From: Gemmatimonadota bacterium
Lineage (GTDB): Bacteria > Gemmatimonadota > Gemmatimonadetes > Gemmatimonadales > GWC2-71-9
Reading direction: 5' to 3'
Assembly: GCA_016874005.1 (NCBI GenBank)
Contig: VGVQ01000004.1
Coordinates: 1 to 64,000 of the forward strand
Length of the DNA stretch: 64,000 bases
A program made the translations under genes and the position numbers. Shown piece by piece: positions 1-64,000 of this stretch. Position 1 is the stretch's first letter. Each line of letters opens with the position of its first letter. Under the pieces are notes generated by a model. It was not told where the DNA came from, ran no database searches, and saw only the letters and a list, made by a program, of their open reading frames with translations.

Positions 1-66
1 TCGGAGAATGGTGGCCTTCTCCTCAGCGGTGAATGGGCGGCGAGCACGGCTCGTGGATCGACTCAT
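1..66 (-). CDS. Transposase N-terminus (IS3/IS66-type OrfA-like), partial
   Basis: On the minus strand an ATG at 66 opens a frame reading MSRSTSRARRPFTAEEKATI and continuing off the left edge of the window. The basic start followed by R-R-x-F-[ST]-x-E-E-K-x-x-I-L-R is the usual beginning of the small helix-turn-helix OrfA of IS3/IS911-like and related transposases. A GGAGGAG Shine-Dalgarno sits just upstream. Only 22 residues are visible, so the exact IS family cannot be fixed. Confidence 0.6.
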   Translation of the reverse strand, partial: MSRSTSRARRPFTAEEKATILR

Positions 67-112
67 GGACTCCTCCTCCTCCAAAGTTGGAGGGGTTAGG
101 AGTCACATTTCA
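1..112. mobile_element. End of an insertion sequence (continues left of the window)
   Basis: The minus strand carries the first 22 codons of a transposase (1-66) with a strong ribosome-binding site (GGAGGAG at about 70-80). To its right lies a short non-coding stretch typical of an IS terminus. Read on the minus strand, the end probably starts at TGAAATGTGACTCC (about 112 down to 99). From about position 113 the plus strand resumes recognisable DHFR-family coding sequence, which locates the junction approximately. The other end and the target duplication lie outside the window, so the exact boundary is an estimate. Confidence 0.6.
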
Positions 113-589
113 ACTGAGGCAGGACACAACCAAGCGGATGCCATTCTATTCGGCCGCGTTACCTACGAAATGATGGAGGCTGCTTTCCGCCCTGTTGCGG
201 AAACAGGCGTCAGGCCGCCTTGGATGGAAGCGTGGATGGAGCCCTTCGCGCGCACTATCCACGCTGCAAAGAAATACGTCGTGTCGACGACTCTTCCTCG
301 TGCCGACTGGAACGCAGCAGTCGTGCGCGGAGACATCGCGAGGACCGTTCAGCGTCTGAAGCAGGAGCCTGGCGCAGGTTTGGCGGTAGGTGGCGTCAGA
401 TTGCCGATGCTGTTGGCAGAATTGGGACTCATCGACGAGTACGATTTCATCGTTCAGCCAAGGCTGGCGGGCCACGGACCAACCTTGTTCGCTGGACTGG
501 CGAAGCATGTCGAACTCGAATTCGTTGGAGCAGTGAAGTTCGACTCGGGAGCGGTGGCGATGCGGTACCAAGCGAAGGGGTCGACGTGA
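113..589 (+). pseudogene. DHFR-family (RibD C-terminal-like) reductase, 5'-truncated by an IS
   Basis: From about residue ADAILFGRVTYEMME onward the protein matches the dihydrofolate-reductase-like RibD_C family: FGRVTYE after the first strand, the YVVS strand, VGGVRLPMLL, and the late QPRLAGHGPTLF segment. The expected N-terminus with its first beta strand and SLDG-type motif is missing. The open frame runs upstream to an ATG at 8, but that ATG lies inside the IS end and the extra residues (rich in Ser and Arg) do not look like the family. I therefore read it as a gene whose start was removed by the IS insertion. Codon use is less GC-biased than in the large genes to the right, as in the 3.3-4.9 kb island. 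It could still be expressed from the IS, but the fold would lack its first strand. Confidence 0.65.
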
Positions 590-615
590 CGCGGGCCAAC
601 ATGCCTGCAAACCTG

Positions 616-640
616 ACCAAGCCGCCGTTACGGCGGTGGT
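616..640 (+). terminator. Hairpin after the truncated reductase, possible terminator
   Basis: CCGCCG, loop TTA, CGGCGG forms a perfect 6-bp stem (622-627 with 631-636), extended by ACCA (616-619) pairing with TGGT (637-640). It lies 27 bases after the stop at 589. There is no T-tract, so intrinsic termination is uncertain. The rest of 641-847 shows no gene I can support. Confidence 0.3.
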
Positions 641-847
641 TGAGACCGCGAGGAGTCGGGCAGCATGTTGCCGCAGCTGGACGAACTGGTCCTCCGGCTG
701 GCAGTTGGAGCGTGGCCTCTGAGGAAACTCGGTGGGGGCCGCGGTGCTCGGCCCGCGCCCGAGCGGATACCTCCTGGCGGCCGGCCAAGGGCAATCCGTC
801 GTCGTCGCATTAATATTCCCCGGCCCACGCGACCTATCCGGAGCCCA

Positions 848-3289
848 ATGCCGATCCTGCCCGCGGTCCTCTTCGCCCTGTCGCTGACCTCGCCGTCACC
901 CCGCACCGGTGACAGAATGACCGGATTTGGCGCCGCGCTGCTGATCCTCGGCGACGAGATCGTCATCGGACGCTCGGAAGCTGGCCTTTTCGGCGCCACC
1001 GTGGCCTCCCCGCGCGGCGGCGGCGTCCACCTCTTCCGACGAGGCAGCGACGGCAATTGGACCGAGCATGGCTCGATCGACCCGTCGGACCCGGCCCCCG
1101 GAGACGGATTTGGAGCGAGCCTCGCTGGGGCGGGCGACCTGCTGGCGGTCGGCGCTCCGTCGAGCGGAACCGGCGCCGTCTATCTGTTCCGCCGCACCGG
1201 GGGCGCCTGGCGTCAGATCAGCAAGATCACCCTGGCCGGCGGCACCAAGACCGACGGCTTCGGTCTCGTGCTCGCCCTGCGGCCCGACCTCTTGCTGATC
1301 GGCGCGCCAGGGCGAGACGGGGGCCGCGGCACGGTCTACGCCGTTAGGTGGCGCGGAACCGAATGGGCCGCCCCCGAACTGGCCGCGGCCGGCTCCGAGC
1401 CAAACGACCGATTCGGTTCCTCGCTGGCGCTCGACGGCGACCGGGTCTTGATCGCCGCCCCCGGCCCCGATCCCGTCCGAGGCGGCGGCCCCAACAACCG
1501 GCCCAAGCCGGGGACCGCCACGGTCTATCGAATCGCCGAGGGCGCCCTCGTCGCCGAGAGCTGCCTCGCCCTGGCGGCCGCGGACAGCGTCGTGGGCCTC
1601 GGCACCGCCGCGCTCCTCGCCGGAACCGAGGCATTCCTCTCGGCGCCAACCGCCGATCGTGGCGCCGGCGTCGTCTATCGGTTCACCCGCCAGGCCGACG
1701 GGACATGGCGCGCCACCGATCGACTGGCCGCCGACGCGCGGCCACCGGCGCTTGGCCCCCTCGCCCGCCCCACGCCAGGCTCGCAGGGAATGGGCATGGC
1801 CATCATCAAGGCGGGCGCCCAAGTCCTGGTCGGGGCACCCTCATTCTCGAGTTCGCGAGACGGCGCGGTCATCGTCTTCGGGCCAACCGGAACCGGATGG
1901 GCCGAGACCCAGCGAGTCACCGCCGAGTCGGGAGCCCGCAGTGCATTCGGCCTGGCCCTCGCCGGCTCGGCGACCATGGCGGTGATCGGGGCGCCCGCCG
2001 GAGACTTTGGCCAAGGCCTGGCCTTCGTGCTGGGCCAGGAGGCCGGCCAGTGGAAAGTGTTAGGCAGGCTCATCGACACCCCGTTCCTGCTTCCCGCCAT
2101 TACCGGTGGCACCGAAAAGACCTGCCAGGCGGGAACCGCCCAGGGCTATAGCTGCCAGGATGTCGACCTCCAGTCCTTCCTTCCGATCCACGCCATCGGC
2201 GGCAAGCGCGGGGTCGAGCTGAACGACATCTGGGGCTGGACCGACCCGCTCACCGGCAAGGAATGGGCGTTGGTGGGACGGGTCGACGGGACCTCATTCG
2301 TGGACGTGAGCGACCCCGTCAACCCTCGCTATGCCGCTGACCTGCCAATGACCCCGGGATCCTGGCCGAACTCGTGGCGGGATATCAAGGTCTACCGGAA
2401 CCACGCCTTCATCGTGGCGGACCAAGTCGGGCAACACGGCATGCAGGTGTTCGACCTCACTCGACTCCGAGCCTTCAACGCGGCGCCGGTGACCGTGGCC
2501 GCCGACACCGTCTACGACAAGATCGCGAGCGCCCACAACATCGTGATCAATGAGGAAACCGGATACGCCTACACCGTCGGCAACAACGGCGGCGGCGAGA
2601 CTTGCGGCGGTGGGCTCCACATCATCGACATCCGGGAACCCCGGGTCCCGAAGTTCGCCGGCTGCTGGGCCGACCGGTCCACCGGAATCAGCCGGACCGG
2701 CTACACCCACGATGCGATGTGCGTCAGCTATCACGGGCCGGACACCCGCTACCGCAACCGGGAGATCTGCTTCAGCTCCTCGGAAACCGCGGTCGGCATC
2801 GCGGATCTGTCCGACAAATCGGGCCCGATCCGAATCGCGGTGGCCGAGTACCCCAACACGGCCTACGCCCACCAGGGATGGCTGAGCGACGATCATCGAT
2901 ACTTCTTCCTCGACGACGAGGGCGACGAAACCGGCGGGCTGGTGCCGAAGACCCGAACCCTCATCTGGGACGTATCGAAGCTCGATGAACCGATCTTGAT
3001 CAAGGAATTCCTCGGCACCAACTCGGCGTCCGACCATAACCTCTACGTCCGGGGCCGGTACATGTACCAGTCGAACTACCTGGCTGGCCTTCGGGTCGTG
3101 GACATCGCCGATCCGAGCAATCCCCGGGAAGTGGGCTATCTCGATACCGTGCCCTGGGGCGAGAACGCACCCGGGTTCGAAGGGTCGTGGAGCAACTATC
3201 CCTATTTCAAGAGCGGGACGATCGTCGTGTCGAGTATCGGGCAGGGGCTGTTCGTCGTGAAGCATCGGGCGGTGTCGCCGATACCCTGA
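848..3289 (+). CDS. Secreted choice-of-anchor B protein with FG-GAP and LVIVD repeats
   Basis: An 813-residue exported protein. I place the start at the ATG at 848 because it gives a signal peptide (MPILPAVLFALSLTSPSP); upstream in-frame sequence is Arg/Pro-rich and not signal-like. Residues of about 25-430 contain repeated FG-GAP (integrin-alpha-like beta-propeller) units such as DGFGASLAGAGDLLAVGAP, each pairing an FG..L motif with a VGAP/IGAP motif and a V(Y)xF strand. The C-terminal half carries LVIVD-type repeats (FVDVSDPVNPRYAADLP, VVDIADPSNPREVGYL), the hallmark of choice-of-anchor B proteins. The substrate is unknown; these proteins are usually cell-surface or secreted. A second LVIVD protein with a different N-terminal module lies at 4892. 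Confidence 0.8.
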   Translation: MPILPAVLFALSLTSPSPRTGDRMTGFGAALLILGDEIVIGRSEAGLFGATVASPRGGGVHLFRRGSDGNWTEHGSIDPSDPAPGDGFGASLAGAGDLLAVGAPSSGTGAVYLFRRTGGAWRQISKITLAGGTKTDGFGLVLALRPDLLLIGAPGRDGGRGTVYAVRWRGTEWAAPELAAAGSEPNDRFGSSLALDGDRVLIAAPGPDPVRGGGPNNRPKPGTATVYRIAEGALVAESCLALAAADSVVGLGTAALLAGTEAFLSAPTADRGAGVVYRFTRQADGTWRATDRLAADARPPALGPLARPTPGSQGMGMAIIKAGAQVLVGAPSFSSSRDGAVIVFGPTGTGWAETQRVTAESGARSAFGLALAGSATMAVIGAPAGDFGQGLAFVLGQEAGQWKVLGRLIDTPFLLPAITGGTEKTCQAGTAQGYSCQDVDLQSFLPIHAIGGKRGVELNDIWGWTDPLTGKEWALVGRVDGTSFVDVSDPVNPRYAADLPMTPGSWPNSWRDIKVYRNHAFIVADQVGQHGMQVFDLTRLRAFNAAPVTVAADTVYDKIASAHNIVINEETGYAYTVGNNGGGETCGGGLHIIDIREPRVPKFAGCWADRSTGISRTGYTHDAMCVSYHGPDTRYRNREICFSSSETAVGIADLSDKSGPIRIAVAEYPNTAYAHQGWLSDDHRYFFLDDEGDETGGLVPKTRTLIWDVSKLDEPILIKEFLGTNSASDHNLYVRGRYMYQSNYLAGLRVVDIADPSNPREVGYLDTVPWGENAPGFEGSWSNYPYFKSGTIVVSSIGQGLFVVKHRAVSPIP

Positions 3290-3371
3290 TGGAGGATATC
3301 CGCCGCCGTGGGGAACGGTGGATACGCCTGAGTCGCCGGGCACCGTCATCAGCGGCAGGGTGAGCACGATG

Positions 3372-3888
3372 TTAGGCGTCCATAGCGTACCTCGGATCCG
3401 ATAATGTACGAATCGAGGGCTCATCCACCGCTACCTCGTGCGCACTTCGCCAGGCGCCTGCTTCTTCACGCCTCGGTCGCGTTGCTGCTCCTGGTCGGCT
3501 CGCTTGGCGTGGGCATCGTAGGCTACCGTTACTTCGAAGGGCTCTCAGCCCTCGATGCCTTCCTCAATTCAGCAATGCTTCTAGGCGGCATGGGACCCGT
3601 GAACACCCCTCGTACACCTGGGGGCAAGTTATTTGCGGGTCTCTACGCGCTCTATGCGGGTCTAGTCTTCATCGTCACGGCGACGCTGGTCTTTACCCCG
3701 ATTGCGCATCGGATACTGCATAGGTTCCATTGGGACGGAAAGCCTTAGCCGCAGCAACATGTTGAGAGCGTCCGTCCGATGTACGCCCAACAAACCGCTC
3801 AGCCGAGGCGGTTCGCGGCGCGGCTGAGCATGCCCGCTAGGCGGTGCGACTCTATCTGCGCCGCGCCCTGCCGCGGCAAGGCAGCACG
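3372..3888 (+). mobile_element. Integron-cassette-like unit carrying one small membrane gene
   Basis: The unit has the shape of a single integron cassette. A GTTAGGC core at 3371-3377 would give the left recombination point (G^TTAGGC). A single gene starts 32 bases later (3404) and ends at 3748. An attC-like imperfect palindrome follows (3785-3894), ending in a second GTTAGGC at 3888. The size of about 0.5 kb and the gene orientation toward attC fit cassettes. Against it, GTTAGGC is common throughout this window and no integrase gene is seen, so this is a tentative call. Confidence 0.35.
3404..3748 (+). CDS. Small two-helix ion-channel-like membrane protein
   Basis: A 114-residue protein with a hydrophobic helix at about 20-45 (LLLHASVALLLLVGSLGVGI) and another at about 80-105 (LFAGLYALYAGLVFIVTAT). 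Between them sits a conserved-looking SAMLLGGMGPVNTP loop followed by GGKLF. The helix-loop-helix plan with a Gly-rich re-entrant loop recalls the pore domain of 2-TM potassium channels, but the TVGYGD filter is absent. I would call it a hypothetical membrane protein of that general type. It is the only gene of the proposed cassette, and its base composition is less GC-rich than the flanking large genes. Confidence 0.55.
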   Translation: MYESRAHPPLPRAHFARRLLLHASVALLLLVGSLGVGIVGYRYFEGLSALDAFLNSAMLLGGMGPVNTPRTPGGKLFAGLYALYAGLVFIVTATLVFTPIAHRILHRFHWDGKP

Positions 3889-3894
3889 TTAGGC
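3785..3894 (+). other. attC-like imperfect palindrome
   Basis: The left core GCCCAAC (3785-3791) fits the attC R'' consensus RYYYAAC. After a 5-base spacer, GCTCAGCC pairs exactly with GGCTGAGC, enclosing a GC-rich loop with a TTCGCGGCGC core that strongly recalls aadA-type attC sites. For the right core there are two candidates: GCTAGGC at about 3836-3842, which would give a 58-bp site but deviates from GTTRRRY, and a perfect GTTAGGC at 3888-3894, giving a 110-bp site. The strand asymmetry and folding have not been computed. Confidence 0.45.
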
Positions 3895-3922
3895 GGTATT
3901 GATGAAGCATCGGGGGATGCTG

Positions 3923-4387
3923 ATGCAGAGGTTCAAAACCACTCTCGTCTCGGGCAAGAAGCCTCCCTACTCCACCTGGACGTTTGTGGTCATTCCAGTC
4001 GGGTTGGCCGCTGAATGGGGCCCGGGTCAGAAGGCAGTCCGAGGCGCCATTTCAGGAGCCCCATTCAGAGGGACCGCGAGTCGAGGCGAAGGCCAACTCC
4101 GGGTTCCAATTCCCAAACACCTGCGTGAGCGGGCTGGGCTCGCCATTGGCGACACCGTCGACGTTTCGATCGAACTCGACCCGGACCCGCGGCCGGTGCG
4201 ACTCCCGAATGAACTTGGCACGGTTTTGAGGGACAATCCCGAGGTCGCCCGACTCTTTGAGCGGTTGCCCCCGTCTCTTCGGCGGGCCTGGGCGTCATAC
4301 GTGGAAGAGGCAAAGAGACCAGAAACGCGAAGTCGGCGGGCTCGAAGGGCGCCTGCCGGGATCCGCGCTGGCGAGTTCCCGAGGTAG
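3923..4387 (+). CDS. DUF1905 / YdeI-OmdA-like domain protein
   Basis: 154 residues. I choose the ATG at 3923 (MQRFKTTLVSG) because GGGGGA lies six bases upstream and the family begins this way; in-frame ATGs at 3902 and 3917 are alternatives. Residues about 1-85 match DUF1905, a small beta-barrel: the YSTWTFVVIPV strand, then LRVPIPKHLRERAGLAIGD and VDVSIELDPDPRPV. Residues about 90-130 match the YdeI/OmdA helical tail (LRDNPEVARLFERLPPSLRR..YVEEAK). The molecular role is unknown; OmdA-type proteins have been linked to bacteriocin or cell-envelope stress. The gene starts about 30 bases after the attC-like site, as a following cassette gene would. Confidence 0.65.
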   Translation: MQRFKTTLVSGKKPPYSTWTFVVIPVGLAAEWGPGQKAVRGAISGAPFRGTASRGEGQLRVPIPKHLRERAGLAIGDTVDVSIELDPDPRPVRLPNELGTVLRDNPEVARLFERLPPSLRRAWASYVEEAKRPETRSRRARRAPAGIRAGEFPR

Positions 4388-4511
4388 ACAATGTGGCCTA
4401 CCTTCTACACCCGAGACGCTCGTGGCGGCCCTCCCGGTACGGCATCCAGGCAACGGTGCCGCGCGCTGCCACTGATGCCGCACGTCAGACCGCGATTCAG
4501 GAAGACGCATC

Positions 4512-4817
4512 ATGAGCAACTTCGTCGAGCTGGTGACATTCAGGGCCAAGGCTGGGGTCACCTCAGAGCAGGTGATCTCCGCCGCTGAGCAGGTCAATCT
4601 GTTCTTGAAGGACCAGCCTGGATTTCTTTCCAGACATCTGGGGGTCACCGAAGATGGGACGTGGCATGACATCCTGTATTGGGAGAGCGGCGAACACGTC
4701 ATGGCCGCAATGGCGAAGGCGGAGTCGTCTCCCCATTGCCCCGTCTTCTTTGGACTGATTGATCCAGCCCACGACAGCATGGACCTGTTCCCGTCGCTCG
4801 TGGTGGCGGGGCGGTAG
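4512..4817 (+). CDS. Antibiotic biosynthesis monooxygenase-like (dimeric alpha/beta barrel) protein
   Basis: A 101-residue ferredoxin-like protein: the first strand FVELVTFRAKAGV, a helix SEQVISAAEQVNLFLKDQPGF, the strand FLSRHLGVTEDGTWHDILYWES and the helix EHVMAAMAKAESSP. This is the ABM / dimeric alpha-beta barrel pattern (small oxygenases and stress proteins). No catalytic assignment can be made. The ATG at 4512 is preceded by AGGAAG. It is the last small gene of the 3.3-4.9 kb island; the 124 bases before it (4388-4511) show no second attC-like site. Confidence 0.6.
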   Translation: MSNFVELVTFRAKAGVTSEQVISAAEQVNLFLKDQPGFLSRHLGVTEDGTWHDILYWESGEHVMAAMAKAESSPHCPVFFGLIDPAHDSMDLFPSLVVAGR

Positions 4818-4891
4818 CTGAACACGATCTATCAACCGGTTGCCGATCCGGCGCGGGCGTCGCCAGGCGCTCGGCAACCACTTGGAGGCCT

Positions 4892-6871
4892 GTGAGATAC
4901 CATACTCGAACCGCGCTGCTGGTGGCGGCTCTCTTCAGTCCCGCGCTCCTGGCCGGTCAGGCCTCGGTTCGGATCGAGCCGGCCCGCGCCTCGGTGGTCG
5001 CGGGCGACTCGATCCGGTTCCGGCTGGTCGTGACGGACGCCGAGGGCCGAACGATCCCGGCGGATTCCGCGTTCTGGGCCGCGGGGCCGTTCGAGGTGGC
5101 CTCGACATCGCGGGGATTGGTCCGGACCTTCCGGCGGGGACGGGTCCGAGTGATCGCTCGCGCGGCGGGCCGGACCGCGTTCGCCGAGCTCGAAGTCCTC
5201 CCCAAGCCGGCGGCCGCCATCGAGCTTACGGCCGACCAGCTCACCGTCGTGGTGGGTGGTAGGACCGTGGTCCGCGCGATGGTGCGCGATCGCGACCGGG
5301 AGCCGATCGGCGACGCGGCGGTGCGGTTTCGGAGCCTGGATCCGACGTTAGGCAGGGTCAGCGAGGCTGGCGCCGTCGAAGCGATCGGGCCGGGGCGGCT
5401 CAGGATCGAGGCGACCAGCGGGCCCGCCCGGTCGGTCGTCGAGGTCGCGGTCGTTGTCAACCCGGTCGTCGAGGTCGCGGTCCGGGGCCCGGCCGCCGGC
5501 CGAACCGGCGACGTCCTCCGGTTCTCGGCCCTGCTCGCCGGCCCGGGCGGGCGGGAGATTCCCGGCCTCAACCCGGTCTGGTCGGTCACCGGCGAAGGCG
5601 GGACCGTCTACCCAGACGGGGCGTTCGTCGCGACCAGGCCCGGGGCCTATCTGGTGACCGCCACCGTCGGGCAGCGAAGCGCCACCCGGGAGGTCTCGAT
5701 CGCTCCCCGGGTCCACGATCGCCGGGTGGAGCAGGTGACCTCGCTGATCTTCCCACACCTGCAGATCGCCGAGATCTGGCCGATCGGCAACGCGCTGTAC
5801 GCCTCGACGGTCCTCGACCGGCTCTACGTCTTCGACCTGGCCGACCCGGCCAGACCGCGGCTCACCGACTCGGTGATCGTCGACGCTCGGATGATCAACG
5901 ACGTGACCACCACCGCCGACGGGACCATCGGCATCCTCACCCGGGAGGGGGCGTCGTCCCGGAAGAACGGGATCGTCTTTCTCGACCTCGCCGATCCGCT
6001 CCACCCCAAGGTCCTCTCGGAGTACACCGCAACGGTCACCAGCGGGGTGCACAGCGTGGTGGTGGTGGGCCGGCTCGCCTACCTCACCGACAACGGCCAT
6101 CGGATGCTTCGGATCGTCGACTTCGCCGATCCGCGGAATCCCCGCGAGGTGGGTCACTGGCAGATCGAAAACACCGTGGTCACCCGCTCCGACGGGAGCA
6201 GGGGCTCGCCCCGGTCCCCGAGCGACGCCACCGAAGTGAACGGCCGCTACCTCCACGACCTCCAGATCGTCGACGGGATCGCCTATCTGGCCTACCTCAA
6301 GGACGGCTTGGTGATTCTCGACGTCGGCAACGGCATTCGGGGTGGGACGCCCACCAGGCCGGCGTTCGTGAGCCAGTTCGTCTACTCGACCGCCGATTAC
6401 TATCCGCCCGAGATGATCGCCGGGACCCACACCATGTTCCGGTTCGACGACTATCTGGTGGTGGGCGACGAGGTCTTGCCGGCCTTCGCGGATCCCTGGT
6501 CGCGCGACTACGTCAAGACGTTAGGCAGGCTCCACCTCTTCGACGTCTCCGACCTGACGACGCCGAAGCTGGTGGCGTTCTACGACGTCCCGGATCAGGG
6601 CAATCACAACGTCTGGGTCGAAGGCCGCACCATGTACGTGGCCAGCTTCGAATCCGGGCTCAAGGTCGTCGACGTCTCCGGCGAGCTGCGCGGCGACCTC
6701 CGGGCCCAAGGCCGCGAAATCGGGGGCGTCCGGACCGCCGCGTCCACCGGCTTTCGGCCCAACGTCGCGATGGCGTTCAGCGCGATTCCCCACAAAGGAA
6801 TGATCTACACCAGCGACATGAACAGCGGGGTCTGGGTGGCGCGGCTGGCGCCCAAGTCGGTGACACCCTGA
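4892..6871 (+). CDS. Secreted choice-of-anchor B protein with Ig-like and LVIVD repeats
   Basis: 659 residues, GTG start at 4892, signal peptide RYHTRTALLVAALFSPALLAG. Residues about 25-275 contain three bacterial Ig-like (Big_2-type) units: each opens with a strand like VRIEPARASVVAGDSIRF and ends with VRVIARAAG or LVTATVG. The rest is LVIVD repeats (LYVFDLADPARPRL, MLRIVDFADPRNPREVGHW, LHLFDVSDLTTPKLV, LKVVDVSGELR), forming a predicted beta-propeller. It shares the C-terminal plan of the protein at 848 but has a different N-terminal module. The two may once have been adjacent, before the small-gene island came between them. The extracellular ligand is unknown. Confidence 0.75.
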   Translation: MRYHTRTALLVAALFSPALLAGQASVRIEPARASVVAGDSIRFRLVVTDAEGRTIPADSAFWAAGPFEVASTSRGLVRTFRRGRVRVIARAAGRTAFAELEVLPKPAAAIELTADQLTVVVGGRTVVRAMVRDRDREPIGDAAVRFRSLDPTLGRVSEAGAVEAIGPGRLRIEATSGPARSVVEVAVVVNPVVEVAVRGPAAGRTGDVLRFSALLAGPGGREIPGLNPVWSVTGEGGTVYPDGAFVATRPGAYLVTATVGQRSATREVSIAPRVHDRRVEQVTSLIFPHLQIAEIWPIGNALYASTVLDRLYVFDLADPARPRLTDSVIVDARMINDVTTTADGTIGILTREGASSRKNGIVFLDLADPLHPKVLSEYTATVTSGVHSVVVVGRLAYLTDNGHRMLRIVDFADPRNPREVGHWQIENTVVTRSDGSRGSPRSPSDATEVNGRYLHDLQIVDGIAYLAYLKDGLVILDVGNGIRGGTPTRPAFVSQFVYSTADYYPPEMIAGTHTMFRFDDYLVVGDEVLPAFADPWSRDYVKTLGRLHLFDVSDLTTPKLVAFYDVPDQGNHNVWVEGRTMYVASFESGLKVVDVSGELRGDLRAQGREIGGVRTAASTGFRPNVAMAFSAIPHKGMIYTSDMNSGVWVARLAPKSVTP

Positions 6872-6874
6872 TCG

Positions 6875-8248
6875 TCAGGCGGTCTTGCGGAAGGAGAGCA
6901 TCGAGGACTGGAGGTACCGGTCGCCGTCGGCCTCGAATACCGCGAACGGTCGCCAGGTCTCGAGCGTCACCGGCCGGGGCGGGGCGTAGGGCAGCGCGTC
7001 GGCCCCCTTGGCGTAGAACTGGCCCGGGCCGCTCACGAACAGCTCGATCGTCCGGGGCGGGAAGTGGAGCCAGGTGTTGGCCGGGTTGGGAGCGGTCTCG
7101 AGCAACAGCCGGCCATCCTCGACGAACAGGGGCTGTTGGAGCATGACGTCGGCATAGCGGCCCAGCCAGGGCGCCAGGTCGGCCCGGTCGATCGCCAGGG
7201 GCGCCGGGGCCCCCGGCATCCGGACGCCGAGCGCCTCGCGGAACACCACCTCCATGACCTCCTCGTAGAGCGGTATGCCCATCGAGGCGTTGATCGCCAG
7301 GGCGACCGCGAAGCCCGACCCCGGATCGATCCGGAAATGGGCGTTCGAGCCTAACGTCGCTCCATCGTGTCCCAGGATGGTCCTCCCGGCCACCTCGTAG
7401 ATCATCCAGCCGAGCCCGTAGCCGCACAGCTGCCGGTCCACCGCCGCGCGGCACTGTTGCCGCTGCATCTCGGTCACCAGGCCGGGATCGAGAAAGGGCG
7501 AGCCGTCCGGCGCGGTGCCCCCGTCGAGGTGGACCCGGGCTATCGTGAGCAGGTCGCGGACCCGCCCCATCGGGGTCGACCCGGCCGGCGAATGGCCCGG
7601 GATGAAGAAGGGCACCGGCTCGACCAGCCACCCCGCGGGTCCCGGGACATGGCCGATGACGTGGCGCCAGGTCAGGGCTTGTTCCGGCGTCGTGATCACC
7701 GTCTCGAGTCCGAGCGGTCCGGTCAGCACCTCGGCCAGAGCCTGGGGCCACGGTTTCCCGGTGGTGACATCGAGCAGCCGCCCGAGCATGATCATGCCGC
7801 TGTTACAGTAGGAGATCAGCGCGCCCGGTCGATGGTAGAGCCGGTGCTCGTTCAGAAGCTGGATTTGGCCGGCGATGGCATCGGCGTTCTTCCCGGTATC
7901 CTTGAAGAGGGTCCCGACCAGGCCGCTGGTGTGGCAGAGCAGGTGGCGCACCGTGATCGCCCGGGCCCGGTCGTCCGGCGGAGCGAACTCCGGGAGGTAG
8001 TCCATCACCGGGGTATCGAGATTCAGCTTACCGAGGGTGATCTGGCGAGCCACCGCGGTGGCGGTGATCACCTTGGTGACCGAGCCGTAGCTGAAGAGGT
8101 GCTCCGCTGTCGCCGGCTCGCCGGTACGGACGTTGGCGAGGCCGGCCGCCGCGACTTCGACCCTGCCATCCCGCCAGATCGCGATCGAGGCGCCGGGCAG
8201 ACCGTGCTTCTCGAGCGCGTCGGTCAGCAGCGAGGTCCAATCCGTCAT
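6875..8248 (-). CDS. Serine hydrolase, beta-lactamase / class C family
   Basis: 457 residues, no signal peptide seen, so probably cytoplasmic. The class-C beta-lactamase-like motifs are present: SxxK in FSYGSVTKVITA (about residue 53), YxN-type YCNSGM (about 150), and the third box HDGATLGSNAHF (about 295). The C-terminal 120 residues form a separate beta-rich region. Members act on D-peptides, esters or amides, and the substrate cannot be told from sequence. It converges on the LVIVD gene with a three-base gap. Confidence 0.75.
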   Translation of the reverse strand: MTDWTSLLTDALEKHGLPGASIAIWRDGRVEVAAAGLANVRTGEPATAEHLFSYGSVTKVITATAVARQITLGKLNLDTPVMDYLPEFAPPDDRARAITVRHLLCHTSGLVGTLFKDTGKNADAIAGQIQLLNEHRLYHRPGALISYCNSGMIMLGRLLDVTTGKPWPQALAEVLTGPLGLETVITTPEQALTWRHVIGHVPGPAGWLVEPVPFFIPGHSPAGSTPMGRVRDLLTIARVHLDGGTAPDGSPFLDPGLVTEMQRQQCRAAVDRQLCGYGLGWMIYEVAGRTILGHDGATLGSNAHFRIDPGSGFAVALAINASMGIPLYEEVMEVVFREALGVRMPGAPAPLAIDRADLAPWLGRYADVMLQQPLFVEDGRLLLETAPNPANTWLHFPPRTIELFVSGPGQFYAKGADALPYAPPRPVTLETWRPFAVFEADGDRYLQSSMLSFRKTA

Positions 8249-8394
8249 CGGGTTGCTCCGTTCGGGAGGTAGAGCCGGGGACTGGTACGGCGAGCCGGAG
8301 CCGTGGCGCCAATGTACCGCCGGCCGGCCGCTTGCACACTGGGCCGATCGGAGGCAACGTTGACGGCATTCCCTTCGGCACCCTGGAGCCTACC

Positions 8395-9954
8395 ATGATT
8401 GCTCGTCTGCTCGGCGCCCTCGCCTGCTCGACGGTGGTGGCGTCGCTGGCCGCGGCCCAGCCCGCCAACCCGCTTCGCAACCTCGACGGCTACATCGAAA
8501 AAGCCCGGGCGGACTGGGGCGTGGCCGGGCTGGCGGTTTCGATCGTCCGGAACGACTCGGTCATCTATGCCAAGGGGTTCGGTCTCAAGGAGGCGGGCAA
8601 GCCGGACAAGGTCGATGAAAGAACGCTCTTCGCGATCGGCTCGAACTCCAAGTCGTTCACGGCCGTGGCGCTCGGGATGCTGCAAGACGAGGGCAAGCTC
8701 CACCTCGACGACAAGGCGACCAAACACCTCCCAGCCTTCAACGCCTCCGACGCGTACATCACGCGGGAGCTGACCGTCCGCGACCTGATCACCCACCGAA
8801 GCGGCTACTTCCGGGGCGACGCGGTCTGGATGGGAAGCGGCTTCGGCCGCGACGAGATCCTCCGGCGGACGGTCAATCAACCTCGGAGCACCAGCTTCCG
8901 GTCCACCTTCGGCTACAACAACATCATGTTCCTCGCGGCCGGCGAGATCGTCGGGAAGGTGGCGGGGAGCTCGTGGGACGCCTTCGTGCGGCAACGGATC
9001 TTCGCGCCGCTCGGGATGAACACGTCGGGGACCAGCGTGACCGAGCTCGCCTCGCAGCCCAACGTCGCCACCCCGCACGCCAGGGTCAGCGGCCAACCGG
9101 TGGCGATCAAGTACCGCAACATCGACAACGTCGGCCCGGCCGGCTCGATCAACTCGAGCGTCCAGGAAATGGCCCAGTACGTCAGGTTCCACCTCGGCCG
9201 CGGGGTCTATCAGGGTCGCGAGCTGTTGAGTCGCCGGTACCACGACGACATGGTGACGCCGCAGACCATCGCTGGAACCGGCCGGGACACCTTGCTGCCG
9301 ATGGTCCACTTCGACACCTACGGGTTGGCCCTCTGGCTCAGGGACTATTACGGCAAGAAGCTGGTGTCGCACGGCGGGGGCATCGACGGGATGTTGTCCC
9401 AGATGGCCTGGATCCCGGAGGCGAATGTCGGGGTGGTGGTTCTCACCAACACCGATGGCCAGAACCTCCAGAACGCCCTGACCTTCAAGGTTCTCGACCT
9501 CCTGATCGGCGCGCCCGAGCGAGACTGGAGCGCCATCTACCTCGCCCAGGATCGCCGGAATCAGCGGCGAGCGGATTCGGCCCGAACGGCGATGGTCGCA
9601 GAGAGGGTGGCCGGGAGCAAGGCGTCGCTCGCGCTCGAGAAGTACCTCGGCCGCTACGAGCATGCCTTTTACGGCGAGCTCAGGGTCGAAAGGGACGGCG
9701 ACGGGCTGGTACTGCGCCGCAGCGCCGAGCAATGGGCCACGCTCGAGCATTGGCACTTCGACACCTGGCGGGTCGAGTGGAACACCTCCCGGACGCCGGG
9801 GGCGATGACCTTCGCGATGTTCAAGGTCGAGCCTAACGCCACGGTCTCGACCTTGGAGATGCGGGGGGCACCATTCGCGACGCCGTACGAGCCGGGGGCG
9901 GTGTTCCGGCGGGTCGGGACCACCGGCAACGCGGCGAGAGCGGGCGGGCAGTGA
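8395..9954 (+). CDS. Exported serine hydrolase with beta-lactamase domain
   Basis: 519 residues from the ATG at 8395, which opens a signal peptide (MIARLLGALACSTVVASLAAA). An in-frame TTG further upstream gives no signal. SxxK is in IGSNSKSFTAVALG (about residue 86), the YxN equivalent is YNNIMF (about 182), and the third box is SHGGGIDGML (about 325). A C-terminal DUF3471-like beta domain follows (about 410-510: YLGRYEHAFYGELRVERDGD). A periplasmic D-peptidase or esterase is likely. It is close in plan to the hydrolase at 45151. Confidence 0.75.
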   Translation: MIARLLGALACSTVVASLAAAQPANPLRNLDGYIEKARADWGVAGLAVSIVRNDSVIYAKGFGLKEAGKPDKVDERTLFAIGSNSKSFTAVALGMLQDEGKLHLDDKATKHLPAFNASDAYITRELTVRDLITHRSGYFRGDAVWMGSGFGRDEILRRTVNQPRSTSFRSTFGYNNIMFLAAGEIVGKVAGSSWDAFVRQRIFAPLGMNTSGTSVTELASQPNVATPHARVSGQPVAIKYRNIDNVGPAGSINSSVQEMAQYVRFHLGRGVYQGRELLSRRYHDDMVTPQTIAGTGRDTLLPMVHFDTYGLALWLRDYYGKKLVSHGGGIDGMLSQMAWIPEANVGVVVLTNTDGQNLQNALTFKVLDLLIGAPERDWSAIYLAQDRRNQRRADSARTAMVAERVAGSKASLALEKYLGRYEHAFYGELRVERDGDGLVLRRSAEQWATLEHWHFDTWRVEWNTSRTPGAMTFAMFKVEPNATVSTLEMRGAPFATPYEPGAVFRRVGTTGNAARAGGQ

Positions 9955-10009
9955 GGGGGGCCGGCCGGCGGCGGTCTGACCGTTTCCGGCGGTTCGACAC
10001 CGGGGCAGG

Positions 10010-10714
10010 ATGAACCCACCGCCGTTTTCCGAGCTGGTGGGGCGGCTCCTCGAGGAAGTACCGGACACCGCGGCGGCAGAGTCGCTGCAGCGGCAAATCG
10101 AGAGCCGGCTGATGGCGGTGTTGGGGACCGATGGGGTCGGCGGTGAGCGGGAAGTCGATTCGCTCACCGAGGCCGGATATCGCTTGGAGCGGCTCGATGC
10201 GATGCGTTGGATGTGGCGGGTGGAGCTGCCGGCTCCGCGGGTCCTCGAGATCTGGTTCACGGGAACCGACCGGCCCTACCTGGCCGCGCTATCGTACCGG
10301 ACCGGCAAGCCGTGGGGCAGCGCGGCGGAGCGGCGGCGCGCCAAGTTGCAGGCGGAGTTCTATCGGCGCTACCAAGCCCTGTTCGATCCCGCGATCGAGC
10401 GGGGCCCCGGCGACAACGTCATCGAGGTCGTCGCCGAGTTCGAGGCGGACGTCAATAATGGCGGGTTTGGCCAATACCTTTCGAACAAGAGTACGGCTCG
10501 GGCCCGCCAAGCGCTCGAGGCGCTGATGGCGATCGGCGCCAAGCGGAGCCACCGATGGCTTACTCAGGCCATCGAGGCCGGTGGCGACGAAGCCCGGATG
10601 GCGCGGCTCGACCAGCAATTCTTCGATCGCCCCGACGACCTGGCGTCCTTGACCATGAAGTACTTGCCCCGCGCTCGGGGTGATCGCCCGTCCAAGCGCA
10701 GTAAGCGGCCCTGA
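10010..10714 (+). CDS. DUF4375 domain protein
   Basis: 234 residues. The C-terminal part from about 120 (YRRYQALFDPAIERG..NVIEVVAEFEADVNNGGFGQYLSN) carries the NGGFxQY[FL]xN signature of DUF4375, a family of small soluble proteins of unknown function. The N-terminal 110 residues (helical start, then DAMRWMWRVELPAPRVLEIWF) show no family I recognise. The basic tail is RARGDRPSKRSKRP. It is followed 43 bases later by the lipoprotein hydrolase gene, so co-transcription is possible. Confidence 0.65.
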   Translation: MNPPPFSELVGRLLEEVPDTAAAESLQRQIESRLMAVLGTDGVGGEREVDSLTEAGYRLERLDAMRWMWRVELPAPRVLEIWFTGTDRPYLAALSYRTGKPWGSAAERRRAKLQAEFYRRYQALFDPAIERGPGDNVIEVVAEFEADVNNGGFGQYLSNKSTARARQALEALMAIGAKRSHRWLTQAIEAGGDEARMARLDQQFFDRPDDLASLTMKYLPRARGDRPSKRSKRP

Positions 10715-10757
10715 GCGAGGCGATCACGATCGAAATTCGCGAACCTCGGAGGATGAA

Positions 10758-11786
10758 ATGTCGGACTCGATCGAGCGTGGTATCCGGCTGTGCTTGGCGG
10801 TCGCATCGACTTTGGCCGCGACGGCGTGCGGCAAGGCCCCCGATCAGGCCCAGGCACCGCCCGCCGGGCCGGCCTGGACCGACCCGGCCCCCCACACGGA
10901 AGGCTTCGGCGCCACCGCGACCGGCCCGCTCCACTACCTCGACTGGGGCGGCACCGGACCCAACCTGATCCTGATCCACGGCTTGGGCGACAACCCCCAC
11001 GCCTTCGACGATCTGGTGCCGGCCCTCGGCGGCAAGTTCCGGGTGGTCGCCTACGCTCGCCGGGGACACGGACGGTCCACCAAACAGGGTCCCTACGACA
11101 CCGCCACCCTGGTCGCCGACCTGACCACCGTGATGGACAGCCTCAAGATCGAGTCAGCCCATCTGGCCGGGTGGTCCATGGGCGGCAACGAGATCACCGC
11201 GATGGCCGGCACCCATCCCGGCCGGGTCGGGAAGATCGTCTACCTCGACGCCGGATACGATTGGGCCGACCCAACGTTCGCCGCGGCCTTCAACGAGACG
11301 CCCGCCGATATCAACCCGCCGGAGGCCGCGCGGGCCAGCCTCGACGCGTTCCGCGATTGGCAGCGGACCGTCTGGTTCCCGGGAGTCGCCGACGGTTCTC
11401 GGCTGGAGGCCTACATCCGGGGCTTGGTCGAGGTCCAGCCCGATGGACGGGCCCTGCCCGCGATCCACGACACGGTGATGGCGAAGCTCTATGAAGCACT
11501 GGTGACCAGCCCCCGCGACTATCCCAAGGTGAAGGCGCCGGCCCTGTCGATCTACGCCACGACGTTCTTCGATCTCGAACGCGGTGACTCCGCCCAACGG
11601 GCGAAGATGGCCGCCTGGGAAGAGAAGCACGTCGCGACGTTCCGGGCGAGGTCTAAAGCGCGGATCGTGAAGGAACTGGCCGGGGTCGACACGATATCGG
11701 TTCCGGGAACCCACATGGACTTCTTGGTGAACGGCCGTGACCAAGTGGCCGCCGCCATGGCGGCGTTCCTGTCGCGACCGCGGTAG
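10758..11786 (+). CDS. Alpha/beta hydrolase, predicted lipoprotein
   Basis: 342 residues. The ATG at 10758 has GGAGGATGAA directly upstream and opens a lipoprotein signal ending in the lipobox LAATAC (Cys about 23). The alpha/beta-hydrolase landmarks are the oxyanion loop HGLGDN (about 79), the nucleophile elbow GWSMGG (about 143) and the catalytic His in GTHMDFL near the C-terminus. The substrate is unknown; it resembles epoxide-hydrolase or esterase-type members. The frame extends further 5', but those residues overlap the previous gene and give no signal peptide. Confidence 0.75.
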   Translation: MSDSIERGIRLCLAVASTLAATACGKAPDQAQAPPAGPAWTDPAPHTEGFGATATGPLHYLDWGGTGPNLILIHGLGDNPHAFDDLVPALGGKFRVVAYARRGHGRSTKQGPYDTATLVADLTTVMDSLKIESAHLAGWSMGGNEITAMAGTHPGRVGKIVYLDAGYDWADPTFAAAFNETPADINPPEAARASLDAFRDWQRTVWFPGVADGSRLEAYIRGLVEVQPDGRALPAIHDTVMAKLYEALVTSPRDYPKVKAPALSIYATTFFDLERGDSAQRAKMAAWEEKHVATFRARSKARIVKELAGVDTISVPGTHMDFLVNGRDQVAAAMAAFLSRPR

Positions 11787-11924
11787 GCAGTCGCCACGGT
11801 GACGATCTGACCGGGGCCTGCCTGGTCTTCAGCCCGGCGCGTCCACGAGCTGTGGGCCCGGCACCGGTACCGCGACACCGGGCGCCGGCCTAACCGGGGC
11901 GGCCCGCGATCCGGGCCTCCGCTG

Positions 11925-12932
11925 TCACATTCGCAACTTCACCAGGTCGACGCCAGCTTCCCTCAGCATCGCCGTGGCGGTGTCGTTGAGCGGATACGCC
12001 TCGTTGAAGACGACCCGCCGGATCCCGGCATTGATGATCATCTTGCTGCACATCAGGCAGGGTGAATAGGTGGTATACAGGGTGGCGTCCCGGATGGCGA
12101 TCCCGTGGTACGACGCCTGGACGATGGCGTTCTCCTCGCCGTGCGAGCAGAGGCATTCGTCGAGGTTCTTCCCGCTCTCGCTGAACCCGTTGCACCGGGG
12201 GCAGCCGCCTTCGTTGCAGTTCTTCACCCCGCGGGGCGTCCCGTTGTAGCCGGTGCTGATGATCCGCCGCTCGGAGACGATCACGGCGGCGACCTGCCTC
12301 TTCATGCAGTTGCTCCGAGCCGCGACCTGCTTGGCGATGTTCATGAAATACTCGTCCCACGACGGCCGGGCGAAGGCCACTTCGAGCTCGCGCAAGGTAG
12401 CCGTCAGCCGGCCGGCGAACTCCTCCAGACTGCCGTCGTTGTCGATCCGGCGGTCGGCCATCCGCTCGGTCTCGAGCAGCTGCTGGGCCGCGGCGTTACT
12501 GCTGGCGAACTCGCGCTCCTCCTGGCGAACGAACTCCTCGAGGGTGCTGGCGTCGCCCTCACGACGTCGCGCCAGGGCCCTGGCGAAGCGAGCCTCGAGC
12601 GGCGCGAAGATGTGGAACAACGAAAACGCCCGAGCCCCCGCCTTTCTCAGGGCCACGACCTCGGCCGGATGGCGGATGCTGTCCACCACATAGTTCCGGT
12701 CTGGCTGCATCTCCGCGACCGTGAGTTCGGCGAGGGCGCCCGGTCCATGGCGCTCGCGCAGCTCGTTGCCGAGCGCGATCATGTTTTCCCGCTTCTCGGA
12801 GAGGCCGCGCCGGCGTGCCTCCTTGCGAATGACGTCGGAGAGCGAGACCGCGGTGAATCCCCTGGCCTCGAGCACCTGGCCGGCGGAGGTCTTGCCCGCC
12901 GCGTTGCGGCCGGTGAGTCCGATGATGATCAT
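11925..12932 (-). CDS. Fusion of P-loop kinase-like domain and dCMP deaminase
   Basis: 335 residues. I choose the ATG at 12932 because MIIIGLTGRNAAGKTSAG is the native start of a P-loop nucleotide kinase domain (Walker A about 7-14); the 48 upstream in-frame residues are Pro/Arg-rich and unlike the family. Residues 1-175 resemble dephospho-CoA-kinase/UPF0200-like kinases (LSDVIRKEARRRGL, VDSIRHPAEV). Residues about 185-335 are a deoxycytidylate deaminase: NCMKRQVAAVIV, TGYNGTPRGVKNC, the zinc motif HGEENA and PCLMC. Expected reaction: dCMP to dUMP for thymidylate synthesis; the kinase domain may sense or phosphorylate nucleotides. The same two-domain order is known in fungal Dcd1 and in the anti-phage dCTP deaminases AvcD/DcdV. 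The HGE in place of HAE is within normal variation. Confidence 0.8.
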   Translation of the reverse strand: MIIIGLTGRNAAGKTSAGQVLEARGFTAVSLSDVIRKEARRRGLSEKRENMIALGNELRERHGPGALAELTVAEMQPDRNYVVDSIRHPAEVVALRKAGARAFSLFHIFAPLEARFARALARRREGDASTLEEFVRQEEREFASSNAAAQQLLETERMADRRIDNDGSLEEFAGRLTATLRELEVAFARPSWDEYFMNIAKQVAARSNCMKRQVAAVIVSERRIISTGYNGTPRGVKNCNEGGCPRCNGFSESGKNLDECLCSHGEENAIVQASYHGIAIRDATLYTTYSPCLMCSKMIINAGIRRVVFNEAYPLNDTATAMLREAGVDLVKLRM

Positions 12933-13142
12933 GGTGTCTTCGGCAATGGGCTCGCGGTGGCGCGGTCCTCGGTCGGGAAGCTCCCGATCCGCCACCCAAA
13001 GTAGATCCCCACCGCGGCAGCCGTCCAGACGCCTCGCCGGCCGGCTCGGCCAGGAGGGCGAGTCGGTCCGGGTCATCGCGAATCGGCTGGCAGCTCGGCG
13101 GTGAGCGTTATTCCCTTGGTCAGTGCGGCACTGGCGCGGACG

Positions 13143-14696
13143 CTACCCCCAGCGCGGTCCCAGCGTGGCCCAGAGGTCCGCTAGGCTGCTCTTGGGTCCG
13201 CGCGCGACGAAGACCCTGAGATCGCGTTGCTCGGGCACCGCCCGCGGGTCCTCGATCCGGGCCACTTCCTCGACTTTCGCGAACAGGCGGCTGAGGGCCT
13301 CACCCGCATCGGGCCGGCCGATCAGCAGGGTGACCTGGCCGGTGCGGGTGCCGATTCCCCAAGCGTGAAAATCTCCAGCAGTGCTGACAGGGTAGGGAAG
13401 GCCGAGTTCCCGGTGGTACATCGCCAGCGCGCCGGCCTCGCCGTAGTTGCTCCCGACCAGGAGGGCGTCGGCCTGCTCGGCCGGCGTGAGTCGCTGCCAC
13501 ACTCGGGCCACCTCCTCCGCCATCCGCCTCCAGCCGAGCATGTCGGCGTAGTCCTGGGGCAGGGCCAGGACCTCGCCGCGGTTGGTGCGAACCGCCTCGG
13601 TGACGCCCAGCTTGGCCGCGTACCGCGCCATCGCCTCGGGACCGAGGACCGGAATGCCCATCGGCAGCACGAGCGCCGCCATGGTTGCCATCGCCCCGGC
13701 CGTGAGCCAGCGAATCGGCATTCGAGCCCGAGCCAAGCCGATGGCACCCACCGCGATCAAGGCAGGGTACCCCGGCACGGCGTAGTACGCTTTGCCGCCG
13801 AGGATGATCATCACCGCCAGCAGGGCCAGGGCGAACGACGTGGCGACTCTGGCCGCGACCGACCGCCGCGCGGACCCCAAGCCCACCAGCACCGGCAGCA
13901 GGGCGGCCCCCAGCAGCATCGGCTGTTCGATCAGGAACTCGCCCGGACCGATCCGGTCGAGCTGCCCGGACCGGAGGGTTCCCAGCTGCGCCAGGAACGG
14001 CCAGCCGTGAGTGATCTGCCCCGTTAGGCTCGGCACGGCCAGCGCCAGCGTGGCCAGGGCGGCGAGCCAGGGCCATCGACCAAGGAGCTGACGGCGGAGG
14101 TCGGGCACCGTCACCGCCGGGGCGATCAAGGCCACCGCGTAGAACGCGGCGCTGAACTTGGTGAGCGCGCCGAGGCCCAGGGACAACCCGGTGAGCAGCC
14201 ACCATCGGGGGTTTCGCTCCTGGGCGGCGAGCAACACGCCGGCCACGGCGCCGAACGCGAAGAGTTGGTCGAAGACCACCGGTTGCAGGAGGACCGAGGG
14301 CCGGAGCAGCACCGGGGCAGCCACCGAGGCCAAGGCCGCGAACGCCATCGCGGTTGCCCCGCCGCCCAACCGCCGAATCAGCAGCAGCATGGCGCCTAAC
14401 AGGGCCGCGCCGGCCAACGCCGCCGGTACTCGGGCGGCCCATACCGAGGTGCCGAGAACGCTTTTGGAGATCGCCGCGACCGCCGCGATCAGAGGCGGGA
14501 ACTGCATCGCCATCGGCTGGAAGTGGTCGCCCATCGCGGAGTAGAGCAGCTCGTCGCGATGGAACTCCCAGGCGGGGTCGATGGTGGCGAGCGGCAGGAC
14601 CGCCCGTAAGGCCACCAGCGCGACGACGAGCGTTGTTCCGCCAGGAACCGGCCTCGAGGCGATTTTCTGGTCCGGGGATTGGGGTTGCGGCGTCAT
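13143..14696 (-). CDS. Glycosyltransferase family 39 membrane protein
   Basis: 517 residues with about ten hydrophobic segments. The N-terminus fits ArnT/PMT-type GT39 enzymes: first helix LVVALVALRAVLPLA, then an acidic first loop (FHRDELLYSAMGDHF) and QFPPLIAA. These enzymes move sugars or aminoarabinose from polyprenyl carriers onto lipids or proteins on the outer side of the inner membrane. The C-terminal 150 residues are soluble (DYADMLGWRRMAEEVARVW, LLVGSNYGEAGALAMY), as in many bacterial GT39 proteins. It is divergent from the small membrane gene at 14807, so 14697-14806 should hold both promoters. Confidence 0.75.
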   Translation of the reverse strand: MTPQPQSPDQKIASRPVPGGTTLVVALVALRAVLPLATIDPAWEFHRDELLYSAMGDHFQPMAMQFPPLIAAVAAISKSVLGTSVWAARVPAALAGAALLGAMLLLIRRLGGGATAMAFAALASVAAPVLLRPSVLLQPVVFDQLFAFGAVAGVLLAAQERNPRWWLLTGLSLGLGALTKFSAAFYAVALIAPAVTVPDLRRQLLGRWPWLAALATLALAVPSLTGQITHGWPFLAQLGTLRSGQLDRIGPGEFLIEQPMLLGAALLPVLVGLGSARRSVAARVATSFALALLAVMIILGGKAYYAVPGYPALIAVGAIGLARARMPIRWLTAGAMATMAALVLPMGIPVLGPEAMARYAAKLGVTEAVRTNRGEVLALPQDYADMLGWRRMAEEVARVWQRLTPAEQADALLVGSNYGEAGALAMYHRELGLPYPVSTAGDFHAWGIGTRTGQVTLLIGRPDAGEALSRLFAKVEEVARIEDPRAVPEQRDLRVFVARGPKSSLADLWATLGPRWG

Positions 14697-14806
14697 GGCC
14701 GTCGTACGTCGGCCTTGGGGCGGTGGTTTCCCGCCGCGAGCCGCTCTTGCCCGGGCGGCCGCCGCCCGGCACCTTGATGCGGCAGGTCCATCTCTTGGGG
14801 GGTGTC

Positions 14807-15106
14807 ATGGCCGGGGCGTTGGCGATGCGGCGGTTCCATCTCGCGATCGGTCTGGCGGGGCTGCTCGGGGTCTACGCCCGACCGTCTGACCAGCCCCTCG
14901 CCCCAACGGTGCAGTGGGCCGCCTCACTGGTCCTTGGGGTGGTGCCGCTTCTCTTTGCGCTCGGGTTTATGGTCGAGCCCGGGCTCGCCGAGATGGCGCG
15001 ACCCTGGTCGCCCCCGGCGATCTACCTCGGCCTCGTCGCGACCCTGGCCCATGTCCTGGCCGGTTGGTCCGATCGAGCCAAGAGCCAGCGAGAGGCGGAA
15101 GCATGA
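14807..15106 (+). CDS. Small membrane protein with three predicted helices
   Basis: 99 residues from the ATG at 14807, which has a GGGGGGT box upstream; an in-frame ATG at 14777 is the alternative. Hydrophobic segments: FHLAIGLAGLLGVYA, WAASLVLGVVPLLFALGFMV and IYLGLVATLAHVLAGW. The tail is charged (SDRAKSQREAEA). No family recognised. Its stop overlaps the next start as ATGA (15103-15106), so it is translationally coupled to the lipoprotein hydrolase. Confidence 0.5.
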   Translation: MAGALAMRRFHLAIGLAGLLGVYARPSDQPLAPTVQWAASLVLGVVPLLFALGFMVEPGLAEMARPWSPPAIYLGLVATLAHVLAGWSDRAKSQREAEA

Positions 15107-16263
15107 GGTGGGCCCTCGTCGCCGTCACGGCGTCGCTACTCGGGTGCGCCGGAGGCGCCAAGCCGGCGACCCGATCGGCCCCGGATCGGTCGGCCTTGGC
15201 CGATTCGCTCGGGGCCATCGTCCGCCGATTCGCCTCCTCCGAAGAGCTGCCCGGCGTTGCCGCCGGCGTCTGGCACCGCGGGGTGGTCTACCGAGGCGGA
15301 TTCGGGACGCGGGGCGGCGGCGTGGGCGACCCGGCGGTCGGGCCAACCACCGTCTTCCACATGGCGTCGGTGACCAAGCCCTTCGTCGCGACCGCCCTGA
15401 TGCAACTGGTCGAGGCCGGTAAGGTCTCCCTGGATGGCACCGTCACCGGATATCTACCCTACTTCGCCGTCAAGGGGCCGGGCGCCGCGGGCATCACCAT
15501 CAGGCAGCTGCTCAGCCACACGGCCGGCCTCGGAGACGTCACCGACTATGCCTGGCAGCATCCTGAGTACGACGACGGGGCCCTGGAGCGCTACATTCGC
15601 GGCCTGAAGGACTCCTCCTTGATCGCGCCGCCCGGCGAGACCTGGGCCTACAGCAACATCGGGTTCGAGATCCTGGCCGATGTCATCGCCAAGGTCGCGG
15701 GCGTTCCGTTCGAGACCTACCTCCAGCAGCACCTCCTCACCCCACTCGGGATGGGCAAGAGCACCCTGCTGATGACGGACATCGACTCGACTCTGATGGC
15801 ATACGGTCATACCGGCGACAGCGCCGCGACGAGACCGGTCGGCTACTACCCCTACAACCGCCGGCACGCAGCCAGCTCGACGCTGCATTCCAACGTCGAC
15901 GACATGCTGAGGTGGGCCGCCGCCAACCTCGGGCGTGGCTCGCTCGATGGGAGCAGGATTCTCTCTGACAGCTCCTACCGCGAGTTATGGCGGCCCCACC
16001 GCGACATTACCGCCGGCCTGGCCGAACGGGCTCGGCAAGCGGGGGTGGCGATGCCGTTCGACAGCATCGCGATCGGGCTGAGCTGGTTTCTTCCGGTCCG
16101 GCAAGGGCAGCGATTGGTGTTTCACAGTGGCGGCGACACGGGGTTCGCCAGCTACCTGGTGCTTGCCCCGGCGGAACAGGCCGCCGTGGTGGTGATGATC
16201 AACCGCGACCGAGTCGACCCTCGGCCACTCGCGTTCGAGCTGCTCGACGCGGCCCTTCGGTGA
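15103..16263 (+). CDS. Serine hydrolase, beta-lactamase family, predicted lipoprotein
   Basis: 386 residues. The ATG at 15103 overlaps the previous stop and opens a lipoprotein signal with lipobox SLLGC (Cys about 14). Motifs: SxxK in HMASVTKPFVATAL (about residue 89), YxN in YSNIGFEIL (about 184), and the third box HSGGDTGFASY (about 345). It is close in plan to esterase EstB and D-aminopeptidase-like class C enzymes. Outer-membrane or periplasmic anchoring is inferred from the lipobox. Confidence 0.75.
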   Translation: MRWALVAVTASLLGCAGGAKPATRSAPDRSALADSLGAIVRRFASSEELPGVAAGVWHRGVVYRGGFGTRGGGVGDPAVGPTTVFHMASVTKPFVATALMQLVEAGKVSLDGTVTGYLPYFAVKGPGAAGITIRQLLSHTAGLGDVTDYAWQHPEYDDGALERYIRGLKDSSLIAPPGETWAYSNIGFEILADVIAKVAGVPFETYLQQHLLTPLGMGKSTLLMTDIDSTLMAYGHTGDSAATRPVGYYPYNRRHAASSTLHSNVDDMLRWAAANLGRGSLDGSRILSDSSYRELWRPHRDITAGLAERARQAGVAMPFDSIAIGLSWFLPVRQGQRLVFHSGGDTGFASYLVLAPAEQAAVVVMINRDRVDPRPLAFELLDAALR

Positions 16264-16299
16264 CTCGACCCGGCGTGATGCGGCGGCCCTCCAGGGCCC

Positions 16300-17226
16300 T
16301 CAGCCCGCCATGCTCTTCATCACGAACCAGAGGTTGGCGGGGCGCTCGGCCAGCCGCCGCATGTACCACTTGAACCAGGCGCTGCCATAGCTGATCAGCG
16401 TCTTGACCGTTTCGCCCTCGCGTACCAGCTGCCCTTGTTCGCCCGCCTTGATCCCGTAGAGCATGTGGATCTCGTAACCGCCCTGCTTGACGCCGAGCTC
16501 CTTCGCCTTGGCGATGATCCGGCGCACCAACGAGATGTCGTGGGTGCCGAAGACCGGCGTTCCCTGACCCTTGGCGGCCCCGGTCAGCAGCTTGATCGAG
16601 AGGTCGTAGAAGGAGAGGTCGACATCCCGCTTGGCCGGATAGGCCACCGATGGCGGCTCGCGGTAGGCGCCTTTGACCAGCCGGATCCAGGGCGCCAGGT
16701 CGAGGAGCGCGTCGATGTCCTTGGCCGACCGGTACAGATAGGCCTGTACCGCGAGGCCGCTCCTGTCATCGACTGCCTTGATGCTCCGGTACAGGTCGAT
16801 GGTCCGGTCGACGTACCTGTGGTCCTCCATGTCGATCCACAGTGCCGAGCCGGTTCGTTTGGCGGCGGCGGCGAGCTCGATCAGATACCCTCGGCAGTGA
16901 TCCAAGGACTGGTCGATGCCGAGTTGAGTCGGCTTGACCGAGACGTGGGTTGCCAGGCCGCGGGCCTTGATCGTCTCGAACGCGGCCAGGTAGTGATCGC
17001 GAACGGCCTCGGCCTGCCCCAAGTCGACGATCGCTTCCCCCAGCTGGGTGATCAGGGTATCCTGGCGCTCGGCCTGGAGGGCTTTCGCCGCGGCGAGGGC
17101 GTCGTCCAGCGTTTCGCCGGGCATGAACCTCCGTACCGCGCGCTTGGCAAAGGCGCGTTCCGAGATTTGTTTGGCGATCCAGGGAGTGTCGGCGGCCTTG
17201 AGCAGAAGGGTCCGGCCCAGCGACAT
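16300..17226 (-). CDS. Proline dehydrogenase
   Basis: 308 residues, the usual length of monofunctional bacterial PRODH. It oxidises L-proline to pyrroline-5-carboxylate with FAD. Signature stretches of the (beta/alpha)8 barrel are present: HVSVKPTQLG (strand 3), LWIDMEDHRYVDRT (strand 4), VQAYLYRSAKDI, the RLVKGAYREP lysine-containing strand, GTHD, and YEIHMLYGIK. The C-terminal RRLAERPANLWF supplies the two substrate-carboxylate arginines. No P5C dehydrogenase gene is adjacent. Confidence 0.9.
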   Translation of the reverse strand: MSLGRTLLLKAADTPWIAKQISERAFAKRAVRRFMPGETLDDALAAAKALQAERQDTLITQLGEAIVDLGQAEAVRDHYLAAFETIKARGLATHVSVKPTQLGIDQSLDHCRGYLIELAAAAKRTGSALWIDMEDHRYVDRTIDLYRSIKAVDDRSGLAVQAYLYRSAKDIDALLDLAPWIRLVKGAYREPPSVAYPAKRDVDLSFYDLSIKLLTGAAKGQGTPVFGTHDISLVRRIIAKAKELGVKQGGYEIHMLYGIKAGEQGQLVREGETVKTLISYGSAWFKWYMRRLAERPANLWFVMKSMAG

Positions 17227-17281
17227 AGCGGCGTCTAGCCTGGTTGTGGGGTCAGCGGAAATCTAATGGGTATATTGGGGG

Positions 17282-18016
17282 ATGTTCCCATATAAGGACG
17301 ACAACCCCACCCTCGCTACCCCGGTCGTCACCTTCTTTCTGATCGGGCTCAACGTGGCGGCCTGGTTCTTCGTCCAAGGCATGGGCACCGAACCGCAGCT
17401 CTCCGCATCGGTCTGTCAACTGGGGCTCATTCCCGGAGAGGTGCTTCGCCGGCTGCCGCCCGGAACGCCGATCCCCGGGCCCCAGACGGTACCCTGTGTC
17501 ACCGGCGAGGGCGGGTGGTTCAGCGTGGTCTCGTCGATGTTCCTCCACGGCGGCTGGTTCCACCTGATCGGCAACTGCTGGTTCTTATGGGTGTTCGGCA
17601 ACAACGTGGAAGACTCGATGGGCAAATTCCGGTTCCTGCTCTTCTACCTGGTGACCGGCGTTGTCGCGGCGGCGGCGCAAGCGGCCGTCAATCCGAGCAG
17701 CGCGATCCCGATGGTCGGGGCCTCGGGCGCGATCAGCGGGGTGATGGGCGCTTACATCGTGCTGTACCCCCGGGTTCGGGTGCACATGCTCGTGTTTCTC
17801 GGGATCTTCATCACCCGGATCGCGGTGCCGGCGTTCTTCATGCTGGGCTACTGGTTTCTGCTCCAGGTCGTGGGCGGACTTCCGACCCTCCAGCGGGAGG
17901 CTGGTGGGGTGGCCTTCTGGGCCCATGCCGGTGGCTTCCTGGCCGGCATGGTGCTGGTCTTCCTGTTCCGCGATGCCCGGCTCGTCGAGGCCCGTCTCGC
18001 CCACCGATTGCCCTGA
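17282..18016 (+). CDS. Rhomboid family intramembrane serine protease
   Basis: 244 residues, six or more predicted helices. The catalytic serine is in VGASGAISG (about residue 150) and the catalytic histidine in FWAHAGGFLAG (about 215). The HGGWFHLIGNCWFLWVFG segment is the conserved helix-2 region of rhomboids. The enzyme cleaves transmembrane substrates inside the membrane. The start ATG at 17282 is only five bases after TATATT (17271-17276). That may be a -10 box giving a nearly leaderless message, or it may be coincidence, since GGGGG could also serve as a ribosome-binding site. Confidence 0.85.
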   Translation: MFPYKDDNPTLATPVVTFFLIGLNVAAWFFVQGMGTEPQLSASVCQLGLIPGEVLRRLPPGTPIPGPQTVPCVTGEGGWFSVVSSMFLHGGWFHLIGNCWFLWVFGNNVEDSMGKFRFLLFYLVTGVVAAAAQAAVNPSSAIPMVGASGAISGVMGAYIVLYPRVRVHMLVFLGIFITRIAVPAFFMLGYWFLLQVVGGLPTLQREAGGVAFWAHAGGFLAGMVLVFLFRDARLVEARLAHRLP

Positions 18017-18067
18017 CCCAACCGGGCGGTCCGACCTAGATTTGAGGGACCCCAACCACCCCGTATC

Positions 18068-19099
18068 ATGGCTGAAACCAGATCCGCGATCGGCCGATAC
18101 CGGCCCCCGCAGGCCGTGACGGCCGCGCCGCGCCAGGCGGCCGAAGCCGATCCACCCCGCAATCCGGGGATGCCGCTCGAGTTGGACTGGGTTCGGGAGG
18201 CCCGGGTCAATCGAAGCGCCGTGGAGCGCCGAGCCGAGACCCTGCCCAAACGCCGGACCGTCAAGAAGGAGTGGCAGCTCGGCTGGCTGCTCAGGGCGAT
18301 CACCCTGATGGACCTCACCACCTTGCAGGGCGACGACACCGACGATCGGGTCCGCCGGCTCTGCGCCAAGGCCCGGGCCCCGGTCCGGGACGATCTCCTC
18401 GAGGCGCTGGGTTTCGGCGATCGGCCGATCCGGGTCGCGGCGGTCTGCGTCTACCACCGCTTCGTGGCGACCGCGGTGCGGGCGCTTGAGGGCAGCGGGA
18501 TCCCGGTGGCGGCCGTCTCGACCGGCTTTCCGGCCGGGCTGACCCCGATGGCCCAGAAGCTCGCCGAGATCGAGGCCTCGGTGGCGGCGGGGGCGAAGGA
18601 AATCGACATCGTGATCACCCGAGCGCACGTTTTGGGCGGGGATTGGCAGGGGCTCTACCACGAGGTCCGTGCCTTTCGCGAGGCCTCCGGGCCGGCCCAC
18701 GTCAAGACGATACTCGCGACCGGCGAGTTGGGCACCTTGCGCGACGTCTATCGGGCCAGCCTGGTCTGCATAATGGCCGGGGCCGACTTCATCAAGACCT
18801 CGACCGGGAAGGAAACCGTCAACGCCACCCTGCCCGTGGGGTTGGTGATGGCTCGGGCGATCCGGGCGTACCGGGAGCGGACCGGTTTCGCGGTGGGCCT
18901 CAAGCCGGCCGGGGGGATCCGCAAGGCGAAGGAAGCGCTCGACTGGTTGGCGTTGATGAAGGAAGAGCTCGGCGACCGCTACCTCTTGGCGGATCGGTTC
19001 CGCTTCGGGGCGAGCACCTTGCTCGCCGATGTCGAGCGGCAACTCGAGTTCCACGTCACCGGACGGTACTCGGCCGGGCACCGTCATCCGTTAGGCTGA
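18068..19099 (+). CDS. deoC: Deoxyribose-phosphate aldolase
   Basis: 343 residues. It splits 2-deoxyribose-5-phosphate into acetaldehyde and glyceraldehyde-3-phosphate. The Schiff-base lysine is in FIKTSTGKETVNATLPVG, and the second catalytic lysine in VGLKPAGGIRKAKEA. EIDIVITRAHVLGGDW matches the E-I-D-[MV]-V-[IL] strand. The first ~75 residues extend beyond the E. coli-type enzyme, as in the longer DeoC subgroup. The gene ends with the octamer CCGTTAGGC just before its stop. The aldehyde dehydrogenase gene follows 44 bases later, which fits oxidation of the acetaldehyde product. Confidence 0.9.
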   Translation: MAETRSAIGRYRPPQAVTAAPRQAAEADPPRNPGMPLELDWVREARVNRSAVERRAETLPKRRTVKKEWQLGWLLRAITLMDLTTLQGDDTDDRVRRLCAKARAPVRDDLLEALGFGDRPIRVAAVCVYHRFVATAVRALEGSGIPVAAVSTGFPAGLTPMAQKLAEIEASVAAGAKEIDIVITRAHVLGGDWQGLYHEVRAFREASGPAHVKTILATGELGTLRDVYRASLVCIMAGADFIKTSTGKETVNATLPVGLVMARAIRAYRERTGFAVGLKPAGGIRKAKEALDWLALMKEELGDRYLLADRFRFGASTLLADVERQLEFHVTGRYSAGHRHPLG

Positions 19100-19143
19100 A
19101 GGCCGGCCGGGCGGGGACGCCCGGCGGATCGGGAGAAGGAGGC

Positions 19144-21522
19144 ATGACCACCGTTCGCGAGGCGTTCGATTCGATGAGCTGGGGACCGGCGCCGGAGTCG
19201 GCCGCGTTGGCCCATGCCTGGCTCGATCGGCACCGGCGCCGGTTTGGGCACCTGATCGGCGGCGCGATGACCGATCCCGAAGGCCCCGGCCTCGAGACGG
19301 TCAATCCCGCCACCGGCGCCGCCCTTGCCCGGGTGGCCCAGGGGACCGCGGCGGACGTCGACCGAGCGGTGGCGGCGGCCGCGGCCGCCCAACCGGAATG
19401 GTGGGCGTTAGGCGGCGCCGCCCGGGCCCGCCATCTCTACGCCATCGCCCGGCACCTCCAGAAGCACAGTCGGCTCTTCGCGGTCCTCGAAAGTCTCGAC
19501 AACGGCAAGCCGATTCGGGAGTCGCGGGACATCGACATCCCGCTCGTCGCCCGCCACTTCTATCATCATGCCGGCTGGGCGGCCCTGATGGAGACCGAGC
19601 TGGCCGGGATGTCGCCGGTTGGCGTGGTGGGACAGATCATCCCGTGGAACTTCCCGCTCCTGATGCTGGCGTGGAAGATCGCCCCCGCGATCGCGATGGG
19701 AAACACCGTCGTGCTCAAGCCCGCCGAGTACACTCCGCTGACCGCGCTGCTCTTCGGCGAGATCTGTGGCGAAGCGGGGCTGCCCCCCGGCGTGGTCAAC
19801 ATCCTGACTGGCGACGGCCGGACCGGCGAGGCGCTCGTCAAGCATCCGGGGGTCGCGAAGATCGCCTTCACCGGCTCGACCGACGTCGGTCGGAGCATTC
19901 GGGTCGCCACGGCGGGAACCGGGAAGAAGCTGTCGCTCGAACTCGGCGGAAAGTCGCCCTTCATCGTCTTCGACGACGCCGACCTCGACAGCGTGGTCGA
20001 AGGAGTGGTCGACGCGATCTGGTTCAATCAGGGCCAGGTCTGCTGCGCCGGGTCCCGGATCCTGGCCCACGAACCGATCGCGACCCGCCTCGTCGAGAAG
20101 CTCAAGGCCAGGATGGAGACGCTCCGAGTCGGCGACCCGCTCGACAAGGCGGTCGACATCGGGGCGATCGTGGCGCCGGTTCAGCTGGAGAAGATCCAGT
20201 CGCTGGTGGCCCAGGGCGAACGGGAAGGGGCCACCCTCTGGCAGCCGTCGTGGAGCTGCCCCAAGGACGGTCTCTTCTACCCGCCTAGTCTGTTCACCGA
20301 GGTGGCGCCGGCCGCGACCATCGCCCAAGTGGAGATCTTCGGGCCGGTGGTGGTCCTGATGACGTTCCGGACTCCGGCCGAGGCGGTCGAGCTCGCCAAT
20401 AACACGAGATATGGGCTGGCCGCGAGCATCTGGACCGAGAACCTCAACACCGCGCTCGACCTGGCGCCCCAAGTCAAAGCCGGAACGGTGTGGATCAACT
20501 GCACCAACGTTTTCGACGCGGCGAGCGGGTTCGGCGGGTACCGCGAGAGCGGATTCGGGCGGGAAGGTGGCAAGGAAGGCCTCTGGGAATACCTCGAGCC
20601 CATCCGGGCGCCGGTGGCCCGGGGGGCAGCCGCCCCGCCGGCGACGCCGGCCGCACCGGCCGCCACCGAGTCGGGCCAGGTGGACCGCACCTACAAGCTC
20701 TACATCGGCGGCAAACAGGCGCGCCCGGATTCCGGCTACAGCGCCGTGGTCAGGGCGTCGGACGGAAGCAGCCTCGCCGAAGTGGGGCTCGGCAATCGCA
20801 AGGACGTTCGCAACGCCGTCGAGGCGGCCCACGGCGCCCGGGGGTGGGCCAGGGCCACGGCCCACCTCCGCGCCCAGGTCCTCTACTATCTCGGCGAGAA
20901 CCTGGCGGCCCGCCGGGAGGATTTCGAACGGCTGATCGCCCGGTCGACCGGAATCCGGGCCGCCGCCGCGCGCCGTGAGGTGCAGCGCGCGGTGGAGCGG
21001 GTCTTTCAGTACGCCGGTTGGGCCGACAAATACGACGGCAGGGTCCACGCCACCCCGCTTCGGAACGTGACGATCGCCATGAACGAGCCGTTAGGCGTGC
21101 TCGCGGTCGTCGCCCCAGAAACGCCCAGCCTGCTCGGCTTCCTCGCGACGGTGCTCCCCCCGGTGGCGATGGGAAACGCGGTCGTGGCGATTCCCTCGGA
21201 ACGCCATCCGGTCCCGGCGCTCGAGTGCTACCAGCTGTTCGACACCTCCGACCTCCCCCCCGGGGTGATCAATCTGGTCACCGGGCCGCGCGACGAGCTG
21301 GCGGCCGTCCTGGCGGCCCACGACGACGTCGACGGGATCTGGTACTTCGGAACTGCCCAGGGCGGCGGCGAGGTCGAGCGGCTATCGGCCGGCAACATGA
21401 AACGAACCTGGGTCGATCGAGGCGAGCCGCGGGACTGGTTCGACCCTCGCACCGGCGGCGGGGAGGAGTTCCTCCGCGAGGCCACCCAGGTCAAGAACAT
21501 CTGGGTGCCCTATGGCGCGTGA
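19144..21522 (+). CDS. Two-domain ALDH16-like aldehyde dehydrogenase
   Basis: 792 residues; ATG at 19144 after GGAGAAGGAGG. Residues about 30-500 are a complete aldehyde dehydrogenase: PWNFPLLMLAWKIAPA, FTGSTDVG, catalytic Glu in LELGGKSPF, and catalytic Cys in QGQVCCAGSRI. A Pro/Ala linker (about 500-515) is followed by a second ALDH-like domain (from YKLYIGGKQARPDSGY). That domain keeps the Rossmann core (EPLGVLAVVAPETPSL, VAMGNAVVAIPSERHP) but lacks the Glu and Cys motifs. This pair of active plus inactive domains is the ALDH16 architecture. The context after deoC suggests acetaldehyde as substrate. Its last 11 bases overlap the next gene. Confidence 0.85.
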   Translation: MTTVREAFDSMSWGPAPESAALAHAWLDRHRRRFGHLIGGAMTDPEGPGLETVNPATGAALARVAQGTAADVDRAVAAAAAAQPEWWALGGAARARHLYAIARHLQKHSRLFAVLESLDNGKPIRESRDIDIPLVARHFYHHAGWAALMETELAGMSPVGVVGQIIPWNFPLLMLAWKIAPAIAMGNTVVLKPAEYTPLTALLFGEICGEAGLPPGVVNILTGDGRTGEALVKHPGVAKIAFTGSTDVGRSIRVATAGTGKKLSLELGGKSPFIVFDDADLDSVVEGVVDAIWFNQGQVCCAGSRILAHEPIATRLVEKLKARMETLRVGDPLDKAVDIGAIVAPVQLEKIQSLVAQGEREGATLWQPSWSCPKDGLFYPPSLFTEVAPAATIAQVEIFGPVVVLMTFRTPAEAVELANNTRYGLAASIWTENLNTALDLAPQVKAGTVWINCTNVFDAASGFGGYRESGFGREGGKEGLWEYLEPIRAPVARGAAAPPATPAAPAATESGQVDRTYKLYIGGKQARPDSGYSAVVRASDGSSLAEVGLGNRKDVRNAVEAAHGARGWARATAHLRAQVLYYLGENLAARREDFERLIARSTGIRAAAARREVQRAVERVFQYAGWADKYDGRVHATPLRNVTIAMNEPLGVLAVVAPETPSLLGFLATVLPPVAMGNAVVAIPSERHPVPALECYQLFDTSDLPPGVINLVTGPRDELAAVLAAHDDVDGIWYFGTAQGGGEVERLSAGNMKRTWVDRGEPRDWFDPRTGGGEEFLREATQVKNIWVPYGA

Positions 21523-23176
21523 ACGGATGACCGGCTTGGCGCTGGGGCTGGCGGCGCTGGCCGTGGCCGAGGTTGCCGCGGCCCAGGTGCAAAGCCCGGC
21601 GACCCGCTCGGGGCGGTCGACCGTCTACGCCCCGCGCGCGGCGGTGGCGACGAGCCAACCCCTCGCCACCGGGGCCGCCTTGGAGATCCTGGCCAGGGGC
21701 GGCAATGCCATCGACGCCGCGGTCGCCGCGGCCGCGGTGCTCAACGTGACCGAGCCTCACATGACCGGGATGGGCGGCGACCTCTTCGCCCAGGTCTGGT
21801 CGGCGGCGGACGGCAAACTGTTCGGGCTCGATGCCTCGGGCCGCTCCGGGTCCAAGGTCGATCTCCAGGCCCTGCTCGCCGCCGGCGAAACCCGCTCGCC
21901 AGCCAGCGGCGCCAAGGCCGTGACCGTGCCCGGGGCCCTGGCCGGCTGGGACGCGCTGGTCCGGCGGTTCGGCACGATGACGTTAGGCGACCTCCTCCAA
22001 CCGGCGATTCGGCTTGCCGAGGAGGGGTTTCCGGTGTCCCCCATCATCGCCCAGGACTGGGCTGGCCAGGTGGAGAAGCTCAGGAACGACGCCGGGGCGC
22101 GGGCCACCTACCTGATCGACGGCGGCCGCGCCCCCCAGCCCGGAGAGTGGTTCCGCAACCTCGATCAGGCCGCCACCTTCCGCGAGATCGCCCGGGACGG
22201 GATCGCCACGTTCTACGGCGGCAGCCTGGGCCAGCGGTTCGTCACCGGTCTCGATCGGTTGGGAGGCTACCTCACCTTGGCGGACTTGGCCGAGATGCGG
22301 GTCCGCTGGGTCGAACCGCTCTCGGTCGACTACAAGGGATACACGCTCCACGAGCTGCCGCCCGCGGGCCAGGGCATCGCGGCGCTCCAGTACCTCAAGA
22401 TGCTCGAGACCGTCGACCTCGCCTCGATGGGCCACAACTCGGCCCGATACCTCCACACCTTGATCGAGGCCAAGAAGCTCGTCTACGCCGATCTCGCCCG
22501 ATACATCGCCGATCCGGACCACATGACGGTCAATCCGGCCCGGCTGCTCGATAGCAGCTATCTCGCTCGCCGGCTCGGGCAAATCGATCCGACTCGGGCG
22601 GCCGCGAGGGTCGAACCGGGCAGCCTGGCGACGACCAGCGAGACCGTCTACCTCACGGTCGCCGACCGGCACGGCAACATCGTCTCGTTGATCAACTCGA
22701 TCTACAGCTACTTCGGCTCCGGGGTCGTGGTCCCGGGCACCGGGATCCTGCTCCAGAACCGCGGCGCCGGATTCGTGCTCGCCGAGGGGCACCCCAACCG
22801 ACTGGGCCCCAAGAAGCGGCCCTTTCACACCATCATCCCGGCATTCGTCACCAAGGGCGGACAACCCTGGCTCTCCTACGGGGTGATGGGCGGCGATATC
22901 CAGCCCCAGGGTCACGTCCAGGTCTTCCTCAACTTGGTCGAGTTCGGTATGGACCTCCAGGCGCTCGACGCCGCCCGGTTCAACCACCTTGCCGGAACCA
23001 CGATCGCGGTGGAGAATCTGTCCGGGGGCGTTGCCGCCCAACTCCGAGCCTGGGGCCACGAGATCCGGCCCAGCCAAGAGGTCACCTTCGGCGGCAGTCA
23101 GGCAATCATGAGACTCGGTCGCGGCTGGGCGGCCGCATCCGATCCGCGTAAGGATGGCATGGCCGCTGGCCACTGA
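21512..23176 (+). CDS. Gamma-glutamyltransferase family Ntn-hydrolase
   Basis: 554 residues; ATG at 21512 overlaps the previous stop, and an in-frame ATG at 21527 is the alternative. Both give a signal peptide (TGLALGLAALAVAEVAAA). The family landmarks are GNAIDAAVAAAAVLNVTEPHMTG, GMGGDLF and, at the processing site, SETVYLTVADRHGNIVSL, where the Thr would become the nucleophile after self-cleavage. The usual T-T-H is T-V-Y here, as seen in GGT-like acylases. The periplasmic enzyme would act on glutathione or gamma-glutamyl peptides. Confidence 0.8.
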   Translation: MARERMTGLALGLAALAVAEVAAAQVQSPATRSGRSTVYAPRAAVATSQPLATGAALEILARGGNAIDAAVAAAAVLNVTEPHMTGMGGDLFAQVWSAADGKLFGLDASGRSGSKVDLQALLAAGETRSPASGAKAVTVPGALAGWDALVRRFGTMTLGDLLQPAIRLAEEGFPVSPIIAQDWAGQVEKLRNDAGARATYLIDGGRAPQPGEWFRNLDQAATFREIARDGIATFYGGSLGQRFVTGLDRLGGYLTLADLAEMRVRWVEPLSVDYKGYTLHELPPAGQGIAALQYLKMLETVDLASMGHNSARYLHTLIEAKKLVYADLARYIADPDHMTVNPARLLDSSYLARRLGQIDPTRAAARVEPGSLATTSETVYLTVADRHGNIVSLINSIYSYFGSGVVVPGTGILLQNRGAGFVLAEGHPNRLGPKKRPFHTIIPAFVTKGGQPWLSYGVMGGDIQPQGHVQVFLNLVEFGMDLQALDAARFNHLAGTTIAVENLSGGVAAQLRAWGHEIRPSQEVTFGGSQAIMRLGRGWAAASDPRKDGMAAGH

Positions 23177-23202
23177 GACTTACTTTCGAGAGGAGCATCC
23201 CG

Positions 23203-25263
23203 ATGATCGATCGACGAACGACCGGATGGTTGGCCGCGTGGGCGCTGCTGACCGGGCTGCCGGGCCAAATGACGGCTCAGGAGACCGCGTCGGACACCCT
23301 GCTCACGGTGCAGCATTACCTCAACTGGGAGGGCGTCGGCGACCCCCAGATTTCGCCAGACGGTTCCCAGATCGTCTATACCCGCCGCTGGGTCAACCAG
23401 GTCGAGGATCGGTGGGACACCGCGCTGTGGCTGATGAACTCGGACGGCACCAAGCAGCGCTTCCTGATCAAGGGCGGCAGCCCGCGATGGTCTCCCGACG
23501 GAACCCGGATCGCCTACATCGCCGAGGCCGACGGCAAGGCCCAGATCTTCGTTCGATGGATGGATGCCGAAGGGGCCGTGAGTCAGGTCACCCGTCTCGA
23601 TGAGTCGCCCGGCAGCCTGGCCTGGTCGCCCGATGGCAAGTGGCTCTCGTTCGCCGCGATGGTCCCCTACGACAAGACTTGGAAGATCAGCATGCCGAGC
23701 GGACCCCCGGGCGCCAAGTGGACTCCGGCCCCTCGCCGAGTCACCGATCTGCACTACCGGGCCGATCGCGCCGGGTTCATGCGCGACAGCTACCTCCATC
23801 TGTTCGTGGTTCCCGCCGACGGCGGCACGGCGCGACAAATCACCAAGGGCGAATGGGACGTCGGATCCCAGTTCGATAACCTCGGGGGTGGAGTGGGCTA
23901 CGATTGGACCCCCGACAGCCGGTCGATCGTCTTCGACGGACTCCTTTCGAAATCCGTCGACATGAACTATCGCAACAGTGACATCAACATCGTCGAGGTC
24001 GCCACCGGCACCATCAAGACCCTGACCACTCGGCCCGGTTCGTGGACCAGTCCGTCGGTGTCCCCCGACGGCAGGACGGTGGCGTTGGCCGGGGCCGACT
24101 CGACCCGGAAGAGCTACAAGACCTCGGAACTGTTCCTGATGGGGATCGACGGCTCGAATCTCCGGCTGGCCTCGGGTGCCTTGGACCGTGACGTCGGGAA
24201 TATCACCTGGGCAGCCGATGGCAGCGGCGTCTATTACGGAGTCCAGGACCAGGGCACCGCCAATCTCTACTTCACCCCGCTTCGGGGTGGCTACCGCCAG
24301 GTGACCAGCGGCAACCACATGCTCGGGATCGGATCGATCTCGAAGAATGGCGTCGCGGCCGGCGTCTTGTCGAGCTTTCACGAGCCCGGCGACGTGGTGC
24401 GGCTGTCCCTGGCCAAGCCCGGCGAGATCGCCAAGCTCACCGACGTGAACGCCGACGTGCTGGCCAAGATCAAGCTGGGGCAGGTCGAGGAGATCTGGTA
24501 CACCTCGACGAGCGGGACTCGGGTCCAGGGCTGGATCGTCAAGCCGCCGAACTTCGACCGGACCAAGAAGTACCCCTTGATCATGGAGATCCACGGCGGT
24601 CCCCACGGGATGTACAACGTGGCCTTCAGTTACATGTACCAGAATTTCGCCGCCAACGGCAACGTGGTGCTCTACACCAATCCCCGGGGCTCGACCGGGT
24701 ACGGGACCAACTTCGGCAACGCCATCGAGCGGGCCTATCCGAGCGTCGACTACGACGACTTGATCGCGGGCGTCGACTCGCTGGTGGGTCGAGGCTACAT
24801 CGACGCCAACCGGATGTACGTCGGTGGCTGCAGCGGCGGTGGGGTGCTCTCGAGCTGGGTGATCGGACACACCACCCGGTTCGCGGCCGCGGCGGTGCGG
24901 TGCCCGGTGACCAACTGGTTGAGCTTCTACGGGACGGCCGACGTACCGCTGTTCACGGCCAACTTCTTCGACAAGCCGTACTGGGAAGACCCGATGCCGT
25001 GGCTCAAGCAGTCGCCCTTGATGTACGTCAAGAACGTCAAGACGCCGACCCTGCTGATGACCGGCGAGCTGGATCTCCGGACCCCGATGTCGCAGACCGA
25101 GGAGTATTTCGCCGCGCTCAAGACCCTGGGCGTTCCCAGCGAGATTCTCCGCTTCAACGGTGAGTGGCACGGCACCAGCTCCAAGCCGTCCAATTTCTTG
25201 CGGACTCAGCTGTACATGATGAGCTGGTATCAGAAGTGGGGGAAGACCGCGGCGACGATGTAG
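23203..25263 (+). CDS. S9 family peptidase (prolyl-oligopeptidase type), exported
   Basis: 686 residues with signal peptide (TTGWLAAWALLTGLPGQMTA). N-terminal residues about 30-420 are WD40-like/TolB-like propeller repeats (GDPQISPDGSQIVY, GSPRWSPDGTRIAY, SPSVSPDGRTVA). The catalytic domain has the nucleophile in VGGCSGGGVLSSW (about residue 545), the HGGPHGMY oxyanion loop and NPRGSTGYG. The catalytic Asp is in GELDLRTPM and the His in NGEWHGTS. It follows the GGT gene by 26 bases on the same strand and fits extracytoplasmic peptide breakdown. Confidence 0.85.
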   Translation: MIDRRTTGWLAAWALLTGLPGQMTAQETASDTLLTVQHYLNWEGVGDPQISPDGSQIVYTRRWVNQVEDRWDTALWLMNSDGTKQRFLIKGGSPRWSPDGTRIAYIAEADGKAQIFVRWMDAEGAVSQVTRLDESPGSLAWSPDGKWLSFAAMVPYDKTWKISMPSGPPGAKWTPAPRRVTDLHYRADRAGFMRDSYLHLFVVPADGGTARQITKGEWDVGSQFDNLGGGVGYDWTPDSRSIVFDGLLSKSVDMNYRNSDINIVEVATGTIKTLTTRPGSWTSPSVSPDGRTVALAGADSTRKSYKTSELFLMGIDGSNLRLASGALDRDVGNITWAADGSGVYYGVQDQGTANLYFTPLRGGYRQVTSGNHMLGIGSISKNGVAAGVLSSFHEPGDVVRLSLAKPGEIAKLTDVNADVLAKIKLGQVEEIWYTSTSGTRVQGWIVKPPNFDRTKKYPLIMEIHGGPHGMYNVAFSYMYQNFAANGNVVLYTNPRGSTGYGTNFGNAIERAYPSVDYDDLIAGVDSLVGRGYIDANRMYVGGCSGGGVLSSWVIGHTTRFAAAAVRCPVTNWLSFYGTADVPLFTANFFDKPYWEDPMPWLKQSPLMYVKNVKTPTLLMTGELDLRTPMSQTEEYFAALKTLGVPSEILRFNGEWHGTSSKPSNFLRTQLYMMSWYQKWGKTAATM

Positions 25264-25297
25264 CCGGCTGGCGGCACGGTGGCGGTGGGGCGTCGGG

Positions 25298-26491
25298 TCA
25301 TGGGGGCCCGCTCCGAGTGACCAAGGTGGCCTCGGGGTACGGCGATGCGGTGAGCAGTTCCGACGCCACGCCGCGAAGGTAGCGATCGAAGAACGCCAGG
25401 GTATAGCTGTTGATGATCGCATGGGCCCGGCGTGGGTCGAGTTGGCCGGCCGGTCGGGGGTAGAAGAGCGAGAGGTCGGAGAAGTCGCCGTGGTTGGTCC
25501 CGGAGATGGTGAGGTTGTACCAATCGGCGCTCGATCGGGCCCTGGCGGTGCTGTCCCAGCTGTTCACCAATGCCATGAGTTCCCGGACTTCTTCACGCTT
25601 GTCCTCCGGGTAGTCGAGCGCGTCGTCCATTCCGTGATGAAGTTGGAGGACCGGACGGGTGGTGCCCCGTTCCCGCACGTCGCCGAACAGCTGCCCGTCG
25701 TGGCCGACCGCCGCCTTGACCCTGGGATCATCGGCCGTCATCTGGATCGAGGTCGCTCCCCCGAACGACCACCCGAAGGCGCCGACACGGTCCAGATCCA
25801 GTCGCCCTTGGAACGGCCCGCTGGCCTGCTCGCGCTCGATCTGGTCGAGCACGAAGCGGGCGTCCGCGTTCCAGATCTTGAACACCGGATCGTCGAGGTA
25901 GGCCCAGCTCGCCAGGGCGTCCTTCTTTCCGTCGCCGGTCTCCGCCGGGAACTTGAGGGTGTCGGGCTGGTACGGGGTTCCATCGGCGTACCGAATCGAC
26001 TGGCTGAACCCGAAGTGCTCGATGGCGAACACGACGTAACCGTGGCTCGCCAGCCATTCGGTCGTGAAGGTGGCGCTCCACCGGGTCCAGATGCCGCCGT
26101 GGTTGTAAATCAGGACGGGGAAGGTCGTATCGCCGGCGATCGGGGCTCCTAGAACGGCGTTGGTCCTGGCCTTCCGGGCGGCCCAGGCCCCCAGCCGGCT
26201 GGCGAAGTCGTCGCGCCGGAGCAGGTAGGAGGCGGTGTCGCCGGCGGTTCCCGGCGCGACCGGATACCAGACCTGGACTACCACCCGCCGCCGGTCGTCC
26301 GGGTTGGTGGTGTACGGCTCGGCCCGTGACGAATCGGTCCAGTCGAACTCACGGGTGCCGACGCCGTAGGGGCCGGCCGGGCGCTCGAACGGTCGGTCCG
26401 GGATCTTCGGGCTGACCCGATAGAGAAAGTAGCCGCCGCCCGCGAGCACCAGCGCGGCCACGACCAGGACAACCTTCCAGAAGGTGCGCAC
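25298..26491 (-). CDS. Platelet-activating-factor acetylhydrolase-like alpha/beta hydrolase
   Basis: 397 residues from a GTG at 26491, which gives an N-terminal membrane anchor or signal (FWKVVLVVAALVLAGGGYFL). The in-frame extension further 5' is Arg-rich and runs over the TonB receptor gene. The oxyanion region is NHGGIWTRWSA, then ASHGYVVFAIEHFGFS as in PAF-AH. The nucleophile is in GAFGWSFGGATS (about 257), and the acid and histidine are in DDALDYP / SGTNHGDFSD. Likely an ester or phospholipid acyl hydrolase in the periplasm; substrate unknown. It lies directly downstream of the riboswitch-linked TonB receptor and might be read from the same message. Confidence 0.75.
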   Translation of the reverse strand: MRTFWKVVLVVAALVLAGGGYFLYRVSPKIPDRPFERPAGPYGVGTREFDWTDSSRAEPYTTNPDDRRRVVVQVWYPVAPGTAGDTASYLLRRDDFASRLGAWAARKARTNAVLGAPIAGDTTFPVLIYNHGGIWTRWSATFTTEWLASHGYVVFAIEHFGFSQSIRYADGTPYQPDTLKFPAETGDGKKDALASWAYLDDPVFKIWNADARFVLDQIEREQASGPFQGRLDLDRVGAFGWSFGGATSIQMTADDPRVKAAVGHDGQLFGDVRERGTTRPVLQLHHGMDDALDYPEDKREEVRELMALVNSWDSTARARSSADWYNLTISGTNHGDFSDLSLFYPRPAGQLDPRRAHAIINSYTLAFFDRYLRGVASELLTASPYPEATLVTRSGPP

Positions 26492-26541
26492 GGTGACCTC
26501 ACAATCGGGAGGTGCAAAGCTATCCGGTCCCCGCGATGCCG

Positions 26542-28563
26542 CTACCGGGATCCGATCCGAATCGCGCTGGTCAGGAACACGGCGCGGGTCGCCAGCGGGA
26601 AGAGATAGCGATCGACTCCGTCGGTGTAGCCCGCGGTGTACGCCTCGGCATTGAACAGATTCTGCACCTGCAGCTTCAGATCGAACCGGCCGAGGCCGAC
26701 CTCCGCCAGCAGGTCCGCGGTGGTGTATCGCGGGGTGACGAACCCCGGGTTGCCGTCGTTGGCCAGCTGCGACTGACCGACGTGGCGCAGGCCGATCTCG
26801 AGGTAGCTCCGGCGACCGGGAGACCAGCCGCCGCTCAGGTTGAGCAACGACCCCGGGGTCAGTACCGGCGGGACATCTCGGAAGGTGCGCCCGGTGGACT
26901 CGTCGCTGTACTCCGCGATCCGGGCCCTGAGCAGCGTCGCGTTGCCCCGGATCACGGCGCTCGCCGCCGGACGCCACGTTCCCTCGATTTCGAAGCCGGT
27001 TCGGCTCGACCTCGCGACGTTGCGACGCAGGGGAGTGCCGATGAAGGTGATCGCCCCGATGGCGGCGATTTCGTCGCGGAACCGCATCGCGAAGGCGTTG
27101 GCCGATAGCTCCAACCCCGGGCGGGTGACTCGGGCTCCGACCTCGAGATCGGTGACCTCTTCGGGCCGGACCCGGTCGAGCGGCAGGACGGCGGCCGCGA
27201 GCCCGTCATTGACGTCATCGGCGCCGGCGAAGAGGTCGGCACGGGTAGGTTCTCGGGACGTGCGACCCAGCGAGGCGTGGGCCACGACGCTGGGAGACGC
27301 TCGCCAGGTCATCCCGACTTTCGGGTTCAAGAAGACCCAGTCGATCTCCGGCCGGCCGAAGGTGTTGCTGGGGTCCGGGCGGTACTGAAACGCGGCTCGG
27401 CGGATCTCCAGATCACCATGCAGGTCGACGGCGCCACCATGGTGGGTCACCTTGAGGAATGCGCTCTGTTCCTGTTTGAACCCGGTGTTGGCGTACCCCC
27501 CGCTGCCCGTGTTGGGCGGCAGCGCCAGGGTATGGTCGCGGTGATACTGGCTGGCGTGGCCCCCGGCCACGACACTCCAGCGATCCGTGGTCAGCTCGGT
27601 GGTGCCGAAGAGGCCGTACCAGATGTGGGCGAGGCCGAAGCGGAGCAGGCCGGTGCCGGCCGAGAGGTCATAGTGGCCCGCGGCGCTGTTGCGGTAGCCG
27701 GTGACGGACCCGAGCAGGTTGGGCGCCAGGGTGCGACTATAACGAAGGCTCACCATCTCCTGATGAAAGTCGTCGCGCTCGCCGGGCTGCATCGGATTGA
27801 CTCGCCGGTTGGCGGCGAGAGCGACGTCGGAGGCGGCGAAGTACGCTAACTGGGTCTTGGAGCGGCCGGCGAAGGCCGTGAGCTTGAGCGCGTCCCGGTC
27901 GCCGAACCAGCCCGCCGAACCGAACCCGGACCAACCCTCGTTGCCGGAGCGCTCCCGGTAGCCATCGGTCGAGTGGATCGCGGCTCGGCCGTACCCGGCC
28001 CAGGCTCCCCTGAGCCCGGTCGCACCGCCCACACTGGCCCGGGTGGTCCCGAACGAGCCGGCGGTGACCTCGGCCTCGCCGAAACGCGGGGTCGCGGCGA
28101 CCGCGATCGACTCGAAATTGAGCGAGCCGCCGAAGGAGGCGGTGCCGAAGCCACTCGAGCCGACGCCCCGATGGACCCGGACCGACTGGACCGAGTTCAT
28201 GAAGTCGGGGATGTTCGAGAAATACAGGACCTGATCTTCCGGGTCGTTGAGCGGCACCCCGTCGAGCGAAATGGTGAGCCGGGTCTGATCGATGCCTCGG
28301 AGCCGGAGGTAGCTGTAGCCCGAGTAGCCGCCCGCGTCCGACGTGGCGGTGATGCCAGGTAGCCGGCTCAACGCCAGGGGCACGTCCTGGCCGTGATGCT
28401 CTCGACGAATCGCGGCCCGCTGGAGCGTGGTCCCGGCGGTCGGGGCCGCCGCGCCCGCTCGGGTCGCGCGGACGACGAGCGTCTCGAGGGTGTCGGCGGG
28501 TCGTCTCGACGTGGCGGTGTCCTGGACGGCGGTCGCGACGAGCAGCAGGGTCGGGGTCCACAT
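26542..28563 (-). CDS. TonB-dependent outer-membrane receptor, probably for thiamine or a thiamine precursor
   Basis: 673 residues; ATG at 28563 gives MWTPTLLLVATAVQDTA as signal region. The plug domain holds ETLVVRATRAG, LSRLPGITATSD, YLRLRGIDQTRLTISLDGVP and LNFES. It is followed by a 22-strand-type barrel with TonB-receptor repeats (FLNPKVGMTWRASPS, LFAGADDVNDGL, LSGGWSPGRRSYLEI) and ends in an aromatic/hydrophobic strand. A TPP riboswitch lies about 70 bases upstream on the same strand, so I infer uptake of thiamine or its pyrimidine/thiazole precursors, switched off when TPP is plentiful. Energy would come from TonB/ExbBD encoded elsewhere. Confidence 0.85.
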   Translation of the reverse strand: MWTPTLLLVATAVQDTATSRRPADTLETLVVRATRAGAAAPTAGTTLQRAAIRREHHGQDVPLALSRLPGITATSDAGGYSGYSYLRLRGIDQTRLTISLDGVPLNDPEDQVLYFSNIPDFMNSVQSVRVHRGVGSSGFGTASFGGSLNFESIAVAATPRFGEAEVTAGSFGTTRASVGGATGLRGAWAGYGRAAIHSTDGYRERSGNEGWSGFGSAGWFGDRDALKLTAFAGRSKTQLAYFAASDVALAANRRVNPMQPGERDDFHQEMVSLRYSRTLAPNLLGSVTGYRNSAAGHYDLSAGTGLLRFGLAHIWYGLFGTTELTTDRWSVVAGGHASQYHRDHTLALPPNTGSGGYANTGFKQEQSAFLKVTHHGGAVDLHGDLEIRRAAFQYRPDPSNTFGRPEIDWVFLNPKVGMTWRASPSVVAHASLGRTSREPTRADLFAGADDVNDGLAAAVLPLDRVRPEEVTDLEVGARVTRPGLELSANAFAMRFRDEIAAIGAITFIGTPLRRNVARSSRTGFEIEGTWRPAASAVIRGNATLLRARIAEYSDESTGRTFRDVPPVLTPGSLLNLSGGWSPGRRSYLEIGLRHVGQSQLANDGNPGFVTPRYTTADLLAEVGLGRFDLKLQVQNLFNAEAYTAGYTDGVDRYLFPLATRAVFLTSAIRIGSR

Positions 28564-28633
28564 ACCGGGCCTCCTCGAGTTCAGGCGGCGGCCGGAGTGG
28601 CGGTGTCGCGGAGGTGCTGCGTCACGCGCCGCG

Positions 28634-28706
28634 CTCCCTCCGCCGGTGTCAACCGGATCAGGTTCCAAGGGACTTTCTCAACCTCGCTCGCGGCGAGGTA
28701 CCCCTG
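28634..28706 (-). promoter_or_regulatory. TPP riboswitch (THI element)
   Basis: Read on the minus strand, the conserved blocks appear in order. AGGGGTACC is the 5' arm and GGTTGAGA is the J3-2 region. AGTCCCTTGGAACCTGATC contains the highly conserved CCUGAUC pyrimidine-sensing core. CGGTTGACACCGGCGGAGGGA is the pyrophosphate-binding arm and closing GGGA. It ends about 70 bases before the receptor ATG at 28563, so control of translation or early termination is likely. On the plus strand, only 34 bases separate it from the start of the divergent hydrolase gene. Confidence 0.9.
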
Positions 28707-28739
28707 GCGGCAACCGGCAATGTAGGCGAACTTCGACCG

Positions 28740-30746
28740 ATGCGCACCCTGTTTCTGGTTGCCGTGCTCGCCCTCCACGCCTCGGCGGGTCGAGCCGAAA
28801 TCCTCACGATCGAGATCGCCAAACGGTCGGACCTGCTCGGTGGCAGGTCGTTCGGGCGAGTGGGCGGCTACGAAGTACTCGAGGGACGTATTCTCTTCGG
28901 CCTCGACCCGGCCAATCCGGCGAACCGCCGAATCGTGGATCTCGGGCTCGCGCCGCGCAACGCCGCGGGGTTGGTGGAGTTCTGGGCCAACTTCGCGGCC
29001 TTGGTGCCGAAGCGGCCGCGCCCAGCAGGCGTCGCGCTGTTCGAGGTGTCGAATCGGGGACTGGTCTACCTGCGCAACATCCTCGACTTCGGGACCATGA
29101 CGCCGATTCCGGCGACCGAGGCGGACCTCGGCGACGCGATGTTGCTCGAGATGGGGCTCACCCTGGTTTGGGTCGGCTGGCAGCACGACGTGCCCGACGA
29201 GCCGGGCCGGTTTCGGATCGAGGCGCCGGTCGCGACCGGGCTCGATGGCACGCCTCTCGTCGGGCCGGTTCGGGCGGACTGGGTCGTTCAGCGGCCGACG
29301 GCCTCGCTCTCGCTGGCGCACGGCGGCGCCATCGCCTACCCGACCATCGACCTCGATGATCCGACCGCGGTCCTCACCGTTCGCGAGGGGCGGTACGACT
29401 CGACCCGAGTCGTGCCGCGATCGGAATGGCGGTTCGGCCGCGTCGGTGAAGAAGGCCAGGTCGGTCCCGACCCCCGATGGATATCCCGCAATGGCGGCTT
29501 CGAGCCCGGCTCCATCTACCAGCTGGTCTATCGGGCCCGCGATCCGAAGGTGGCCGGGGTCGGTCTGGCGGCCATTCGCGACGCCATGAGTCACGCGAAG
29601 TACCGGCCCAACTCCCCGTTCGCCGCCCGCTACGCGGTGGCGTTCGGGATCTCCCAGACCGGGCGGCTCCTCCGCCATTTCCTCTATCAGGGATTCAACA
29701 CCGATGAGCGGGGCCGCCAGGTGTTCGACGGGATGCTGATTCATGTCGCCGGCGCGGGGCGCGGCAGCTTCAATCACCGGTTTGCCCAGCCGTCCCGGGA
29801 CGCTCACCGATTCGACACCTTCTTCTTTCCCACCGATCTCTTCCCATTCGCGAGCGGTTCCGCGACCGACCCCGAAACGGGCCGGGTCGACGGACTCACC
29901 GCCGGCGGCCGTCAGCTTCCCAAGATCTTCCAGACCAACTCGGGGCACGAGTACTGGGGCCGAGCCGCCTCGTTGATCCATACCACGCCCGCCGGTGACC
30001 GCGATCTGGCGATTCCGCCGAACGAGCGGATCTATCTGCTGGCCGGGTCCCAACACGTGCCCGCGAGCTTTCCGCCGGCCGAGCAGACCCGGCACCCGGA
30101 ATCGCGGGCCTACCGGGGCAACCCGGTCGACTACCGGTTGCCGCTCCGCTCGCTCCTGGTCAGCCTGGTGGATTGGGTCCGCCGGGGCACCGCGCCGCCG
30201 CCGAGCGCCTATCCGCGCCTCGATCGAGGCGACCTGGTGCCGATCGACCGGTCGTCCTGGCGGTTGCCCCGAGACCTGGCGCCGCCGCGGGTGGTTCACC
30301 AGCCCGATCGAGTCGACTACGGGGCCAGGTGGGCGGAGGGGATCATCGACCGGGAACCGCCGGCGGTGGGGCGGCCGTTCCCGGCGCGGGTACCCGCGAC
30401 GGATTCGTTAGGCAACGAAGTCGGCGGATTCCGGACAGTGGAGCTGGAGGCGCCGCTCGCGACCCACCCGACCTGGAACACTCGGGTGGGCCAGCCGGGC
30501 GACCAAGGCGAGCTGAGCCGACTCCTGGGGACCTGGTTGCCGTTGCCGAAGACCGAGGCGGAACGGGCCGCCACCGCCGACCCGCGGCCGCTGGTGGGTT
30601 CGCTCTATCGGGATCGCCAGGCGTTCGAGCGGCGGGTCTCCGAGGCCCTCACCAGGCTGATCGCGGGGCGAATGCTGCTCCCGGCCGATTCGGCCCGGGC
30701 TCGAAGGCGGGCCATGGCGACCTGGGAGTGGCTCGAATCGCGCTAG
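28740..30746 (+). CDS. Large exported alpha/beta hydrolase (Abhydrolase_10-like)
   Basis: 668 residues from the ATG at 28740, which opens a signal peptide (MRTLFLVAVLALHASAGRA). The longer in-frame reading would run through the riboswitch and is rejected. The protein matches the alpha/beta-hydrolase-domain family of 600-700 residues: GVALFEVSNRGLVYL, LVWVGWQHDVPD, the nucleophile elbow AFGISQTGRLLRHFLYQ (about residue 305), and HVAGAGRGSFNHRFAQPSRD. C-terminal positions carry GHEYWGRAASLIHTTP and RYFVPGSQH-like LLAGSQHVP. Its substrate is unknown. It is convergent with pyrC, the two stops overlapping as CTAG. Confidence 0.75.
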   Translation: MRTLFLVAVLALHASAGRAEILTIEIAKRSDLLGGRSFGRVGGYEVLEGRILFGLDPANPANRRIVDLGLAPRNAAGLVEFWANFAALVPKRPRPAGVALFEVSNRGLVYLRNILDFGTMTPIPATEADLGDAMLLEMGLTLVWVGWQHDVPDEPGRFRIEAPVATGLDGTPLVGPVRADWVVQRPTASLSLAHGGAIAYPTIDLDDPTAVLTVREGRYDSTRVVPRSEWRFGRVGEEGQVGPDPRWISRNGGFEPGSIYQLVYRARDPKVAGVGLAAIRDAMSHAKYRPNSPFAARYAVAFGISQTGRLLRHFLYQGFNTDERGRQVFDGMLIHVAGAGRGSFNHRFAQPSRDAHRFDTFFFPTDLFPFASGSATDPETGRVDGLTAGGRQLPKIFQTNSGHEYWGRAASLIHTTPAGDRDLAIPPNERIYLLAGSQHVPASFPPAEQTRHPESRAYRGNPVDYRLPLRSLLVSLVDWVRRGTAPPPSAYPRLDRGDLVPIDRSSWRLPRDLAPPRVVHQPDRVDYGARWAEGIIDREPPAVGRPFPARVPATDSLGNEVGGFRTVELEAPLATHPTWNTRVGQPGDQGELSRLLGTWLPLPKTEAERAATADPRPLVGSLYRDRQAFERRVSEALTRLIAGRMLLPADSARARRRAMATWEWLESR

Positions 30747-31783
30747 CCGGCGACCAGCCGCCAGCCTAACGTGGCATCGGCCTGGTACGGCACCACCTCC
30801 GCCGCCGGGGTCTGGATCCTGGCGGGCACTTCGGTCGGCTCCCGCCGCATCGTCACCGTCCCGGTGTTGAGCGGCAACCCGTAGAACCGGGCCCCGTGTT
30901 CCGAGGCAAAGGCCTCGAACCGGTCGAGGGCGTCCTCCTCGTCGAAAACGGTGAGATACGACTCCAGCGCCACCGGGGCGTTGAAGACGCCGGCGCAGCC
31001 GCAGGCCGCTTCCTTGGCGGCCGCCGGGTGCGGCGCCGAGTCGGTTCCCAGGAAGAATTTCGGGTTGCCGGATGTCGCCGCCCGGCGCAGCGCCAGGCGG
31101 TGGCGCTCCCGTTTGAGCACCGGGAGGCAGTAGAGGTGGGGCCGCAGTCCGCCTTGGAACATCGCCGTCCGATTGAACTGGAGATGGTGGGGCGTCACCG
31201 TCGCCGCCACCGTCGCGGGTCCCTCCTCGATGAAACGCACCGCCTCTTCGGTGGTGATGTGCTCCGAGACGACCTTGAGTGCCGGGAAGTCGCCAATCAC
31301 CCGGGCCAGGACGCGCTCGAGGAAGACCGCCTCACGGTCGAACACGTCGACCGCGGGGTCGGTCACCTCGCCGTGAACCAGCAACGGCATCCCGATCCGT
31401 TCCATTCGCTCCAACACCGGGTAGATCGCGCCGACCTCGGTCACCCCGTGGGCCGAGTTGGTGGTGGCGTGGGCCGGATAGAGCTTCGCCGCCGCGAACA
31501 CCCCTCGCTCGAAGCCGGCGGCGAGGTCGGCGGGATCGGTGCCGTCGGTCAGGTAGGCCGTCATCAGCGGGGCGAAGTCGGAACCCGCCGGCCGCGCGGC
31601 CAGGATCCGCTCGCGATAGGCAAGCGCCTGCGCGGCGGTGACGATCGGCGGGTCGAGGTTGGGCATCGCGATGGCCCGGGCGAACTGCCTGGCCGAGTGG
31701 GCGATGACCCCGGCGAGCATGGCGCCGTCGCGGAGATGGAGGTGCCAATCGTCGGGGCGTCGAAACGTCAGGGTGGTCGTCAT
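30743..31783 (-). CDS. pyrC: Dihydroorotase
   Basis: 346 residues, the length of the class II (E. coli PyrC) enzyme. It closes carbamoyl-aspartate to dihydroorotate in pyrimidine synthesis. Metal ligands are visible in DDWHLHLRDG (HxH), the carboxylated lysine in AAKLYPAHATTNS, LVHGEVTD and VVSEHITT (His ligands), and the catalytic Asp in FLGTDSAPH. ATG at 31783 gives MTTTLTFRRPDDWH; a GTG six codons upstream is less likely. No other pyr gene is adjacent. Confidence 0.95.
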   Translation of the reverse strand: MTTTLTFRRPDDWHLHLRDGAMLAGVIAHSARQFARAIAMPNLDPPIVTAAQALAYRERILAARPAGSDFAPLMTAYLTDGTDPADLAAGFERGVFAAAKLYPAHATTNSAHGVTEVGAIYPVLERMERIGMPLLVHGEVTDPAVDVFDREAVFLERVLARVIGDFPALKVVSEHITTEEAVRFIEEGPATVAATVTPHHLQFNRTAMFQGGLRPHLYCLPVLKRERHRLALRRAATSGNPKFFLGTDSAPHPAAAKEAACGCAGVFNAPVALESYLTVFDEEDALDRFEAFASEHGARFYGLPLNTGTVTMRREPTEVPARIQTPAAEVVPYQADATLGWRLVAG

Positions 31784-31946
31784 CGGCTCGCAAGATACCA
31801 TTCAGGACCTCCCGGGAACACGCCTGCCCCGGTAGACTAGTATCGCTGACCTCGCCCTTGGTCTTCTCCAAGTTGCCGCGGACCACCGCGGCTTGCAGCA
31901 ACCGGGTTGCCCCGCGATCATCGGGGACTCGATTCGGAGAACCGGA

Positions 31947-32921
31947 ATGTTCGGCTGGCTGTGCCAATCCACCACCGGAGCCCAGGACCTTCGGTGGACT
32001 GAGCTTCCAGCGCTCGTCCCGGGGCCAGGGCAGGCGCTGATCGCCATTCGGGCCGCGAGCCTCAACTACCCCGACGTCCTCGTGGTGGAAGGAAAGTACC
32101 AGGCCAGGCCGCCGCTCCCGTTCGTGCCTGGCTCCGAGTTTGCCGGGGTCGTCGAAGCCGTTGGCGAGGGGGTAACCACGACCCGGGTGGGCGATCGAGT
32201 CATGACCGTCGGGGTGGTGGGTGGGTTCGCGACTCATGCCGTCGTCGACGCCACCCGGCTGCTCCCGATCCCGGGCGAGATGCCGTTTACCGACGCGGCC
32301 GCCCTGGTTCTCACCTACGGCACCGCGCACCACGCTCTGGTCGACCGGGCTAACCTCCGCTCCGGCGAAACGATCCTGATCCTGGGGGCCGCCGGTGGGG
32401 TGGGGAGTGCCGCGATTCAGGTGGCGAAGGCGCTGGGCGCCCGAGTGATCGCCGGCGTGTCGAGCGATCGGAAGGGGGAGTTCTGCCGTTCCCTCGGTGC
32501 CGACTCGTGGTTCAACTACGGCCGCGAGAATCTGAGGGACGCCGTCAATGCGGCGACCGGAGGGCGCGGCCTCGACGTCTGCTTCGACCCGGTGGGCGGG
32601 CCGCTGGCCGAGTTGGCCTTTCGCTCGATCGCCTGGCGAGGACGCTACCTCGTCATCGGATTCACGGGAGGCATCCCGGCGGTGCCCCTCAACCTCCCGC
32701 TCCTCAAAGGAGCGTCGATCGTCGGTGTGTTCTGGGGGGACTCGGTTCGTCGGGAACCGGCGGGGTTCGCCCAGTCGCTGGCCGAGTTGGGGAACTGGTA
32801 CGCGACGGGCCGGATCAAACCGGCGCTCGATCGAGTCCTGCCGATGACCGAGCTCAAAGAGGGATACCGGCGAATGACCGACCGTGAAGTGATGGGCAAG
32901 TTGGTCTTCATCAACGACTGA
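31947..32921 (+). CDS. NADPH:quinone oxidoreductase-like MDR enzyme
   Basis: 324 residues of the zinc-free medium-chain reductase family. The N-terminal GroES-like domain has GQALIAIRAASLNYPDVLV and PFVPGSEFAGVVEAVGEGV. The nucleotide-binding fold has ILGAAGGVGSAAIQVAKALGARVIA (about 140-165). C-terminal FDPVGGPLAELAFRSIAWRGRYLVIGF is typical. It would reduce quinones or enones with NADPH in the cytoplasm. The SDR gene follows 34 bases later, so the two probably share a message. Confidence 0.85.
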   Translation: MFGWLCQSTTGAQDLRWTELPALVPGPGQALIAIRAASLNYPDVLVVEGKYQARPPLPFVPGSEFAGVVEAVGEGVTTTRVGDRVMTVGVVGGFATHAVVDATRLLPIPGEMPFTDAAALVLTYGTAHHALVDRANLRSGETILILGAAGGVGSAAIQVAKALGARVIAGVSSDRKGEFCRSLGADSWFNYGRENLRDAVNAATGGRGLDVCFDPVGGPLAELAFRSIAWRGRYLVIGFTGGIPAVPLNLPLLKGASIVGVFWGDSVRREPAGFAQSLAELGNWYATGRIKPALDRVLPMTELKEGYRRMTDREVMGKLVFIND

Positions 32922-32955
32922 AAACCTGGCCAAGGGGCGACCAAGGAGCATCCGA

Positions 32956-33744
32956 ATGGGAACAGCGACCCTGAAGTTGTTCGATCTGACGGGAAGAACC
33001 GCCCTGGTGACCGGCGGCTCGCGCGGACTCGGGCTCCAGCTCGCCGAGGCCTTGGGCGACGCCGGGGCCCGACTCATGCTGACCTCGCGGAAGGCCGCCG
33101 ACCTCGAGGAATCGGCTCGCCACCTGGCCGGCCGTGGGGTCGAAGCCCGGTGGGTTGCCGCCGACGCGAGCGACCCGGCCGAAATCGCCCGGGTCTGCGC
33201 CGCCGCCAAGAGCCAACTCGGCACCATCGACATCCTGGTCAACAATGCCGGCGCCACCTGGGGAGCGCCGGCGGAGGACTATCCTCTCGAGGCCTGGGAC
33301 AAGGTAGTGAATCTGAATCTGCGGAGCGTGTTCCTGTTCAGCCAGATCGTGGCGCGCGACTCGATGATCCCCGCGCGCCGGGGCCGGATCATCGTCACGG
33401 CGTCGATCGCGGGGCTAGGTGGGAATCCGCCGGGGTTCGAAATGATCGCCTACAACGCGAGCAAGGGCGGGGTGGTGAACCTGGTCCGGGCACTGGCGGG
33501 CGAATGGGGTGAGCATGGCATCACCGTCAATGCGCTGGCCCCCGGGTTTTTCCCGAGCAAGATGACCAAGGGTGTGCTGGAACGGGTCGGGGTCGATGCG
33601 CTGGCCGCCCGGGCGCCGCTCCGGCGTCTCGGCGACGACAACGACCTCAAGGGCGCCGCGCTTCTCTTCGCCTCGGATGCCGGGAAGCACATCACCGGCC
33701 AGGTCCTCGCGGTCGATGGCGGCGTGTCCTGCATCCACAGCTGA
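32956..33744 (+). CDS. SDR family oxidoreductase
   Basis: 262 residues, classical short-chain dehydrogenase. Cofactor motif TGGSRGLGLQLAEALG (about 19-34), DILVNNAGATWG (NNAG, about 94), catalytic Ser in ITVTASIAGLGG region (IIVTASIAG, about 145) and YxxxK in YNASKGG (about 161). An Arg in the first loop (TSRKAAD) suggests NADP(H). The substrate is unclear; it resembles gluconate 5-dehydrogenase-like and 3-oxoacyl reductase-like members. It ends three bases before the convergent PQQ-propeller gene. Confidence 0.85.
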   Translation: MGTATLKLFDLTGRTALVTGGSRGLGLQLAEALGDAGARLMLTSRKAADLEESARHLAGRGVEARWVAADASDPAEIARVCAAAKSQLGTIDILVNNAGATWGAPAEDYPLEAWDKVVNLNLRSVFLFSQIVARDSMIPARRGRIIVTASIAGLGGNPPGFEMIAYNASKGGVVNLVRALAGEWGEHGITVNALAPGFFPSKMTKGVLERVGVDALAARAPLRRLGDDNDLKGAALLFASDAGKHITGQVLAVDGGVSCIHS

Positions 33745-33747
33745 CCG

Positions 33748-35718
33748 CTACTTCGGAAGCCGCAGCGCCACCAATGCCGGCCCATGGTCGGAGCCGCCGA
33801 TGGCGGAGACCAGGTATTGGCGGCCCTGGTGCATGAACGACATGGGCGCCGTCGTCGTCGGCGCGGGAATCGCCTTGCTGGCGAGCCTCTCGCCGGTCCG
33901 TTTGTCGACCGCGTGCATCAGTGGCCGGGCCCCGCGACCCTCGCCGTAGATCAGCAGCGTCTTGGTGACGAGCGCGGTGGCGTGAGTCGGCGCGCCGGTG
34001 TTGGGAATCGTGAGGCCCTGCAGGGCGCGATGGTTGGTGATGTTCTCCGGCGTGTCACCGTTAGGTATCCACCAGAGATGGTCGCCGGAGTTGAGGTCGA
34101 TCGCGGTGATCCGCCCGTACGGCGGCTTGAGCGCCGGGAGGCCGTCCACCGCGGGCATCCCACCCGGACCGACCGAGACCCATTGGACGTTCGACGCCGA
34201 GTCGACGCTGGTGCCCGGCACCAGCCGAGGCGCGCTGCAGGTCTTGGTCGAGGCGACGTAGAGAATCCCGGTCTCGGGGTCGATCGCCGCCCCGCCCGGG
34301 ATGTTGGCGCCGCCGTTGGCGCCGGGGCAGTGGAGGGCCGCCTCGAGGCCGTTCGCGCCCTTGACGATGGGCGGGTTGAAGAGCGGGCCCAGCCGGTATT
34401 TCGCGAGGGCCGCGATCGCCTTCTGGCGTAGCTCCGGGGTGAAGTCGATCAGGTCGTCGGTGGTGACGCCTTGCATCTCGAAGGCCGCCGGCCGGGTAAC
34501 GAACGGCTGGGTCGGCGAGGTGACTTCGCCCGGCACGTCGGACTGGGGCACCGGTCGCTCCACGATCGGCCAGACCGGCTCGCCGGTGATCCGGTTGAAC
34601 ACATAGGCCCAACTCTGTTTGGTGACCTGCACCAGAGCCGGGATCCGCTTGCCGGCGACGGTGATGTCGACGAGCTGCGGGGCGTGCGGATTGTCGTAGT
34701 TCCAGATGTCGTGGTGCACGGTCTGGAAGTGCCAGGCGCGCTTGCCGGTCTTGACGTTGAGCGCGATGATGCTGGTCGAGAACAGGGTATTCCCGGGCCG
34801 AAACCCGCCGAAATAGTCGATGGTGGGTGGGTCGGTGACGACATAGACCAGGCCATGCTCGGCGTCGGCGGACAGCGGCGCCCACGAGGAGATGTTGCCG
34901 GTCACCTTCCAGACGTCATTCTTCCAGGTGTCGTGCCCGTACTCACCCGGCCCGGGGATCACGTCGAACCGCCAGAGATGCTTACCGGTCCGGGCGTCGT
35001 ATCCCAGGATGTTGCCGGGGACGTTCTCCTTGCGGGTCTGGTAATACCCCTGCTCGTGCGAGTTGCCGACCACGATGACGCCGCCGACGACGATGGGGGG
35101 AGATGAACTAGTGACATAGCCCAGGTCGGGCGGATAGCCCTTGTCGCGATCGTGCTTCCAGGGCCCGAAATGGTCGAGGAGGTCGATGGTGCCCCGATCG
35201 CCGAAGGAGGTCACCGGGTGTCCGGTCGCGGCGTCGAGGGCGTGGAGGAAGAAGGCCGGAGTCACGACGTAGATCCGACCGCGACCGTCGACGACGTCAT
35301 AGGCCACGCCCTTGCCGTAATCCTTTCGCATCGAGTTCTCCCACCTCGTGGTGGTCGGCTCGCGGAAAGTCCAGAGCGTTTCGCCGGTGGCGGGATCGAT
35401 GGCCACCACGGTGCGGCGGCTGCCGGCCACGGTGAACAGCTTGCCCTCGGCGTAGATCGGGGTCGACCGGAGCATGGCGTCCGATTCGGGGCTGAAATTG
35501 TCGGCCCGCCACACCCACGCGGTCTCGAGCTTCGAGAAATTGGCCCCGGTGATCTGGGTGTGGGGCGAGTATCGACTACTCCGAGCGTCGGCACCCCAGT
35601 GGGTCCAGCCACCGTCTTGTGCCATGGCCACGCCGGCGAACGACCCCGTCGCCACGATGGAGAACGCGAACAAGGATGCCCGAACTCCCTGCCACCCGAC
35701 GATCCGATTGGTTTCCAT
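33748..35718 (-). CDS. PQQ-dependent dehydrogenase-type beta-propeller protein, exported
   Basis: 656 residues. I choose the ATG at 35718 because AGGAG lies six bases upstream; another ATG at 35724 touches that box. The signal peptide includes ASLFAFSIVATGSFAGVAMA. The eight-bladed quinoprotein propeller is visible in W-docking repeats: AIDPATGETLWTF, YDARTGKHLWRFDV, ALNVKTGKRAWHFQ, FNRITGEPVWPI and AIDLNSGDHLWWI. The N-terminal DGGWTHWGADARSSRYSP and the HHDIWNYDNPHAPQLVDI segment match membrane glucose/alcohol dehydrogenase-like PQQ enzymes. No cytochrome c domain is present. It is two bases downstream of the NHL gene, in one operon. Confidence 0.85.
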   Translation of the reverse strand: METNRIVGWQGVRASLFAFSIVATGSFAGVAMAQDGGWTHWGADARSSRYSPHTQITGANFSKLETAWVWRADNFSPESDAMLRSTPIYAEGKLFTVAGSRRTVVAIDPATGETLWTFREPTTTRWENSMRKDYGKGVAYDVVDGRGRIYVVTPAFFLHALDAATGHPVTSFGDRGTIDLLDHFGPWKHDRDKGYPPDLGYVTSSSPPIVVGGVIVVGNSHEQGYYQTRKENVPGNILGYDARTGKHLWRFDVIPGPGEYGHDTWKNDVWKVTGNISSWAPLSADAEHGLVYVVTDPPTIDYFGGFRPGNTLFSTSIIALNVKTGKRAWHFQTVHHDIWNYDNPHAPQLVDITVAGKRIPALVQVTKQSWAYVFNRITGEPVWPIVERPVPQSDVPGEVTSPTQPFVTRPAAFEMQGVTTDDLIDFTPELRQKAIAALAKYRLGPLFNPPIVKGANGLEAALHCPGANGGANIPGGAAIDPETGILYVASTKTCSAPRLVPGTSVDSASNVQWVSVGPGGMPAVDGLPALKPPYGRITAIDLNSGDHLWWIPNGDTPENITNHRALQGLTIPNTGAPTHATALVTKTLLIYGEGRGARPLMHAVDKRTGERLASKAIPAPTTTAPMSFMHQGRQYLVSAIGGSDHGPALVALRLPK

Positions 35719-35720
35719 CC

Positions 35721-36731
35721 TCATCTCCTGACGAACTTGCGAAGCATCTTGGGGCCGACTTCCGCCGAGTAGAGATCGCCGTGGCGATCGACCGCGACGC
35801 CCTCCGCGCCGCTCGTCGCCGATCGGTCCTGATCCGGTTCGGGGTCGGGAATGAAGCCGGTCACCCAGCCGGTCTTGGCGCTGCCGATGTAGATCCCCCG
35901 CTTCCACCCGGGGTTACGGCCGGCGTTGGACTCCGAGTCGGTGGCGTAGAGGACGTCGCTCTGGTCGATGAACAAGCCGCTGGGCCGGCCAAACTGGGTC
36001 CAGGTGGCGAGGTGCTTGCCCTCCTGGTCGAAGATCTGGATCCGACTGTTGGCGCGGTCGGCCACGAACAGCCTCCCCTGGGAGTCCATCGCCAGGGCGT
36101 GGGGATCGCGGAACTCGCCGTTGGCGCTGCCGGTGGTGCCCCATTCCGTGAGATACGACCCGTCGGCCGCGAGCTTGACGATCCGGTTGTTGCCATCGGC
36201 GTCGTGGCCGTCGGCGACGAAGATGGTCCCGTTAGGCGCCACCAGCACCGCCGAGGGCTTCCGGAAGGTGTCCCGCCCCCGTCCGGCGACGCCTTTCTTG
36301 CCGAGGGTCATCAGGACCTGACCGGTGGGGCTGAACTTGACGATGATGTGGCCGATCCCCGCGGGCTGCTGGCCAAAGCCCAAAGCGTCGGTCACCCAGA
36401 TGTTGCCCTGACCATCGACGAAGAGCCCATGCGGCCAGGCGATCGTGCCGGCGCCGAAACTCCGGATCAGCTTGCCGGTTCGATCGAACGCCAGCACCGG
36501 GTCGAGGCTCGACCCGACGCAGGTATTGGCGCCGCAGCGCTCCCCGACCCAGATGGTGCCGTCGGGCGCGGGCCAGACGCCGCTGGTGGCCCCCCAGGTT
36601 CGGCCGGCGGGCAGCTGACCCCAGATGCCCTCGACGGGGCGGTACGGATTGGGAGCGGTCATTTGCGCGGCTGCCGTCGCGGCCGGGACCAGCCAGGCCA
36701 CGAGCGCCACGCGGTGCGAACGGAAACGCAT
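35721..36731 (-). CDS. NHL-repeat beta-propeller protein, exported
   Basis: 336 residues with signal peptide (MRFRSHRVALVAWLVPAATAAA). Repeats of the six-bladed NHL type are visible: WPHGLFVDGQGNIWVTDA, KPSAVLVAPNGTIFVADG, DPHALAMDSQGRLFVADRAN and RPSGLFIDQSDVLYATDSE. This group resembles peptidyl-alpha-hydroxyglycine amidating lyase-like propellers, but the lyase function is not shown. The stop TGA is two bases from the start of the PQQ gene, implying coupling. Its Shine-Dalgarno (GGAGG) lies inside a perfect inverted repeat, described separately. Confidence 0.75.
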   Translation of the reverse strand: MRFRSHRVALVAWLVPAATAAAQMTAPNPYRPVEGIWGQLPAGRTWGATSGVWPAPDGTIWVGERCGANTCVGSSLDPVLAFDRTGKLIRSFGAGTIAWPHGLFVDGQGNIWVTDALGFGQQPAGIGHIIVKFSPTGQVLMTLGKKGVAGRGRDTFRKPSAVLVAPNGTIFVADGHDADGNNRIVKLAADGSYLTEWGTTGSANGEFRDPHALAMDSQGRLFVADRANSRIQIFDQEGKHLATWTQFGRPSGLFIDQSDVLYATDSESNAGRNPGWKRGIYIGSAKTGWVTGFIPDPEPDQDRSATSGAEGVAVDRHGDLYSAEVGPKMLRKFVRR

Positions 36732-36779
36732 CGGTCTCGCCTCCAGAGTAGCGGGAAGCTACCGCGGGAGGCGAGACCG
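36732..36779 (-). promoter_or_regulatory. Perfect hairpin covering the Shine-Dalgarno of the NHL-PQQ operon
   Basis: Read on the minus strand, CGGTCTCGCCTCC (36779-36767) pairs over all 13 bases with GGAGGCGAGACCG (36744-36732). An inner GTAGC/GCTAC stem has loop TTCCC. The 3' arm contains GGAGG, and its last base is directly followed by the ATG at 36731. The structure would hide the ribosome-binding site. It could equally end transcription from the upstream hydrolase gene (stop at 36794), though no T-tract follows. Confidence 0.7.
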
Positions 36780-36793
36780 GCCAAGCCGCCGGA

Positions 36794-38407
36794 TCAGGAG
36801 GTGCCGGGGCGGAACTGCCTGACCAGCCAATCGCCGACCATCCGAAGCACCCCGGGGTCCACCTTCATGCTCGGCAAACTGGTGTAGCCGCCAGGGAACC
36901 CGCTCGGGTCACGCACGAACAGGTGGTTCAAGTCGGGGAAGACGTGTGAGGTGACGTCGCGGTTGCCGGCCGCCTTGAAGGCGGCGACCAGCTCCCGGAC
37001 CTGATCCGGGGTCACCTGCTGGTCGGTGGCGCCGTTCAAGACCAGGACCGGCGTCGTCACCCGGCGGGCCGTCGCGGAGGGATCGTGCTCGAGGAAGAAC
37101 TTCATCCACGGGACACTCCGCAGCGAGTCGATCTGACTCGGCACCCTCGCCAGCGCCGAGTCCTTTTGAGCGGCCGAGAAGGCGGTGTTCCCTTTGATCA
37201 AGTTGCGGAGTTGGAAGTTCAGGATCCGCTCGCCGGTTCGCGAGGTCCCGGCCAATAACACGATCCCCTTCAAGCTCGGCTCCTCGAGTGCCACCAGGGG
37301 CGCGATGATCCCCCCCTCGCTATGGCCGACCAGGGCCAGCCGGCTACCGTCGATCTCGGGCCGAGTTCGGAGGTACCCCAGCCCAGCTCGGATGTCCTGG
37401 GCGAAGTCGGCACTGGTGGCGGTGGCGGGGTTGCCGCCCGACTGGCCCACCCCGCGATCGTCCATTCGGAGCACCGCGATTCCCCGGCGACCGAGGGAAT
37501 CGGCCAACTCGCGGAAGGGCCGATAGCCCTTGAACATCGCGATGGACTCGTCGCGGTCCTGCCCGCCGGACCCGGTGATCGTGATCACGGCCGGAACTCG
37601 GCGCGAGGCGCTGGCGAACTTCGGGATCGTGATGGTTCCCGCCAGGGTGTGCCCCATGGGAGTCGACACCGTTACCTCAGTGGCCGTGTAGGGCGCGTCG
37701 GCCGGGGCGGAGTAGTCCGGCTTCTCCACCGTCATCACCGCCGAGCTGGCCGATTCGCTCCGAATGACCGTGAGATTCTGGCTCGCGAGGAACCCGCCCC
37801 GGAGCCGGCCGTCGCCGTCGATCCCAAGACGGATGGTGCCGCCGGGCGCTTCGATGTCGACCGAGTCGGCGCCCACTGGAGTGACCTTGGCTACGAAGGT
37901 CTGGCCGCCGGCCAGCGCGAAGACCGGTATCGAAGATGTCCCGGTGCGTTTCGCCCATGCCACGATCGGTTCCCACATCGCAAACGAGGGATTCAGATGG
38001 ACGAAGGCGCCTCGTTTCGACGGCAGCCGCTGGACCCCCGGCTGTCCGGACGGTGCCGCGATCTCGACGACCGCGGTGCTGTCGTCGAAGGTGAGGGTGG
38101 CGTCTTGTTTGGGCGCCGCGTCGGCCGGGTCGGAGGCCGCGAAGTACTTGTTGCTCATCCGGCGCACTCGGCCATCGGCGTCGAACTCGATGGCGTACCG
38201 GAACCGGGCCGAGGCCGGCCGAATCAACAACTCGCCCTCGAGTCGGCTGGCGGTCCTGGTAAACCGCTCGACCGACACGGTATCGTTCCCTTGTTTCAGG
38301 ACGATGGTGCTCTGGGCCTCGGCCACCGCGATGCCCGCCGCGGCGACCAACCCGGCGCTGAGGACCAACGACTCGGGAACCCACCACCACCTCGATTCAC
38401 GACTCAT
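36794..38407 (-). CDS. Exported alpha/beta hydrolase with N-terminal beta domain
   Basis: 537 residues; ATG at 38407 gives a signal peptide ([25 protein letters not shown]). Residues about 30-235 form a beta-rich region of unknown role. Residues about 250-535 are an alpha/beta hydrolase with [11 protein letters not shown] (oxyanion loop), [13 protein letters not shown], nucleophile elbow [13 protein letters not shown] (about 360), acid in [11 protein letters not shown] and His in FPDLNHLFV. This layout matches the family of secreted serine hydrolases next to DUF3887-type domains. The start overlaps the 59-residue regulator gene by 11 bases, so it belongs to the SPFH operon. Confidence 0.75.
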
Positions 38408-38576
38408 CGGCACGCTGCTCACTCCCTTCGGGAAGGCGTCGAGCGGCAACCGCCGCTCGACGCAGCAAGAACTCGATCTGGGCGTTCAGACTGCGCAGCT
38501 CGCTCGCAGCCCAGCGCTGCAAGGCGTCGTGCAGCGCTGGGTCGATCCGAATCAAGAGCGACTTGCGAGGCGCCAC
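38397..38576 (-). CDS. Ribbon-helix-helix DNA-binding protein, Arc type (59 residues)
   Basis: A short gene with a GTG at 38576 and a TGA at 38397-38399. The protein begins [20 protein letters not shown] and continues [20 protein letters not shown]. The strand K-S-L-L-I-R-I-D, then helix A ([15 protein letters not shown]), then helix B ([14 protein letters not shown]) is the MetJ/Arc fold. It starts seven bases after the SPFH stop and overlaps the hydrolase start. A dimeric repressor that could bind the palindromic operator at the operon promoter is the simplest role. A TA antitoxin is less likely because no small toxin is adjacent. Confidence 0.75.
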
Positions 38577-38583
38577 GGGCCGC

Positions 38584-39450
38584 TCAGGTATAGAGTGTGC
38601 CCGTGTTCACCACCGGCTGAGTCGCCCGGTCGCCACAGAGCACCACGAGGAGGTTCGAGACCATCGCGGCCCGCCGTTCGTCGTCCAAGGCGACGACGCT
38701 CTTCTCCGCGAGCATGGTGAGTGCCATTTCCACCATCCCGACCGCGCCCTCGACGATCTTCTGTCGCGCCGCGATGATGGCGCTGGCTTGCTGTCGCTGC
38801 AACATGGCCTGGGCGATCTCGGGGGCGTACGCCAGGTGGCTGATCCGCGCCTCGATGGCGCGAACCCCGGCCTTGGCCAGCCGCTCCTGCACGTGGCTCA
38901 TCAGCTCGTTCGATACCTCGGTGGTGTTGCCGCTCAGCGAGATCGACTCACCGTGCGAGTCGTAAGGATACCGAGTCGCCAGGCCTCGGAGGGCCGCCTC
39001 GCTCTGAATCTTGACGAAGTTCTGGTAGTCATCGACCTCGAACAGCGCCTCGGCGGTGTCGATGACCTGCCAGACCACCACCGCCCCGATCTCGATCGGG
39101 TTGCCGTGGTTGTCGTTGACCTTGAGTTTGGCGGTCTCGAAGTTCCGGACCCGGACCGAGATCTTCTCCTTCTTGTTGAACGGATTGGCCCACCAGAGGC
39201 CCGGCTCCTTCACCGTCCCGACGTAGCGCCCGAAAAGGGTGAGCACCTTGGACTCGTTAGGATAGACGGCGAAAATCCCCGCGAGTCCGAGCGACGCCAC
39301 GATGAACAGCACCAGCGCCGACACGAGCAGCGTCGGGTTCTCGCCTCGAACGCCTCTGACGAACAGCCAGATCGCGCCCGCTTCGGCGGCAAGGAACCCG
39401 AGCAACGCGAACATGCCGGGGGCTGGTTTGAACTCACGTTCCCTGATCAC
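38584..39450 (-). CDS. SPFH (stomatin/prohibitin-like) membrane protein
   Basis: 288 residues; GTG start at 39450 with GAGAGGAT upstream. Two N-terminal membrane helices ([19 protein letters not shown] and [20 protein letters not shown]) are followed by an SPFH domain: [55 protein letters not shown], and a coiled-coil helix with QEAASAII-like [16 protein letters not shown]. The type forms large oligomers at membrane microdomains. It is the first gene of an operon with the RHH regulator and an exported hydrolase. Confidence 0.85.
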
Positions 39451-39478
39451 GTCGATCCTCTCAGTGTGCGATATTGCT

Positions 39479-39507
39479 ATGATATCACTTCGATACTATC
39501 TTGTCAA
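39479..39507 (-). promoter_or_regulatory. Sigma-70-type promoter with overlapping palindromic operator
   Basis: On the minus strand, TTGACA (39507-39502) and TATCAT (39484-39479) are spaced by 17 bases, a near-consensus promoter and unusually AT-rich for this window. The palindrome TGATATCA (39487-39480) overlaps the -10 box, and related half-sites lie nearby (GATAGTATCG upstream, CAATATCG downstream). The promoter faces the SPFH-RHH-hydrolase operon. The palindrome plus a co-encoded RHH protein suggests autoregulation. This is inference. Confidence 0.7.
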
Positions 39508-39536
39508 GCACCAGGTTTCACCAGCGAGCTTCCCCG

Positions 39537-40466
39537 ATGATCGAAGCGGATGGACTGACCCGGCGGTTCGGCGAGCGAGTGGCGGTCGACGACGTCAGCT
39601 TCCGGCTCGAGCCGGGCCAACTTTGCGCCTTGCTCGGGCCGAACGGAGCGGGCAAGACCACGATAATCCGGATGTTGCTCGGCTTGGTCGGGCCGAGCGC
39701 CGGGGGAGCGACGGTGGCTGGGATCAGGATCCCGGGGACTCCGGCGGGCATGGCGTCGCTTCGGGCGCGGGTGGGCCTGCTGACGGAGACGCCGGGACTC
39801 TACGACCGGCTCTCGGCGCTGGAGAACCTCACCTTGTTCGGGCGGCTGTACCGCCTCTCGGGGTCCGACTTGTCGGGTCGGATCGAACGGGAGCTCCGGC
39901 GGCTCGACCTCTGGGACCGGCGGGACGACCCGGCCGGGACGTTCAGTAAGGGCATGAAGCAGCGGCTGGCCATCGCCCGGGCCATCTTCCACGATCCGGA
40001 CGTGGTGTTCCTCGACGAGCCGACGGCGGGACTCGATCCCGAGGCGTCCCGGGACGTTCGTCAGCTGATCGGGACGCTCAAGCGGGCCGGCCGGACCATC
40101 ATCGTCTGCAGCCACAATCTCGCCGAGGCGGCCGCCCTCGCCGACGTGGTAGCGGTGATGAAGCAGCGGCTGATCGCCTTCGGGCCGGTGGAAACGTTAG
40201 GCGGTTCCGGGCAGGGTGTCCGCTGCCGCCTGGTCGCGGTCGACCCGCCCGAACGCCTCGGCGGCGTGATCGCGGCCGCGGCCCCGATCGGCGGGCTCGC
40301 CCGGGTCGGCAATTCGTTCGAGTTCACCGTCCGGGACCCGGTCCGGGCGCTGCCCGCCATCGTGGCCGCGGTGGTGGCGGCGGGGGTCGGCGTGGTCGAG
40401 GTCCGGCCGCTGGAGCGCTCGCTGGAGGAGATCTATCTCTCTTTGGTCGGAGCCGACCATGCCTAA
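39537..40466 (+). CDS. ABC transporter ATP-binding protein
   Basis: 309 residues from the ATG at 39537; the region before it is the SPFH promoter. Walker A GPNGAGKTT (about 38), signature FSKGMKQRLAIARA (about 140), Walker B VVFLDEP (about 160), and switch His in CSHNLAEA (about 198). The C-terminal ~90 residues resemble the regulatory tail of Nat/ABC-2 exporter ATPases. It overlaps the permease start by eight bases. A drug, lipid or peptide exporter is likely; the substrate cannot be read from sequence. Confidence 0.9.
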   Translation: MIEADGLTRRFGERVAVDDVSFRLEPGQLCALLGPNGAGKTTIIRMLLGLVGPSAGGATVAGIRIPGTPAGMASLRARVGLLTETPGLYDRLSALENLTLFGRLYRLSGSDLSGRIERELRRLDLWDRRDDPAGTFSKGMKQRLAIARAIFHDPDVVFLDEPTAGLDPEASRDVRQLIGTLKRAGRTIIVCSHNLAEAAALADVVAVMKQRLIAFGPVETLGGSGQGVRCRLVAVDPPERLGGVIAAAAPIGGLARVGNSFEFTVRDPVRALPAIVAAVVAAGVGVVEVRPLERSLEEIYLSLVGADHA

Positions 40467-41265
40467 CGTTGGCTTGCGGGTCTTCGTGACCAAGGAGCTA
40501 CGCGATCTCAAGAGCAGCCCGCAAGTATGGCCGGGGTACCTCATCTTGCCACTGCTGGGCGTGGTCCTGCCGGTCGTCTTCTTGGCCCTCGCCCCGCTCG
40601 ACTTGGCCCGGGCAGCCGATCCGGACCTGGTGTCGCTGATGCGGTTCGCCGCCCGGGACCCCTGGTTGGCCAGGTACCCGGAAGCCGAGCGGCTGCCCCG
40701 GCTCGTGGTTCGCGATTTCGGCGCCTTCTTCCTCCTGATGCCGGTGATGCTCTCGGCGCTGGCCGCCGCGCTGGCGATCGCGGCCGAGAAGCAGCAGCGA
40801 ACCCTGGAGCCGATTCTCGCGACGCCGCTGTCCGATCAGGAGTTCGTGCTGGCCAAGCTGGCGGCCGTCCTGGTGCCGGCGATCGCGGTCACCTGGATCG
40901 CCGCCGGCGGCTTCGTGGTGGCCGTCGCGGTGGTCACCGCGATCAGGTACCGGATCACGATGGTCCCGGGGGCGGCGTTCTGGGTCAGCCTCGTGGCGCT
41001 GGCACCGGTCGGCGGGGCGGCGGCCGCCCTGCTCGGAATGCGGGTATCGATCAAAGCCCGCGACGTGCAGGGGGCGGTCCAGACCGCGAGCCTCTGGGTC
41101 ATTCCGGCCGGGATCGCGCTGGTCGCGACGCTCGGGCGAGTGGCGGTGCGCCACCTGCTCGGCTCGGCCATCGCGGTCCTGGTCGCGCTCCTGGTCGCGG
41201 CCTGGCTCTACCGGGGGACGCTCCGGCGGTTCCAGCGAGAGGAGATTCTGACCCGATTGGGGTGA
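40459..41265 (+). CDS. ABC-2 type transporter permease
   Basis: 268 residues with six predicted helices: LPLLGVVLPVVFLALAPL, FLLMPVMLSALAAALAI, IAVTWIAAGGFVVAVAVV, VSLVALAPVGGAAAALLG, VIPAGIALVATLG and AIAVLVALLVAAWLY. The AEKQQRTLEPILATPLSDQEF loop after the second helix is the typical E-[KR]-E-x-x-T-L-E-x-L element of ABC-2 permeases. It pairs with the ATPase just upstream (eight-base overlap). The stop at 41265 is followed by a 570-base stretch with only decayed fragments. Confidence 0.85.
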   Translation: MPNVGLRVFVTKELRDLKSSPQVWPGYLILPLLGVVLPVVFLALAPLDLARAADPDLVSLMRFAARDPWLARYPEAERLPRLVVRDFGAFFLLMPVMLSALAAALAIAAEKQQRTLEPILATPLSDQEFVLAKLAAVLVPAIAVTWIAAGGFVVAVAVVTAIRYRITMVPGAAFWVSLVALAPVGGAAAALLGMRVSIKARDVQGAVQTASLWVIPAGIALVATLGRVAVRHLLGSAIAVLVALLVAAWLYRGTLRRFQREEILTRLG

Positions 41266-41400
41266 CCGGGCGGTCCGACTCGACCCGAACCGGACTCTGC
41301 GGGGAGATGGATGCCGCGGAACCGCGGCCCGGTTGGGCCCGCTCACGGCGCAGCCGGCGATCCCCCCAATGTCGGAAACTCGGGTGACGGCCTGGCGTAG

Positions 41401-41622
41401 GGAGGGCAGGTTCACAACCTCGACGCCCTCACGATTCTCGATTTCAACGAGACGATGTTCCCCGGCTCCAGTTCGCTCGCGGTGTTCCGCGGCAACCTGC
41501 ACTTGATGCGAGCCGACACGGCCGCGGCCGCCCTGGCGTTTCGAGAAGCGATTCGGCGGGACCCGCGCAACGGCGAGGCACGCGGCCGCCTGCGAGATAT
41601 CGGAGCAGACCCAGGGCGCTGA
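41401..41622 (+). pseudogene. C-terminal remnant of a hydrolase with TPR-like tail
   Basis: An open stretch without a start, preceded in frame by TAG (41398). It reads VHNLDALTILDFNETMFPGS, then a TPR-like half (GNLHLMRADTAAAALAFREA followed by IRRDPRNGEARGRL), and stops at 41622. This is the tail seen at the end of some serine or alpha/beta hydrolases, where a TPR repeat follows the catalytic domain. The catalytic part is missing. The bases from 41266 to 41400 show nothing I recognise. Confidence 0.45.
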
Positions 41623-41667
41623 ACCGCGGCGCCCGAATCGACCCGGACCGCAACCGGAGATCCCCAG

Positions 41668-41769
41668 GTGCCTTCGAAGCGTCCCGAGACGACCGACTAC
41701 CGGCCCTCCTACGGCCGATACATCGACCTCCGGCACCACCTGGAACAACTCGATACCTCGTACCGGTAA
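41668..41769 (+). pseudogene. 33-codon fragment resembling a DinB-like N-terminus
   Basis: GTG at 41668 opens a frame whose middle reads RPETTDYRPSYGRYIDL and which stops at 41769. The ExxDYxPxYxRYIDLV-like pattern is how many DinB/DUF664-type damage-inducible proteins start. The expected 150-residue helical bundle is missing. It may be a remnant or chance; nothing downstream to 41835 continues it. Confidence 0.3.
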
Positions 41770-41835
41770 CCGGCGCCGACCCTCGCGCGGACTCGGGCTG
41801 CTGGAGTCGCGCGTCGGACCGGGCTAGGTTCGGGC

Positions 41836-42873
41836 ATGACAACGATTCGAGTCGTTCTCGCCGGCCTCGGTAACGTCGGTCGGGGTGTGCTCTCCATCCT
41901 CATCAGCCAGCGAGACCTCCTGGCGGCCCGATATGGCCTCGAGGTTCTGGTGGTCGGAGCCTCCGATTCGAGCGGTGCCGCCCTCGACCCCGCCGGTCTC
42001 GATCTCGGCCGGCTCCTGGCCTTGAAGTCGGAACGAGGCAAGGTCGCCGAGTTCCCCGGCGGGTTGCCCGGACTCGGCGGCCGTCACCTGATCGAGCGAG
42101 CCCGCGGCGACCTGCTGCTCGAGGCGACTCCCGTGAATCTCCAACACGGCCAGCCCGGTCTGGACACCGTTCGGGCCGCCCTCGACCACGGGATGGGGTG
42201 TGTCCTCGCCAACAAGGGACCCCTCGCGTTGGCCTACGGCGAGCTCGCGGCTGTATCCGATCTCTCCGATGTCGATCGCCCGCGGTTGCGATTCTCCGCC
42301 TGTGTCGGCGGGGCGTTGCCGACGATCAACCTGGGGCGGCGAGACCTGGCCGGCGCCAGGATCCTCGGAGTCGAGGCCATGCTGAACGGCACCTCCCAGG
42401 GAATCCTCCGGGCAATGGAACAGGGGCAGGGCTTCGCGGAGGCGCTCGCCGAGATGCAGCGGCGCGGCATCGCCGAGACCGATCCGACGCTCGACGTGGA
42501 CGGCTGGGACCAAGCGGTGAAGCTGGTGATTCTCGCCAACGCGGTTCTCGGTCGGCCGACCGTGCTTGGCGACTTGCGGGTGCGGGGGATTCGGGAGATC
42601 ACCCGGGACGACTTGGCCGCCGCGGCCGCCCGCGGCGAGCGGATCGTGCATCTGGGGCGGGCGGAACGGCCGGCACCAACCGCCGACTGGGTGCTCGACG
42701 TCGGCCCCGTCTCGCTTCCGGCCGCGCATCCGCTGGCCCGGATGGGGGCGCTGGAGATGGGAGTGATCTATCGGACCGACATCAGCGGGACGCTCCACGC
42801 CACCTCGGAGGAGGGCGACGCGGTCCCGACCGCTGCCGCGATGCTCCGCGATCTGATCGAGATCTCCCGTTAG
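41836..42873 (+). CDS. hom: Homoserine dehydrogenase
   Basis: 345 residues, a short form without the C-terminal ACT domain. It reduces aspartate semialdehyde to homoserine for threonine and methionine synthesis. The NAD(P) motif is VVLAGLGNVGRGVL (about 6-19). Catalytic-domain elements are VLANKGPLAL (K of the active site), FSACVGGALPTIN, GVEAMLNGTSQGILRAMEQG and DPTLDVDGWDQAVKLVILAN with the two key acids and lysine. Lack of ACT means no classical threonine feedback. The stop TAG is part of a CGTTAGGC octamer that also supplies the stop of the convergent gene. Confidence 0.9.
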   Translation: MTTIRVVLAGLGNVGRGVLSILISQRDLLAARYGLEVLVVGASDSSGAALDPAGLDLGRLLALKSERGKVAEFPGGLPGLGGRHLIERARGDLLLEATPVNLQHGQPGLDTVRAALDHGMGCVLANKGPLALAYGELAAVSDLSDVDRPRLRFSACVGGALPTINLGRRDLAGARILGVEAMLNGTSQGILRAMEQGQGFAEALAEMQRRGIAETDPTLDVDGWDQAVKLVILANAVLGRPTVLGDLRVRGIREITRDDLAAAAARGERIVHLGRAERPAPTADWVLDVGPVSLPAAHPLARMGALEMGVIYRTDISGTLHATSEEGDAVPTAAAMLRDLIEISR

Positions 42874-44177
42874 GCGCTCGTCGGGTGGCGGCGGGCCAGT
42901 CGGGAGGCGAGTCGATGGAGCGCCCAGGCCGCCCCGACGACGATCAGCAGCACCATCACTAATCGGAGCCAACCGGCTGGAGAACCGGTCGGCCATTCCA
43001 GCTGGTATTCCGAGAGCGTCTTCGCCCGATCGAGCATCCAGTGCCACGCCGTGTGTCCGATCAGGACGGCGATCAGGATCGTCCCGGCCCGTTCGGGGAT
43101 CAACCGCCGGAACACCAACGCCAGGGTGGGGGCGACGACGGCGACCACCGCGAGTTGGCCGAGCTCCACCCCGACGTTGAAGGAGACCAGCGCGGTGAGG
43201 AGGTGGTTGCCCGCGAACTGGAGGGTTTCGCCGAGCGCGAAGGCAAACCCGAACCCATGGACCAACCCGAACCCGAAGGCGACGACCCACCTCCGGCCGG
43301 CTTGGCGACCGAGGGCGTTCTCGATCGCCATCCAGACGACCGACGCCGCGATCAGCGTCTCGACGAGCGGCGGGAACCACAGCGCGTCCGGGGCCTGCCC
43401 GAGGGCGGCCGCGATGAGGGTGATCGAATGGGCGACGGTGAACGCGGTCACCACCGGGACGAGCGACCAGAACCGGCGAACCGGCAGGATCAATCCGACC
43501 AGGAAGAGGAGGTGGTCGAATCCGTCCAAGATGTGCTCGAACCCGAGCCTCACGAAACGCCAGGCCGCGTACCACGGACTCGGGTCGAGGCGCACCGGAC
43601 CGGGGTTTCCCTGGAACTGAAAGAGCCTTTCGGTTCCCTGGGGCGTGAGGTAGCCGAGGACGACGGTGGTTCGGACGCCGAGGTGGGCCAACTCGGGCAC
43701 GATGGTGATGGCGGCCCCCGGAGACTCGATCGGGTATTGAAACTCCACGTCGAGCAACGCTTGCCGCCACGGCAGCTCGGTGGCCGGGCCGAGCGGTGGC
43801 GACGCCAGGTGAGCCGCGGCATCCGCCCAGGTGGCGAAGGACCGATCCGAGGGGAGCGAGATCCGCAGCGCCGCCAACGTCCCGGGGCCGAGCCGGCGGC
43901 TGGCCGCTTCGAACCGAACGTAGGAGGCAATCCACTGGACCGCGGCGGGCCTGAGCACCGAATCGATTCCGGCGAGTTCGAGGGCCCCGGAAGGCCGCAC
44001 CGGCAGGTTCAGGTCCCGGAGCGCTTCGAGGGGGACTCGGACCAGGAACCGGAGCCGGTCGGGGGTGACGGCCACGAAGGAACGAACCACGACCCGGGCG
44101 GGGATCTCGTGGGCCCGAGCGTCGTCGACGGCCGCGATGGCGGCCAGTGCCGCCAGCAGCGGAAGGATCCGAGTCAT
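42870..44177 (-). CDS. HupE/UreJ-like membrane protein with large N-terminal domain
   Basis: 435 residues; ATG at 44177 gives a signal peptide (TRILPLLAALAAIAAVDDARA). Residues about 20-190 form an extracytoplasmic beta-rich region (HEIPARVVVRSFVAVTPDRL). The C-terminal half is the HupE_UreJ_2 domain with about seven helices, including FEHILDGFDHLLFLVGLILPV, TAFTVAHSITLIAAALG, the histidine-rich GLVHGFGFAFALGETL and FNVGVELGQLAVVAV. Relatives are linked to nickel or cobalt handling, but this longer form is uncharacterised and no metal-enzyme genes are next to it. Alternative starts upstream are possible but lack a signal. Confidence 0.75.
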   Translation of the reverse strand: MTRILPLLAALAAIAAVDDARAHEIPARVVVRSFVAVTPDRLRFLVRVPLEALRDLNLPVRPSGALELAGIDSVLRPAAVQWIASYVRFEAASRRLGPGTLAALRISLPSDRSFATWADAAAHLASPPLGPATELPWRQALLDVEFQYPIESPGAAITIVPELAHLGVRTTVVLGYLTPQGTERLFQFQGNPGPVRLDPSPWYAAWRFVRLGFEHILDGFDHLLFLVGLILPVRRFWSLVPVVTAFTVAHSITLIAAALGQAPDALWFPPLVETLIAASVVWMAIENALGRQAGRRWVVAFGFGLVHGFGFAFALGETLQFAGNHLLTALVSFNVGVELGQLAVVAVVAPTLALVFRRLIPERAGTILIAVLIGHTAWHWMLDRAKTLSEYQLEWPTGSPAGWLRLVMVLLIVVGAAWALHRLASRLARRHPTSA

Positions 44178-44257
44178 GGCGGCCCGGCGCCTTCGGAACG
44201 CGGTCGGGCCCCGCTGGGCATCGGGTTCACTGGCCATCCGGGGTAGGAATGAGGTCG

Positions 44258-45151
44258 TTAGGCCGAGTCGTCGACCAGGTCGTCCACCGCGCCGGCGAGG
44301 TCGCCGCCCACGGCACGCTCGAGGCGGCGAAGCCGGGCCTGGAACTGGCCGACGGCGTAGTCGACGAACTCCTCGATCCGAAGTCCGAGCGGCATGACGG
44401 GGTAGGGGGCGAACACCTCGGGAATCACCGCGATCGCCGTCTCGGCGAGTTCGCCCATCCGTCGTTGAACGGTGCCCCAGAGTGGGGCCCCGCCGTCCTT
44501 GACGAGACGTCCCAGGAGGTAAATGCCGAAAGCGATGTGACGCGATTCGTCGCGCTTGGTCAACTCCACGCCGCGCTGCATCCCCGGCATGATGCCGTTG
44601 CGCGCCAGCGCCGCGTGGTAGGCCCGATAACCGGTCTCGGCAAGCACCCCTTCGACGATCAGGTTGTAGGTCACGCTGGCCAGCGCCACGGCCTCGCGCG
44701 AACGATCATGTCGAAGGCGATCGAGCGCCTCCGGCAGCTCCCGGTCGAACACCTGACGATAGTTGGGCCCCAAGTAGCCGCTCAGCTCATCGCGAGTGCC
44801 AGCCACTTCGTCGAGGAAGCGGCGGAACAACTCGACATGTTTCGCTTCCTCGAACAAGAACGAGGTGAGGTAGATCTCCTCCTCGAGGTGGCCGTCCCGG
44901 GCGACCGCCTCGATCAGCGGGACGAGGTCGACCGTGACGGCCTCTTCTCCGGCGGCGAAGAGCGAGGTCAACCGGAGCAGTACGTCCCGCTCGGCCTCGT
45001 CGAGCCGGGCCCAATCGACTCGGTCTTGGCCGAGGTCGATCGCGGCGGGGTCCCAGACGCCAAGGCGCTTGGCCTTGGTCCACAGCCGCCACGGGAAGCT
45101 CGCGGTGTCGAGACCGCCCCGGGCCGTGACGGCGAAGTGGCGGTCCGCCAT
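44258..45151 (-). CDS. R2-like ligand-binding oxidase (R2lox)
   Basis: 297 residues, ferritin-like R2 fold. Metal ligands: Glu in FAAGEEAVTVDL, ExxH in FLFEEAKHVELF, Glu in YNLIVEGVLAETGY and ExxH in TKRDESRHIAFG. The valine next to the first Glu and the tyrosine of VTYNLIVEG are the positions that form the Val-Tyr ether crosslink in Mn/Fe R2lox proteins. The radical Tyr context of true RNR R2 is absent, so a two-electron oxidase with a bound fatty acid is expected. Its start overlaps the stop of the upstream serine hydrolase by one base (TGATG), so the two are coupled. Confidence 0.85.
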   Translation of the reverse strand: MADRHFAVTARGGLDTASFPWRLWTKAKRLGVWDPAAIDLGQDRVDWARLDEAERDVLLRLTSLFAAGEEAVTVDLVPLIEAVARDGHLEEEIYLTSFLFEEAKHVELFRRFLDEVAGTRDELSGYLGPNYRQVFDRELPEALDRLRHDRSREAVALASVTYNLIVEGVLAETGYRAYHAALARNGIMPGMQRGVELTKRDESRHIAFGIYLLGRLVKDGGAPLWGTVQRRMGELAETAIAVIPEVFAPYPVMPLGLRIEEFVDYAVGQFQARLRRLERAVGGDLAGAVDDLVDDSA

Positions 45152-46659
45152 CAGGGCCGCCTTTCGAGGACGATCGGCGGCAAGGCCGGCTCCAGTGGGA
45201 TGGAGACCCGGTCGACTTCACCCTTGGTATTGGTGAGAAAGGTCACCATGCCTTGGAGCATCCCAGCCTGAGAACCGGGCCGCACCGAGAACACGTTGTA
45301 ATGGTAGTGCTCCAGCGCCGCTCGCATGACGTCGACGACCAGCTCGAGTCCCGCGCCGGCGGTTTGAACGACGACGGTGCCGTACCCGGGATGGTGAAAC
45401 CGGCCCGCCAGGGCGCTCACCGGGTGGCTGGGCGTGGTACCCGGCTTCCGGTCGGCGACCCGCTTGGCGGCGGCATCCGCCCGAGCCTTGGCCGCCACCT
45501 TGTCGAGTTCTCTCTGCCGAGCGGCCCAGTCGATCGGCGTTAGGCCGAGTATCCGGTCGTACACCGACTGGACCACCAGGGTGGGGATCGGGTTGTTCTG
45601 GCCCTGGTTGGTGAGCACCATGACGCCGACCCGCTCGTTGGGGAGCCAGGACATCTGGGAGATGAACCCGTCGATTCCGCCGCCGTGAATGATCAGGCGA
45701 TGGCCGCGGTGGAATCCGACCCCGACTCCGAGCCCGTAGCCGGCGACGTCGACGCCGCTCCACAGCGCGGCCGCCGCGCCCATCGCCATCTGGGGCTGCT
45801 CCATCTCGGCGACCTGGGCCGTCGTGAGGAGCTGTTTCCCGCCGACTCGGCCCGAGTCGATTCGGAATTGGATGTACTTGAGCATGTCCTCGACGCTGGC
45901 GTTGATCGAGCCGGCCGGGGCCACGTGGTCGATGTTGCGGAAGGGGATCCGGACCACGTTGCCGTCCTCGATTCCATACGGATACGCGAAGTCGTCCGAC
46001 TTGGGCGAATCGAGAACCGAAGCGTTGGCCCGAGTCATCCCGAGCGGAGTGAAGATCCGATCGCGTACCAGGTCCTCCCAGGATCGCCCGGCGAGCCGCT
46101 CGGGCAGATACCCGGCGGTCACGAACATCAGGTTCTGGTACTGCCAATAGTTTCTGAACGTGGTGGTGGGCTCGAGGTAGCGGATCCGGTCGACGATCTC
46201 TTTCCGGGTCACCTTTCGGCCGTACCACACCACGTCGTGGCGGGGCAGACCCGACCGATGGTTGACGAGGTCCCGCACGGTGAGATGCTTGGTGGCGTAG
46301 TCGTCGTGCATCTGAAAGTCGGGCAGGTACGACCGGACCGGGTTGTCCCAGGCCAGCTTCTTTTCGTCGATCATCATGCCCAGGAGGACGACGGCGAACG
46401 ACTTGCTGTTGGAGCCGATCGCCATGATGGTTCGCGGCGTTACCGGCAGCTTGGCTTCGACGTCGCGGAAACCGTAGCCCTTGGCGTAGATCACCTTGCC
46501 GTCCTTGATGACGCCGAGGGCGAGACCGGGCACTTTCCACTCGGCCATCATGGAGGTCACCACCGGATCGACCGAACTCAAGTCGGTCGCCGGTTGGGCG
46601 GCGGCGGTGGCCGTCAGGGTCGCCAACAAGGCCGAGGCGAGGAGACGCTGGATCTTCAT
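45151..46659 (-). CDS. Exported serine hydrolase with DUF3471-like C-terminus
   Basis: 502 residues; ATG at 46659 opens a signal peptide (MKIQRLLASALLATLTATAAA). The open frame extends much further 5' but only through an antisense region. SxxK in IGSNSKSFAVVLLG (about residue 81), YxN-type YQNLMFVTAG (about 178) and HGGGIDGFISQMSWLP (about 330). C-terminal domain from about 400 (LAGRFHHPGYGTVVVQTAG) fits DUF3471. Closely parallel to the hydrolase at 8395. Upstream partner of R2lox in one operon; M55 aminopeptidase gene is 33 bases further upstream on the same strand. Confidence 0.8.
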   Translation of the reverse strand: MKIQRLLASALLATLTATAAAQPATDLSSVDPVVTSMMAEWKVPGLALGVIKDGKVIYAKGYGFRDVEAKLPVTPRTIMAIGSNSKSFAVVLLGMMIDEKKLAWDNPVRSYLPDFQMHDDYATKHLTVRDLVNHRSGLPRHDVVWYGRKVTRKEIVDRIRYLEPTTTFRNYWQYQNLMFVTAGYLPERLAGRSWEDLVRDRIFTPLGMTRANASVLDSPKSDDFAYPYGIEDGNVVRIPFRNIDHVAPAGSINASVEDMLKYIQFRIDSGRVGGKQLLTTAQVAEMEQPQMAMGAAAALWSGVDVAGYGLGVGVGFHRGHRLIIHGGGIDGFISQMSWLPNERVGVMVLTNQGQNNPIPTLVVQSVYDRILGLTPIDWAARQRELDKVAAKARADAAAKRVADRKPGTTPSHPVSALAGRFHHPGYGTVVVQTAGAGLELVVDVMRAALEHYHYNVFSVRPGSQAGMLQGMVTFLTNTKGEVDRVSIPLEPALPPIVLERRP

Positions 46660-46691
46660 GCGGGAACCGCTCCAGGTGGTAGGGAGAGTGG

Positions 46692-47567
46692 TCAATCGCG
46701 CGACAGCATCCGGATCAGTCGGGAGACCCGGTACGCCACCAGGGCGTCGGGGGCGCGGTATCGCACCGTGACACCGTCGACCCGCTCCATCCCGGGGACG
46801 AACATCGCCGCGTCGGCGTTGCTGGCGATGTCGAGTTCGACCTCGACGATCACCGGTGTCGCGATCGTAATCGGCGCGATCTGGCTCCGGCGGGCCAGGG
46901 CCGTCTTGACCCCGGCCGCGATCTTCTCTCGAGCGACCGACGGATGCAGCGTCTTGGCGGCGGTGAAGCCGATGCCGTCCTTGACCGCCAAGGCTTCGAC
47001 GCCCGGGAAGAATCGCTTGGCCTCCTCGGCGAAGGCCCGATCGCCGGAGACGAAGACCACCGGGACCCGATAGTGCCCGGCGATCATCCCGGCGGTACCA
47101 TATTCGCCGACCTCGCGGCCGTTGATCCGGGCGTGCCGGAGGGCGTGGCTGTAGGTGTGCCCCAGGACCGCGTCGACCTGATTGGCATGGCCATGATACC
47201 CTATGAAGATGACGGCATCGAACGAGCCATCGAGCCCTTCCACCATCCCGTACGGCTTGGGTTGACCGGTGACGAGGGTGGCCCGCCGGTCGAGCTGATC
47301 GGCGCGTAGATTGGTGTGGGAGCCGTGGGCGTCGTTGACCACCACCTCGGTGGCCCCGGCCTCGAAAGCGGCCGCGATCGCGGCATTGGCTTCGGCGAGC
47401 ATCAGCGGGCGGGCCCACTCGTAGTCGCTGCCGCCGGTCTGGGCGGCGGTGGCGATGCCCGCGATTCCCTCCATGTCGACGCTCAGGTACACCTTGAGCT
47501 TGGACTGGGCGGCCGCGCCGGTCGGACCGAACAGCAGGATGGCGCCAAGGAGAGACGATCGGAGCAT
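46692..47567 (-). CDS. M55 family D-aminopeptidase (DppA-like), exported
   Basis: 291 residues; ATG at 47567 gives a signal peptide (MLRSSLLGAILLFGPTGAAA). Zinc and active-site features of DppA: the SVDMEGIAGI strand (D-x-E-G), VVNDAHGSHTNL, FIGYHGHAN and VLGHTYSHA. A normal DppA is about 275 residues plus signal. It removes N-terminal D-amino acids from peptides. It is divergent from the D-aminoacylase gene and precedes the serine hydrolase and R2lox genes on the minus strand. Confidence 0.85.
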   Translation of the reverse strand: MLRSSLLGAILLFGPTGAAAQSKLKVYLSVDMEGIAGIATAAQTGGSDYEWARPLMLAEANAAIAAAFEAGATEVVVNDAHGSHTNLRADQLDRRATLVTGQPKPYGMVEGLDGSFDAVIFIGYHGHANQVDAVLGHTYSHALRHARINGREVGEYGTAGMIAGHYRVPVVFVSGDRAFAEEAKRFFPGVEALAVKDGIGFTAAKTLHPSVAREKIAAGVKTALARRSQIAPITIATPVIVEVELDIASNADAAMFVPGMERVDGVTVRYRAPDALVAYRVSRLIRMLSRD

Positions 47568-47652
47568 GAGACACCGCTTGGGAGTCGGTACGTTCGGCGA
47601 AGGTACCAGTCGGCCGGCCGGTCCGGCAAGGGCCGGTGGCGTTAGGGCGTTC

Positions 47653-49176
47653 GTGTCGGTCGGGGCGCTTGCGATCGGCGGCCTCGCGGGGTGCGCCGAA
47701 TCGGCGGCGGTTCGGGGGACGACCATCACCAATGTGCTGTTGATCGACGGTAACGGTCGGGCCCCCGCTCCCGGCAATCTCCGGATCCTGGGCGATACCA
47801 TCGCCGCGGTCGGTGCGTTCGAGCCGCCGCCGGGCGACTCGATGGTCGATGGCGGCGGCTTGGCACTGGCGCCGGGGTTCATCGATTCCCACAGCCACCA
47901 CGATCACGGTCTCGTTGCCGCGAATCGGGCCCTCCCCGCGGTGAGTCAGGGGATCACCACGATCGTCGCCGGACAAGACGGCGGACACCCCTATCCGCTG
48001 GCGATCACCCTGGACAGTCTCGAGCGCGCTGGCCATGCGGTGAACGTCGCGTTCTTCGCGGGTCACGGCGCGCTCCGCCAAGCGGTGATGGGCGACGACT
48101 TTCGCCGCAAGGCCACTCCCGCCGAGGTCGACTCGATGGCGAAGATCCTCGAGGGCGAGCTCGGGGCGGGGGCGCTGGGTCTGTCGACTGGCCTCGAATA
48201 CGATCCCGGGATCTATTCCGACTTCTCCGAGGTCGTGGCGCTGGCCAAGGTCGCGGCCCGCGCCGGCGGCCGGTATGCCAGCCACATCCGGAGCGAGGAC
48301 CGCGACTTCTGGTCGGCACTGGACGAAGCCATCGCGGTTGGTCGCGAGGCGGGGCTCCCTGTCCAGGTGAGCCACCTCAAGTTGTCGATGGTATCGTTGC
48401 TCGGCCGGGCGGACAGCGTCATCCGAGTCCTGGATCGGGCCCGGCAAGACGGGGTCGCGGTCACCGCGGACATCTATCCTTATCCGTACTGGCACTCGAC
48501 CCTGCAGGTGCTCTTCCCCAATCGCGACTTCGACAACCGGGCCGAGGCGGAAAAGGTGCTTCGCGAGATCGTTCGGCCCGAAGGACTCTTGCTCGGGCGG
48601 TATGCGCCCAACCCGACCTACCAAGGGCGCACGGTCGCGGAGATCGCCGCCGATCGGGCCGAGGATCCGGCCACGACGTTGATGGCCCTGATCCGCGACG
48701 CCCAGGCCCACCAGCGGACCATCGCCGATCATTCGAAACCCACCCCGGTCGAGAGCGTAGTGGCAACCGCCATGGACGAGGCCGACATCGAACGGCTGGT
48801 CGGGTGGCCCATGATCAACTTCTGCTCGGACGGGGAACTCGAGGGCGCTCACCCCCGAGGATATGGAGCCTTCCCCCGGGTGCTGGCGCGGTACGTCCGG
48901 GAGCGGCGGGTCCTCTCGCTCGAGGAAGCGGTGCGGCGGATGACCGCGCTGGCGGCGGCGAACATGGGCCTCCCCGGCCGAGGTCGGTTGGCCCCCGGAT
49001 ACGCGGCTGACCTGGTGCTGTTCGATCCGGACGGCGTCGCCGACCGGGCTACTCCCGCCGAGCCGCAACGGATCTCCGCGGGTATCGTTGGGGTGTGGGT
49101 GGGGGGTGAGTCGGTGTTCCACGACGGCCTGGCGACCGGTGCGCTGCCAGGCCGCATTCTTCGGAGGAGTCGATGA
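47653..49176 (+). CDS. N-acyl-D-amino-acid deacylase (D-aminoacylase-like amidohydrolase), predicted lipoprotein
   Basis: 507 residues if translation begins at the GTG at 47653; this gives a short lipoprotein signal with lipobox GGLAGC. No ATG fits well and the ribosome-binding site is weak, so the start is uncertain. The amidohydrolase barrel is clear: APGFIDSHSHHDH (HxH metal site), GITTIVAGQDG, the GLEYDPGIYSDFSEVVAL segment typical of D-aminoacylases, YASHIRSE, QVSHLKLS, and Asp in INFCSDGELEG. Final AAANMGLPGRGRLAPGYAAD completes the fold. It would release D-amino acids from N-acyl-D-amino acids. Coupled by ATGA to the next gene. Confidence 0.8.
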   Translation: MSVGALAIGGLAGCAESAAVRGTTITNVLLIDGNGRAPAPGNLRILGDTIAAVGAFEPPPGDSMVDGGGLALAPGFIDSHSHHDHGLVAANRALPAVSQGITTIVAGQDGGHPYPLAITLDSLERAGHAVNVAFFAGHGALRQAVMGDDFRRKATPAEVDSMAKILEGELGAGALGLSTGLEYDPGIYSDFSEVVALAKVAARAGGRYASHIRSEDRDFWSALDEAIAVGREAGLPVQVSHLKLSMVSLLGRADSVIRVLDRARQDGVAVTADIYPYPYWHSTLQVLFPNRDFDNRAEAEKVLREIVRPEGLLLGRYAPNPTYQGRTVAEIAADRAEDPATTLMALIRDAQAHQRTIADHSKPTPVESVVATAMDEADIERLVGWPMINFCSDGELEGAHPRGYGAFPRVLARYVRERRVLSLEEAVRRMTALAAANMGLPGRGRLAPGYAADLVLFDPDGVADRATPAEPQRISAGIVGVWVGGESVFHDGLATGALPGRILRRSR

Positions 49177-50381
49177 ATCGACTGGGGCGCAATCGCGGCG
49201 GGGTCATCGGATCGCTGGCGCTGGCGGCGATGGCCGCGAGTGTCGGATCGGCATCGGTCGAGGCGCAGGATGAGGCCGCGGGGTACGTTGCCCGAATCGA
49301 GGCCGCTCAGTCGCCTAACCGTCAGGGATACGACGGCTACACGCTCGCCGAGCTCATGGCTCGGTTCAGGATACCGGGGGTGAGCATCGCGGTCATCCGC
49401 GATTTCAAAGTCCATTGGGCCAAGGGGTACGGCGTCGCGGATGTCGAGACCAGCCGGGCGGTCGACCCGACCACCGCCTTTCAGGCGGCGTCGATCAGCA
49501 AGCCGGTCATGGCGATGGCGGCCGTCCGGCTGGCGCAGGAGGGCCGGCTTTCCCTGGACCAGGACGTCAACGAGCTGCTCACCTCGTGGCGGGTGCCGGT
49601 GTCGGAGTTGCACGCCCGGCAAGCCGTCACGCCCCGATCGCTCTTGAGCCACACGTCCGGTTCCGACGACGGGTTCGGGTTCCCGGGCTACAAGCCGGAC
49701 GCCCCCAGGCCGACCGTGGTCCAGATCCTCAATGGCGAAGCGCCCTCCAACGTTGGGCCGGTCCGGTTTGCCAGGCGGCCGTTCGAAGGTCAGAAATACT
49801 CGGGCGGCGGCAGCCAGATCATGCAGCTCATCCTCACCGACCTGACCAAACGACCCTTCGCCGAGCTGATGGAGGAGAAGGTCCTTCGCCCCCTCGGGAT
49901 GACCGGAAGCTCGTACGCTCAGCCGCCGGTCGGGCCAGTCGCCGAGCGGACCGCCCGGGCCCATGACGGTCGCGGGCAGTCGATGGGAGCCAAGTGGCAC
50001 GTCTATCCGGAGCAGGCCGCTGCCGGGCTTTGGACGACCCCGAGCGACCTGGCCGCGGTGGCGATCGAACTGCAGACCGCGATTCGGGGACCGACGGGGA
50101 AGGTGCTCTCCCAGGCGAGCGCCCGCGAGATGATCGCGCCGACCGGGTTGGGCCCTTTCGCGGTCGGCTTCGTGATCGAGAAGCGGGGCGAGGGGTGGTA
50201 CTTCAACCATGGAGGCGCCAACTGGGGCTTCCGGTGCAACCTGCTCGCCCACGTGCGGAAGGGCTACGGCGTGGTGGTGATGACCAATGGCGACAACGGT
50301 GGCCAGATCATCCGCGAGATCGAGGAACGGGTGGCGGCTGCCTACGGCTGGGATTCGCTCGACAAGCCGATCCCCCGATGA
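49173..50381 (+). CDS. Exported serine hydrolase, beta-lactamase family
   Basis: 402 residues; ATG at 49173 overlaps the previous stop. Signal peptide GGVIGSLALAAMAASVGSASVEA. SxxK in QAASISKPVMAMAA (about residue 108), YxG/YSGGG at about 208 in place of the usual YxN, and the third box HGGANWGFRCN (about 348). The replacement of YxN by KYSGGGSQ is seen in part of the family. Co-translation with D-aminoacylase supports a role in D-peptide or amide hydrolysis in the periplasm. Confidence 0.75.
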   Translation: MNRLGRNRGGVIGSLALAAMAASVGSASVEAQDEAAGYVARIEAAQSPNRQGYDGYTLAELMARFRIPGVSIAVIRDFKVHWAKGYGVADVETSRAVDPTTAFQAASISKPVMAMAAVRLAQEGRLSLDQDVNELLTSWRVPVSELHARQAVTPRSLLSHTSGSDDGFGFPGYKPDAPRPTVVQILNGEAPSNVGPVRFARRPFEGQKYSGGGSQIMQLILTDLTKRPFAELMEEKVLRPLGMTGSSYAQPPVGPVAERTARAHDGRGQSMGAKWHVYPEQAAAGLWTTPSDLAAVAIELQTAIRGPTGKVLSQASAREMIAPTGLGPFAVGFVIEKRGEGWYFNHGGANWGFRCNLLAHVRKGYGVVVMTNGDNGGQIIREIEERVAAAYGWDSLDKPIPR

Positions 50382-50387
50382 CGGTGG

Positions 50388-51503
50388 TCAGCCCCCCCGG
50401 ACCGCCTCGAACACCCGAAGAAAGTTGCCGCCCATGATCTTGGCGACGTCCGTCTCGGAGTAGCCGCGAGCCAGCAGTCCCTCGGTGATCTTGGGATAGT
50501 CGCGGAAACCGTCCATCCCGAGCGGGGTCGGGATGGCGCCGGCATCGAGATCGCCGCCAATCCCGACGTGATCGACGCCGGCGACCTTCACCGCGTGGTC
50601 GATGTGCTCCAGAATCCGCTCGAACGGCGGCCGGAACGGGACGTCGCGGAAGAAGTTGTGATGCCGCTCGGCGCCGATCCGATCGAGATCCTCCGGCGGA
50701 TAGGAGGTCGGCTTGTTGAGCACCTCGATGATCTGACCGACCTTCGATGCCATGACGTCGCGGTACCGCTGATCCATGAACTCGTTGTAGAAGTTGATCC
50801 CGACCACGCCGCCGGTCTTCGCGATCGCCTCGATGAGACGGTCGGGCAGGTTCCGGGGATGATCGGCGAGTGCCCGGCAGGACGAATGGCTGGCAATGAT
50901 CGGTTGGTCCGACAGCGCCACCACCTGCTCGATGGTCTTGTCCGAGACGTGGGAACAGTCGACGATCATCCGGAGCCGATTCATCTCCCCAATGACGTCA
51001 CGCCCGAAGGGGGAGAGTCCTCCGGAGCGCTCGACATCGGTCGACGAGTCGACCCAGTCGATCGATGCCGTATGGGTGAGCGTCATCGAGGTGGCGCCGA
51101 GCTGAGCGTAGATCCGCAGCAGCCTCAGGTTGTTCTGAATCGCGAGGCCTCCCTCGATCGCGATCATCGCCGCGAGCTTGCCCGCCGCCACGATTCGGCG
51201 AACCTCGGCCGCGCTCCGAGCCAGCTCGATCTGAGCAGGGTACTTCTCGGCGAGCAGGTAATAGGCGTCGATCTGCTCCAGGGCGCGCCGGGCGGCGTGG
51301 TACGGTCCATAGATGGTGTCGACCCAGACGGCGAAGACCTGGGCGTCGATGCCACCAGCCTTCCAAGCGGGCAGATCGCCCTGGGCGGTGCTGGCGACGC
51401 CGAGATCGACGTCGTCGACCACGGCTCGGAGCAGGCTGTCGCAATGGGCGTCCCAGACCAGGGCGTCCTGGTGCACGCGGGTGGTACGAGCGGAAACGGA
51501 CAT
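50388..51503 (-). CDS. Membrane dipeptidase-like (peptidase M19)
   Basis: 371 residues from the ATG at 51503; no signal peptide, so probably cytoplasmic. Zinc site residues: HxD in VWDAHCDSLL, bridging Glu in AMIAIEGGLA, His in MIVDCSHVSD and IIASHSSCRALADHPRNLPD, and Asp in VGIGGDLDAG. M19 enzymes cleave dipeptides and commonly accept a D-residue at the C-terminal position. Its place between a D-aminoacylase/serine hydrolase pair and a peptide importer suggests final cleavage of imported dipeptides. Confidence 0.9.
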   Translation of the reverse strand: MSVSARTTRVHQDALVWDAHCDSLLRAVVDDVDLGVASTAQGDLPAWKAGGIDAQVFAVWVDTIYGPYHAARRALEQIDAYYLLAEKYPAQIELARSAAEVRRIVAAGKLAAMIAIEGGLAIQNNLRLLRIYAQLGATSMTLTHTASIDWVDSSTDVERSGGLSPFGRDVIGEMNRLRMIVDCSHVSDKTIEQVVALSDQPIIASHSSCRALADHPRNLPDRLIEAIAKTGGVVGINFYNEFMDQRYRDVMASKVGQIIEVLNKPTSYPPEDLDRIGAERHHNFFRDVPFRPPFERILEHIDHAVKVAGVDHVGIGGDLDAGAIPTPLGMDGFRDYPKITEGLLARGYSETDVAKIMGGNFLRVFEAVRGG

Positions 51504-51552
51504 CGACACCTCGAGAGAGTTATCTCGGCTCGCGGCTGCGAGTCGTGGCTGG

Positions 51553-51558
51553 TATACT
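51553..51558 (+). promoter_or_regulatory. Possible -10 box (TATACT) for the peptide transporter gene
   Basis: TATACT at 51553-51558 lies 31 bases before the ATG at 51589 and stands out in GC-rich surroundings. No convincing -35 box is seen at 17 bases. The divergent M19 gene starts at 51503, so its promoter must also lie within this short region. Confidence 0.35.
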
Positions 51559-51588
51559 ACCGATCTCACTCGCCCCCGCAAGCCGCCA

Positions 51589-53082
51589 ATGAACCTGCCG
51601 ATGTTCCGCGGGCACCCGCCCGGGCTCTTGGTCTGCGCCGCCACCGAAATGTGGGAGCGGTTCAGCTACTACGGGATGCGGGCGCTGTTGATCTTCTACC
51701 TGACCGAGCACTTTCGGTTCGACGACCCCACCAGTTTCGCGATCTACGGGGCCTACTCGGCTCTGGTGTACATGGCACCGATCGTCGGTGGCTTCGTGGC
51801 CGATCAGTGGCTCGGCGGCCGTCGGGCGGTGATGTTCGGCGGGGTGCTCCTGATGATCGGCCACCTCGGGATGACGATCGAGTCGTCGCTGCCGGTCTTT
51901 TACTTGGCGCTGGCCTTCATCGTCGCGGGCGTGGGATTCCTCAAGACCAGCACCAACGCCATCGTCGGGGCGCTCTATCCGCCGGGCGACCGCCGGCTCG
52001 ACGCCGGGTACACCGCCTATTACATGGCCTACAACCTCGGCGGGGCGCTGTCGCCGCTGGTGTGCGGGTGGCTTGGCCAACGCTATGGATGGGGCTGGGG
52101 TTTTGGCGCGGCGGCGGTGGGGATGGCCTTCGGGTTGGTGGCCTTCTGGCGGGGCCAGCATCTCCTCGAGGGCAAGGCCGAGCCGCCCAATCCGGCGCGC
52201 CTGGTGGAGCGGGTGGCGGGGTTGCCGCGGGTGGCGTGGGTCTACCTCGGCTCGATCGGCTTCGTGGGCGCGCTATGGCTGTTGCTGATGCGGCGCGAGG
52301 TGGTGGGTCCGATGCTTTCGGCGATCGGGCTGGCGACCGGCGGTTGGCTGGTGTACTACGCGGTGGCGCGGTGCACTCGGATTGAGCGCAATCGACTCCT
52401 GGCTTGCGCGATCCTGATCGTGTTCACCGTCGGGTTCTGGGCTTTCTACGAGCAGATGGGTAGCTCGCTGGCGCTCTTCTCCGATCGGGTGGTCGATCGG
52501 GCGGTGCTGGGGTACGAGATCCCGGCCTCGGTGCTCCAGTCGATTCCGTCGATCTTCGTGATCGGGTTGGCCCCCGGGTTCGTGGCGCTGTGGCTCGCGT
52601 TGGGGCGGCGGGGTCGGGAACCGAGCACGGCGGTCAAGTTCGTCATCGCGATCGGCACCCTGGCGGTCGGTTTTCTGGCCTTGGCGGCGGGGACGGCAAT
52701 GACCGCGGCCGGCGACAAGGTATCGTTAGGCTGGTTTATCCTCAACTTCTTCCTGCTCGTGGTCGGGGAGTTGTGTCTGGCGCCGGTGGGGATCTCGATG
52801 GTGGCCCAGTTGGCCCCCAAGCGGATCGTGGCGGTGATGATGGGGGCGTTCCTGTTGGCATACTCGGGGGCGAGCTATCTGGCGGGGCTGATCGCCACCT
52901 TGGCCAGCATCCCCGCCTCGGCGGTGGCCGACGCGGATCTCCTCCGGGCAACCTACGGCGGGGTGTTCCTCAAGTTGGGCATCGGGGCGGCGGTCGTGGC
53001 CGTGGTGTTGGCGGCACTGGCGCCGCTGCTGCGGCGCCTGGTGGGCGAGGCGGGTGGCGAGCGAGTCGGCGACGCGGCATAA
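51589..53082 (+). CDS. POT/PTR family proton-dependent oligopeptide transporter
   Basis: 497 residues with about 12-14 helices. The family signatures are present: EMWERFSYYGMRALLIFYL (the ExxERFxYY motif that binds protons and peptide) near residue 17, and GGFVADQWLGGRRAVMFGG. Lys/Glu positions later in FWAFYEQMGSSLALF match the conserved helix-10 region. It imports di- and tripeptides with protons across the inner membrane. It is divergent from the M19 dipeptidase. Confidence 0.9.
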   Translation: MNLPMFRGHPPGLLVCAATEMWERFSYYGMRALLIFYLTEHFRFDDPTSFAIYGAYSALVYMAPIVGGFVADQWLGGRRAVMFGGVLLMIGHLGMTIESSLPVFYLALAFIVAGVGFLKTSTNAIVGALYPPGDRRLDAGYTAYYMAYNLGGALSPLVCGWLGQRYGWGWGFGAAAVGMAFGLVAFWRGQHLLEGKAEPPNPARLVERVAGLPRVAWVYLGSIGFVGALWLLLMRREVVGPMLSAIGLATGGWLVYYAVARCTRIERNRLLACAILIVFTVGFWAFYEQMGSSLALFSDRVVDRAVLGYEIPASVLQSIPSIFVIGLAPGFVALWLALGRRGREPSTAVKFVIAIGTLAVGFLALAAGTAMTAAGDKVSLGWFILNFFLLVVGELCLAPVGISMVAQLAPKRIVAVMMGAFLLAYSGASYLAGLIATLASIPASAVADADLLRATYGGVFLKLGIGAAVVAVVLAALAPLLRRLVGEAGGERVGDAA

Positions 53083-53113
53083 TACCCCTCGTCGACCAAC
53101 CATCGGGGACGTC

Positions 53114-53653
53114 GTGTCCGTCAAGAGAAGCGGGATCGGTGCCGCCATTGCCCTCGCGGCCAGCGGTCAGGCGGTGGCCCAGGCCCGTCCCGCGTTCAAC
53201 CTGATCACCTCCAATCAGATCGAAATCAACCAGCCGGCCGCGACCATCTGGCCCAAGATCGTCGATCCGAGCAGCTGGAAGCAGGGCGCCAAGCTCGTTC
53301 ACCGCTCCGGTCCCGCCGGCGAACGGGGCGAGGTGTTGGTCGCGATGGGTTCGGACAACGCCGTGGCGTTCGCCGTCGAGAACGTCGAGATGGTGGCCAA
53401 TCGGCGTCGCACCATCAAGCTGGTCTCGCCCGCCGGCCAACTCATCGGCTATGCGATCTGGACGCTGGTCCCCGCCGGCTCGAAAACCGTGGTTCGATAC
53501 GATGTCTTCAGCGAGACGGTGCTGACCGCCGAGCAGGCGGCCGGGATGAGCGCCGCCGCGCTGGTGGAGCAGGAGCGGGCCAGCCAGGAGACCAACAGCA
53601 AGCGTTTCGACGCCGAGTTGGCGGCGCTCAAGAAGCAACTCGAGGACCGCTGA
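53114..53653 (+). CDS. Exported SRPBCC-type protein
   Basis: 179 residues from a GTG at 53114; signal peptide VKRSGIGAAIALAASGQAVA. The rest follows the SRPBCC (START/polyketide cyclase-like) pattern: QIEINQPAATIWPKIVDPSSWK, then AVAFAVENVEMVANRRRTIKLVSP, GYAIWTLVPAGSKTVVRYDV, and a C-terminal helix. Ligand unknown. An ATG 20 codons upstream overlaps the transporter gene and gives no signal. The bases from 53654 to 53868 hold a short open frame ending RYFTQHLKP that I cannot assign. Confidence 0.6.
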   Translation: MSVKRSGIGAAIALAASGQAVAQARPAFNLITSNQIEINQPAATIWPKIVDPSSWKQGAKLVHRSGPAGERGEVLVAMGSDNAVAFAVENVEMVANRRRTIKLVSPAGQLIGYAIWTLVPAGSKTVVRYDVFSETVLTAEQAAGMSAAALVEQERASQETNSKRFDAELAALKKQLEDR

Positions 53654-53868
53654 CCTGACCGGCGTGCCCCCGACCCCCGGCAGGCTCGGTGGCTCGGCTG
53701 GGCGGCCCGCCTAACGTCGGGCCACTGATCCGATCACCCGGACCTCGAAGCTGGCGTCGAATCCCCCATCTGGCTTGACGGCGGGGGTGACCGAGACCGG
53801 CTCCGACGCCGAGCTCAAAGTGCGGTACTTTACCCAGCACCTGAAACCCTGACCCGAGTCCGCCGAGC

Positions 53869-55638
53869 ATGTCCGTTCTCCACCGTATCGCCGTCGTGGC
53901 TGCCTTCGCGACCACCGCCTGCGGCACCCCCGAAGCGGCGCCCGGTGGCGGTGACGACTCCGCCACGCTGAGCCGGCTCCTCACAGCGGCCCACGAAGCC
54001 AGGATCGCCTCGAGCATCTCCCTCAAGGTGCGGTATGGCCGGCCGATCGACCGGCTCCCGAGCGTCGGTATCGCGGAGGACGAGGCCCGGGCGGCCCACG
54101 CCAAGGCGCTCCTCGACACCCTGGCGACCGTCCGGCGCGACCGGCTGACCGAATCGGAGCAGGTGAGCGCCGATGTGCTCGAGTGGATGCTCGGCAACGA
54201 GGTCGAGGCACCAGAGCACCATTGGCTGTCCTTCGCCCTGGTCACCCCATACCAGAGCCCGCTCACCAACGAGCTGATGTTCCTGGGCCGGGACATGCCG
54301 CTCACCACCTTGGAGGACCGGGATCGGTACCTGGCGCGGCTGAGCGAAATCGGCCCCCTTGCCGACAGCATCGTGATGGGACTGGCGACCCGGGCGGAGC
54401 GGGGCATCCTGGTGCCCAAGCCTGAGATCAAGCAAATCGTTTCGACGATCGGCGCCCTAACGGTTGCTGGGGTCAAGAGCCCCTATGCGCCGACGGCGGC
54501 CCGGCTCGCCGCCTTGCCCGATTCGGTCCGGCCAGGCTTCGAAGCGGCGATCGCCAAGACCGTCGACGAACGGGTCAACCCGGCCCTCGAGCGGTTGGTC
54601 GAGTCCATTCAGGGTCAATACCTCGCGGCCGCGCCGGAGGCCGTTGGCCTGAAGCAGTACCCCGGCGGGGAGGCGGCCTACCGGTACGCAGTCCGGGTGA
54701 TGACGACGCTCGACCTCGAGCCCGAGGACATTCATCGAACCGGGCTCGATCACCTGGCCAAGCTCGAGCGGTCGATGGATTCGCTGCTGGGTGTGATCGG
54801 CTTCAAGGGAACGCGGAGGGAGTTCCAGGCCGCGATGGCCAAGGACCCCCGGTTTCGGGCCAGGACGCCGGAGGACGTTGGGGCGCGCTATCAGAAGTAC
54901 TACGACGCCATCCGGCCTCACGTCTCGAAGCTGTTCTCGCGAGAGCCCAAGGCGCCGGCCGAATTTCGGAGGCTCAACCCCGCGCTGGAGGCGTCGCAGA
55001 CCTATGGCTTCTATCAGCCGCCGAGCCCCAACTCGCCCCAGGGGATCTACTTCTACAACGCCTCCAACCTGGAGAACCGGAGTCTCTTCCAGGTCGCCTC
55101 GATCGCCTACCACGAGCTGGTTCCCGGTCATCACTTCCAGTTCGCGTTGGCGCTGGAGAACGACGAGTTGCCGCCGCTTCGCCGCGGCTTCTACACCACG
55201 GCTCATGGTGAGGGCTGGGCCGAGTACGCCTCGGAGCTGCCCAACGAGATCGGCCTCTATGCCGATCCGTACGATCGCTACGGCCGCCTGATCAGCGAAG
55301 CCTTTCTGACCACCCGTTTGGTCATCGATCCCGCGATGGCGATCCTCGGCTGGTCGCGGGAACGGGCGATGGAGTTCATGCGGGAACACACCATGACCGC
55401 GGAATCGGAGATCGCGTCGGAGACGCTCCGGTACTCGGTCGACATGCCGGGCCAGGCGTTAGGCTACAAGGTCGGGGCGCTGGAATTCTGGCGGCTCCGC
55501 CGGAAGGCCGAACGGGAGTTGGGCGACAAGTTCGACCTCCGGGCGTTCCATGCGGTGATTCTCGATCAAGGCGGGCTGCCGATGGCCGTGGTGGGCAAGC
55601 TGGTCGATCGCTGGGTTACCAAGACCAAGGGCGGCTGA
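53869..55638 (+). CDS. DUF885 family protein, predicted lipoprotein metallopeptidase-like
   Basis: 589 residues; ATG at 53869, lipobox FATTAC (Cys about 17). DUF885 proteins are long helical proteins with a zinc-type motif: here HELVPGHHFQF (HExxPGHH, about 420) followed downstream by TAHGEGWAEYASEL (about 450), matching the M3/M32-like pattern of HExxH plus Glu. SETLRYSVDMPGQALGYKVG near the C-terminus is also typical. It is likely a carboxypeptidase-like enzyme outside the cytoplasm; activity is not proven for the family. Confidence 0.8.
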   Translation: MSVLHRIAVVAAFATTACGTPEAAPGGGDDSATLSRLLTAAHEARIASSISLKVRYGRPIDRLPSVGIAEDEARAAHAKALLDTLATVRRDRLTESEQVSADVLEWMLGNEVEAPEHHWLSFALVTPYQSPLTNELMFLGRDMPLTTLEDRDRYLARLSEIGPLADSIVMGLATRAERGILVPKPEIKQIVSTIGALTVAGVKSPYAPTAARLAALPDSVRPGFEAAIAKTVDERVNPALERLVESIQGQYLAAAPEAVGLKQYPGGEAAYRYAVRVMTTLDLEPEDIHRTGLDHLAKLERSMDSLLGVIGFKGTRREFQAAMAKDPRFRARTPEDVGARYQKYYDAIRPHVSKLFSREPKAPAEFRRLNPALEASQTYGFYQPPSPNSPQGIYFYNASNLENRSLFQVASIAYHELVPGHHFQFALALENDELPPLRRGFYTTAHGEGWAEYASELPNEIGLYADPYDRYGRLISEAFLTTRLVIDPAMAILGWSRERAMEFMREHTMTAESEIASETLRYSVDMPGQALGYKVGALEFWRLRRKAERELGDKFDLRAFHAVILDQGGLPMAVVGKLVDRWVTKTKGG

Positions 55639-55640
55639 GG

Positions 55641-55701
55641 CTCGACCGGGCGGCCAGTCTGTCGTCGAACCCGTGACGGTAGCGGCATCGGGCGGTACCC
55701 C
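55641..55701 (+). pseudogene. 61-base decayed copy of an S9 peptidase segment
   Basis: This intergenic stretch aligns with 58669-58729, inside the S9 peptidase gene at 58156. The blocks GGCGGCCAGTCTGTCGTCG and ACGGTAGCGGCATCGGG are shared exactly, with a few substitutions and one missing base between. The copied region encodes the AASLSSHLWTVAASGGSP part of the propeller. Both copies have the same orientation and flank the nrf genes. It is best read as the last trace of a duplicated S9 gene. Confidence 0.6.
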
Positions 55702-55738
55702 GCCCGGGTGAGCCGTCTCGGCCGAGCTTCGCGTGCTT

Positions 55739-57118
55739 CTAACGCGCTCCCTTCACCGCCAGCGTCTTGAGTGCGTTCTGCCCCTTCCGGGTGGCGTCGA
55801 TGCTGAGCCCGAGGATCCGGCCCGCCTCGCCGGGGGCGTGGAAGCCCATCGAGTTCTCCGCCTCGACGAAGTCGGCATAAAACTGGGCCTGGCGTTGCCA
55901 CTTCCGGGCCTCGGCCAGCGCGGGGGCGGTGCTGTCGGCCTTCGCCGCCGTCTCGACGTCCGCGATCAGGTCCATCAGGGCGTCGAGGGCGACGTTCCTG
56001 AGCTGATAGGTGCGGTCCTGGATCTGCTCGACCCGCGCCTTGAGCTCCTCCTCCGACGCCTTGTGGCAGGTCTGGCAGGCGCGGTTGATGTTGAGCATCG
56101 GGCTCTGGACGTGGTGGTCGCTGACCTTCATCGCCCCGACCCGCTTGTACGGCATGTGGCAGTCGGCGCAGGTGACCCCGCTTCGGGCGTGGATGCCTTG
56201 CGACCACAGCTCGAACTCGGGGTGCTGGACCTTGAGCACCGGCGCGCCGGTCCGCTTGTGGGTCCAGTCCCTGTGGCCGCTGGCCTCGTAGTAGGCCACC
56301 ATGCTGTCGGCCTTGAGCCCCTTGTGCCACGGGAAGGTCAGCCGCTTCTCGGCGCCCTTGAAATAGTACTCGACGTGACACTGGCCGCAGACGAAGCTCC
56401 GCATCTCCTGGCGGGTCGCCATGGTGGTGACGTCGTAATCCGAGATGCCCTGGCTGGCCTTGTACGCCCGGATCCCTTCCATGAAGGCGGGCCGAGTAAC
56501 CCGGAGTTGCATCGTCTCGGGGTCGTGGCAGTCGATGCAGGCGATCGGGTGCCTCACGTCTTTCGCGGCCGAGTCGTAGGGCAGCGGGTTGAGGGTCTCG
56601 AATCCCTTTACCAGGTCGCCGCCGCCGGCTTTGAGCCACGGCACCACCATCGAGGCATGGCAGCTGAGGCAGGCGCCGGGCTGCTTGACCACCCGCTGCC
56701 GTCCGGTGAGCTGCTGGTCGATCAGCATGTAGGCGTGGCCGCGCTCCTCGCGGAAGTCGGCGGCGAAGGCGTAGCCGGCCCACATTTCCTTGAGGCGGGG
56801 GTCCTCCTCGAGCCGCGACTGGGCCACCACCGAGCGGGGGTCAACCGCGGTCGGGGTGACCGGGACGCCCTCGCTGCCGCCGTAGCGGGTCCGCACCTGG
56901 TCGGTGGTGCGCCGGTAGTCGTCATACTGCGTGGGGAAGTTCTGGCCCCAGACGCTGGCGTCCTCGGTGGTGTCGGTGAGCGCGACGACGCGGACGAAGG
57001 GGTTCCGCGCCTCCTGGCGCCGCTCGAAGACGTTGGTAAGCAGGGCCGCGATCGCCAGCACCGCCACGGCCGCGCCGGCGGTGATCAACGTTAGGCGACT
57101 CTTGGTCGGGGACGTCAT
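55739..57118 (-). CDS. nrfA: Cytochrome c nitrite reductase catalytic subunit
   Basis: 459 residues. It reduces nitrite to ammonia with six electrons, in the periplasm. An uncleaved N-terminal helix (LTLITAGAAVAVLAIAALL) is likely. Five haem motifs: CLSCH (active-site haem), CIDCH, CGQCH, CADCH and CQTCH. The catalytic Tyr is in CGQCHVEYYF and the catalytic His in KVQHPEFELW. The active-site haem has CxxCH where the classical enzyme has CxxCK, as in a known subgroup. It follows nrfH by 30 bases on the minus strand. Confidence 0.95.
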   Translation of the reverse strand: MTSPTKSRLTLITAGAAVAVLAIAALLTNVFERRQEARNPFVRVVALTDTTEDASVWGQNFPTQYDDYRRTTDQVRTRYGGSEGVPVTPTAVDPRSVVAQSRLEEDPRLKEMWAGYAFAADFREERGHAYMLIDQQLTGRQRVVKQPGACLSCHASMVVPWLKAGGGDLVKGFETLNPLPYDSAAKDVRHPIACIDCHDPETMQLRVTRPAFMEGIRAYKASQGISDYDVTTMATRQEMRSFVCGQCHVEYYFKGAEKRLTFPWHKGLKADSMVAYYEASGHRDWTHKRTGAPVLKVQHPEFELWSQGIHARSGVTCADCHMPYKRVGAMKVSDHHVQSPMLNINRACQTCHKASEEELKARVEQIQDRTYQLRNVALDALMDLIADVETAAKADSTAPALAEARKWQRQAQFYADFVEAENSMGFHAPGEAGRILGLSIDATRKGQNALKTLAVKGAR

Positions 57119-57148
57119 GCAGGTCTCCGGTACGAATGACGGAAGTGG

Positions 57149-57610
57149 TCAGCGGGTCCAGTGGCCCACCGAGGAATGACAGCGAAGGCAGGAGTCCTCG
57201 CGCCCATGGCCCGCGGGCACCGCGGGGTCGATCGCGGTGACGATCTCCTGGTGGCAGTGGCGGCAGGCCCCCTCGGTGACGGCGCGGCTGGCCTCGGTGA
57301 TCCGGATCGGCTCGGGGAACCCGCCGACGGTGAACCAGGCGCTGTGGAGGAAGCCGTTCCGCCCCTTGGTGGCGTACTTGCCGATGAGGTTGTGCGGGGT
57401 GTGGCAGTCGTTGCAGGTGGCCACGTTCCGATGGCTCGACTTCACCCAGCCGTCGTACTGCTCCCGCATCACGTGGCAGTTGGCGCAAGCGGCGGGGTCG
57501 TCGGTCAGGTAGGACGCCCCCTTCGCGTACCCGAAGGTGTAGGTCCCGAGCCCGGCCGCGGCCCCGATCAGCAGCGCCGTGATCGTGAACAGCCAGCGAG
57601 TGGGGGTCAC
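57149..57610 (-). CDS. nrfH: Cytochrome c nitrite reductase membrane subunit
   Basis: 153 residues; GTG at 57610. One N-terminal membrane helix (LFTITALLIGAAAGLGTYTFG) and four haem motifs: CANCH, CNDCH, CRHCH and CLRCH. It is a NapC/NirT-type quinol dehydrogenase passing electrons from menaquinol to NrfA. CHVMREQYDGWVKSSHRNVATCNDCH matches NrfH. The start overlaps the stop of the decayed outer-membrane gene upstream (GTGA), so the three were once one operon. Confidence 0.95.
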   Translation of the reverse strand: MTPTRWLFTITALLIGAAAGLGTYTFGYAKGASYLTDDPAACANCHVMREQYDGWVKSSHRNVATCNDCHTPHNLIGKYATKGRNGFLHSAWFTVGGFPEPIRITEASRAVTEGACRHCHQEIVTAIDPAVPAGHGREDSCLRCHSSVGHWTR

Positions 57611-57887
57611 CAGCGCCACTCCAGTTCGAGGTAGCCCAGCCAGCCGTTGGATTCGTTTGGGTAGATCATCTTCACCACGCCGTGGGCGACAGCGTAGCTG
57701 CCGTAGCCCGAGATGGTCCAGTGGCTGTTGAGCCGGAAATCTGCACTCAGGTCCACCAACGTCGCCAGCCCGGCCCTGCCGTTCGACGGACGCGCGGCGT
57801 AGCCGAAGCCGGCTGGGCGGAGGCGGTGGCGATGAGCGCCAGGGCCGAGGTGCCCAGGGCGAGGCGGGAGAGACGCCGGGGGCGCAT
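57607..57887 (-). pseudogene. Remnant of an outer-membrane beta-barrel gene upstream of nrfH
   Basis: On the minus strand, an ATG at 57887 encodes a signal peptide (RLSRLALGTSALALIATASA) followed by about 30 residues in a frame that ends at 57747. In a different frame, the last ~55 codons before the TGA at 57607-57609 read as the end of an outer-membrane barrel (LATLVDLSADFRLNSHWTI, then NGWLGYLELEWRW with a terminal aromatic). This ending resembles alginate-export-type porins. A large internal deletion and a frameshift have removed the rest. Stop and nrfH start still overlap. Confidence 0.6.
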
Positions 57888-58025
57888 ATCCGATATCTCC
57901 ATGAGGAATACGGAGAGTGGTGGTGGCAGCAAAGTAGTCTAGCGGTTGCGGGACCTGCCTCGGCGGGGGAGATTCCCGGTCGTGCCCACGCTATTGCATC
58001 CATCGGATGGGGTGAACTCCACCCC

Positions 58026-58070
58026 CCTCGCTTCGCTCGGGGTGACAGAGGTGGGCGCGCTCGGGGTGAC
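58026..58070 (+). repeat. Short intergenic repeat with two CTCGGGGTGAC units
   Basis: CTCGGGGTGAC occurs at about 58036-58046 and again at 58060-58070. The first copy also forms the right arm of a small hairpin with CCCCTCG (about 58024-58030) around CTTCG. Such CTTCGCTCGGGGTGAC boxes are commonly dispersed in intergenic DNA of high-GC genomes. Position: upstream of the S9 gene, about 85 bases before its start. Confidence 0.4.
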
Positions 58071-58155
58071 CGAGGCCCGGACTCCAGCCCAGGCCAAGCC
58101 CTCCGAGTTCCTCAACCGCGGAGCATCATCATCTCGAGCCGATCGGAGGAAACCG

Positions 58156-60120
58156 ATGAGAACGATGTCGATCGTCGTTGGCGTGCTGGCCACGCTCGGG
58201 GCGGTGGGAAACGCCCAAACCCGCCGGTTCGAGCTGAACGACTTCGGCCGCGAGGTCAGTCTCGCTTCGCCTCGCCTGTCGCCCGATGGCAAGAGCATCG
58301 TGGTGATCGCCACCCGAGCGAACTACCCCGACAACCGGTTCGAGCGCTCGTTGGTGGCGATCGACGTCGCGACCGGCGCGATTCGGGACCTCACGCCAAG
58401 CCGCCGGAATGTCGGGCAGGTGGAATGGTCACCCAGCGGCGATCGGATCGCCTTTACGGATCGAGAGCCGGACAAGCAGACCCAGCTGTATCTGCTGCCC
58501 GCCGGGGGCGGGGAGGCGTCGAGGGTCACCGATGCTAAGCGCGGGGTTGCTGCTTTCGCGTGGCGGCCCGACGGGTCGGGGTTCGGCTTCCTCACCGAGG
58601 ACGATCCGGTCGAGCGAACCGGCGAGGAACGTCACAACAAGTCGTTCGAGGTCGGCGACAACATGTATCTCGACCAGGCGGCCAGTCTGTCGTCGCACCT
58701 GTGGACGGTAGCGGCATCGGGTGGTAGCCCAACTCGAGTGACCTCGGGTGAGCGGAGCGTGACGGCCTTCAGCTTTGCGCCTGACGGCAGGCAGGTGGTG
58801 CTCGGCGTCCGGCCGAGGCCCCATTCCGGCGAGATGATCAACAGCACCGTGGTGGTCCGCGACCTTGCCAGCGGCGCCGAACGACTCCTCACCGAACGGC
58901 GCGGCTTCGGAAGCGGCGGCGCGATCTCGCCCGATGGGCGCTGGGTGGCGACCGGGGCGAGTCGCGGCGCCGAACTCGGCTTCCATCCCGCCACCGTTCT
59001 CGTCACGCCGCTCGGGGGTGGCCCGACCAGAGACCTGACCGCCTCGATCGACCGCAATCTGTCGGGGGGCCGGTGGTTGCCGAACAGTCAGGCGATCGTC
59101 GTGGCGGGGCCGGACCTGACCCGGATCAAGGCTTGGGTCCAGCCGCTGGAGGGACGTCCCCGAAAACTCGACTGGGGATCGGTCGATCCTTCGGACCTGC
59201 ACCTGGCGCCGACGGGCGCGGTGACGTTCATCGGCCGGGAGCCTAACCGACCGGCGGAAGTGTACTTCGCCGCGTCGATCGACGCCGCCCCGCGGCGGCT
59301 CACCGACTTCAACGCCGAGTTGGCTCGGCTGGACTTGGGCCGGATCGAGACGATCGAGTGGGACGGACCCGACGGGTTCCGGCAAAACGGGGTGATCACC
59401 TATCCGCCGGGTTATCAACCGGGCCGGAGGTACCCGCTGGTCCTCCAGATCCACGGTGGACCGATGGGGACCTCCGCCGAGGGATGGTCGGCGCCTAACC
59501 AGCACCTCGCGGCTCAAGGCTGGATCGTCTTCAGCCCCAATTACCGCGGCAGCGATAACATGGGCAGCAAGTTCCAGAGCGCGGTCGTCAACGACGCGGG
59601 CGCCGGGCCGGGGCGCGACGTGATGTCCGGCATCGAGGCCCTCAAGAAGCGTGGTTTGGTCGACGAGGGCCGGATGGCGGTGACGGGATGGTCGTACGGC
59701 GGCTACATGACGGCTTGGCTCACGGCCCACTATCAGGGCTGGAAGGCAGCGGTGGCCGGGGCCGCCGTGACCGACTGGTACGATTGGTACAACTTGGCCG
59801 ACATGAACGTCTGGGCGGGACTCGGGCTCGGCGGTTCACCGTGGACCAACAACAATGCGGCCAACTATTGGCGACAGTCGCCGATGGCCTACGCCCATCA
59901 GATTCGAACGCCAACGCTGATCCTCTCGACAACGGGGGATCCTCGAGTGACGGTTACCCAGTCATACAAGCTGTATCATGCCCTGAAGGACAACGGAACC
60001 CCGGTTCAGTTCATTGCCTACCCGACCGGCGGGCACTTTCCTCCCGACCCCATTCATCAGCGCGACGTCCGTCGTCGCTGGGCGGAGTGGATCGCGAAGG
60101 AGTTCGGCCCAACGACCTGA
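58156..60120 (+). CDS. S9 family peptidase (dipeptidyl/acylaminoacyl-peptidase type), exported
   Basis: 654 residues. The ATG at 58156 follows GGAGGAAACCG, a very good ribosome-binding site, and opens a signal peptide (TMSIVVGVLATLGAVGNA). The in-frame extension upstream runs through the intergenic repeat and is rejected. Residues 25-380 are a WD40-like propeller (ASPRLSPDGKSIVVI, GQVEWSPSGDRIAF, GAISPDGRWVATG). The catalytic domain has HGGPMGTS, NYRGSDNMG, nucleophile in VTGWSYGGYMTAWL (about 515), Asp in STTGDPRVTV and His in PTGGHFPPD. Likely periplasmic peptide breakdown. Confidence 0.85.
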   Translation: MRTMSIVVGVLATLGAVGNAQTRRFELNDFGREVSLASPRLSPDGKSIVVIATRANYPDNRFERSLVAIDVATGAIRDLTPSRRNVGQVEWSPSGDRIAFTDREPDKQTQLYLLPAGGGEASRVTDAKRGVAAFAWRPDGSGFGFLTEDDPVERTGEERHNKSFEVGDNMYLDQAASLSSHLWTVAASGGSPTRVTSGERSVTAFSFAPDGRQVVLGVRPRPHSGEMINSTVVVRDLASGAERLLTERRGFGSGGAISPDGRWVATGASRGAELGFHPATVLVTPLGGGPTRDLTASIDRNLSGGRWLPNSQAIVVAGPDLTRIKAWVQPLEGRPRKLDWGSVDPSDLHLAPTGAVTFIGREPNRPAEVYFAASIDAAPRRLTDFNAELARLDLGRIETIEWDGPDGFRQNGVITYPPGYQPGRRYPLVLQIHGGPMGTSAEGWSAPNQHLAAQGWIVFSPNYRGSDNMGSKFQSAVVNDAGAGPGRDVMSGIEALKKRGLVDEGRMAVTGWSYGGYMTAWLTAHYQGWKAAVAGAAVTDWYDWYNLADMNVWAGLGLGGSPWTNNNAANYWRQSPMAYAHQIRTPTLILSTTGDPRVTVTQSYKLYHALKDNGTPVQFIAYPTGGHFPPDPIHQRDVRRRWAEWIAKEFGPTT

Positions 60121-60130
60121 TCGCCCAGAG

Positions 60131-60232
60131 ATGCTGGTTCGCGACGTCATGACGAAAGAGGTCTTCACCCTCCGGGCCGATGACCGGATCCTGGTGGCGG
60201 AGGGCCGGCGGCTCGAGTGTCGTCCCAAGTGA
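60131..60232 (+). pseudogene. Truncated CBS-domain protein (33 codons)
   Basis: The ATG at 60131 starts MLVRDVMTKEVFTLRADDRI and the frame stops at 60230-60232 after LECRPK. V-x-D-V-M-T-x-x-V-x-T-L is how CBS-pair proteins begin, and these normally run on for 110 residues or more. The remainder is absent, so this is a broken gene, or possibly a very short one. It sits 10 bases after the S9 stop. Confidence 0.5.
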
Positions 60233-60289
60233 GCGAGTCGCCGTCGCCGCGGCCTCAATTCGTCCGGTGATCGGCCGATAACCGATCGC

Positions 60290-61435
60290 ATGGCATCAGG
60301 GCTATGGTCATGGTTCACGGGCGGCAGCCGCGACGCGGCTGCCGCCCCCGGCGCTCCGGTCCCTCCGGCTCGCGGTCGGCCCGTCGTGTCTCCGCCGCGC
60401 CAGCCGGATCCGCCTAACCGGCCCCCGGCCGATGCGGCCCAGTCGCGCCAGGTCTCGGACCGGTCAGTCCCTGCCGCGACGACCTCGACTCCCGCCGACT
60501 CGGCCGGTGAGCTCCGCGCCCGGCTGGATCATGACGTCGCCACCGAGCTTGCGGCCCTGGACAGCGGCCTGACGCCGGTGCTCCGATCGGGCGATCCGGG
60601 GATGTTGCTCCGGGACCTCTCCGGCGACGTCGCGGCCGCGGTGCGCCGGCCGCCGCTGGCGGCGCAGCAGGCGCTGGTGGCGTGCCGCGATCCGAACGCA
60701 TCACTCGGCATCATTCTCGACACCTTCCGCCAGGATCCGGCCCTCACCCAGAAGCTGCTCGGTCACGCGAATTCCCCGTTTTACTCCGCCGGCCACGGGG
60801 CGGTGAACTCGCTTCACGCCGCGGCTCAGCGGGTCGGCACCGGAGGCCTTCACGCCGTTTTGATGACCGCGATGGTCGAGGGATTGCTCTGCCGCCCCGG
60901 GCCTGAGTACGAGGTCATGGCCCAGAAAGTCTGGAGCCACATGGTGCGGACGGCGCCGATCGCCCGGCTGCTCGGCCGGACCGTCGGGCTGCCGGCCGAG
61001 ACCTGCTATACCCTCGGGCTGCTGCACGATCTCGGCAAGCTGATCATCTTCGATCGGCTGAGCGCGCTTCGGACCGCGACCCGCCAGACCCTCAGGTTGC
61101 CCAGGCCTTTCTTGACCGAGCTGCTCGGCCGCCTCCACGGACCGATCGGCGGGGTCGCGGCCTTGGCCTGGAACCTCGACGTCGAGAGCGCCCGGGCGAT
61201 CGCGGCTCATCCGCGGACCAGCTACCGCCGATATCAGGACAGCTGGTACGGCCAACTCGGCGTCACCCTCGAGGAGAGCGAGGGCGAGCGGATCGGTCAG
61301 GTGCTCGCCTTGGCCGAGTGGTGGGACCTGGCCACGATTCGGGGCGAGGCCAAGGAGATGGAGACGTTCTGGGCCCGCTCCGGCCTGACGCTCCCGATCG
61401 ACGACTGCGGTCTGGCGCTGCTCCAGTACGCCTAA
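60290..61435 (+). CDS. HDOD domain protein
   Basis: 381 residues. The N-terminal 80 residues are low-complexity, rich in Pro, Ala and Asp (GSRDAAAAPGAPVPPARGRP). An HDOD domain follows at about 115-300: LPPLAAQQALVACRDPNASL-like opening (RRPPLAAQQALVAC), ILDTFRQDPALTQKLLGHANSPFYS, SLHAAAQRVGTGGLHAVLMTA and YTLGLLHDLGKLIIF (HD-type motif kept). HDOD proteins are signal-transduction or regulatory proteins linked to chemotaxis, motility or c-di-GMP signalling; specific role unknown. The stop is the GCCTAAC motif. Confidence 0.8.
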   Translation: MASGLWSWFTGGSRDAAAAPGAPVPPARGRPVVSPPRQPDPPNRPPADAAQSRQVSDRSVPAATTSTPADSAGELRARLDHDVATELAALDSGLTPVLRSGDPGMLLRDLSGDVAAAVRRPPLAAQQALVACRDPNASLGIILDTFRQDPALTQKLLGHANSPFYSAGHGAVNSLHAAAQRVGTGGLHAVLMTAMVEGLLCRPGPEYEVMAQKVWSHMVRTAPIARLLGRTVGLPAETCYTLGLLHDLGKLIIFDRLSALRTATRQTLRLPRPFLTELLGRLHGPIGGVAALAWNLDVESARAIAAHPRTSYRRYQDSWYGQLGVTLEESEGERIGQVLALAEWWDLATIRGEAKEMETFWARSGLTLPIDDCGLALLQYA

Positions 61436-61448
61436 CGTTCCCCTCCGG

Positions 61449-63389
61449 TCAGGGCTTCGGCAGCCCGAGGGTGGGGTTCCGGGTGAAAAACCCGTTGGGC
61501 CGGATCTCGAATTTGTGCCAGGCCACCGGCATGACCGGCCAGTCCTCGACTCGGGGGACATGGTGGAACCCGACGGTGACCCAGGCCACGACGTCGGTGT
61601 TCTCGATCGGTCGGTTGGCCGCGGTCCACGCCGGCAGCCCGGCGCCCACCGGCGAGAGGGTCGGGTAGTCGCCAGCGGCGAAGAGTTCCTCCGGACGATA
61701 GGGTGTCACCCACATCATGTGGTTGATGAAGCTGGCCCGCTTCACCATCCAGTCGTCCGGTGTCATCAAGGACATGGCGCCGTGGTCGACGGCGATCTGG
61801 TAGGCCACCGGGTCGCCCCCGACACCCTTGATGGCGGGATTGACGAAGCGCCATAGCTGTGGTTCGGCCATCGTGCTCATGACCTGGCCGTCCCTCTCGA
61901 CCCGAGCTACGCTCCCTTCGGCGCGCCAGACGCTCCGCCTCGGATTGGCGGCGGGCAGTCGCTCGGTTTTGATCCGCTCCACCACCAGGCTGTTGTTCGC
62001 CCCATCGACGTCGAGGTCGATCCGGAACGACATGAAGTGACTGTGGTTGATGGCGACCCGATTGGCCGACACGTAGCGGCCGTAGCGGTCGTGGGTGCCC
62101 CGCCCGTCGTTCGGGGCGGCGGCCTTGACCTGCATGATCCCGGTGGCACCGACGTCAACGCGAATCCCGCCGTCCTGGCCGAAGACCCAGTCGAAGAGAT
62201 AGTCGTAATTTCCGGCGTGGGTGACCATCCGCACCACCAGATCGCGGCGGGGCCGGGAGTCGGCCACCCCGAACTGGAGGCCATGGCGCCAGACCGGGTC
62301 GCCGGCCGCGCGCTCGAAAAGGCAGATCACCCGGGGTTTCCGCCGCGGCTCGCCCTTCCAGCCCGCCACCAACCCATCGACCATGACGGCGTTGGCCGGG
62401 CAGTCCGACCCCGGTTCGAGCGAGCCCATGACGCCCTCGAAAATTCCCGGGAAGGTGGCCAGGTCGAAGTACGCGGTGTAGTTCCATCGCTCTTCCGGCG
62501 CCATGTAGGGAACGAACAGCTCCGACAGCGATCCCTGGTATATGACCGAGCGCTCCCGGCTGCCGTCGAGGAACTTGGCCTGCGAGATGATCAAACCCCG
62601 CCGCATGTCGGCCCGGATGCGGAACGACCACTGATCCCAGCGAACCTCACTGCCAACCAGCGAAAACGAAGGGCCCTGGGGCTGGCTCGGGATGAGCGGC
62701 TTGAGGGCTGGCCGATTGGCGCCGATTGCTTCGGTATCCCAGTCGCCGCGGTCGTCGCCGTACGGGGCCGCGCCGTGGTCGATGATTCTGATGACGCGGT
62801 TGGCGGTGAGGTCGATGACGCCGACCAAGTCGGTCATCGGAGGACCATAACCCGTTACGGCTCCCTGGATGTACCAACACTCGGCCCGGACCACTCGACG
62901 ATTCTGCTCCTCCGGCTGGCCCATGTAGGTCTGGGCGATCGGGAAACACGTCAGCAGCGACGGGTCGGTGAGTCCGCGACGACGCAGGCCGGCCTGGAAA
63001 TCCGGATGGGCCAGGAGCAACTGGTTCACTTGGGTCACCTCGTCGGGCGTGTGCATCCACTGCACCCCGGGGACCGGATCGAAACGGACCAGCCGCTTGC
63101 CGACCAGGTCGACGATCGCGTCGAAGGCCTTGTCGCCGTTGACGAGGTGAACTCGGGCCTCGCGGCGCATCGGCTGCCCCGGGCGCCAGGCGATGATTTC
63201 CGCCTTGGGCGGCTCGTTCAGTCCGAGGTAGGGGACCCGACTGGTGCTCTCCCACTTGCCGGCGGCGACCAGGACATCGCGAGCGATCCAGTGCTCGGCT
63301 CCGGACAGACCGTCGAGCGGATGGGTCGGCGCCTGGGCCGAGGCGATCGAGGCACCGGCCACGAATAGGAGCGAGAAGAAAAAGCGCAT
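61449..63389 (-). CDS. Copper amine oxidase family protein, exported
   Basis: 646 residues; ATG at 63389 gives a signal peptide (MRFFFSLLFVAGASIASA). It would oxidise primary amines to aldehydes, releasing ammonia and hydrogen peroxide. The topaquinone precursor tyrosine is in AGNYDYLFDW. The copper ligands are HSH in NHSHFMSFRID and the later His in VGFHHVPRVEDWPVMP. The catalytic base Asp is in TAYFDLATFPG. The GTG at 63398 is a second possible start. An amidase gene lies eight bases upstream on the same strand, so the two probably act in one nitrogen-scavenging route. Confidence 0.85.
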   Translation of the reverse strand: MRFFFSLLFVAGASIASAQAPTHPLDGLSGAEHWIARDVLVAAGKWESTSRVPYLGLNEPPKAEIIAWRPGQPMRREARVHLVNGDKAFDAIVDLVGKRLVRFDPVPGVQWMHTPDEVTQVNQLLLAHPDFQAGLRRRGLTDPSLLTCFPIAQTYMGQPEEQNRRVVRAECWYIQGAVTGYGPPMTDLVGVIDLTANRVIRIIDHGAAPYGDDRGDWDTEAIGANRPALKPLIPSQPQGPSFSLVGSEVRWDQWSFRIRADMRRGLIISQAKFLDGSRERSVIYQGSLSELFVPYMAPEERWNYTAYFDLATFPGIFEGVMGSLEPGSDCPANAVMVDGLVAGWKGEPRRKPRVICLFERAAGDPVWRHGLQFGVADSRPRRDLVVRMVTHAGNYDYLFDWVFGQDGGIRVDVGATGIMQVKAAAPNDGRGTHDRYGRYVSANRVAINHSHFMSFRIDLDVDGANNSLVVERIKTERLPAANPRRSVWRAEGSVARVERDGQVMSTMAEPQLWRFVNPAIKGVGGDPVAYQIAVDHGAMSLMTPDDWMVKRASFINHMMWVTPYRPEELFAAGDYPTLSPVGAGLPAWTAANRPIENTDVVAWVTVGFHHVPRVEDWPVMPVAWHKFEIRPNGFFTRNPTLGLPKP

Positions 63390-63397
63390 GGCGAATC

Positions 63398-64000
63398 TCA
63401 CAGGGTAGGTCGTTGATAGCCGCCGTGACCGGCTTCGATCAGTTTGGCGACCGCCAGCGCGACGTCCTCCCGGCCCGGGTGGGCGACGATCTGGACGCCA
63501 ATGGGAAGCCCGCCGGGCGCGGTCCCGGCCCGGACCACGGCCGCCGGCCAGCCGGTCATGTTGTAGGTGAAGGTGTAGCTGAACCCGGGGAAGGCCTCCG
63601 TGGCGCCGGCCTGCCCATGGGGGAGCGCCGGCACCGCGGCCACCGGGCAGAGGATGACGTCGTAGTCCCTGAAGAACCGGAGCATCCCGATTCGCCACTG
63701 ATCGAGGGCGTGGACCTGAGCCTCGACCTGCGTCGCGGTCGCCGCGGTGCCGGTGGTGAAGCCGCCGAGGGTCGTCTCGGTGGTGCCCGCCGCCTCGAGC
63801 AGCCGCCGGATGGCGGCGCCGCCATCCCAGAAATAGAGCGGTAGCCCCACGTCCATGGCCCGCTCCACGCCGTTAGGCCGAGCCTCGGAGACGACGGCTT
63901 TGGCGCTCTCGAGCGAGGCCGCGACGGCGGCCACCGTGCTCACGATCTCGGGGGTAGGCGTCGCGATGCCGTTGTCGGTGTGGTACGCCACCCGCAACCC
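63398..64000 (-). CDS. Amidase signature family protein, C-terminal part (5' end beyond the window)
   Basis: About 200 C-terminal residues; the frame is open to the window edge, so the Ser-Ser-Lys catalytic part is outside. The visible part fits the end of GatA/amidase-signature enzymes: RFFRDYDVILCPVAAVPALPHG, then FTYTFNYTG-type YTFTYNMTGWPAAVVRAG and GGLPIGVQIVAHPGREDVALAVAKLIE. It releases ammonia from amides. It is upstream of and probably co-transcribed with the amine oxidase gene. GTTAGGC at 63872 lies inside it, read as CCT-AAC (RPNGV). Confidence 0.85.
   Translation of the reverse strand, partial: GLRVAYHTDNGIATPTPEIVSTVAAVAASLESAKAVVSEARPNGVERAMDVGLPLYFWDGGAAIRRLLEAAGTTETTLGGFTTGTAATATQVEAQVHALDQWRIGMLRFFRDYDVILCPVAAVPALPHGQAGATEAFPGFSYTFTYNMTGWPAAVVRAGTAPGGLPIGVQIVAHPGREDVALAVAKLIEAGHGGYQRPTL

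Follow-up and report, generated by a model that had tools for sequence, protein, structure and literature searches.

The window, as we call the whole stretch of 64 kb analysed here, carries on its reverse strand a complete TPP riboswitch aptamer (RF00059, from P1 to the 3' end; 28617..28715), followed by the gene of a TonB-dependent receptor of 673 amino acids (P0001; 26542..28563), a predicted thiamine importer of the outer membrane. The Rfam search of the window placed the aptamer at 28715-28617 (-) with 62.6 bits (E 6.8e-10) against a gathering score of 54.3 bits. The covariance search with the TPP model, proposed in a first-pass annotation of this DNA, thereby returned a full-length match (model positions 1-105 of 105), which was the sole match above any Rfam family's cut-off in the 64 kb window. 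No second TPP riboswitch was found in the window's draft genome (3.88 Mb, 97% complete) at E 0.001. The same annotation had recognised the conserved TPP-sensing blocks GGTTGAGA, CCTGATC and CGGCGGAGGGA and had put them about 70 bases before the receptor gene; all three lie within the RF00059 match, the last of them ends about 70 nt before the likely receptor ATG at 28563, and the aptamer 3' end lies about 54 nt before it. In 17 other related genomes an aptamer directly precedes the orthologous receptor, and because of this conservation we regard the aptamer as more than a chance match. In an alignment of 52 related aptamers (A3), 10 of 19 predicted pairs show changes on both sides; P1 lies outside the A3 consensus and is visible solely in the Rfam alignment of the window aptamer. 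Six of 58 aptamers were omitted from A3 (L032, L046, L054, L056, L057 and L083), namely five of greater length and one member of the near-duplicate G019 pair. The observation of a TPP riboswitch before a TonB-dependent receptor is confirmed, and the earlier proposal that the riboswitch controls this gene is supported.

The receptor most likely starts at ATG 28563, which is preceded by a GAGGAGG Shine-Dalgarno sequence at 28576-28570; the listed start of the open reading frame, TTG 28668, falls inside the aptamer and is not a likely start. Single-sequence folding predicts a hairpin at 28565..28595 (reverse strand) that would occlude the ribosome-binding site (GAGGAGG, 28570-28576). In this fold the 13-nt stretch around the site has a mean unpaired probability of 0.38, with values of 0.01-0.10 in the core. 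Because the hairpin has no T-run, translational control seems more likely than termination in the window leader, and control by a terminator was rejected for the window, where the terminator scan gave no terminator-like site. A hairpin ending just before the ATG was also seen in three leaders of the same genus (L052, L087 and L088). The L042 leader holds one terminator-like hairpin, with 0.7 expected by chance, and the expression platform therefore appears to vary among relatives; in the L050 leader a strong hairpin with TTTTT was noted by eye, which the scan did not call. An alternative ON fold was not found in the window leader, whose unconstrained fold holds aptamer and hairpin together; all these leader folds are predictions from single GC-rich sequences. 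The promoter scan of the window leader region found no sigma-70-like promoter. The divergent gene P0003 (28740..30746, forward strand; PF20091, Abhydrolase_10) begins 25 bases from the aptamer 5' end, and the two promoters must therefore overlap with one another, with the riboswitch DNA or with the beginning of the P0003 coding sequence. P0003 is a neighbour and not part of the system; among the related loci compared, the window alone has a homologue of it at this place.

Both receptor domains, Plug (PF07715) and TonB_dep_Rec_b-barrel (PF00593), score over their cut-offs, and an AlphaFold model built with 39 sequences reached a mean pLDDT of 88 and a pTM of 0.88. The structure comparison suggested earlier bore out the resemblance to TonB receptors, with PqqU as the nearest solved structure (Z 38.1, rmsd 2.4, 612 aligned) and YncD, BtuB and FecA next within about 3 Z units, but no thiamine receptor structure was recognised among the matches listed. 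The modelled fold fits a receptor of small cofactors and does not fix the ligand; reading a substrate from it was given up, as these four neighbours do not decide between substrates. The gene downstream on the same strand (25298..26497), an alpha/beta hydrolase with a PAF-AH_p_II match, starts about 44 nt behind the receptor gene and had been proposed as a member of the regulated unit. No hydrolase homologue was found behind the receptor in any of the 17 other genomes (0/17), some of whose sequences end soon after the receptor, and we rejected the hydrolase as a conserved operon partner.

Receptor and ThiC among the Gemmatimonadota

The search for TPP riboswitches in the window's genome and 60 relatives (61 genomes) gave 58 matches in 53 genomes. 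The DNA around all 58 matches, some of it cut by contig ends, was examined for the first downstream gene. This gene is the receptor or its orthologue in 18 genomes, at 41-67% identity to the window's receptor in the alignment, and thiC for 38 of the 58 matches (36 assigned by ORF cluster, L064 and L069 by ThiC coordinates). The remaining two matches precede thiM (L075) and an alcohol-dehydrogenase-like gene (L032). The latter, at 6001-7227 and read by eye as zinc-dependent, follows the second TPP riboswitch of G023, and a thiamine role for it is not obvious. At L075 the riboswitch is followed by thiM and a gene for a ThiE-ThiD fusion, both read from the sequence, with ThiE also matched by its family model; the genome, G043, has the receptor too and no ThiC, and judged from its genes it salvages precursors.

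Of the 18 receptor genomes 2 have ThiC (PF01964), versus 36 of the 43 others. The two genomes with both, G041 and G051, have two riboswitches each, one per gene. The same exclusion holds in 298 genomes sampled from the phylum, in which the receptor was called at E 1e-100: 77 have the receptor without ThiC, 187 ThiC only, 30 neither, and 4 (G041, G051, G139 and G212) both, so that the totals are 81 for the receptor and 191 for ThiC (Fisher p 6e-41, a p-value that ignores shared ancestry). Five genera (g1, g40, g41, g61 and g62) each hold receptor-only and ThiC-only genomes, and therefore the exchange of one for the other is likely to have taken place at least twice. One of the five is the genus of the window, with thiC in G002 and the receptor in the window's genome (G000), G001, G003, G004 and G005. 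Seven genomes (G010, G011, G012, G013, G025, G028 and G034) have no ThiC, receptor or TPP riboswitch; most of these keep a strong TMP-TENI/ThiE match.

Two aptamer types are visible in A3, each common to thiC and receptor leaders, and the window aptamer shares 82% identity with the thiC aptamer of G002 and 89% with the receptor aptamer of G037. These shared types (A3; L078, L045) hint that aptamers have been passed between thiC and receptor genes. One study describes thiamine synthesis as far rarer in Gemmatimonadales and Longimicrobiales than in Palauibacterales (PMC10469786), a pattern that, as far as the passages of that study go, agrees with the receptor/ThiC distribution found here; those passages do not mention TonB. 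For a relative, Pseudogemmatithrix, the passages of its description report growth without a vitamin need and an isolation medium that held yeast extract (PMC11271474), and given the yeast extract this is weak evidence either way.

Carrier, kinase and the proposed path to thiamine pyrophosphate

Two further genes co-occur with the receptor. A PnuC-family carrier (PF04973) occurs in 18 of 18 receptor genomes versus 5 of 43 others, and a stand-alone NadR-like kinase, scoring at least 152 bits, in 17 of 18 versus 1 of 43 (G006). The exception among the receptor genomes is G001, whose PnuC is cut by a contig end. In the window's genome the two genes lie outside the window, adjacent on contig C1 (pnuC at C1:571601-572134, E 4.3e-56; the kinase start overlaps the pnuC end by 31 nt), and are unlinked to the riboswitch, which is on a different contig. 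In several relatives pnuC and the kinase gene adjoin the receptor gene, and in four loci (L044, L165, L174 and L185; L044 and L174 being close relatives) riboswitch, receptor, pnuC and kinase follow one another in this order on the same strand. Near the pair in the window's genome the search gave no Rfam family, and an NAD riboswitch near PnuC, looked for in 12 loci, turned up in none and was rejected. In the unit drawn by the first-pass annotation, the hydrolase should be replaced by the unlinked PnuC-kinase pair as functional partners.

Thiamine pyrophosphokinase (TPK, PF04263) was found in 0 of 61 genomes, with 7 of 14 positive in the control set. ThiL was matched in 61 of 61, 47 of which pass the cut-off, with a model that also picks up weaker paralogues; G001 has ThiL fragments only, and the window's genome scores 234 bits against a cut-off of 184. 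ThiE over the cut-off was not found in the window's genome (best 21 bits), a draft at 97% completeness in which single absences could be gaps. Among the relatives the ThiE match is strong in G043, at about 198 bits, and modest, at 51 to 100 bits, in G001, G004, G005 and G049. Because ThiC and a ThiE over the cut-off are both missing, the window's genome would need thiamine from outside. By these matches it has the last enzyme, which turns TMP into TPP, and lacks a route that starts from thiamine through PF04263. As the candidate for the step from thiamine to TMP we infer the NadR-like kinase, which may be an undescribed vitamin B1 kinase.

For the receptor, the gene content supports the earlier prediction that it imports thiamine or a precursor. 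As cargo, thiamine itself or one of its phosphates is more likely than HMP or thiazole, because the genome keeps ThiL and has neither ThiC nor a ThiE over the cut-off. Comparative genomics gives strong support to the reading of the receptor as a thiamine importer. We consider a thiamine-salvage cassette under a TPP riboswitch, with a probability of about 0.75, the explanation of the whole; the direct results behind it are the aptamer, the receptor, the gene content and their co-occurrence. The bacterium, placed in the Gemmatimonadota by its relatives, would have lost thiamine synthesis and live by salvage. The receptor would carry thiamine across the outer membrane, the PnuC-family (PnuT-like) carrier would pass it through the inner membrane, the stand-alone P-loop kinase would phosphorylate it to thiamine monophosphate, and ThiL would make TPP. 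When intracellular thiamine pyrophosphate is sufficient, the riboswitch would shut off the receptor, presumably by acting through the ribosome-binding site.

It might also be that the cargo of the receptor is a phosphate of thiamine (TMP or TPP) or a thiamine precursor and that the PnuC-kinase pair serves something else. ThiL is kept, so imported TMP would need no thiamine kinase, and precursor salvage does exist in the group, as seen from ThiE in G043 and other genomes and from the G043 thiM operon, in which the ThiE-ThiD fusion stands under its own riboswitch. Yet in the window's genome HMP and thiazole could not be joined, because no ThiE over the cut-off accompanies the missing ThiC, and carrier (18/18) and kinase (17/18) follow the receptor, the pair lying behind the riboswitch in the four loci named. 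We therefore hold this alternative to be unlikely.

Predicted NAD-salvage relatives of the cassette

The Gemmatimonadota kinases relate to the ribosylnicotinamide-kinase half of NadR (AAA_28, PF13521), and the nearest solved relatives are NadR proteins (1lw7, 6gye, 8x7f and 9x6f). Three kinases of about 180 amino acids have an AAA_28 match and no match to the nucleotidyltransferase model PF01467, whereas three Bacteroidota partners carry both. We compared 31 Gemmatimonadota kinases with two of four Bacteroidota NadR (L180 and L181 were missed by the pattern) and, by eye, with three solved NadR. Unlike the NadR sequences compared, the kinases have S84 and Y88 in 31 of 31 and H91 and D128 in 30 of 31, and in place of the Gln/Glu after the Thr of the NadR DTDxxT motif they have Val, Cys, Thr, Met or Ile. 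These differences would fit a switch of acceptor, with thiamine in place of nicotinamide riboside. Mapping them to the NadR acceptor pocket was tried and dropped, the passages of a paper on L. lactis NadR (PMC7221760) giving no RNK acceptor residues.

We scanned genome contigs with the receptor alignment and took the best 80 of 241 loci, of which 75 are labelled as Gemmatimonadota or its genera, 1 as an unplaced 'bacterium' (L146) and 4 as Bacteroidota. With a TPP model built from the 52 aptamers, a riboswitch was detected upstream of the receptor in 73 of these best 80, that is in 73 of 76 non-Bacteroidota versus 0 of 4 Bacteroidota loci. The seven without one are the four from Bacteroidota, which have no Rfam TPP match either, L173, where the contig ends, and L141 and L144. 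The latter two, from Gemmatimonadota, show the order pnuC, kinase, receptor, and neither close to them nor in the rest of their genomes was a TPP riboswitch found; either the riboswitch was lost or they keep a state before its acquisition. A near-palindrome in L144 (2440-2533) matched a microRNA family on both strands below the cut-off, which is surely chance. Of the loci kept (best 80 of 241), 28 have PnuC and 26 have the kinase within flanks of up to 4 kb; for the remaining loci, as for the window, these genes must lie elsewhere or be absent.

In Bacteroidota the receptor homologues are found in other company. In L180, L181 and L189 PnuC and a NadR-like gene come after the homologue; the NadR-like gene is a full-length NadR (PF01467 and PF13521) in L180 and L189, and NAMPT lies upstream in L189. 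In L186 PnuC is upstream and an ADP-ribosylglycohydrolase gene stands between receptor and NadR. In the L186 genome (Xanthocytophaga flavus) thiC, thiM and a TonB-dependent receptor other than the homologue each carry a TPP riboswitch. The window receptor shares 37-39% identity (447-472 bits) with the receptors of these Bacteroidota NAD cassettes versus 23-27% (188-217 bits) with two Bacteroidota TPP-linked receptors. Because the Bacteroidota homologues sit with PnuC and full NadR and have no TPP riboswitch, the comparison suggests that an NAD-salvage cassette has been re-purposed for thiamine. Nicotinamide riboside and thiamine are both small and positively charged, and each has an aromatic ring and a primary alcohol as the site of phosphorylation; because the two cargoes are so alike such a conversion is plausible. 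With somewhat better than even confidence we propose that in Gemmatimonadota the cassette came under TPP riboswitch control, that the kinase shed its adenylyltransferase half and changed its acceptor site, giving a NadR-derived thiamine kinase that would feed ThiL, and that thiC was lost repeatedly thereafter. In the receptor tree the Gemmatimonadota minus L141 and L144 stand on one side of a branch with a support of only 26, and therefore the tree does not give the direction of a change from NAD to B1; the trees do not root this change, and one of them omits L180, which has a stop in the matched range.

Several of these results speak against salvage of thiamine: the PnuC and kinase genes of the window's genome lie apart from the riboswitch, PnuC and kinase match models of nicotinamide-riboside proteins, the Bacteroidota receptor homologues lie with NAD genes, the L141 and L144 cassettes have no TPP riboswitch, and 30 of 298 genomes have neither receptor nor ThiC. 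The cassette might hence still import nicotinamide riboside for NAD, the TPP control being cross-regulation. Such a role would suit the Gemmatimonadota PnuC, which passes the nicotinamide-riboside transporter model TIGR01528, the NadR structures nearest to the kinase, and the neighbours of L180, L181, L186 and L189. However, the TPP riboswitch is confined to the non-Bacteroidota among the best 80 of 241 loci, receptor and ThiC largely exclude each other, and the kinase, with no NMN adenylyltransferase domain, departs from NadR at S84, Y88, H91, D128 and the Gln/Glu position; we judge this role improbable. That the aptamer is a relic or has no regulatory role, before an ordinary siderophore receptor, is the least credible alternative, since the weak, below-cut-off matches of general siderophore and heme receptor models and the lack of a sigma-70-like promoter in the window are outweighed by the aptamers that precede the receptor in 18 genomes and in 73 of the best 80 of 241 loci, by the paired stem changes and by PqqU, an importer of a metal-free cofactor, as the nearest fold, even if a fold does not fix the substrate.

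Comparison with known systems

If the salvage reading is right, the single riboswitch gives a genomic rule for telling makers of vitamin B1 from importers in a widespread, mostly uncultured phylum. It would further put forward a specific candidate enzyme for the step from thiamine to TMP that is missing where genomes have ThiL and no PF04263 TPK, and offer a case in which receptor, carrier and kinase, once specific for an NAD precursor, may have shifted to thiamine. TPP-controlled receptors are already known; the swap with ThiC and the candidate kinase are new, and in the open-access literature we found no report of a ThiC-receptor exchange or of a NadR-like thiamine kinase. According to the passages of a 2009 study, predicted thiamin receptors form three separate clusters (PMC2771747), and therefore receptors of this kind were regarded as diverse even then.

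The closest known system in the passages of the published work is OMthi - PnuT - Tnr3 of Bacteroides thetaiotaomicron, which likewise has a TPP riboswitch before a TonB-dependent receptor, a PnuC-family carrier and thiamine salvage; this system, with TPP riboswitches on the OMthi receptor gene and on pnuT-tnr3, was tested by deletion (PMC5613172). Those passages also describe that B. thetaiotaomicron keeps thiamine synthesis and has tnr3 (called thiamine pyrophosphorylase in PMC5613172) behind pnuT. The system described here differs in that TPK (PF04263) is found in 0 of 61 genomes, a NadR-like kinase stands beside PnuC and ThiC is usually lost. The receptor comparison covered TPP-linked receptors from two other Bacteroidota genomes, which are distant from the window's at about 23-27% identity.

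Within the same order, the TPP-riboswitch-controlled thiC genes have the same aptamer types as the window; their riboswitch governs synthesis, not import, and is found almost only in genomes without the receptor. The carrier belongs to the same family as PnuC and PnuT (PF04973; PnuC structure 4qtn), has the same length and passes TIGR01528 for PnuC, but its proposed substrate, thiamine, is taken from context, and no tested set of residues distinguishes PnuT from PnuC here. With the ribosylnicotinamide kinase domain of NadR the kinase shares the AAA_28 P-loop family, Walker A and the DTD motif. Unlike NadR it is a stand-alone protein without a nucleotidyltransferase domain, and it has a conserved DTDLxSTVVYxxHYY where NadR has DTDxxTQ or TE, and D128 where NadR varies.

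Follow-up and report, generated by a model that had tools for sequence, protein, structure and literature searches.

A hairpin over the Shine-Dalgarno site of an NHL-repeat gene in a Gemmatimonadota genome and the predicted promoter that it encloses

The hairpin and its genes

In the window, i.e. the whole stretch of 64,000 nucleotides analysed here, the ribosome-binding site of a gene for an NHL-repeat protein lies within one arm of a perfect hairpin, which raises the question of the RNA in which this hairpin can form: the message of the gene itself, which would then be repressed until unfolded, as the initial annotation proposed, or RNA that reads in from upstream. The order of the genes on the minus strand is hydrolase, a 62-nt gap, NHL and PQQ dehydrogenase, and the features of the locus, in the direction of transcription, are:

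36794..38449, minus strand: upstream alpha/beta hydrolase (S33 type), start possibly at 38368; putative source of read-through RNA
36779..36784, minus strand: predicted -35 element, TTGGCC
36732..36779, minus strand: hairpin, with a 13-bp perfect outer stem, a nested stem of 5-6 bp and a 5-nt inner loop
36767..36779, minus strand: 5' arm, CGGTCTCGCCTCC, in the spacer between -35 and -10; contains the anti-Shine-Dalgarno CCTCC
36756..36761, minus strand: predicted -10 element, TAGCTT, between the hairpin arms, after a 17-nt spacer
36748..36762, minus strand: nested stem-loop, GTAGC-TTCCC-GCTAC
36749, minus strand: predicted transcription start (A), placed 7 nt past the -10; 18-nt leader, ACTCTGGAGGCGAGACCG
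36732..36744, minus strand: 3' arm, GGAGGCGAGACCG, its last base being -1 of the ATG
36740..36744, minus strand: Shine-Dalgarno GGAGG, 8 nt from the ATG
35721..36731, minus strand: NHL-repeat protein, 336 aa, with an N-terminal signal-like segment
33748..35718, minus strand: PQQ-type dehydrogenase beta-propeller gene, 2 nt past the NHL stop

The outer arms (36767-36779 and 36732-36744) match exactly over 13 of 13 bp with 22 nt between them, and the nested stem joins GTAGC (36758-36762) to GCTAC (36748-36752), with six pairs when one G-U is counted. The exact pairing, the nested stem and the presence of GGAGG in the second arm, all noticed at first reading, are thus confirmed on the minus strand, where the 3' arm runs up to -1 and directly abuts the ATG (36731-36729). 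The start is very probably assigned correctly to this ATG: no other Met comes before the signal-peptide-like segment, and the reading frame, closed by a TAG at -30, offers no further ATG, GTG or TTG upstream. The isolated 48-mer has a folding energy of -35.7 kcal/mol, compared with -16.2 for shuffles (z = -6.9). Its core, CTCGCCTCC-N-GGAGGCGAG, is single-copy in the genome, which rules out a repeat family or a mobile palindrome. Further upstream in the window, two perfect 12-bp hairpins without clear T tails are found between the stop of a Band 7 gene and the coding start of the hydrolase (38436-38541).

Among 992 gene starts, drawn from 1.26 Mb of the genome, the NHL start is the only one with a perfect stem of at least 12 bp over the Shine-Dalgarno zone; the starts were called by a simple method based on codon usage and may be individually wrong elsewhere. 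Shuffled gene starts, 20 per gene, gave a mean of 0.05 genes with at least 12 bp and none with at least 13 bp. Since inverted repeats of 13 bp are in themselves no rarity (464 kb contain two perfect ones of 14 bp and five of 13 bp, mostly short-loop and terminator-like), the exceptional feature is the placement over the Shine-Dalgarno site. With a 60-nt leader the cost of freeing the segment from GGAGG to the ATG is 24.9 kcal/mol, the first in rank among 995 starts (genome mean 8.8, standard deviation 3.5). A 7-bp case on C27, similar only at first sight, was attributed to chance.

The closest NHL orthologs found are those of bacterium HR33 (75% identity) and of an uncultured Gemmatimonadales genome (74%), both from the same family as the genome of the window, which by these orthologs groups with the Gemmatimonadales; no close ortholog was found in same-genus genomes. 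The hairpin was not found upstream of the NHL orthologs, at about 60 loci with identity down to about 50% and in the family set. As no ortholog examined carries the hairpin, the relatives provide no covariation, which the initial annotation had proposed as a check. Among the fetched NHL flanks, the hydrolase stands beside the NHL gene in the window's own genome alone, and the hydrolase orthologs (57% identity in the same genus) have no similar arrangement behind them.

The predicted enclosed promoter and access to the start site

A promoter match, TTGGCC-17-TAGCTT (36784-36756, minus strand), overlaps the hairpin: the 5' arm begins with the last base of the -35 element and otherwise lies within the spacer, and the -10 element falls between the arms. 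A transcript beginning at the predicted start, A36749, would keep the entire 3' arm, GGAGG included, and none of the 5' arm. The match was evaluated against the genome's own promoters. Upstream of 340 genes, TTGNNN-16..18-TANNNT occurs in 52 copies, where shuffles give 6.25 and the coding rate would give 1.1; among the variable letters of the -10, TA[G/T]CTT is preferred, and the spacer is most often 17. The NHL promoter ranks 15th of 340 with a matrix trained without it, and scores at least as high were reached in 2 of 10,000 shuffled versions of the DNA upstream of the gene (2e-4) and in no coding stretch; the 18-nt leader is within the common range of predicted leaders in the genome. A generic promoter scan, which requires agreement with 9 of 12 E. 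coli letters, for that reason missed the NHL promoter. In 2.06 Mb of the genome, sampled as stretches that make up about half of it, the promoter form of the lineage can be written as TTGnC(G/C)-17-TA(G/T)CTT, and several predicted starts are leaderless or near-leaderless; this consensus is usable for the lineage, for which a literature search returned no mapped promoters. Among relatives, family member L209 has a promoter of the same type (score 14.3) ahead of its NHL gene, while the four closest orthologs score poorly; use of an own promoter by NHL orthologs is thus not generally shown.

The two possible leaders differ markedly in computed accessibility. In models of the read-through RNA, with both arms, the pairing of GGAGG is 0.999 and 26-27.5 kcal/mol are required to open the site; with the 18-nt leader the opening cost is 9.0 kcal/mol (rank 351 of 995), and after addition of 100 nt of coding sequence it is 13.9 with the short leader versus 27.5. 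The short message is still structured, no more than is usual in this GC-rich genome. The loss of structure that the own start would bring, 15.8 kcal/mol, is the largest among 104 promoter instances in 2.06 Mb, the next being 10.8. The latter value belongs to a paaA-like gene (L125, 17474-18445, minus strand), which has an imperfect structure upstream; transcription from its own predicted start would leave the translation start open. The idea of a wider class of genes with promoters in hairpins was considered and dropped, the sampled half of the genome holding this weaker, imperfect instance and no second clear case. Upstream of a gene whose product has a carboxypeptidase regulatory-like domain (L232, 17947-18777, minus strand), an 11-bp perfect hairpin carries a -10 element in its loop.

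The proposal that the hairpin masks the ribosome-binding site and strongly represses the operon thus stands in its first part, as the Shine-Dalgarno site is buried in any RNA with both arms; repression of the operon until unfolding is not supported, as a consensus promoter lies inside the hairpin. Transcription starting within the hairpin, which the initial annotation named as fatal to its own reading, is exactly what the promoter predicts. Masking is real in the models, but it is probably not masking of the gene's own mRNA; if this is right, a hairpin seen in DNA to mask a Shine-Dalgarno site need not exist in the real mRNA of the gene.

Proposed read-through silencing and its rivals

We give about an even chance to the reading that the 48-nt element encloses the promoter of the NHL gene in a hairpin that silences read-through RNA. 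Transcription of NHL-PQQ from this promoter would start at about A36749, past the 5' arm, and the free GGAGG of the message would allow ordinary translation. Since this message would lack the 5' arm, the masked form would occur only in read-through RNA of the hydrolase gene: polymerase running in from that gene would transcribe both arms, locking the Shine-Dalgarno site in a hairpin of -36 kcal/mol, and NHL protein would not be made from such RNA. In this way NHL-PQQ would depend for its output on its own promoter and be shielded from the neighbour gene. The geometry is supportive, the hydrolase gene lying on the same strand 62 nt upstream of the NHL gene with no canonical terminator between them. 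Computation shows the hairpin, its rarity, the promoter match and the change in opening cost; the start site, the read-through RNA and selection for insulation are inferred. Against an insulator speak the predicted nature of the start, the occurrence in one genome and the lack of any ortholog with the hairpin, so that conservation cannot show selection; burial of the Shine-Dalgarno site could also be a by-product of a terminator or operator role. A broader version, in which Gemmatimonadota would furnish newly acquired cassettes with promoter-in-hairpin insulators, the NHL-PQQ pair having arrived behind a resident gene and gained a palindrome with its 5' arm in the promoter spacer, which would make the cassette deaf to the neighbour's transcription, is highly doubtful.

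The hairpin might instead be the terminator of the hydrolase gene, its 3' half merely overlapping the NHL leader, an explanation that is unlikely although several observations agree with it. The stem starts 14 nt past the hydrolase stop, strong GC-rich hairpins 3-77 nt after stops are common in the genome, often with sparse T tails like TCGTTTAG, and some of them abut the next gene. Measured as an intrinsic terminator, the element offers a GC-rich hairpin and a tail, ATGCGTTTCC, with 4 T in 10; however, positions 3-5 after the stem are without T and the terminator scan was negative. Moreover, the outer stem encloses 22 nt and an internal loop, versus loops of 3-9 in the listed terminator hairpins (3-9 being also the limit of the search), and a terminator has no need for a Shine-Dalgarno match or an enclosed -10. 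Distinctly unlikely is a DNA operator, where a repressor would bind the palindrome centred beside the -10 and block the NHL promoter, the RNA hairpin being incidental. Perfect inverted repeats of at least 10 bp embracing the -10 were observed at 3 promoters, NHL included, against 0.15 expected in the 2.06-Mb sample; another of the three lies ahead of a PadR regulator gene and is likely an autoregulatory operator, and the nested GTAGC-N5-GCTAC offers half-sites 10 bp apart. A dedicated repressor would be expected to leave repeated sites or an adjacent regulator gene, but the genome contains the palindrome just once, GTAGC-N5-GCTAC recurs at one other place alone and no regulator gene was found among the scanned neighbours; in addition, a single dimer would not usually bind half-sites of 13 bp at a distance of 35 bp. 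The PadR palindrome, GTTCTAGGGG-N14-CCCCTAGAAC (L166:10921-10954, regulator gene at 10975-11310), is likewise single-copy and embraces the -10 of its gene.

The original switch model, in which both arms are part of the main mRNA and a ligand, a protein, heat or upstream translation opens the hairpin, is now very unlikely. It draws on the almost complete pairing of the Shine-Dalgarno site in long RNAs, but it is opposed by the consensus promoter within the hairpin, by a 62-nt gap without an aptamer-sized domain, by the lack of conservation and by a folding energy, -35.7 kcal/mol, far above the stability of known RNA thermometers. No Rfam riboswitch or thermometer reached the gathering score at the hairpin (best local match 19.1 bits, cutoff 50); the sole Rfam match in the window is a TPP riboswitch at 28617-28715, minus strand, with 62.6 bits, above the gathering score. 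Coupling to translation of the hydrolase, also suggested at the outset, has a poor geometry and is an unlikely opener of the hairpin: a terminating ribosome covers about 12 nt past the stop codon and would not open a stem that begins 14 nt away. Finally, a chance palindrome or lineage-specific debris without function would agree with the occurrence in one genome alone and with the several perfect 13-bp repeats per 464 kb, but it is very improbable indeed, as the length of the NHL stem over the Shine-Dalgarno site was reached in none of about 19,800 shuffled gene starts and the nested stem comes on top of the outer one.

Comparison with known systems

If the read-through-silencing reading is right, the NHL locus would be an example, from a bacterial chromosome, of insulation against read-through that acts on translation. 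A related strategy protects IS10-type transposase genes, where transcripts that enter from outside fold up and conceal the start site; unlike IS10, the NHL locus shows no transposase or terminal repeats. In Bacillus subtilis, a large hairpin has been proposed to block translation of sigG from spoIIG read-through RNA and cannot form in the PsigG RNA (PMC5942855). The NHL arrangement would be similar, with a hairpin that blocks read-through RNA from upstream genes and is absent from the own-promoter RNA, but the sigG hairpin has 20+ bp and that of NHL 13+5 bp, the NHL promoter is of the common type, the genes are unrelated and the NHL case is known from sequence alone; sigG alone has a second, small hairpin at the ribosome-binding site in its own mRNA (PMC5942855). 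In phage T4, a stable hairpin buries the Shine-Dalgarno site of I-TevI and of several late genes, including e and soc, in long early RNAs, as is the case for Aeh1 mobE, and the late promoter of I-TevI is positioned so that late RNAs cannot form the hairpin (PMC2988022). The NHL hairpin likewise buries its site in long RNAs; in T4, however, late promoters provide phage timing (PMC2988022), whereas NHL has a common-type bacterial promoter without known timing. As in read-through-silencing hairpins at ribosome-binding sites, the NHL locus combines a computed stable hairpin that pairs the Shine-Dalgarno site with a predicted own promoter whose RNA lacks the 5' arm. On paper, the arrangement parallels sigG and I-TevI, and not a riboswitch or a thermometer.
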